From positions 1-34,281 of the forward strand of contig JASEHJ010000009.1 of the NCBI GenBank assembly GCA_030018905.1: a stretch of 34,281 nucleotides of DNA. Reading direction: 5' to 3'. The DNA is from a bacterium. GTDB taxonomy: Bacteria > Sysuimicrobiota > Sysuimicrobiia > Sysuimicrobiales > Humicultoraceae. A program made the translations under genes and the position numbers. Of this stretch, positions 1 to 34,281 are shown in pieces (the first letter of the stretch is position 1; each line of letters starts with the position of its first letter). Under the pieces are notes generated by a model, which saw only the letters and a program-made list of their open reading frames with translations, had not been told where the DNA came from and did not search any database.

Positions 1-79
1 CGCACAGCGGTTTACGAAAAGATCGAACCTGGGCAACGGGTCGCCCTGCACGCGCGCGCCGCCGACGCCATCGCCGCGC

Positions 80-511
80 GTGGTGGCCGGGCCCGTGGAT
101 GCAGGCCGCCCGGATCCATTTGCGCCTCTGGTGCGCTCCGAGACGGGCGCAGCGGGTGAGAGACCTGGCCCAGTGCCTCCTCCGGCGCCGCTGCCACCTC
201 CGCTGTTCCCAGGTCAGACTCCAGGGCAGCCTGGGCCCGCACCCAGCCCAGCACCACCGCCCAAGGAGGCCAGTACCGCCGAGCTCGTCGGCATACTTGG
301 CGACGGCGTGGGCGCGGCCATCATCAAGATCGGCGACAAGACTTACATCGTTTCTCTGGGTGACGTGATCCTGGACAAGATCCGGGTTACGGCGGTTGAT
401 ATCGCCAAACGGCTGGTCATCCTCGAGCAGGACGGGGAACGCTTTGAACTCAAGATGGGGGGAGTGAGCCACCGGCATGTCGCCGCGACTGCACCGTCGA
501 GCATCTCCTAG
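80..511 (+). CDS. PilP-like type IV pilus assembly lipoprotein/periplasmic protein (start may lie upstream of the window)
   Basis: Proline-rich N-terminal region, a DPFAPL motif, then a small beta domain (VGILGDGVGAAIIKIGDKTYIVSLGDVILDKIRVTAVD); directly upstream of and overlapping pilQ. The frame is open to the window edge. Confidence 0.55.
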   Translation: MVAGPVDAGRPDPFAPLVRSETGAAGERPGPVPPPAPLPPPLFPGQTPGQPGPAPSPAPPPKEASTAELVGILGDGVGAAIIKIGDKTYIVSLGDVILDKIRVTAVDIAKRLVILEQDGERFELKMGGVSHRHVAATAPSSIS

Positions 512-2189
512 GATCCTTACGGGGCTTGCCATAGTCCTGGCGCTCGCACTGGTTCCATCCGCGCCCGCGGCGCCGCAGGCACCTCCCGTGCGCATTACTC
601 AGGTCACGGTCAAGGTGTTCGGCGACACGGTCCAGCTTGCCGTCGTCGGCACCGGCGCGCTGACCTACCGGACGCTGCAACTGTCCTCGCCCCCGAGGCT
701 CGTGATTGACCTGCCGGGCGCCGTGCTCGACCAGGCCGTACCGCCAATTCTGGACGTGGACCGCGGCGCGGTCGTGCGCGTTCGGGTCGGCCAGTTCCAG
801 GAGCGGCCGCCTGTGACGCGGGTCGCCGTGGATCTGAAGGCCGCCGTGTCCTTCACGCTGGCAACCAGCAGCCCCGGGGTGCTGCTGGCGAAGTTCGCCG
901 GAGGAGGTGGCGTTGCCTCAACGACCGCCCCCGCGGCGATGCGACCGGCAGCTCCGGCGATGGCGCCGGCACGGGTGGCCCAGGCGCCGCCTCCACCGCC
1001 GCCGCCTGTTGTGCCGCCACCGGCGCCCGCTGCCCCACCCGCGGTTCCTGGCGCGCCTGCGGCCACGCCAGGGCGGATCACGCTCGAGTTCCGCAACACC
1101 GAGCTGGCCGACGTGCTGACCGCGCTGTCCAGGGTCTGCAACACCAACATTGTGACCGACGCCTCGGTAAAGGGACAGGTAACCGTGCGCCTGGTGGACC
1201 TAACCTGTGAGGAGTCACTGCGCTTCATTCTGGAGGCCAACAACCTGGGCTTCCGCCGGATCGGCCGGAACCTGATAATCATGGCCGCGGAGAAACTTGC
1301 GCCGCCGCCCGAAGCGCCCGAGGCAATCACCTACCCTGTGGGGTTCGGGAAGGCCGAGGACGTGGCCAAGGCCATCAGGGACGCCATCAAGGGGATTTTG
1401 GTTACATTCGACGCCCGCTCCAACGCGATGATCGTGGTTGGGACCGTTGCCCAGCACGAGGAGGTCCGCAAGGTGCTGGCCAGTCTCGACATTCAGTTGT
1501 CACAGGTGATGGTAGAAACGCGGGTCGTGGACGTCAGCACCTCCGACCTGCGCAGCCTGGGGCTCGACTGGGGGCTGACCGGCGTACCGATAGTCCAGAT
1601 CGTGGGCACGTTCCCCAATCAAATCGTCCTCGGGATAGGCACCTTCACGATCAACGCAGCGCTGGACGCGCTGGTGACCGAGCGCAAGGCCCGCGTAATT
1701 ACCGCTCCGCGCATCATGGTGGTGGACGGAAACGAGGCCCAGGTCAACCTGGGTGAGGAAGTTCCCATCCCCTCGATTGACTCTGCCGGACGCCTGACCT
1801 TCACCTTCAAGCCGATCGGGGTGATCCTCAAGATCCTCCCCAAGGTCAACAGGGACGGGTTGGTGACCACCAAGGTGGAGCCCGAGGTCTCCTCGGTGAC
1901 CGAGTTCCTCCAGACGGCGTCGGGTCCGGTCCCGCGACTTGCCACCCGCAAGGCCACGACCACCGTGACGGTCCGGAGCGGTGACTCCATTATTCTGGCC
2001 GGTCTGATCAGCGCGGAGGAGCGCAAGCGCGTGCTGAAGGTGCCCCTGCTAGGGGACATCCCGGTGCTGGGCGCGCTCTTTCGGGCGACGCTCACGGACC
2101 GGCGCGAAACCGAGGTCATCTTCGTGGTGACCCCGCATATCATCGCGCCCCAGGGAGCGCCGGCCCCGGCGGTTACCCCGCGGCCGTAG
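477..2189 (+). CDS. pilQ: Type IV pilus secretin PilQ (AMIN domain, polyproline linker, secretin/TonB short N-terminal domain, secretin domain)
   Basis: Signal peptide, AMIN-like region, and secretin motifs (VMVETRVVDVSTSDLRSLGLDWG, VITAPRIMVVDGNEAQVNLGEEVPIP, LKVPLLGDIPVLGALFR, TEVIFVVTPHII). Confidence 0.92.
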   Translation: MSPRLHRRASPRILTGLAIVLALALVPSAPAAPQAPPVRITQVTVKVFGDTVQLAVVGTGALTYRTLQLSSPPRLVIDLPGAVLDQAVPPILDVDRGAVVRVRVGQFQERPPVTRVAVDLKAAVSFTLATSSPGVLLAKFAGGGGVASTTAPAAMRPAAPAMAPARVAQAPPPPPPPVVPPPAPAAPPAVPGAPAATPGRITLEFRNTELADVLTALSRVCNTNIVTDASVKGQVTVRLVDLTCEESLRFILEANNLGFRRIGRNLIIMAAEKLAPPPEAPEAITYPVGFGKAEDVAKAIRDAIKGILVTFDARSNAMIVVGTVAQHEEVRKVLASLDIQLSQVMVETRVVDVSTSDLRSLGLDWGLTGVPIVQIVGTFPNQIVLGIGTFTINAALDALVTERKARVITAPRIMVVDGNEAQVNLGEEVPIPSIDSAGRLTFTFKPIGVILKILPKVNRDGLVTTKVEPEVSSVTEFLQTASGPVPRLATRKATTTVTVRSGDSIILAGLISAEERKRVLKVPLLGDIPVLGALFRATLTDRRETEVIFVVTPHIIAPQGAPAPAVTPRP

Positions 2190-2193
2190 TGAG

Positions 2194-2640
2194 ATGACGA
2201 TGCGCCTGATCGCCACGGTTTTCGCAGTCGTTGCGCTGCTGATGACGGGGGTGCCGGCCCAGGCGCAGTCGCTGCCGGCACTAGATACCTCCAGGCTGTA
2301 CGCGGACGAAGCGGCGTTCGCGCGGGCGATCCAGCCCTACCAGCAGGCGATCACCGCGAACCCCCGCAACGCCCGGGCGCACTACTGGCTGGGGTACGCC
2401 TACCTGTACGGCTACCGGCTCCATCAGACGGGCACGGCCCCGTTTGCCTCGGGGTACCTGGCCAAGGCGGTCCCGCCGCTGCAGGAGGCGATCAAGCTCG
2501 ACCCAGGCCTTTTGGCGGCCTACCTCGCTCTGGCGGATGCCTACTGGATGATGGGAGAACTGGGCAAGGCCGAAGAGGTAACGCAGCGGTTGCTCAAGCA
2601 GACCCGGCCGGGGTGGTTTGGAGCGGCGCCCAAGCCGTAG
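2194..2640 (+). CDS. Secreted TPR-repeat protein
   Basis: N-terminal signal peptide (MRLIATVFAVVALLMTGVPAQAQ) and TPR-like repeats (NPRNARAHYWLGYAYLYG, DPGLLAAYLALADAYWMMGELGKAEEV). Confidence 0.7.
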   Translation: MTMRLIATVFAVVALLMTGVPAQAQSLPALDTSRLYADEAAFARAIQPYQQAITANPRNARAHYWLGYAYLYGYRLHQTGTAPFASGYLAKAVPPLQEAIKLDPGLLAAYLALADAYWMMGELGKAEEVTQRLLKQTRPGWFGAAPKP

Positions 2641-2700
2641 GGAAGCAGGCACGGCGCAGTGCATCTGGACGGGATTCGGTCAGGAGGCGGTGATCACATC

Positions 2701-3084
2701 GTGAGGTCGGTTTCTCTCCGTGCTGCGCTTGTTGTCCTCCTCGTCGCCGCTGTGGCAGGTTGCGGGCTGACGCTCGGTGGCGGGCCTGCCCTGATAGCGC
2801 CGCCCGACGCGGCCGAGATAACGTGCGCGCCGGCCGTTCCATTGGTGTTCACATGGCTCGCTGTGCCTAACGCCACCGGGTACGTACTGGAGGTGGTGAC
2901 GACCGGCACCCCGCCTTTGCCGGTAGTGAGTCAGACAGTGACCGCGACCACGGCTTCGTGGACCTACACGCTGCCGCACTGCGGGGCCAGCTACCGCTGG
3001 CGGGTCGGCGCGACATTTACCAGCTCCCCCACGGCCTGGAGCGCCTATTGGACGTTCACGATCCTGCCCGTGCCGCCGCCGTAG
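2701..3084 (+). CDS. Lipoprotein with fibronectin-III-like domain (start revised from ORF start 2659)
   Basis: GTG at 2701 preceded by ggaggcg; lipobox VAGC; FnIII-like ending YRWRVGATFTSSPTAWSAYWTFTI. Confidence 0.6.
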   Translation: MRSVSLRAALVVLLVAAVAGCGLTLGGGPALIAPPDAAEITCAPAVPLVFTWLAVPNATGYVLEVVTTGTPPLPVVSQTVTATTASWTYTLPHCGASYRWRVGATFTSSPTAWSAYWTFTILPVPPP

Positions 3085-3119
3085 GGCGAGCCCGCATCCG
3101 CGGGGTTGAAAAGGACGTG

Positions 3120-3145
3120 AAGGGCGGGCCTGCTGGTCCGCCCTT
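3120..3145 (+). terminator. Candidate intrinsic terminator or 3' hairpin after the lipoprotein gene
   Basis: Inverted repeat AAGGGCGGGCC-TGCT-GGTCCGCCCTT (one G-T pair); only a short pyrimidine-rich tract follows. Confidence 0.5.
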
Positions 3146-3168
3146 CGCTTGCTCTGCTGCGGCGTTGA

Positions 3169-3197
3169 TTGAAAGGAGCCCGCGCCTGCGGTATGCT
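3169..3197 (+). promoter_or_regulatory. Sigma-70-like promoter for the pepP/efp unit
   Basis: TTGAAA (3169-3174), 17-bp spacer, TATGCT (3192-3197). Confidence 0.6.
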
Positions 3198-3204
3198 ACG
3201 GCTT

Positions 3205-4299
3205 GTGTTGTCCGCTCTTGATGATCTCCACCTCGCACGTCTGACGCGCCTGCGGGCCCGGCTCGAGTCCGCCGGCCTTGACTCGGCCGTCCTGACCAGG
3301 CCCCAGAGCGTGACCTATGTCTCGGGGTTCGCCGGGTCCGCCGGGATCGCCGTTGTCTCGATGGCCGAGGCGCACCTGGTGGTAGACTTCCGATATGTGG
3401 AGCAGGCAGCGACCCAGGCGCCTGGGTTTGCCATTGAACGGGCAACCGGCCCGCTGGCAGACGCGGCGGCCGGGACACTCGGACGGCTGGGCGCGCGGCG
3501 GGCCGGCGTCGAGGAGGAGCACCTGCCGGTGGGTTCGTTCCGGCGCCTGCAGGCAATAGCGGGACCCATCGAGATAGTCGCGGTCGAGGGGCTGGACCGG
3601 ATCCGCTGGCAGAAGTCGCCCGAAGAGGTCGAGGCGATCCGCCGGGCGTCACAGGTGGCGGAGGCGGCGTTCTATGAGGTGCTGCCGGCGATACGTCCCG
3701 GCGTCACCGAGCACGAGGTAGCGGTCGCCCTGGAGCACCGCCTGCGCGTTCGGGGCTCCCAGCGGATGCCATTCGACTTGATCGTGGCGTCGGGTCCGCG
3801 GTCGGCGCTGCCGCACGGCGTTGCCTCGGATCGGGTCATCGGCGTGGGCGAGTTCGTTACCGTGGACTTCGGCGCGGTTGTAGACGGCTATCACTCGGAC
3901 TGCACCCGCACCGTCGTGACTGCGCCGGTCTCCGACCGGCACCGGGAGATCTACGCCATCGTGCTGGCCGCGCAGCGGGCGGCGTTGTCCGGGTTGCGAC
4001 CGGGGATGACCGGGCGCGAGGCCGACGCGTTGGCCCGATCGGTTATCGCATCCGCCGGTTACGGCGATGCGTTCGGTCACGGTCTGGGCCACGGCGTCGG
4101 GCTGGCCGTGCACGAGGGACCCACGCTCTCGCCGCGCGAGGCGGCGGTGCTGGCGCCGGGCGCAGTGGTGACCGTGGAGCCCGGGATCTACCTGCCCGGC
4201 TGGGGCGGGGTGCGTATTGAGGATCTGGTGGTGTTGACCGACGGCGGGTGCGAGAATCTCACCCGGCTTCCCAAGAACCTGCATGAGGTGGCGGCGTGA
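3205..4299 (+). CDS. pepP: Xaa-Pro aminopeptidase (M24 family)
   Basis: Creatinase-type N domain and M24 metal-ligand motifs (VTVDFGAVVDGYHSDCTRT, GHGLGHGVGLAVHEGP, VTVEPGIYLPGWGGVRIEDLV). Start placed at GTG 3205 because ATG 3193 lies inside the -10 box; longest ORF starts at 3169. Confidence 0.88.
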   Translation: MLSALDDLHLARLTRLRARLESAGLDSAVLTRPQSVTYVSGFAGSAGIAVVSMAEAHLVVDFRYVEQAATQAPGFAIERATGPLADAAAGTLGRLGARRAGVEEEHLPVGSFRRLQAIAGPIEIVAVEGLDRIRWQKSPEEVEAIRRASQVAEAAFYEVLPAIRPGVTEHEVAVALEHRLRVRGSQRMPFDLIVASGPRSALPHGVASDRVIGVGEFVTVDFGAVVDGYHSDCTRTVVTAPVSDRHREIYAIVLAAQRAALSGLRPGMTGREADALARSVIASAGYGDAFGHGLGHGVGLAVHEGPTLSPREAAVLAPGAVVTVEPGIYLPGWGGVRIEDLVVLTDGGCENLTRLPKNLHEVAA

Positions 4300-4856
4300 T
4301 CTCGACCAACGACTTCCGGCCGGGCGTGGTCGTAACGCTCGATGGCGATCTGTACGCGATCGTGCAATCACAACACGTCAAGCGCGGGCGCGGCAGCGCG
4401 TACGTGCGGGCCAAGGTGCGGAACCTCAAGACCGGCGCGATAACCGAGCGCACGTTCAACGCCGGCGAGCGCGTGCCCCACGCGTATCTCGATCGGCGCG
4501 AGATGCAGTTCCTCTATCACCAGGACGAGCAATACATCTTCATGGACCAGCAGTCCTACGAACAGGTGATACTGGGGACGGACCTCCTCGGGGACGCTAC
4601 CCTCTACTTGAGGGACAACACCGTGGTGACGGTGGTTCATTTCGAGGACCGGCCTATCGCCGTGGACCTTCCCAACTCGGTTGACCTTGCGGTCGCAGAG
4701 ACTGCTCCTGGGTTTCGCGGAGACACCGCCTCCGGGGGATCAAAGCCGGCACGCCTGGAGACCGGGGCAATGATCCAGGTGCCGTTCTTCGTCGAAGTAG
4801 GCGAGGTTGTGAGGGTAGACACGCGCACAGGGGAGTACATCGAGCGCGCGAGGTAG
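4296..4856 (+). CDS. efp: Translation elongation factor P
   Basis: Three-domain EF-P sequence (MISTNDFRPGVVVTLDGDLYAIVQSQHVKRGRGSAYVRAKVRNLKTG ... GAMIQVPFFVEVGEVVRVDTRTGEYIERA); GTGA overlap with the upstream stop. Confidence 0.95.
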   Translation: MISTNDFRPGVVVTLDGDLYAIVQSQHVKRGRGSAYVRAKVRNLKTGAITERTFNAGERVPHAYLDRREMQFLYHQDEQYIFMDQQSYEQVILGTDLLGDATLYLRDNTVVTVVHFEDRPIAVDLPNSVDLAVAETAPGFRGDTASGGSKPARLETGAMIQVPFFVEVGEVVRVDTRTGEYIERAR

Positions 4857-4886
4857 TTCCGGCTGGTTCCCCTCTACTCCGGCGGC

Positions 4887-4895
4887 TGGTAGAAT
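4887..4895 (+). promoter_or_regulatory. Extended -10 promoter upstream of nusB
   Basis: TGG-TAGAAT (TAGAAT 4890-4895); weak -35 (TTCCCC 4867-4872) at 17-bp spacing. Confidence 0.45.
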
Positions 4896-4966
4896 ACTGT
4901 TGTGGCGGACCACCCACGGACGCAAGCCGTGTCGCAGCCCACGTACCGGTCACCCGGCCAGGGCCG

Positions 4967-4993
4967 CGGCCACCGGCCCCCGGCGGGTGGCCG
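4967..4993 (+). promoter_or_regulatory. 8-bp GC-rich hairpin immediately upstream of the nusB start codon
   Basis: CGGCCACC (4967-4974) pairs with GGTGGCCG (4986-4993), followed by TTTCTC and ATG at 5000. Confidence 0.5.
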
Positions 4994-4999
4994 TTTCTC

Positions 5000-5404
5000 A
5001 TGAAGATGCGGCGGCGGTCCCGCGAGATTGCCCTTCAGGTGCTGTTTCAGCACGACGTCGGCCGCCTACCGGTGGATGAGGCGCTGGCGGTCGCGCGCGG
5101 CGGCAGCACAGGGGCAGAGTGGCCCCTGGTAGAGGCGCTGTGCACCGGCACCGCCCTACACATCGAGGAGCTCGACCGGGTCATTGAGCGCCACCTTTCG
5201 GACTGGACGCTCGACCGGCTGGCCAGCGCGGACCGCGTGGTTCTCCGAATGGCCCTCTATGAACTCAGGTACCTGGGGACCCCTCCTGCTGTGGCCATCA
5301 GCGAGGCGGTAGAACTTGCCAAGCAGTACGGCACCGGCTCCTCCGGCCGGTTCGTCAACGGTGTGCTCGGTGCGATAGTCCGCGAGGCGAGCCGTGCCGG
5401 GTGA
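5000..5404 (+). CDS. nusB: Transcription antitermination factor NusB
   Basis: RRSREIALQVLFQHDVG ... LDRLASADRVVLRMALYELRYLGTPPAVAISEAVELAKQYGTGSSGRFVNGVLGAI. Confidence 0.93.
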   Translation: MKMRRRSREIALQVLFQHDVGRLPVDEALAVARGGSTGAEWPLVEALCTGTALHIEELDRVIERHLSDWTLDRLASADRVVLRMALYELRYLGTPPAVAISEAVELAKQYGTGSSGRFVNGVLGAIVREASRAG

Positions 5405-6284
5405 TTCCACGGCCTACATCGCGGCCCGAGGGCCGCGCATCGAGGAGGCGCTGGAGGCGGCAATGCCTCCTGCCGGCGTTCTTCCAGGCCCCCTGCACGA
5501 GGCCATGCGGTACAGCCTCTTCGCCGGGGGCAAGCGCATCCGGCCGCTACTGGTACTGGCCTCCGCCGAGGCTGTGGGCGGGGACCCTGAGTCGGTCCTG
5601 CCCGTGGCCTGCGCGGCGGAGCTCATACACACCTACTCACTCATCCACGACGACCTGCCCTCCATGGACGACTCAGCCCTTCGCCGCGGGAGACCGACCT
5701 GCCACGTAGTGTTTGGCGAGGCGCTTGCCATTCTGGCGGGCGACGCGCTCCACGCGCTGGCCTTTGAGCTGGCCGCGCAAACGGCCGAGCGCGCCGGAGC
5801 CGCGGCAACGCTGCGCGCCATCCAGGAGATCGCCGCCGCCATCGGAACTCAGGGGATGGTGGGCGGGCAGGTGTTGGACCTGCTGGCCGAGGGCCGGCCG
5901 TCCCTGGGGCGGTTTGGGTCGTGGCCGGCGGACCGCCGGCAGGGAGTGTACCTAGTTCACCGGTGGAAGACCGCCGCGCTGATACGCGCCTGCGTGCGCT
6001 CGGGCGCGATCCTCTCAGGGGCCGCCGCTGCGCAGATTGCCGACCTTACCGCGTGCGGCGAGCACCTGGGCTTGGCCTTTCAGATCGTGGACGACATACT
6101 GGACGAGACGGGCGACAGCGGGGTGCCGGACAAGCTCACCTTCCCGTATGCCTTCGGCATCGAGCGGTCACGTGCCATCGCCCAGGAGGAGACTGGTCTG
6201 GCGATAGCGGCCCTGGCCGGATGGGGGGCCTCGGCGGATGTGCTGCGAGGCCTGGCGCATACGCTGCTGGTCCGGGAGGGTTAG
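5394..6284 (+). CDS. ispA: Polyprenyl (farnesyl/geranylgeranyl) diphosphate synthase
   Basis: Aspartate-rich motifs DDLPSMDD and DDILDETGD; GGKRIRPLLVLAS. Confidence 0.9.
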   Translation: MPGDSTAYIAARGPRIEEALEAAMPPAGVLPGPLHEAMRYSLFAGGKRIRPLLVLASAEAVGGDPESVLPVACAAELIHTYSLIHDDLPSMDDSALRRGRPTCHVVFGEALAILAGDALHALAFELAAQTAERAGAAATLRAIQEIAAAIGTQGMVGGQVLDLLAEGRPSLGRFGSWPADRRQGVYLVHRWKTAALIRACVRSGAILSGAAAAQIADLTACGEHLGLAFQIVDDILDETGDSGVPDKLTFPYAFGIERSRAIAQEETGLAIAALAGWGASADVLRGLAHTLLVREG

Positions 6285-6285
6285 C

Positions 6286-7095
6286 GTGGGCACGGCGCGG
6301 ATGCGGTTGGACCTGCTGGTAACCTCGCGAGGGCTGGCGCCCAGCCGGCACCAGGCCGAGGCTGCCATCCGCGCCGGGGAGATCTTCGTGGAGGGGCGGC
6401 GGTTCGACAAGCCCGGAACCCGGGTGGCAGAGGATGCCGGGCTGGAGCGCCGGTCGCGCACGCCGGCGTACGTGAGCCGCGGGGGCATCAAGCTGGCAGC
6501 GGCCCTGGACGCGTTTGGAATCGATCCTGCGGGCTTGGTAGTTCTGGATGTGGGCGCGTCCACCGGCGGGTTCACCGACTGTGTCCTGCAGCGTGGGGCG
6601 GCGCGCGTGCATGCAGTGGACGTGGGCCGGGGGCAGCTTCACTGGAGGCTCAGGCAGGACGCCCGCGTGGCCGTCCTGGAAGGCCGCCACGCCGCGCGGC
6701 TGGAGCCGGGGGATCTGCCCGAGGCCGCCGATCTGGCCACCGTGGACTGTTCCTTCATCTCGGCGCTGAAGGTGTTGCCGGCGGTGTCGAGGCTGGTGCG
6801 GCCCCTCGGGCGGATTCTGGTGCTGGTGAAGCCGCAGTTCGAGGCCGGGCCGCGTGCGGCGCCGGGAGGGGTGGTGCGTGATCCCGCGGTGCACGAGGCG
6901 GTCCTGCGCCGGTTCACGAGCGGTGCCCGCGAGATGGGGCTCGCCGTCGTAGGCATGGTCGCATCCCCGATCCTCGGCCCGCAGGGCAACCGGGAGTTCT
7001 TCGTGGCACTGTGCAACTCGGACCAGGGGAGCGCCGATGATCTTGAACAGGAGATCCTCGGCGTGGTGCGTAGCCCGGTAGGGGGAGGGGCCTGA
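6286..7095 (+). CDS. tlyA: TlyA-family rRNA methyltransferase/hemolysin-like (S4 + FtsJ-like)
   Basis: S4 domain (MRLDLLVTSRGLAPSRHQAEAAIRAGEIFVEG), VSRGGIKLAAALDAF, VLDVGASTGGFTDCVLQRGA; GTG 6286 preceded by gggaggg. Confidence 0.9.
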   Translation: MGTARMRLDLLVTSRGLAPSRHQAEAAIRAGEIFVEGRRFDKPGTRVAEDAGLERRSRTPAYVSRGGIKLAAALDAFGIDPAGLVVLDVGASTGGFTDCVLQRGAARVHAVDVGRGQLHWRLRQDARVAVLEGRHAARLEPGDLPEAADLATVDCSFISALKVLPAVSRLVRPLGRILVLVKPQFEAGPRAAPGGVVRDPAVHEAVLRRFTSGAREMGLAVVGMVASPILGPQGNREFFVALCNSDQGSADDLEQEILGVVRSPVGGGA

Positions 7096-7958
7096 TGCGG
7101 ATTGGAATCCTGGTCAATCCAGCCCGGTTTGGCGGTCATCCGCAGGCGGCCGCCTTACTGCACGAGGCCGTCGAGCGTCTGCTCGCCCGGGGCGTTGCCG
7201 TCAAGGTGAGTGCCTCAGTCGCATCCGGCGCCGGCTGGCCCGACCTGGCGGCAGCAGATCCGGCACTGGTCGAGGACAGCGACCTGCTCATCGTCCTGGG
7301 CGGGGACGGTACGATTCTCTCCTCGGCGCGCCTGGCCGGCGGGCGCGTGCCCATGCTGGCTGTGAACACGGGCGGGTTTGGCTTCCTGGCAGAGCTGCCT
7401 TTGGGTGAGCTGCCGGAAGCCGTGGCCGAGATTACCTCGGCACGCTTTGCGATTGATGAGCGCACGATGCTGGAAGCGGAGATCGTGGGCGAATCCGGCG
7501 TGCGCGAGCGCGCCCTCGCGCTAAACGACATGGTGGTTTCGAAGGCCGGCCTGACCCGCGTGGTGCGCGTGACCACATGGGTGAACGGCGAGCACCTCTC
7601 GACCTATCCGGCCGACGGGATCATCGTGGCCACGCCGACAGGTTCCACGGCCTACTCGCTGTCGGCGGGCGGGCCTATCGTCCATCCCCAGGTGGACGTG
7701 ATCGTAATAACGCCGATCTGTCCCCACACCTTTACCGCACGCCCGGTGGTGGTCTCGGGTGATGCGACCATTGCCGTCGAGACCGCGGGCGCCACCGAGG
7801 ACGTGCGGCTGAACGTGGATGGTCAGGAGAGCCACCCGTTGTCTGTGGGGGAGCGGGTTGTGATCCGGCGTGCGGCCTTGCGGACTCGGCTCGTCCGGCT
7901 GGGCACCCGGAGCTTCTACGGCGTCCTGCGGACAAAGCTGGGGTGGGGAGAGCGCTAG
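7095..7958 (+). CDS. nadK: NAD kinase
   Basis: LIVLGGDGTILSSARL, NTGGFGFLAEL, YPADGIIVATPTGSTAYSLSAGGPIVHP. Confidence 0.95.
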   Translation: MRIGILVNPARFGGHPQAAALLHEAVERLLARGVAVKVSASVASGAGWPDLAAADPALVEDSDLLIVLGGDGTILSSARLAGGRVPMLAVNTGGFGFLAELPLGELPEAVAEITSARFAIDERTMLEAEIVGESGVRERALALNDMVVSKAGLTRVVRVTTWVNGEHLSTYPADGIIVATPTGSTAYSLSAGGPIVHPQVDVIVITPICPHTFTARPVVVSGDATIAVETAGATEDVRLNVDGQESHPLSVGERVVIRRAALRTRLVRLGTRSFYGVLRTKLGWGER

Positions 7959-9697
7959 TGCTGCTGGAGCTGCGGATCCAGGAGTTCGCCGTGATCGAGT
8001 CCGCGGCTATCGAGTTCGGTCCAGGTCTGAACGTCTTGACCGGGGAAACGGGCGCCGGCAAGTCCATCATCGTGGACGCACTGACCGCTGCGCTGGGCGC
8101 GCGTGTTACCGCAGACTTGATTCGGACCGGCGCCCCTGCGGCGCGGGCAGAGGCGCGGTTCGGGGTTGAATCTAGGGGGCCGATAGGCCGGTGGCTGGAG
8201 GAGCACGGGCTCGCGGAAGAGGGCGGCACGCGAGGCGGCGACGATCGCTGCGAGCTGGTGGTCGCGCGCGAGATCATGCCGGAAGGACGCTCGCGCGCCT
8301 GGATCAACGGCCGCTCAGCCACCGTGGGGATGCTGCGGGAGCTGGGAGATCTGCTGGTCGAGGTCGCCGGCCAGCACGAAGGCCAGCGGCTGCTGCGGCC
8401 CCAAGCCCACCTGGGACTGCTGGATGCCTTCGGCGGCGATACCGTGGAGACGCAGTGCGCCGGTGTGGGCGAGCTGGTGCGCCTGCGGTCGGAGCTGCGC
8501 GCCGAGCAGAAGGCGCTGGTTGATGGCGAGCGTGACCGCCTCCGGCAGGTCGAGATGCTGCGTTACCAGGTGGACGAGATCGAGGCGGCCCGGCTGCAGC
8601 CCGGTGAGGAGGAGGAGCTGTCCTCCCGCCGGGTGCGGCTGTCCAACGCGGAACGCCTCTCCGGCGCAGCGGCGGCGGCCTACGCCGGCCTCTACGAGGC
8701 CGACGGGCAGGCCGCGGTGGACAGGATAGGGCAGGCGCGGGGCGCACTGCGGGAAGCCGCAGGGCTGGATCCCGCGCTGGGAGCGCTGGCCGGACGGATC
8801 GGGGCGATTGCCGGAGAGCTCGCCGACGTCGCGCACGATCTGGCGCGCTACTCCCGTGGCATCGAGGCCGATCCCGAGGAGCTGGTCCGGGTTGAGGAGC
8901 GGCTGGACCTGCTGCGCCGGCTGCGGCGCAAGTACGGCGAGACCGTGGAGGCCGTGCTTGACTACCGCGACGAGGCCGCATCTGCGCTGGCTCGCCTGGA
9001 TGCCGGTGATGCCCGCGCCTCCGAGATCGCCGCAACGCTGGAAGAGCTGGAGCAAGACCTGACCGGACGGTGCGCCCGCCTCTCGGAGCTCCGGCGCGAG
9101 GCCGCCTCCCGGCTGGAAGACGGTGTGGAGCAGGTGCTACGGTCGCTGGAGATGGCAAGTACTCGGCTGATCGTCGGGCTTGGCTACGATTCGGATCCGG
9201 CCGGCCTCCTGCTGGGCGATCGCCGCGTGGCGGTTGGTTCGGACGGTGCCGACCGCGTGGAGTTCCTCCTGGCGGCCAACCCGGGCGAGGCACCTAGGCC
9301 GCTGGCGCGCATAGCCTCGGGCGGGGAGCTATCCCGGATCATGCTGGCGCTGCGCCATGTGCTGGCCGAGGCCGGTGGCGTGCCGGTCTTCATCTGCGAC
9401 GAAGTGGATGCGGGCGTTGGCAGCAGGGCCGCGGGTTCGGTAGCGGGGCTGCTGGCCGCGGTTGGTCGCAAGCGCCAGGTCCTGTGCGTGACGCACTTGC
9501 CCCAGGTGGCCAGCCTGGCCGACCGTCACTACTGGGTGAGCAAGGAGATGAGCGGCGGACGTACTAGGGTGCGAGTACGGGCGCTGGGACCGCAGGAGCG
9601 CGTGGAGGAGGTCGCCAGGATGCTGGGAGGGCGGCGCCCCACGCAGATTGCGCGCGAGCACGCTCTGGAACTACTGAGACGGGGAGGCCGGTCGTGA
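7958..9697 (+). CDS. recN: DNA repair protein RecN (alternative start 7943)
   Basis: [41 protein letters not shown] (Walker A), [48 protein letters not shown]. Confidence 0.95.
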
Positions 9698-11346
9698 CCA
9701 GGTACATTTTCGTTACCGGAGGCGTATCCTCCGCGCTGGGCAAGGGGATAACCGCGGCCTCGATTGGGAGGCTGATGAAGAGCCGCGGGCTGCGGGTGAC
9801 GATGCTCAAGTTCGACCCCTACGTCAACGTGGACGCGGGCACCATGAATCCACACCAGCACGGTGAGGTATTCGTGACCGACGACGGCGCCGAGACCGAC
9901 ATGGACCTGGGCCACTACGAACGCTTCATAGATGAGAACCTGGGCCGCGCCAACAACACGACCACCGGGAAGATCTACAACGCGGTCATCGCGCGCGAGC
10001 GCCGCGGGGAATACCTGGGAGGTACTGTCCAGGTGATCCCACACGTGACCAACGAAATCAAAGACGAGATCCGTTCGTTGGCCGCCGCCACAGAGGCCGA
10101 CATTCTCATCACCGAGGTAGGCGGGACCGTCGGCGACATAGAAAGCCTGCCGTTCCTGGAGGCGATCCGGCAGTTCCGCCGCACCGCGGGCGAGCAGAAC
10201 GTGATGTACATACACGTTTCGTTGGTGCCGTACCTGCGCGCCGCCGGCGAGTTGAAGACCAAGCCGACCCAGCACAGCGTGAAGGAGCTGCGCAGCATCG
10301 GCATCCAGCCCGACGTGATAGTCTGCCGGACCGAGCGCCCGCTGGGCCAGGCACTCAAGGAGAAGATCGCGCTCTTCTGCGACGTCGAGCTCGAAGCGGT
10401 CATCCAGGCAATCGACGCGCGCAGCATCTACGAGGTGCCTCTGATCCTGGAGGAAGAGGGGTTGGCCCGGATTATCCTTCGGCGGCTGGGGCTCGACCTG
10501 CCCGAGCCCGATCTGGCGGAGTGGCGCGCGATTGTCGGCCGGGTACTGCATCCGCAGCGCAACGTGCGCATAGGTCTCGTGGGCAAGTACATGGGGGTTG
10601 AGGACTCCTATGTCAGCATCGTCGAGGCGCTTCGGCACGGCGGCGTGGCCAACGACTGCGGCGTGGAGATAACGAAGCTGGACTCGGAGCAGATCGAGGG
10701 CTGGGGAGATGCCGACCTGGCTGCCCAACTCGCCCCCCTGAACGGGCTGCTGGTGTGTCCCGGCTTCGGGGCACGGGGGGTTGAGGGCAAGGTGCGGGCC
10801 ATCCGGTATGCGCGCGAGGAAGGAGTCCCGTTCCTGGGCATCTGCTTCGGCCTCCAGTGGGCCGTGGTCGAGTTTGCCCGGCACGTCTGCGGGTTGGAAG
10901 GAGCCAACACCACCGAGGTGGATCCGCAAACGCCTCACCCGGTCATCTCCCTGCTGGCCGAGCAACGGGGAATCGCCGACAAGGGCGGCACAATGCGGCT
11001 GGGGCGGTATCCCTGCCACATCACTCCTGGCTCCCGCGCCTTCGAGGCATACGGCGTCTCGGTTGTGGGGGAGCGTCACCGCCACAGGTACGAGGTGAAC
11101 AACGCCTACCGGCAGATTCTGGAAGAGCGCGGGATGCGGGTTGCCGGCATCTTCCCGGAACAGGATCTGGTGGAGATAGTCGAGTTGCCCGATCACCCCT
11201 GGTTCGTGGGGACGCAGTTCCACGGCGAGTACCGATCCCGGCCCAACCGCCCGCACCCGCTCTACAGCGCGTTTGTTCGCGCCGCGCTGGAACGGAGCAC
11301 CGCGGCGGCATCCCGGTCTGCGCTCCAGCGGGAGGAGGCACGATGA
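9694..11346 (+). CDS. pyrG: CTP synthase
   Basis: [76 protein letters not shown]; class-I glutamine amidotransferase motif [10 protein letters not shown]. Confidence 0.98.
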
Positions 11347-12248
11347 GCGGCGCGGTCTACGTCAATGGACGGATCTGCAAGAAGGAGGAGGCAACCGTCT
11401 CGGTCTACGATCACGGGTTCCTCTACGGCGATGGGGTGTTCGAGGGAATCCGCGTGTACGACGGCCGGATCTTCAAGCTCGAAGAGCACATCGCGCGGTT
11501 GTATGAGTCGGCCCACCACATACTGCTTGAGGTCCCGCTGCCCCCCGCGGCAATGAAAGACGCGATCATCGAGACCGTTCGGGCGAGCGGGCTCCGCGAC
11601 GCCTACATAAGGCCGGTGGTCAGCCGCGGCCCAGGCGACCTGGGGCTGGATCCGCGCAGGTGCCGCACCGCGACCGTGGTGATCATCGTGGACGCCGTCC
11701 GGCTCTACCCCCAGGAGGCCTACGAGAGGGGCCTGCGAATTGTCACCGCGACCGTGCGCCGGCCTGCTCCCGACACCCTGAACGGCCGGATCAAATCCCT
11801 GAACTACCTAAACAACGTTCTCGCGCGGATCGAGGCCAACCAGGCAGGCGCCGACGAGGCGCTCATGCTGACCCGGGAAGGCTACGTGTGCGAGTGCAGC
11901 GCCGACAATGTTTTTCTTGTCACCGGAGGCGCCCTTTGGACACCGGCCGCCCACCTGGGGCTGCTCCGGGGCATCACGCGCGATGCGGTGCTCTTGCTCG
12001 CCGGCGAACAGGGTCTGGCTGCGGAAGAACGCGTCTTTACGCTGCACGATCTGTACACCGCCGGCGAGTGTTTCCTAACGGGCACAGGCGCCGAGGTCGC
12101 GCCCGTCGTAGAGGTGGACGGCCGCCGGATCGGAGATGGCCGGCCCGGGCCGATCACCCATCGCCTCAACGCCGCGTTCCGTGAGTTAACGCGCCGGACC
12201 GGGACACCGGTGTTCACCCAGGGCGTGGTGAAGGATGAGCGTGGATGA
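11343..12248 (+). CDS. ilvE: Branched-chain amino acid aminotransferase (class IV PLP enzyme)
   Basis: [57 protein letters not shown]. Start at ATG 11343 (ATGA overlap with pyrG); the long ORF from 10857 reads through pyrG out of frame. Confidence 0.9.
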
Positions 12249-13179
12249 GGGCCGGCCGCCGGCCATGGAAGCCGCTGCCGACGCCTACCTGAGCTACGCG
12301 CTGGCCGAGCGCGGCCTCGCCCGGAACACGGTCGAGGCCTACGCCCGCGACCTCGTGGACTTCTCGGACTTCGCGGCGCGGCGCGGTGTGACCGAGCCCG
12401 CCGCCGTGCGTCGCTCGACGCTCACCCTGTATCTGCTCTCCCTGCGCCGGCGGGGACTCGCGCCGAGCACGGTGGCGCGTCGCCTGGCCGCGATCCGTGG
12501 CTTGACCGCATTCCTGTTGAGGGAAGGGCAGATCGCGGACGATCCGGCGCTCGATCTGTCCCCGGCCAAACGCGCGCACCGGCTGCCCACGGTCCTGGCC
12601 GTGGACGAGGTCGAGAGGATCCTGAGCCAGCCGCGCGGAGAGGACCCGGCGTCGCTGCGCGACCGTGCCATCCTGGAGCTTCTCTACGCGGCCGGGCTGC
12701 GGGTCAGCGAACTCGTGGCCCTGGACGCGGGCGACGTGCACCTGTCCATGGAGTACGTCCGGTGCGTGGGCAAGGGATCAAAGGAACGCATCGTGCCCAT
12801 AGGATCGCAGGCGGTCAACGCGATAAGGAGCTACCTGATCCTGGCGCGTCCCGCGCTTGCCGGACGCCGCGCCAGGACGGCCTTGTTCCTGAACAGGCGG
12901 GGAGGCCGGCTGACGCGGCAGAGCGTTTGGGCGGTGCTGAAGGGCCATGCCGCGCAGGCCGGAATCCGGAAGCCGTTGAGCCCGCACACCCTGCGCCACT
13001 CGTTCGCCACGCACCTGCTCGACGGCGGCGCGGACCTGCGCGCGGTGCAGGAGATGCTGGGTCACGCCAGCATCGTCACGACCCAGATCTACACGCACCT
13101 GACCCGATCGCGTCTGCGCGAGGTTTACCGCCGTGCGCATCCACGCGACCAGATGACGATCGGGCGCACAGCGCCATGA
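12235..13179 (+). CDS. xerD: Site-specific tyrosine recombinase XerD
   Basis: SAM-like N domain and catalytic motifs [50 protein letters not shown]. Confidence 0.92.
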
Positions 13180-14351
13180 GGGCGGTCGTCCTAGTGCTCG
13201 ATGGGTGCGGGATCGGGGCCCTACCCGATGCGGCCGCCTACGGCGACGAGGGCAGCAACACGCTGGTCAACACGGCGCGGGCCTCCGGCGGGTTGCGCCT
13301 TCCAGCGCTGGAGCGCCTTGGGCTGGGGGTGCTGGACGCGATCCCAGGTGTGAAACCTGTTGGCGACCACGAGGCGGCCGTTGGTGTTCTGCGCGCGCTC
13401 TCCGCCGGCAAGGATTCGACCACAGGGCACTGGGAACTGGCCGGGCTGGTGGTCCGGCGGCCGTTTCCCACCTATCCGGAGGGCTTTCCCGCGGACCTGA
13501 TACGGGCATTAGAGCGGCAGATCGGTCGGGAGACGCTGGGCAACGTGGCGGCTTCGGGCACCGAGATCATCGAGACCCTGGGACCTCTGCACCTGCGCAG
13601 CGGCGCGCCGATCGTATACACATCGGCCGACAGCGTGTTCCAGATCGCGGCTCACGAAGCGGTCGTGCCGGTCGAGCAGCTCTACCAGTGGTGCCGAACC
13701 GCGCGTGGGCTGCTTACGGGCGATCACGCCGTCAGCCGGGTAATCGCTCGGCCGTTCGTGGGTGAGCCGGGCGCGTTCGTGCGCACCGACCGCCGCCATG
13801 ACTTCTCCCTGCCGCCGGTGGGTCCTACTGTGCTCGACGCGCTGGCGGACCGGGGTATTCCGGTGGTGGGCGTTGGGAAGATCGAGGACCTCTTTGCCGG
13901 ATGCGGACTGGCACGTTCCGTGCACACGCACGACGACGCGGACGGCATCACGCAGACCGTCTCCGCGGCCAGAGAGCTGGAGCACGGGCTGGTGTTTGCG
14001 AACCTGGTGGAGCTGGACACCGTCTACGGCCACCGCAACAACGTCGAGGGATTCGCGCGGCACCTCGAGGCGATTGACGCGCGCCTGCCCGAGATCCTGG
14101 GGGTTTGCGCCCCGGGCGACCTGGTCGTGATCACCGCCGACCACGGGAACGACCCGACCACGCCCAGCACCGATCATTCACGCGAGCAGGTCCCGCTGCT
14201 GGCGTGGCGGCCCGGCCTGCCTCCGGGCCGGCGGTTGGGGGTACGGGATAGCTTCGCCGATCTGGCCGCCACAGTGGCCGAGGCCTTTGCGGTGCCCTGG
14301 ATTGGGTCGGGGAGGAGCTTCTGGGCGGCATTGGAGGTGGGACGCGGATGA
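13176..14351 (+). CDS. deoB: Phosphopentomutase
   Basis: [73 protein letters not shown]. Start at ATG 13176. Confidence 0.95.
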
Positions 14352-15172
14352 ACTGGGCGGCGCGCGCGCGAGAGGCGGCGCAGGCGATAGGACGCATCGG
14401 TGCAAGGACCCCGGAGGTGGCGGTGATCCTGGGTTCGGGTTTGGGGGCGTTGGCAGACGAGGTCTCCGCCGACGCCGCCATAGCCTACGGCGAGATCCCG
14501 CACTTTCCCCGTACCGGCGTCGAAGGGCACGCCGGGCGGCTGGTCGTGGGGACCCTGGAGGGCCGCTCGGTTGCGGTTATGCAGGGCCGGGCGCACTTCT
14601 ACGAGGGCCACACGATGGCCGAGGTCACCTTCCCTGTGCGCGTGCTGCACGCGCTGGGCGCCCGGATCCTGGTGGTGAGCAACGCCGCCGGCGGGCTCAA
14701 TCGGCAGTGGTACACCGGGGACCTGATGCTGATCTCCGATCACATCAACTTCATGGGCACCAACCCGCTGATCGGGCCCTACGAGGCCGAGTTGGGCCCG
14801 CGGTTTCCCGACATGTCCGCCGCGTACGATAAGGAGCTCATCGCGGTGGCCGAGGCCGCGGCCCTCGACCTAGGCATACTGCTGCGCAAGGGGATCTATG
14901 TCGGCGTCTCCGGACCATCCTATGAAACTCCGGCGGAGCTGCGCATGCTGGCCCGGTGGGGGGCGGATGCCGTGGGAATGTCCACGGTACACGAGGTGAT
15001 CGTGGCGCGGCATGCCGGGATGCGCGTACTGGGGCTGACGGCGATCACCGACATGGCCACCGGTGAGGTCGTTGGCCAGGTCTCGCACGAGGAGGTACTC
15101 GCCGTCGCGCGCGAGCTGGAGCCCAGGTTCGTTCGGCTGACCCGGCGCATCATCGCGACCCTGAGCGCGTAG
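14348..15172 (+). CDS. punA: Purine-nucleoside phosphorylase
   Basis: [81 protein letters not shown]. Confidence 0.95.
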
Positions 15173-15190
15173 AGTACGGCGCCGGCTTCC

Positions 15191-16498
15191 GTGCGTGCCT
15201 ACGACCTGATCCAGAAGAAACGCGATGGCGCGGCCCTCTCCGCGGGCGAGATCGCCTGGCTCGTGGACGGCTTCGTTCTGGGGTCGGTCCCCGACTACCA
15301 GATGGCCGCGTTCCTGATGGCGGTCTACTTCCGCGGGATGACGTTCGAAGAGACGGCCGCGCTCACGGATGCGATGGTGCGGTCGGGCGAGACGCTCGAC
15401 CTGGGATCGCTCGCCGGATGCGCCGTGGACAAGCACAGCAGCGGCGGCGTGGGCGACAACACCTCGTTGGTGTTGGTTCCCCTTGTGGCATCGGCCGGGG
15501 TGCCGGTACCGAAGCTGTCCGGGCGCGGCCTAGGTCACACCGGAGGAACGCTGGACAAGCTGGAGGCGATCCCCGGGTTCAACACGGCGCTCTCCGAAGC
15601 GGCGTTCGTGGAGCAGGTCGAGCGCATAGGGTGTGCCATAGCCGGGCAGAGCGCCGCGATGGTGCCGGCGGATGCCCAGCTCTACGCGCTGCGTGACGTG
15701 ACGGCCACCGTTGACAGCGTGCCGCTGATCGCCTCCAGCATCATGTCCAAGAAGCTGGCCGCCGGGGCGTCCGCGATCCTGCTGGACGTGAAGTGCGGGC
15801 GCGGGGCTTTCATGAAGACGGCATCCGACGCCCGGGTCCTGGCCGAGGCCATGGTGGCCATTGGTCGGGAGGCCGGCCGGCGCACCGCTGCGGTGATTAG
15901 CGCGATGGACTACCCGCTGGGCCGGGCGGTCGGCAACGCGCTCGAGGTCGCAGAGGCGATCGCGACGCTCCGCGGCGAGGGCCCCGGCGACCTCGAGGCG
16001 CTCTGCCTGGTCCTGGGCGGGTGGATGCTTGTGCTGGGAGGCCGGGCGGTCTCGCCCGAAGAAGGCAGTGAAGAGCTGCTGCGGCGCCTGCGCAGCGGCG
16101 ACGCGCTGCGAAAGTTCGAGGCGCTCGTTAGTGCGCAGGGTGGTGACGCACGGGTCGTCGGGGATCCGGGACGGCTGCCTTCGGCGCCCCTTCGTCTGCC
16201 GGTACCAGCACCTGCCGCCGGCGTCGTAGCCGGCATTGATGCCGAGGCGGTCGGGCTTGCAGCGATGCAATTGGGCGCCGGGCGAACCCGCAAGGGCGAG
16301 GTCGTTGACCCGGCGGTCGGCGTGGTGATCGAGCGGCCCGCGGGCGCTGCCGTTAAGGTCGGAGAGTCCCTGGCGACGATCCATGCCAGGTCCGAGGAGG
16401 CCGGACTTGCCGCGGCCCGTGAGGTGGCCGCGGCGTTCGAGATAGCGGAGAGCGCACCGGCGGAGGCGCCGGTGATTCGAGGCGTCATCAGAGGGTGA
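15191..16498 (+). CDS. pdp: Pyrimidine-nucleoside/thymidine phosphorylase
   Basis: DKHSSGGVGDNTSLVLVPLVASAGVPVPKLSGRGLGHTGGTLDKLEAIPGF; LLDVKCGRGAFMK. Confidence 0.95.
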   Translation: MRAYDLIQKKRDGAALSAGEIAWLVDGFVLGSVPDYQMAAFLMAVYFRGMTFEETAALTDAMVRSGETLDLGSLAGCAVDKHSSGGVGDNTSLVLVPLVASAGVPVPKLSGRGLGHTGGTLDKLEAIPGFNTALSEAAFVEQVERIGCAIAGQSAAMVPADAQLYALRDVTATVDSVPLIASSIMSKKLAAGASAILLDVKCGRGAFMKTASDARVLAEAMVAIGREAGRRTAAVISAMDYPLGRAVGNALEVAEAIATLRGEGPGDLEALCLVLGGWMLVLGGRAVSPEEGSEELLRRLRSGDALRKFEALVSAQGGDARVVGDPGRLPSAPLRLPVPAPAAGVVAGIDAEAVGLAAMQLGAGRTRKGEVVDPAVGVVIERPAGAAVKVGESLATIHARSEEAGLAAAREVAAAFEIAESAPAEAPVIRGVIRG

Positions 16499-16536
16499 TC
16501 GCCGGTTGACGGCGGTGGCCGACGGAGGAGGAGCCG

Positions 16537-17385
16537 ATGATTCGTCGCGTGGGCGTCGTAGGGTGCGGGTTGATGGGGGTCGGTATTGTGGAGGTGGCGG
16601 CGCGATCCGGGTACGAGGTGGTCGTGCGCGAGATCAACGACGAACTGCTGGCCAAGGGGATGGGGCGGCTGCGCGGCTCGCTGCAGCGCGGGGTCGAGCG
16701 CGGCAAGCTGGATGAGGCCGGCCGCGACGCAGCCCTGAGCCGGATCCAGGGGACCACGGTCCTGGCAGACCTGGCCGGCGTAGATCTGGTGGTTGAGGCG
16801 ATCTTGGAGCAGATGGACGACAAGAAGGCGCTCCTCCGGGAACTGGACCGGTTGGTGGCGCCGGGGGTCGTCCTGGCCAGCAACACATCGTCGCTCTCGA
16901 TCACCGAGATGGCGGCGGCGACCGGCCGAGCGGAGCGCGTGGTGGGGCTGCACTTCTTCAACCCGGTGCCGGTGATGCCGCTCGTGGAGATAGTTAAGGG
17001 GCTTCGCACCTCCGACGAGGTGGTGGCGGCTATGCGCGGTTTCGCCCAGTCGTTGGGCAAGACCGTGGTGGTAGCCAGGGACACGCCGGGCTTCATCGTG
17101 AACCGGCTGCTGGTACCCTACCTGCTGGACGCGATCCGCGCCCTCGAACTGGGCGTTGCCTCGCGGGAGGACATTGACTCCGCGATCACGCTCGGGCTGG
17201 GCCATCCTATGGGGCCCCTCACGCTGCTGGATTTCGTCGGCCTGGACACGACGTACTACATAGCCGAGGCGATGTTCGCCGAGTTCAAGGACACCCGCTA
17301 CGCGTCCCCGCCGTTGCTGAGGCAGATGGTGCTGGCCGGATGGTTGGGGCGGAAGAGCAAGCGCGGCTTCTACGAGTACCAGTAA
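16537..17385 (+). CDS. hbd: 3-hydroxybutyryl-CoA (3-hydroxyacyl-CoA) dehydrogenase
   Basis: VGVVGCGLMGVGIVEVAARSGYEV, ASNTSSLSITEMAAATGRAERVVGLHFFNPVPVMPLVEIV, GFIVNRLLVPYL, LGLGHPMGPLTLLDFVGLDT. Confidence 0.93.
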   Translation: MIRRVGVVGCGLMGVGIVEVAARSGYEVVVREINDELLAKGMGRLRGSLQRGVERGKLDEAGRDAALSRIQGTTVLADLAGVDLVVEAILEQMDDKKALLRELDRLVAPGVVLASNTSSLSITEMAAATGRAERVVGLHFFNPVPVMPLVEIVKGLRTSDEVVAAMRGFAQSLGKTVVVARDTPGFIVNRLLVPYLLDAIRALELGVASREDIDSAITLGLGHPMGPLTLLDFVGLDTTYYIAEAMFAEFKDTRYASPPLLRQMVLAGWLGRKSKRGFYEYQ

Positions 17386-17474
17386 CCGAGAGTTCTTCGC
17401 GCGCCGCGCACCTGCACGGCAGGAAGGGGCCGGGCACCACGCAGAACAGTCAAATGGGGGATTGAGAGGGCTGG

Positions 17475-18620
<1,146 letters not shown>

Positions 18621-18633
18621 ACAGGGAGGCGTG

Positions 18634-19428
18634 ATGGACGTCGTCGTCTGCTTGAAGCAGGTTGTGGACCCTGAACTGCCGGTAAGGGACTTCGCTGTAG
18701 ATCCGGGCACGCAGAGGCAGGTGCGCGAGGGGCGCCCGCTGGTGATCTCCACCTACGACGAGAACGCGCTGGAGGTCGCCCTCCAGCTCAAGGACGCCTC
18801 GGGAGCCAAGGTGAAGGTGCTCACCCTGGGCCCGGCGGCCGCGGTCAGCGAGGCGATACGCCTGGCGCTGGCCATGGGCGCAGACGAGGCGATCGTGGTG
18901 GACGATCCCCGGGCGCCGGAGCTCTCCGGGGCCGAGAAGGCCTGCACGCTCGCCGCGGCAATCCGGCGGATTGGATCGGCCGACCTGATCCTGACCGGGT
19001 GCGAGTCCGCGGACTGGGCGGAGCGCGTGGTGGCTCCCCTGCTGGCCGAGGACCTGGGCGCCGCCTGCGTGACCTTCGTATCCCGCGTCGAGGCAGGAGA
19101 CGGCGCGCCGGTGGTAAGGCGCCTGGTGGAAGACGGGTACCATCTTGTCGAGGTGCGCCTGCCCGCCGTGCTGTCGGTTACGAGCGACGAGTCCAACCGC
19201 CCCCGCCTGCCCAAGGTCAAGGACATAATGGCGGCCAAGCGCAAACCGGTTCAGACCTGGTCGCCCGCAGACCTCACCCGCTCGTCTGCACGCGATCCCG
19301 GCGCAGGAGTCGAGGTGCGCGGGGTGGTCGTGCCCGAGCGCACGTCGCGCTGCGAGTTTCTGACCGGCGAGCCGGCCGAGCAGGTGACGGCCCTGGCGCA
19401 GCGGTTGCGCGACCAGAAACTGTTGTAA
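18634..19428 (+). CDS. etfB: Electron transfer flavoprotein beta subunit
   Basis: MDVVVCLKQVVDPELPVR; ETF-beta fold; ATG 18634 preceded by agggagg; adjacent to etfA. Confidence 0.9.
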   Translation: MDVVVCLKQVVDPELPVRDFAVDPGTQRQVREGRPLVISTYDENALEVALQLKDASGAKVKVLTLGPAAAVSEAIRLALAMGADEAIVVDDPRAPELSGAEKACTLAAAIRRIGSADLILTGCESADWAERVVAPLLAEDLGAACVTFVSRVEAGDGAPVVRRLVEDGYHLVEVRLPAVLSVTSDESNRPRLPKVKDIMAAKRKPVQTWSPADLTRSSARDPGAGVEVRGVVVPERTSRCEFLTGEPAEQVTALAQRLRDQKLL

Positions 19429-19444
19429 TCAGAGGAGCGGAGAG

Positions 19445-20428
19445 ATGCCTGACATCCTGGTAGTTGCCACTGCGCCTGATGGTACGCTGAGCCGGTCCAG
19501 CCTCGAACTGATCGCCGGCGCGCACGCGATTAGTGGACCGCTCGGCCTGGGCGTGACAGCCGTGCTGCTGGGAACCGGGCCTGGGCTGGCCGATGCGCCC
19601 CAGGCTTTGCACCAGCACGGTGTGGCCCGGGTGCTCCGGGTGGACCACCCGCTCCTGACCGCAGGGGAGTCCGATGCCTACCTGCGGGCGATCGAACAGG
19701 TGGCGCGGATCGAGCGCCCAGAGGTCGTGCTCATCAGCGCCGACACAATGGGCCGCGATCTCGCCGCCCGGCTCGCCTGGAGGCTCGGGGCGGCCCTGGT
19801 AACCGAGTGCTTTGAGCTCGCCTCCGGCGACGGTGCCGTGGTAGCGCGCCGGCAGGTCTACGGTGGGCGGGCCGTGGCGACCATGGCCGTGACCCGCAGG
19901 CCCGCGGTGTTTTCGATGAAGCCCAGGTCGCTCGACGTTCCGGCCCCATCTCCGGTATCGGGAACCGTGGAGGACCTGGCAGTGGAGATGGACCCCGGTG
20001 ACCTGCCGACGCGCGTGCGCCAGGTACTGCGCGAGCAATCGGACGTGGGGTTGGAGGACGCGCAGGTTGTCATTGGCGGCGGGCGCGGTATGGGAGGGCC
20101 CGAGGGCTTTGCCCAACTCGGCGAGCTGGCGTCAGCGCTGGGAGGGGCTGTGGGAGCGTCCCGGCCGCCCGCGGATTCCGGGTGGGTGCCGCTGAGCTGG
20201 CAGGTGGGACAGACCGGCAAGACCATCCGTCCGGCCCTGTACGTGGCCGTGGGCATCTCAGGGGCCACGCAGCACGTGGCCGGTGTGTCCGGTTCGCGCA
20301 TGATCGTCGCGATCAACCGGGACCCGGAGGCGCCGATCTTCTCGGTTGCCCACCTTGGTATCGTCGCCGACTTCCGGGAGATCGTCCCGCCCCTGATCGC
20401 CAAGATCAAGGAGCTCAAGGGCCTGTAG
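19445..20428 (+). CDS. etfA: Electron transfer flavoprotein alpha subunit
   Basis: C-terminal FAD domain: VIGGGRGMGGPEGFAQL, VGQTGKTIRPALYVAVGISGATQHVAGVSGSRMIVAINRDPEAPIFSVAHLGIVAD. Confidence 0.95.
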   Translation: MPDILVVATAPDGTLSRSSLELIAGAHAISGPLGLGVTAVLLGTGPGLADAPQALHQHGVARVLRVDHPLLTAGESDAYLRAIEQVARIERPEVVLISADTMGRDLAARLAWRLGAALVTECFELASGDGAVVARRQVYGGRAVATMAVTRRPAVFSMKPRSLDVPAPSPVSGTVEDLAVEMDPGDLPTRVRQVLREQSDVGLEDAQVVIGGGRGMGGPEGFAQLGELASALGGAVGASRPPADSGWVPLSWQVGQTGKTIRPALYVAVGISGATQHVAGVSGSRMIVAINRDPEAPIFSVAHLGIVADFREIVPPLIAKIKELKGL

Positions 20429-20442
20429 CCCGCAAGGGCTAC
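20425..20442 (+). other. Perfect 7-bp RNA hairpin with GCAA tetraloop containing the etfA stop codon
   Basis: GTAGCCC-GCAA-GGGCTAC; TAG stop at 20426-20428 is in the 5' arm. Confidence 0.6.
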
Positions 20443-20462
20443 GCCTGAGTCGGGCTGGAGCA

Positions 20463-22451
20463 ATGGACCCGTTGGTCCCAACGCGCGAGATCTACTGGAA
20501 CATCCCTGCATTCGGCGTGGTCATCATGTACCTGCTGGCCGCCGCATCCGTGGCCGTCTTCGGCCACGGCGTCTACCAGCACTTCCGGATGTGGCGGAGG
20601 GGCCAGCCGGTGGACCGTCTCACGCCCATCTGGCCGCGCCTGCGCTCGGTCCTGCTCCACGTGGCCGCCCACGGCAGGCTGCTCGCCGAACGCGTGCCCG
20701 GGATCTACCATCTGGCGCTGTTCTGGGGATTTGCGTTCTTGCTGGTTGGGACGATGGTGGTTTTTGTCCAGGCGGACTTGCGGCTGCCGATCATGCGTGG
20801 GTCGTTCTACCTGTACTTCCAGTCGCTGGCCCTGGACCTGATGGGCGCAGCAGCGACCGCCGGCGTGGCCGCGGCGATGGTGATGCGCTACGTCTTCAAG
20901 TCCCCGCGCCTGCGGCGCGGGATCCTCTCCGACGGTGTCATCCTCTGGTTCCTGGGGGCGATTCTTCTCACCGGTTTCCTGGTTGAGGGATTGCGGATCG
21001 CCGGAACTCGCGATCCGTGGGGTCCCTGGTCACCGGTGGGGTACCAGATCTCGGTCCTCTCCGGCGTGGTGGAGATGAGCTCAACCGCGATACGGGGCAG
21101 CCACGCGGTCCTGTGGTGGGTCCACTTCGTGCTGTCAATGGTCTTTGTCGCCTACATCCCGCGTTCCAAGCTATTCCACCTGCTGCTGGCTCCGGTGAAC
21201 GTCTACCTGCGCCCGTTGTCGGACGTTGGCAGCCCGCGCCTCGTGGACTTCGAGAAGGTTGAGCGCTTCGGCGCGTTCGCGTTCTCGGAGCTCACATGGA
21301 AGGACCTCTTCGACCTGGACGTCTGCACGGAGTGCGGTCGGTGCACCGCCGCCTGCCCTGCCAACACCACCGGCAAGCTGCTTTCGCCGATGGAGGTGGT
21401 TCTGGATCTGCGGGATGAGATGGCGCGCACCGGCGGGGTCTCAGGTCCGGTCCTGGCCGGTGGGGTCGTGCAGGCAGAGGCGCTGTGGGGATGTACCACC
21501 TGCCTGGCCTGCATGGAGGCGTGCCCCGTATTCATCGAACATGTCCCCAAGATAGTTGAGATGCGGCGGTACCTGGCCATGGAGGAGGCCGTCGTCCCTG
21601 ACCTGATGGGGGAGGCGCTGCGCAGCCTGGAAGCCAGGGGACATCCCTTCCGCGGAGCCGGAATCGCGCGCACGGCGTGGACGGCCGGTATTGATGTGAA
21701 ATCGCTGCCTCGCGGTGAGGCCGCCGAGTGGCTGCTGTGGGTTGGCTGTGCGGCGGCCTTGAACGAACGGAACCACTCGACGCTGCGGGCGCTGGTGCGG
21801 GTGCTGCACGCCGCCGGCGTGGATCTGGCCATCCTGGGCGACGAGGAGACCTGCACCGGGGATCCCGCGCGGGCGATGGGCAACGAGTACCTCTTCCAGA
21901 CGCTTGCGCGGCAGACCATAGAGACACTGGACCGGTACGCGGTGAAGAAGATCGTCACCGCCTGCCCCCACTGTTACAATACTTTCAAGCACACCTACCC
22001 GCAGATGGGCGGGCGGTACGAGGTCTGGCACCACGCACAACTGCTCGCGCACCTGGTGGAGACCGGGCGCATCGCGCCCACGGAGCCGATGGACTCCATC
22101 GTCGCTTTTCACGATCCCTGCTATCTGGGGCGGCACAACGGCGAGTATGCCGCCCCGCGCCGCGTTCTCCGCGCGATCCCCGGTGTGCGGGCCGTGGAGA
22201 TGTCCCGCTGTCGCGAGAACGGATTCTGCTGCGGCGCCGGCGGAGGGCTCTACTGGTCCGAGGACCGAACCGGCCAGCGGATCAACCACGCGCGCACCGA
22301 CCAGGCCGTGGCCTCGGGGGCGCAGATTGTTGCCACCGCCTGCCCATTCTGCATGCTGATGATCGAGGACGGGGTCGCTGCGCGGGAGACGGTCGTCCGG
22401 CCGTTGGACGTCGCTGAACTGCTGGACCGGAGCATCGGCGGGAGCCGCTGA
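20463..22451 (+). CDS. Membrane Fe-S oxidoreductase, EtfD/EMO-like (ETF:(methyl)menaquinone oxidoreductase candidate)
   Basis: Multiple N-terminal TM helices (nitrate-reductase-gamma-like), two [4Fe-4S] motifs ([24 protein letters not shown]), HdrB-like cysteine-rich CCG domains ([44 protein letters not shown]); adjacent to etfBA. Confidence 0.85.
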
Positions 22452-24025
22452 TGGAGACGTCCTCCGGGATCCCGGTCAAGGCAGTGTACACCGCGGACGA
22501 TCTTGGTGGATTGCCCGAGGCGGCGAGAGTGGGCAGACCCGGTGAGTATCCCTATACCCGCGGCATTCACCCCACGATGTACCGGGGTCGGCTGTGGACG
22601 ATGCGGCAGTTCGCTGGGTTCGGCGCGGCCGAGGACACCAACCGACGGTTTCACTACCTCCTGGAGCACGGGCAGACCGGCCTCTCGGTCGCGTTCGACA
22701 TGCCGACCTTGATGGGGTATGACTCGGACCACCCCCGGGCGCTGGGCGAGGTGGGTCGCGAAGGGGTAGCCGTTGATTCGCTGGCGGACATGGAGGTGCT
22801 GTTTGAGGGCATCCCCCTCGACCAGGCGACGACCTCGATGACGATCAACGCCCCGGCCAACGTCCTGCTGGCGATGTACGTTGCCATGGCAGACAGGCAG
22901 GGCATCCCTCGCGACAGGCTAGGCGGGACGACGCAGACCGACATGCTTAAGGAGTTCATCGCGCAGAAGGAGTGGATCGTCCCACCACGCCCGAGCCTGC
23001 GGCTGATTCAGGACATGCTCGTCTTCGGGACGCGGGAGTTGCCTCGATGGAACGTCATCAGCATCAGCGGGTACCACATCCGCGAGGCCGGGAGCACCGC
23101 GGTGCAGGAACTGGCCTTCACCCTAGCCGACGGAATCGCCTACGTTGAGGCCGGCTTGGCCGCGGGCCTTGAACTGGACGCCTTCGCACCCCGGCTGTCG
23201 TTCTTCTTCGATGTTCACAACGACTTCTTCGAGGAGATCGCCAAGTTCCGGGCGGCGCGCCGGATGTGGGCGCGGATCATGCGCGAGAGGTTCGGCTCAA
23301 AGGAGCCCCGGTCGTGGTGGCTGCGCACGCACGCGCAGACCGCGGGCGTCTCCCTGACCGCGCAGCAGCCGCTGAACAACATCGCCCGCGTGGCGCTCCA
23401 GGCGCTGGCAGCCGTGCTTGGCGGCGCGCAGTCACTCCACACGAACTCGATGGACGAGACCTATTCGCTGCCGACCGAGGAGGCGGTGACCGTTGCCCTG
23501 CGCACCCAGCAGATATTGGCGCACGAGAGCGGCGTGACCGCCACGGCAGATCCGCTGGGGGGATCGTACTTTGTTGAGACGCTGACCGGCCAGGTGGAGG
23601 AGGCGGCCTGGGAGTACATTCGCAAGATCGATGATCTGGGCGGGATGGTGGCAGCCGTGGAGGCGGGGTATCCGCAGCGCGAGATCGCCGAAGCCTCATA
23701 CCGGTTCCAGTTACAGGTCGAGCGGCGGGAGCGGATCATCGTGGGCGTGAATGAGTTCGCGGCCGCAGAAGAGCCCGCGATACCGACCCTGCGCATAGAT
23801 CCCGAGGTGGAGCCCCGGCAGGCTTCCCGCACAAGGGAAGTGCGCTCCGGACGAGACGGGGCCAGGGCGGATCGCTGCCTGAGCGCGCTGCGGAAGGCTG
23901 CGGAAGGGCACGACAACACGATGGAGCACGTCCTCGAGTGCGTGAAGGCCTACGCCACGCTGGGCGAGATCTGCGACGTATTCCGGGGCGTCTACGGCGA
24001 GTACCGCGAGCCGGCGGTCGTTTGA
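22451..24025 (+). CDS. icmA: B12-dependent acyl-CoA mutase large subunit; residues favour isobutyryl-CoA mutase (IcmA-like) over methylmalonyl-CoA mutase
   Basis: MCM family ([56 protein letters not shown]). Phe54 (codon 22610) replaces the MCM catalytic Tyr; Gln172 (codon 22964) replaces the MCM substrate-carboxylate Arg. Confidence 0.8.
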
Positions 24026-24051
24026 CCCGGGTGCCGGTCCCGCGCTATCAT
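24022..24051 (+). promoter_or_regulatory. Sigma-70-like promoter between mutase large and small subunits
   Basis: TTGACC (24022-24027), 18-bp spacer, TATCAT (24046-24051); the -35 overlaps the upstream stop codon. Confidence 0.55.
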
Positions 24052-24055
24052 CGCG

Positions 24056-24081
24056 TGGTGCGGAAGAGTGGTGCGGAAGAG
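24056..24081 (+). repeat. Perfect 13-bp tandem duplication in the leader of the mutase small subunit
   Basis: TGGTGCGGAAGAG (24056-24068) repeated at 24069-24081. Confidence 0.9.
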
Positions 24082-24093
24082 AGGAGAGCCTCA

Positions 24094-24504
24094 ATGGCAC
24101 GCGCCGTTCGCATCCTGCTGGCCAAGCCCGGACTGGACGGCCACGACCGGGGAATCAAGGTCGTGGCGCGCGCGTTGCGCGACGCCGGATACGAGGTGAT
24201 CTACACGGGACTTCACCAGACGCCCGAGATGATCGTCGCCGCGGCGATCCAGGAGGACGTGGATGCAATCGGCCTGTCCATTCTATCCGGGGCGCACAAC
24301 GTGCTCTTCCCCCGTATCACGGCTCTGCTGCGGGAGCGAGGGGCAGGGGACATCGCCGTGTTCGGCGGAGGAATCATTCCCGAGGAGGACATGCCGGCAT
24401 TGGCGGCCGCGGGCATTGGTCGGATCTTCAACCCAGGCACCTCCCTGGAGGAGATCGTCCGGTGGGTAGGCGAGCACGTCCGGCCGAGGGGAGTTGCGGC
24501 GTGA
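24094..24504 (+). CDS. icmB: B12-binding small subunit of acyl-CoA mutase (IcmB/HcmB-like)
   Basis: [32 protein letters not shown] (DxHxxG motif), [25 protein letters not shown]. Start at ATG 24094 preceded by gaggag; the ORF-track start at 23938 is an over-extension. Confidence 0.9.
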
Positions 24505-24722
24505 AGATCCGGCTGCACCATCCGCGCCGCGATCTGGAGATCTCGGGCCGGCGGAGGGTTTCGGGGATCCTTACCGAGCTGGGGTTAGACCACGAGGCGT
24601 TCCTGGTAATCCGGGGCGATGCGCTGCTGACCTCGGATTCCGAGGTGGGCGATCTGGACGAGATCGAGATCCGCCCGGTGATCTCCGGCGGGACCACGGA
24701 CGAGGCGCCTTGCGCTGCCTGA
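24501..24722 (+). CDS. ttuB: MoaD/ThiS-family beta-grasp sulfur carrier, TtuB-like, with C-terminal extension after GG
   Basis: [64 protein letters not shown] followed by TTDEAPCAA; immediately upstream of a ttuA-like gene. Confidence 0.75.
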
Positions 24723-25639
24723 AGTGCCGTGGGGCTGCGGCGGTTGAGGTGCGCCGACATCGCGCCGCCTACTGCGCGCCGCACTTTCTTGAGTTCTTTG
24801 AGGCCCAGGTCCATCGCGCGATCACCACGCAAAGGATGTTCAGGCCGGGGGAACGCATCCTGGTGGCCGTCTCCGGCGGCAAGGACAGCCTGGCGCTGTG
24901 GGAGATCCTGCTGCGCCGTGGCGACGACGCCACAGGGTTGCACGTTGACCTGGGGATCGACGACTACTCACAGGAATCGCGCGAACGAACCGAGGAGTTT
25001 GCCCGGGCACGCGGGGCGCGGCTGATCGTGGTCGAGCTGCGTGCGGAGTACGGGATGGACATCGGCACGCTGGCGGAGGGGAGCGGCCGGGCGCCCTGCT
25101 CTGCATGCGGGCTTTCGAAGCGCTACCTTTTCAACAAGCTGGCCCGCGACGGCGACTTCACCGCCGTGGCCACCGGGCACAACCTCGACGATGAGGCCGC
25201 CGTGCTGTTGGGTAATCTCTTGCACTGGAACATGGATCAGCTTGCGCGCCAGGCGCCGGTCCTGGAACAGACGCACCCTCATCTGGTGCGCCGGGTGAAG
25301 CCGCTGTACCGTACCTCAGAACGGGAGAGCGCGGCATACGCCCTTCTTAGGGGGATTGACTACGTGATCGAGGAGTGCCCCCACAGCCGTGGCGCACGGT
25401 CGCTGTTGCACAAGGATGTGCTTAACAGACTGGAGGCCGCATCAGCCGGCACCAAGCAGGCGTTCTACTGGGGCTTTCTTGATCGCCTGGCGCCGGTGCT
25501 GCGCGCCGGCGGGCCTCCGCCGGTGCTCCGTCCCTGTGGGCAATGCGACCAGCCGACAACCGAGGAGGTCTGCGCGTTCTGTCGCATGACGGCGCGCGCA
25601 GCCGCGCGTCAGAGCGCGCGGGCGTCCTCCCTCCCATGA
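24710..25639 (+). CDS. ttuA: TtuA/TtcA-family tRNA 2-thiolation enzyme (probable tRNA-5-methyluridine(54) 2-sulfurtransferase)
   Basis: N-terminal zinc motif (CLKCRG...YCAPHF), PP-loop VAVSGGKDSLALWEIL, catalytic CSACG, ATGHNLDDEAA, C-terminal zinc ribbon CGQCDQPTTEEVCAFC. Probable TTG start at 24710. Confidence 0.85.
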   Translation: MRCLKCRGAAAVEVRRHRAAYCAPHFLEFFEAQVHRAITTQRMFRPGERILVAVSGGKDSLALWEILLRRGDDATGLHVDLGIDDYSQESRERTEEFARARGARLIVVELRAEYGMDIGTLAEGSGRAPCSACGLSKRYLFNKLARDGDFTAVATGHNLDDEAAVLLGNLLHWNMDQLARQAPVLEQTHPHLVRRVKPLYRTSERESAAYALLRGIDYVIEECPHSRGARSLLHKDVLNRLEAASAGTKQAFYWGFLDRLAPVLRAGGPPPVLRPCGQCDQPTTEEVCAFCRMTARAAARQSARASSLP

Positions 25640-26460
25640 GGACGGCCGGCACGCTGTCAGCAGGGGATCCGGTCCTGCTCGTGGACCGCAAGCGGCGGTC
25701 CTACTTGATCTGGCTGGCAGATGGGGCCACCAGCGACCTAAGAGGAGGCCGGATTGCCCACGCCGACCTGATAGGCAGGCCGGATGGCGTGAACATCGAG
25801 AGCTCGCGCGGCGAGCGGCTGGTCGTGGTTCGCGCGACCCTTGCCGACTATGTCCTGCACATGCCCCGTGGAGCACAGGTGATCTACCCGAAGGATCTGG
25901 CGCTGATTCTCATGATGGCGGACATCTACCCGGGGGCCGTGGTTGCCGAGGCCGGCACGGGGTCGGGCGCGCTGACGATGGCGCTTGTGCGGGCGGTTGG
26001 TTCCGGTGGCCGCGTGTACTCGTATGAGGTGCGTGAGGAGTTCCAGCGGACTGCTGCAAGGAACATCGCGCGGTACATGGGCGAGACGCCCGCGCTCGTT
26101 ATGCGGCTGCACGATGTGACCACCGGAATCCCCGATGAGCCCGTGGACCGCCTGGTGCTGGACCTACCCGAGCCATGGCGGGTAGTGGGGCCGGCCATAG
26201 CCGGGCTGCGACCCGGAGGGATCTTCTTGGCCTATCTCCCCACGACCGTGCAGGTCCAGCGGACCGTGGAGGCGCTCGGCTCAAGCCGGGCCTTCGCGCT
26301 GATCGAGACCGTGGAGTCGCTGCTCCGGCCCTGGAACGTGGAGGGGCTGAGCGTGCGTCCGGCCCACCGGATGGTCGCCCATACCGGATTCCTTGTATGC
26401 GCCAGGCGAGTCGAGTCAAACTGTTCCACACCACTACCCTGCAAGGAGGCGTGTACATGA
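25636..26460 (+). CDS. trmI: tRNA (adenine-58-N1)-methyltransferase TrmI
   Basis: TrmI-type N domain, MPRGAQVIYPKDLALILMMADIYPGAVVAEAGTGSGALTMALVRAVG, VDRLVLDLPEPWRVV; ATG 25636 overlaps the ttuA stop. Confidence 0.92.
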   Translation: MRTAGTLSAGDPVLLVDRKRRSYLIWLADGATSDLRGGRIAHADLIGRPDGVNIESSRGERLVVVRATLADYVLHMPRGAQVIYPKDLALILMMADIYPGAVVAEAGTGSGALTMALVRAVGSGGRVYSYEVREEFQRTAARNIARYMGETPALVMRLHDVTTGIPDEPVDRLVLDLPEPWRVVGPAIAGLRPGGIFLAYLPTTVQVQRTVEALGSSRAFALIETVESLLRPWNVEGLSVRPAHRMVAHTGFLVCARRVESNCSTPLPCKEACT

Positions 26461-26732
26461 CCTATACCATCGCTGAGCCGTGCATCACCGTAATGGACAG
26501 GGCGTGCGTCGAGGTCTGCCCGGTGGACTGCATCCACGAAGGCACCGATATGCTCTACATCCATCCGGACGAGTGCATCGACTGCGGGGCGTGCGTCCCA
26601 GCATGCCCCGTGGCTGCAATCTTCGTCGAGGCAGATGTTCCGGAGCAGTGGAAGCATTTTGTTGACATGAACAAGGAGTTCTTCTCAATGTCCGACGAGG
26701 AGTTCGCGACCAAGTACGGGAAGCCTAAGTAG
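26457..26732 (+). CDS. fdxA: 7Fe (3Fe-4S/4Fe-4S) ferredoxin
   Basis: MTYTIAEPCITVMDRACVEVCPVDCIHEGTDMLYIHPDECIDCGACVPACPVAAIFVEADVPEQWKHF. Confidence 0.95.
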   Translation: MTYTIAEPCITVMDRACVEVCPVDCIHEGTDMLYIHPDECIDCGACVPACPVAAIFVEADVPEQWKHFVDMNKEFFSMSDEEFATKYGKPK

Positions 26733-26739
26733 CACAAGA

Positions 26740-26756
26740 GGCGCCTTCCTGGCGCC
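26740..26756 (+). other. Small hairpin between ferredoxin and START-like gene
   Basis: GGCGCC-TTCCT-GGCGCC, no T-tract. Confidence 0.3.
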
Positions 26757-26772
26757 CTGGGGGGACGGAAAC

Positions 26773-27216
26773 GTGGCCAGCGTCGAGGCGTCTACGGTAA
26801 TAAAAGCGACCATGGAGAAGGTCTACGCGCTCGCCAAAGACGTCGAGCGCTTTCCGCAGTTCATGCCGGATCTGGTGAGCGTCGTAGTGCTCGAACGCCT
26901 GCCGACCGGTACCGTGACCGAATGGGTGGGCCGCGTTCAGGGCCGCCGGATACGGTGGGTTGAAGAGGACGAGTGGGATGACGAGCGGCGCGTCTGCACC
27001 TTCAGGCAGCGGTCGGGGGATTTCAACAAGTACGAGGGGGCATGGCGCTTCGAGGCGGCGCCCGAGGGGATCCGAACGAGCCTGGAGGTTGAGTTCGAGC
27101 TGGACATCCCGCTGGCGGGAGCCCTGCTTAGTTCGCTGGTGAAGGTCCTGATGCGCAAGAACTGCGAGAGCATGCTGGCGGCGCTCAAGGGCCAACTGGA
27201 AGAGACAGCTTCCTGA
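26773..27216 (+). CDS. SRPBCC/START-like (COQ10-type) domain protein
   Basis: VEASTVIKATMEKVYALAKDVERFPQFMPDLVSVVVLER ... KYEGAWRFEAAPEGIRTSLEVEFELDIPLAGALLSSLV. Confidence 0.75.
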   Translation: MASVEASTVIKATMEKVYALAKDVERFPQFMPDLVSVVVLERLPTGTVTEWVGRVQGRRIRWVEEDEWDDERRVCTFRQRSGDFNKYEGAWRFEAAPEGIRTSLEVEFELDIPLAGALLSSLVKVLMRKNCESMLAALKGQLEETAS

Positions 27217-27248
27217 GGCAGTGGTCCCGCGGTCCAGGTGCGAGAAGA

Positions 27249-27277
27249 TTGCGCCTGCCCACCGGACACTATAAGAT
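27249..27277 (+). promoter_or_regulatory. Sigma-70-like promoter upstream of DegT aminotransferase
   Basis: TTGCGC (27249-27254) and TATAAGAT (27270-27277); TAAGAT gives a 17-bp spacer, TATAAG gives 15. Confidence 0.5.
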
Positions 27278-27313
27278 GGGGCGTGGCCCACAGGAAGCGA
27301 CCGGGAGTGATGC

Positions 27314-28429
27314 ATGACCCCACGCACCGCGGCGGCGATCTCGATCGCCCGACCGATTATCGGCGAGGAAGAGAAACGGCAGGTCCTTGAGGTTCTCGAC
27401 TCCGGCGTTCTTATCGCTGGCCGCCGGGTCGCGGAGTTCGAGGCGGCCTTCGCCGCCTACATCGGCGTCCCCCACGCCGTGGCCACCTCATCGGGCAGTT
27501 CCGCGCTGCAAGTCGCGATGCTCGCGTTGGGGATCGGTCCCGGTGATCGCGTTGTAACGACCCCTTTTACGTTCGCGGCCAGCAGCAACGCCGTGATCCA
27601 CGCGGGCGCGATTCCGGTTTTCGTGGATGTGGACCCAGAGACCTGCAACCTCGATCCCGGCGCAGTTGAGGATCAACTGCGCCGGGGCGGGGTCCGTGCC
27701 ATCCTGGCGGTGCACCTCTACGGGTTGCCCGCCGACATCGTGACCCTTCGCTCGCTTGCCGACCGCTACGGTGTCCTGTTGATCGAGGACTGCGCGCAGG
27801 CGCACGGCGCCGCATCCAGCGGACGGCGTGTGGGATCGTTCGGGGAGGCGGCGATCTTCAGCTTCTACCCGACGAAGAACATGACCACCGGGGAGGGCGG
27901 GATGCTGACCACCGCAGACCCGGCTGTGGCCCGGCGGGCACGCCTTCTGGTGGACCCACGGGGTGAGGCGGAGTACGCCTACGAGGTCGTTGGGTTCAAC
28001 TTCCGCATGACCGAGATGGCTGGGGCCATGGGCACGGTGCAGCTCGCGGCCCTGGAAGGGCGCAACCGGCAGCGGCGGGAACACGCGCGCCGGCTCACGG
28101 AAGGCCTGCGCGGTCTCTCGTGGCTGAGCCTGCCGGTGGAGCCCGACGGCCTGCACCATGTCTACCATCAGTACACGGTGCGCGTGCGGCAGGGCCGGGA
28201 CGCCCTGATTGCCCACCTGGCCAGCGCCGGGATTGGTGCTCGGGTGTACTATCCATCGCTGGTCACGCAAACCCCGGCGTACCGCCGGTTGAGCCTGGAC
28301 GGGATCTACCCCAATGCCTTGCGTCTCACGGGCGAGGTGCTCTCGCTTCCGGTCCATCCCTCACTGGGTGAAGACGATCTGGCCAGGATAGTGTCCGCGG
28401 TGCGCGAGTTCTCCGGGGGTCAGCGGTGA
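27314..28429 (+). CDS. DegT/DnrJ/EryC1 (sugar) aminotransferase
   Basis: ATSSGSSALQVAMLALGIGPGDRVVTTPFTFAASSNAVIHAGAIPVFVDVDPETCNLDP, EDCAQAHGA, FSFYPTKNMTTGEGGMLTT. Confidence 0.93.
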   Translation: MTPRTAAAISIARPIIGEEEKRQVLEVLDSGVLIAGRRVAEFEAAFAAYIGVPHAVATSSGSSALQVAMLALGIGPGDRVVTTPFTFAASSNAVIHAGAIPVFVDVDPETCNLDPGAVEDQLRRGGVRAILAVHLYGLPADIVTLRSLADRYGVLLIEDCAQAHGAASSGRRVGSFGEAAIFSFYPTKNMTTGEGGMLTTADPAVARRARLLVDPRGEAEYAYEVVGFNFRMTEMAGAMGTVQLAALEGRNRQRREHARRLTEGLRGLSWLSLPVEPDGLHHVYHQYTVRVRQGRDALIAHLASAGIGARVYYPSLVTQTPAYRRLSLDGIYPNALRLTGEVLSLPVHPSLGEDDLARIVSAVREFSGGQR

Positions 28430-29361
28430 GCGCTCTCCCGATCCGCATCGGCGTAGTCGGCCTGGGACAGTGGGGGCGGCACCACGCCCGCATCCTGGCT
28501 TCTCTGCCCGGCGTAGCACTTGCTGGTGTCGCCGACCTCGACCCCAGGGAAGTGCGCGCCGCGGTTGATCGCTTCGAGGTCAGGGGGTTTTCGGACTACC
28601 GCGAGATGATCGGACGGGTAGACGCCGTCAGCGTCGTTGTCCCGACGATACACCACTACCGCGTGGCCCGTGACTTCCTTGATGCCGGCGTGCACGTGCT
28701 TCTGGAAAAGCCGATGACCGCAACGGTTGAGGAAGCAGAGCGCTTGGTTACCCTCAACGAACGCCGCGGTACCGTGATGCTGGTGGGGCACGTCGAGCGG
28801 TTCAAGCCGATAGTCCATCGCATGCACGAGATTGTGTCCGAGCCGCTCTTCATACAGGCGCGACGCGTCCGGCCCTTCGATCCGCACAGGGTCATGGACG
28901 TTGGCGTCGTGCTCGATCTGATGATTCACGACATTGACATCGTGCTCTCGCTCGCGCCCGGCCGCGTCGCTGAGGTGGGCGGCGTGGGGGTGTGCGTGCA
29001 CAACAGCCACGAGGACCTGGCGGTGGGCCACCTGACGATGGAGAGCGGCTGCCGGATCACGCTGACTGCCAGCCGCGTGGCAGCGGTCAAGGCCGTGGAT
29101 ACCGAGGTCACGATGTCCGACCGCACGGTCCACCTCGACTACCTTCGAGAGACCATAAGCATCCGGCGCTTCAACGGCGAACACCAGCGGATCTCGCTGG
29201 ACGGTGAGGAGCCCCTGCGGACTGAGATCGCGCACTTCATCGCTTGCGTGCGTGGGGAGGCCCGCCCGCGGGTGAGCGCAGAGGACGGCTGCCACGCAGT
29301 CCAGGTCAGTCATCGGCTGCTCAACAGCCTGGTCAGCATAGTCCCCAGGGTCCACGCATAG
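28426..29361 (+). CDS. Gfo/Idh/MocA family oxidoreductase
   Basis: IRIGVVGLGQWGRHHARILASLPGVALAGVADLD, VLLEKPMTATVEEAERL, VGHVERFKPIVHRM, DVGVVLDLMIHDIDIVLSL. Confidence 0.92.
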   Translation: MSALPIRIGVVGLGQWGRHHARILASLPGVALAGVADLDPREVRAAVDRFEVRGFSDYREMIGRVDAVSVVVPTIHHYRVARDFLDAGVHVLLEKPMTATVEEAERLVTLNERRGTVMLVGHVERFKPIVHRMHEIVSEPLFIQARRVRPFDPHRVMDVGVVLDLMIHDIDIVLSLAPGRVAEVGGVGVCVHNSHEDLAVGHLTMESGCRITLTASRVAAVKAVDTEVTMSDRTVHLDYLRETISIRRFNGEHQRISLDGEEPLRTEIAHFIACVRGEARPRVSAEDGCHAVQVSHRLLNSLVSIVPRVHA

Positions 29362-29380
29362 TTCGCAAGGGAGCACAACC

Positions 29381-30028
29381 GTGAAGGCGCGGGAGATCGC
29401 CCTATCAGGCGTCATGACGGCGCTTGTCTTCGTCGTCACGAGGGCCTTCGCTCTCCCCATACCGCAGACGAAGGGGTTCTTCAATCTGGGCGAGGCCGGC
29501 GTCTATGCTTCGGCGCTGTTGTTCGGCCCATTGGTAGGCGCGCTGGCGGGCGGGGTCGGCTCGGCGCTGGCCGATCTCTCGTTGGGCTACGCTCAATACG
29601 CGCCGTTCACGCTTGTCATCAAAGGACTTGAAGGCGCGGTCGTGGGCCTGGTGGCGCGGACGGTCAGCCCAGGGGTCTGGCGGTTCGGCCTGGGTGCCGG
29701 CGCGATCGCCGCGGTGGTTCTGCTGGCGGCAGAAGCCCTTGCCGTGCGCGTGGCGGCGGCGGTGCTTCTGGGGGTTGCGGCTGGAGGGCTGCTGCTTCTG
29801 CGCTCTGAGGGCGGGAGCCGGGTTGCGGCCAGGGTGTTCGGCATGATGGCCGGCGGGTTGATAATGGTCGTAGGCTACTTCGTGACGCAGGCCTACCTGC
29901 TCGGCCTGGGGGTGCTGCCCGCCCTCGCCGAGGTGTCCTACAACCTTGTCCAGGTCTCGGTCGGAACCGTCGCCGGTTTGGCGGCTTCGGTGGCCTTCGA
30001 CCGCGCCCTGCCGGCTCGACCCCTGTGA
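29381..30028 (+). CDS. ECF transporter S component
   Basis: Hydrophobic; IALSGVMTALVFVVTRAFALPIPQTKGFFNLGEAGVYASALLFGPLVGALAGGVGSALADLSLGYAQYAPFTLVIKGLEG. Confidence 0.8.
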   Translation: MKAREIALSGVMTALVFVVTRAFALPIPQTKGFFNLGEAGVYASALLFGPLVGALAGGVGSALADLSLGYAQYAPFTLVIKGLEGAVVGLVARTVSPGVWRFGLGAGAIAAVVLLAAEALAVRVAAAVLLGVAAGGLLLLRSEGGSRVAARVFGMMAGGLIMVVGYFVTQAYLLGLGVLPALAEVSYNLVQVSVGTVAGLAASVAFDRALPARPL

Positions 30029-31008
30029 GGGTTGGGAAGCTCTCTCCGGCCGAGCTGCGGAACCGGGTCTTTCCGTTTCTGGGGTATCGGCGCGACATCC
30101 TTGAGCACGCCGGGATCGGGCGCGACTGCGCGGTCATTGACTTCGGCGCCGAGGTCTGTGTTGCCACGAGCGATCCCATCACAGGCGCGAGTGAGCATCT
30201 CGGGCGACTCGCCGTGCACGTCGCGTGCAACGACCTGGCCGCCGCCGGCGCGGAGCCCGTGGGCCTGCTGCTGACCCTGCTGCTGGCAGGGGCCAGCGCG
30301 GAGGAGGATCTTGACAGGATCATGCGCGAAGCCGGCGCCGCGGCCCAGACCGTTGGGGTTGAGATCATGGGTGGGCATACGGAGGTGACGCCGGGATTGA
30401 CCCGGCCGCTGGTCGTGAGCGCGGCCATCGGCCGGGCCCCGTCCGGCGGATTCGTGACCGCGGGCGGCGGCCGTCCCGGCGACGCGGTGATCCTAACCAA
30501 GGGGGCGGGTATCGAGGGTACGGCGGTCCTGGCCGCCGATCTGGCCGACCGCCTAAGACCGCTTGTAGGAGAGGCGACGCTTGATCGCGCCCGGAGGTTT
30601 CTCGACCTGATAAGCGTCGTGCCCGAGGGACGCGTGGGTGCCAGGTGCGGAGCGACAGCCATGCATGATGTGACCGAGGGCGGGGTGCTGAACGGGGTTT
30701 GGGAGCTGGCCGAGGCATCTGGATGTGGGGTCCGGCTGGAAGCCGATGCGGTTACGGTGCTCCCCGAGACCCGCCAGATCTGCGAGGTTCTCGGCGCCGA
30801 CCCGTTGGGCCTGATCGGAAGCGGTGCCATGCTGATTGCCATTGCCGACCCCGGCCGGCTTCTGTCGGAGCTGGCGCAGGCGGGCATCGCCGCGGTGGTC
30901 GTCGGGCACCTGGAGCAGAGCGATCGCACGATCATCCGCGCGGGCAGGAGCCTGACGCTGGCGCCTCTCGACCGCGACGAGCTTTGGCGTATCCTGGAAG
31001 CGCCGTAA
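30025..31008 (+). CDS. AIR synthase-related protein (HypE/ThiL-like ATP-binding fold)
   Basis: VATSDPITGASEHLGRLAVHVACNDLAAAGAEPVGLLLTLLL, VEIMGGHTEVTP, GDAVILTKGAGIEGTAVLA, AMHDVTEGGVLNGVWELAEASGCGVRLE. Confidence 0.8.
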   Translation: MRVGKLSPAELRNRVFPFLGYRRDILEHAGIGRDCAVIDFGAEVCVATSDPITGASEHLGRLAVHVACNDLAAAGAEPVGLLLTLLLAGASAEEDLDRIMREAGAAAQTVGVEIMGGHTEVTPGLTRPLVVSAAIGRAPSGGFVTAGGGRPGDAVILTKGAGIEGTAVLAADLADRLRPLVGEATLDRARRFLDLISVVPEGRVGARCGATAMHDVTEGGVLNGVWELAEASGCGVRLEADAVTVLPETRQICEVLGADPLGLIGSGAMLIAIADPGRLLSELAQAGIAAVVVGHLEQSDRTIIRAGRSLTLAPLDRDELWRILEAP

Positions 31009-31012
31009 CCCC

Positions 31013-31865
31013 GTGACGGACGCGCTGCTTCGCGCCATCGGCGCCGAGGGCGCGATTCTCGGCTGCGCTGTGATTGTCACCGGGGTTGTCGAGGAGGCGC
31101 GGCGGAGACACGGGACGCTTCCCACCGCGACGGCCGCGCTCGGACGGGCGCTGTCCGCGGTTGCGATGCTGAGTTCCGGGCTGAAGCCCCGCCAGAGCGT
31201 GATGCTCCGTATCTTGGGCGACGGACCGCTAGGGCCGGTGGTTGCCGACGGCACCGCCGATGGCGCGGTGCGAGGCTACGTTACGAATCCCATTGTGCAC
31301 CTGCCGCCTACGGCCTCGAACAAGCTTGACGTGGGAGCCGCCGTGGGGAGATCGGGCACGATCCACGTGACGCGGGACCTGGGGCTGCGCGATACGTATC
31401 GGGGCAGCGTGCCGTTGGTCTCAGGCGAGGTGGGGGAGGACCTGGCCGCCTATCTGGTCGCCAGCGAGCAGGTTCCCTCGGCGGTTGCGGTGGGGGTCAT
31501 GGTTGCGCCGAGCGGTGAGGTGCCGGCGGCCGGAGGGTGGATGCTCCAGGTGCTGCCTGGCGCGCCCGCGACGATTCCTGCCTTCCTGGAGGAACGCGTG
31601 CGCGCGCTGCAGCCGGTAACGCAGATGATCAGCTCAGGCGCGACGCCGCGGTCCAGAGAAGGTGGCGCGGGTCCTGACCGCGCTCGGCCGCTCGGAGAGC
31701 GATCGGCTGCTGCGCGAGCAGGGAATGGTGGAAGTGCGCTGTCGGTTTTGCGGGGAGCGTTACGAGCTTGGCGCGGATCAGATCGCGGAGGTGTTTGCCT
31801 CGCCCGCGCAGCCCGCGGGCGAGGACGGGGTGGTTACCTCACACGGCTGGCACGCCGCGACCTGA
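31013..31865 (+). pseudogene. hslO: Hsp33 redox-regulated chaperone, frameshifted and internally deleted near 31649-31658
   Basis: N-terminal Hsp33 in frame from 31013 to QPVTQMISSGATP; C-terminal end (EKVARVLTALGRSESDRLLREQGMVEVRCRFCGERYELGADQIAEVF) in another frame ending at TGA 31863-31865; the linker with the first CxC pair is absent. Confidence 0.8.
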
Positions 31866-32025
31866 GGCAGGCCGTGCACACCTGAGCCCGCTTGTCGACC
31901 CCTTCCACCTTGATCCGCACCTTCTGGAGATTCGGCAGGAACCGGCGCCGCGTTCGCACATGCGAGTGGCTGAAGCTGCCTCCGGCTACCGGCCCCTTTC
32001 CGCAAACCGCGCAACGTCGCGCCAT
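31834..32025 (-). CDS. rpmB: 50S ribosomal protein L28 (zinc-ribbon type)
   Basis: [63 protein letters not shown]; minus-strand gagagg upstream of ATG. Confidence 0.95.
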
Positions 32026-32077
32026 TACACACCTCTCTGGTTCGCATGCCGCATTTCGGCGTCTGGATGACGGCCGG

Positions 32078-32106
32078 ATTCTAGCACAGGTCCATCAGGT
32101 CCGCAA
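32078..32106 (-). promoter_or_regulatory. Promoter of rpmB on the minus strand
   Basis: Reverse strand TTGCGG - 17 bp - TAGAAT, with extended -10 TGC-TAGAAT. Confidence 0.65.
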
Positions 32107-32173
32107 CCGTGCAAGGAGAGCCCTTCGGGGCGACGAACATGAAGCCAGACCCGCCGCGAGTTCGGGTCGGTGA

Positions 32174-34281
32174 GTGATGACCAGGCGCCACGTTGCTTCC
32201 CCCCGCCCACCAACCGCCGCCGCATCAGACCGCCGGCTGGGTCCGCACAACCCCGTGCAGTACCTGCGGGGTGTCGGGCCCTCCCGGGCAGCCCTGCTCT
32301 CCAGGCTGGGCATCAATACGGTGCATGACCTGCTCCTGCACCTTCCCCGACGCCATGAGGACCGGCGGAACCCAACGCCGCTTGGCCGGCTGACCGAGGG
32401 CGCCTATCAGGTGGCCATCGTGCGGGTCGAGCGCGTGCAGACGATCCGGACTCGGCGCGGTACCACGCTGGTCAGGGCAGGCGTGGTGGATGCTACCGGC
32501 GCCGCGCACGCGGTCTGGTTCAATCAGCCCTACCTCGGGCAGAGGCTCTACCGCGGCCGGCAGATCAGCCTATACGGGCGGGTCGAGCGGCTCGGCAGGG
32601 GGCTCCAGTTCGTGTCGCCGGAGGTTGAGGTGCTGGAGGCGGACGCGGATCCCTGGCAGGTCGGACGGCTGGTGCCCGTTTACCCCTCGACCGAGGGGTT
32701 GCCGCAGCGGGCGCTGCGATCGATCGTGCGCGCGGCGCTTGACGGATGCGCGGCCGAACTGCCGGAGCTTCTGCCCGAGGAGTTGCGCCGCCGCATGCAC
32801 CTGCCCGACTTGCGCCAGGCGCTGTGGGCGGCACACTTTCCCGATGATGAGCAGGCGCAGGCCGCGGGCCGACGCCGGCTGGTTTTTGAGGAGCTGCTGG
32901 TCCTGCAACTCGGAATCCTGACACAGCGCCGCGCCCTGCACCTGACACCCAGGCGCGCCACGTACGGGCCGTTCGAGAGCGCGGTTTCCCATCTCCTGGC
33001 ATCGCTGCCGTACGCGCTTACCAGTGCCCAGCAGCGCGTCATCGGCGAGGTACTGGCCGATATGCGGAAACAGGTGCCGATGAATCGGCTCCTGCACGGC
33101 GACGTGGGGTCCGGGAAGACCGTCGTTGCCGCCGCGGCGCTGCTGGCCTGCGTTGAGGGCGGCTGCCAGGGGGCGCTCATGGCTCCGACCGAGATCCTGG
33201 CCGGACAGCACTTCCTGACGATATCGCACCTGCTGGCGCCCCTGGAGGTGGGTGTGCACCTGCTGACCGGCAGCGTGGATGCCTCGGAGCGGGCGGCGGC
33301 GCTGGGTGCGTTGCGGCGCGGCGAACGTTGCGTGATAGTGGGCACGCACGCGCTGCTGGAGGAAGAGGTGATCTTCGATCGGTTGGGCCTGGCGGTTGTA
33401 GACGAGCAGCACCGGTTCGGGGTAATGCAACGATCGCGGTTGCGGCAGAAGGGTCCGGCTCCGGACGTCCTGGTCATGACCGCGACGCCCATCCCCCGCA
33501 CCCTGACGCTCACTGTCTACGGTGACCTCGACGTCTCGGTGCTGGACGAGTTGCCCCCCGGCCGCCACCCGGTGAAGACCCTGGTTCGGCCCATCGCATC
33601 CAGGCCCGCGGCATACGCCTTCGTTCGCGATCAGGTGGCGGCGGGTCGGCAGGCCTTTGTGGTGTGCCCGCTGATCGAGGAGTCGGAGGCCGTGCAGGTG
33701 CGATCGGCCATCGAGCTGGCGCGCGAGCTGTCGGCGGGGCCGCTCGCCGGCATTCGGCTGGACGTGTTGCACGGCCGCCTTTCTCCCTCCCAGCGGGAGG
33801 AGCGGATGGAGGCGCTCCGTGCCGGCGCGATTGACGTACTGGTGGCCACCACGGTGATCGAGGTGGGGATTGACATTCCCAACGCCTCGATCATGATCAT
33901 CGAGGACGCGGACCGCTACGGGCTGGCTCAACTCCACCAGCTGCGCGGTAGGGTGGGCCGCGGTCCTGAGCGCTCCTACTGCGTACTGATCGCAGACCCG
34001 GCGACGGAGGTGGGCCAGCGCCGCCTTGAGGTCATGCGCTCCACCAACGATGGGTTCCGGATCGCCCAGGAGGACCTCAAGCTGCGCGGGCCTGGGGAGG
34101 TTATGGGCGTCCGCCAGCACGGTCTGGGCGGGTTGCGGGTGGCGGACCTGATAGGAGATCTCCCCCTGCTGGAGGAAGCCCGGAGGGGGGCTGAGGCGCT
34201 CTTGCGCGACGACCCCGATCTTGCTTCTCCTGAGGTAGGGGGGCTGGGTGAGGCAGCGCGCCGCCTGGCGGCGGCGCGCGC
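32174..34281 (+). CDS. recG: ATP-dependent DNA helicase RecG (3' end truncated by window)
   Basis: Open frame from GTG 32174/ATG 32177 to the window end: NPVQYLRGVGPSRAALLSRLGINTVHDLLLHLPRRHEDRR, LLHGDVGSGKTVVAAAALLA, VVDEQHRFGVMQR, VMTATPIPRTL, VATTVIEVGIDIPNASIMIIEDADRYGLAQLHQLRGRVGRG. Absent from the supplied ORF track because it has no stop in the window. Confidence 0.97.
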   Translation, partial: MMTRRHVASPRPPTAAASDRRLGPHNPVQYLRGVGPSRAALLSRLGINTVHDLLLHLPRRHEDRRNPTPLGRLTEGAYQVAIVRVERVQTIRTRRGTTLVRAGVVDATGAAHAVWFNQPYLGQRLYRGRQISLYGRVERLGRGLQFVSPEVEVLEADADPWQVGRLVPVYPSTEGLPQRALRSIVRAALDGCAAELPELLPEELRRRMHLPDLRQALWAAHFPDDEQAQAAGRRRLVFEELLVLQLGILTQRRALHLTPRRATYGPFESAVSHLLASLPYALTSAQQRVIGEVLADMRKQVPMNRLLHGDVGSGKTVVAAAALLACVEGGCQGALMAPTEILAGQHFLTISHLLAPLEVGVHLLTGSVDASERAAALGALRRGERCVIVGTHALLEEEVIFDRLGLAVVDEQHRFGVMQRSRLRQKGPAPDVLVMTATPIPRTLTLTVYGDLDVSVLDELPPGRHPVKTLVRPIASRPAAYAFVRDQVAAGRQAFVVCPLIEESEAVQVRSAIELARELSAGPLAGIRLDVLHGRLSPSQREERMEALRAGAIDVLVATTVIEVGIDIPNASIMIIEDADRYGLAQLHQLRGRVGRGPERSYCVLIADPATEVGQRRLEVMRSTNDGFRIAQEDLKLRGPGEVMGVRQHGLGGLRVADLIGDLPLLEEARRGAEALLRDDPDLASPEVGGLGEAARRLAAAR

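Follow-up and report, generated by a model that had tools for sequence, protein, structure and literature searches.

The hslO gene in the window (the whole stretch of 34,281 nucleotides analysed here) is probably a very young pseudogene, and the genus appears to lose Hsp33, a redox-regulated chaperone of oxidative stress, time and again. The most likely explanation is an ordinary one, namely that a chaperone gene present in one copy was lost recently. In the assembly, the gene carries a deletion and has no second copy, congeners have lost it, and it evolved under normal constraint until recently. We consider it quite likely that the deletion is real, with or without a remaining function, and presumably carried by living cells. 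An 80-bp deletion, possibly complex, would have taken out the end of the linker together with the half of the zinc centre that carries the CxC, and the same event would have shifted the frame of the other half, which carries the CxxC. The predicted product, an N-terminal core followed by ~78 unrelated residues and devoid of the zinc switch, presumably does not work and is most likely unstable or non-functional.

Structure of the broken gene

Translation of hslO begins at a GTG start codon at position 31013 of the forward strand and proceeds as in a normal Hsp33 up to ...QPVTQMISSGATP, after which come unrelated residues (RSREGGAGP...) and a stop codon ending at 31885. The Hsp33 homology picks up one base over, in the +1 frame, as GPEKVARVLTALG...VEVRCRFCGERY (EKVARVLTALG...). 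The match to the Pfam HSP33 profile (PF01430) is split in the same manner: positions 31019-31636 of the first frame correspond to profile positions 1-203 (E about 2.2e-61) and positions 31656-31766 of the +1 frame to profile positions 235-271 (E 1.8e-7), such that ~31 profile positions, the CxC among them, are missing. The 5' part (31013..31647, forward strand) encodes the N-terminal, client-binding domain and the first part of the linker, down to ...MISSGATP; it has no internal stop codon and retains the PF01430 domain expected of Hsp33. The out-of-frame tail (31648..31885, forward strand) is a read-through of ~78 amino acids without homology or any Pfam match, whereas the 3' remnant (31656..31865, forward strand; EKVARVL...VEVRCRFCGERY...) encodes the second half of the switch, including the CxxC motif (CRFC), and has its own stop codon ending at 31865. 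The frame shifts between 31647 and 31656, and no single frame runs across linker and switch. No CxC occurs in the main frame and the CxxC is retained solely in the shifted one; the full set of four zinc cysteines is thus missing. This bore out the first-pass annotation, which had described a frameshift with a deletion removing the first half of the zinc switch and leaving the CxxC.

The N-terminal domain closely resembles that of known Hsp33/HslO proteins (PF01430; 1VZY, 1VQ0, 1I7F, 1HW7), with a phmmer match of 4.7e-56 to 1VZY over 209 amino acids, and the surroundings of the CxxC remnant are also conserved. Unlike in these proteins, the frame is broken and the four-cysteine zinc centre cannot form. 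Zinc binding and redox control of Hsp33 depend on these four cysteines (PMC4735815, PMC7423844). Variation near the linker and switch is also seen in the Trypanosoma brucei protein TrypOx (PMC7423844), but TrypOx adds an insert to the linker and keeps the redox-switch domain, whereas the hslO of the window loses the CxC cysteines.

Two genes anchor the synteny of the locus: an AIR synthase-related gene upstream (30025..31008, forward strand) and, downstream, the convergent rpmB (ribosomal protein L28; 31834..32025, reverse strand; PF00830, 1.7e-20), which overlaps the 3' end of hslO. The convergent hslO and rpmB 3' ends share about 32 bp (31834-31865). The TAG stop codon of hslO in the congener G001 reads TGG in the window, as it does in the congeners G002 and G003.

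Comparison with relatives

In G001, which has an identical gene order, hslO is intact (305 amino acids), and its N-terminal part is 89% identical in amino acid sequence to the window copy over 209 residues. Alignment and exhaustive breakpoint placement showed that a single block of 80 nt (26 codons plus 2 nt) present in G001 is absent from the window, with the junction at 31647..31656 (forward strand) and the block best placed after 31647. The G001 stretch concerned encodes DEMLHLALGDLPMSVLERRPVRFSCRCSQ, which comprises the last part of the linker and the zinc ligands of the CxC. The flanks that match G001 enclose 8 nt (GCGGTCCA, 31648-31655) with a poor fit to it, and a GP after the CxC occurs in none of the 35 intact relatives examined. 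Since these junction nucleotides do not match the homologous remainder, they hint weakly that the deletion was complex and not just the collapse of a repeat, and a complex or two-step event may be behind the 80-nt loss. The junction motif CGGTCC occurs twice inside the G001 stretch, a recurrence that might bear on the deletion mechanism and is suggestive only.

The missing segment is a normal part of Hsp33, as the first-pass annotation had supposed. All 35 intact relatives examined in the genus, family and order keep the CxC...CxFC arrangement, which speaks against chance. A Pfam search of the genome (2.75 Mb in 340 contigs, 92% complete) found hslO at one locus, split over the two frames; there is no second copy in this assembly, and the missing 80-nt stretch was not found at any other place in it. 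Within the order, 37 of the 43 genomes have an Hsp33 match. The genus is mixed: G001 is intact, the genome studied here is broken, and G002 and G003 have no Hsp33 match anywhere in their genomes. In these last two, the AIR synthase-like gene and rpmB still adjoin (44 bp apart in G002, 30 bp in G003) with no hslO between them, which indicates that hslO has been lost from the locus and is not merely unassembled. G003 retains two pieces from the 3' end of hslO, namely GCGGATCAGATCG and the final codons, and G002 clearly only the final codons, so that their breakpoints differ. In a tree of the four congeners the branches received weak support (37% and 70%), too little to order or count the losses. 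We read these comparisons as repeated loss of Hsp33 in the genus, of which the window copy would be one step. A GTDB genome-contig scan for close relatives found no conspecific (best match, 46% identity), and a literature search on Hsp33 pseudogenes returned nothing relevant.

Elsewhere in the order, hslO homology breaks off abruptly at about codon 260 in one contig (L066, 3037-4101, genome G030), where just the C-terminal part of the gene lies beside rpmB and unrelated sequence fills the rest of the contig; this may be either a rearrangement or a contig-end misjoin.

Age of the break

Compared with G001, dN/dS was 0.14 for the N-terminal part of hslO and 0.21 for the C-terminal remnant, both in the range of the neighbouring genes, and assignable amino acid changes numbered 7 on the window lineage against 6 on that of G001. 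Under a simple count model, in which the window lineage is assumed to hold half of the synonymous changes, the neutral share of that lineage was at most about 15-20%. The ratios thus do not tend towards 1, as they would under the relaxed constraint of a pseudogene, and a real pseudogene would need a very recent inactivation. Normal constraint until very recently does not fit long-term decay, nor does it fit a compact variant of long standing. It also rules out an old pseudogene shared by descent with G002 and G003, and a recent break cannot be what underlies the losses in both of these congeners. The window copy shares with bacterial pseudogenes formed by small frameshifting deletions the single deletion not divisible by three, the disruption of a frame that is intact in its orthologue and the existence of close relatives without the gene but with scraps remaining. 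It differs from ordinary ones in being otherwise undecayed; with no decay beyond one deletion, the break must have happened very recently, if it is real at all.

Alternative explanations

Of the three options proposed in the first-pass annotation, a broken redox chaperone is the best supported, given the single copy, the 80-nt frameshifting deletion and the loss in two of the three congeners, which came out of the proposed searches for a second hslO and of the comparison with relatives. The option of an assembly collapse fell in its repeat-driven form, since the 21-mer at the junction is unique, leaving no repeat to cause a collapse, and the missing segment lies on no other contig. The main rival, which we hold less likely, is that the real gene is intact and that the break stems from a deletion in a minority strain chosen by the assembler or from a local error of assembly or consensus. 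The fragmentation and incompleteness of the assembly are in keeping with such an error, and a constraint on hslO indistinguishable from that of working neighbours is what would be expected of an intact gene. Against it, an error would have had to strike the very gene that two of the three congeners have lost, and we saw nothing comparable in the other coding frames of the window and no convincing frameshift in 20 sampled contigs. Over 27 kb of alignment with G001, genic gaps were multiples of three or local compensating sets, hslO excepted. In the window and the 20 other contigs, 48 of 63 matched G001 ORFs were intact in one frame; the exceptions besides hslO, judged from the table, were apparently contig edges, partial matches and ORFs running into non-coding sequence. 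One apparent frameshift, in L081, was checked individually, and there the G001 ORF seems to begin far upstream of the conserved gene.

Much less probable is a retained, shortened Hsp33, in which the core without zinc switch would act as an unregulated holdase and the frame-shifted tail be tolerated. The client-binding surface of Hsp33 lies on the N-terminal domain, the role of the redox domain is mainly regulatory and a mutation that destabilises the linker makes the protein constitutively active (PMC4735815). Structures of C-terminally shortened E. coli Hsp33 have been solved (3m7m, 235 amino acids; 1hw7, 255 amino acids), and the N-terminal part is intact and conserved in the window; uncontrolled binding of clients by such a core is conceivable in principle. 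However, none of the 35 intact relatives has such a form, all of them keeping both cysteine motifs, the constraint is older than the deletion and the congeners simply drop hslO. That the cell uses an always-on holdase without switch, as an intermediate towards losing redox regulation in the genus, appears similarly improbable. A compact Hsp33 with the CxxC only, made by programmed +1 frameshifting, can practically be dismissed: both frames are open and conserved, but the recent origin of the break accounts for the conservation of the C-terminal part, the junction shows neither a stop codon nor any other feature of a shift site, the fusion, like the frame-shifted product, would still lack the CxC as well as part of the linker, and the arrangement was found in no relative examined, which also disposes of a compact Hsp33 lineage.

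If the young pseudogene is real, the congeners form a gene-loss series, with G001 intact, the window copy freshly broken, and G002 and G003 deleted with scraps, and would offer a small natural series on when a redox chaperone turns dispensable. In annotation, this locus should not be labelled a functional or compact Hsp33.

Two other differences between congeners were observed in the window. A class IV aminotransferase gene at 11304-12226 (PF01063; ORF 10857-12248) is shared with G001 and absent from the otherwise syntenic G003 contig. A RecN/SMC-like gene (7943-9697) is unusually divergent from its G003 counterpart (dS 0.80, dN 0.29, compared with dS 0.41 and dN 0.07 for G001), suggesting that recombination replaced the gene on the side of G003.
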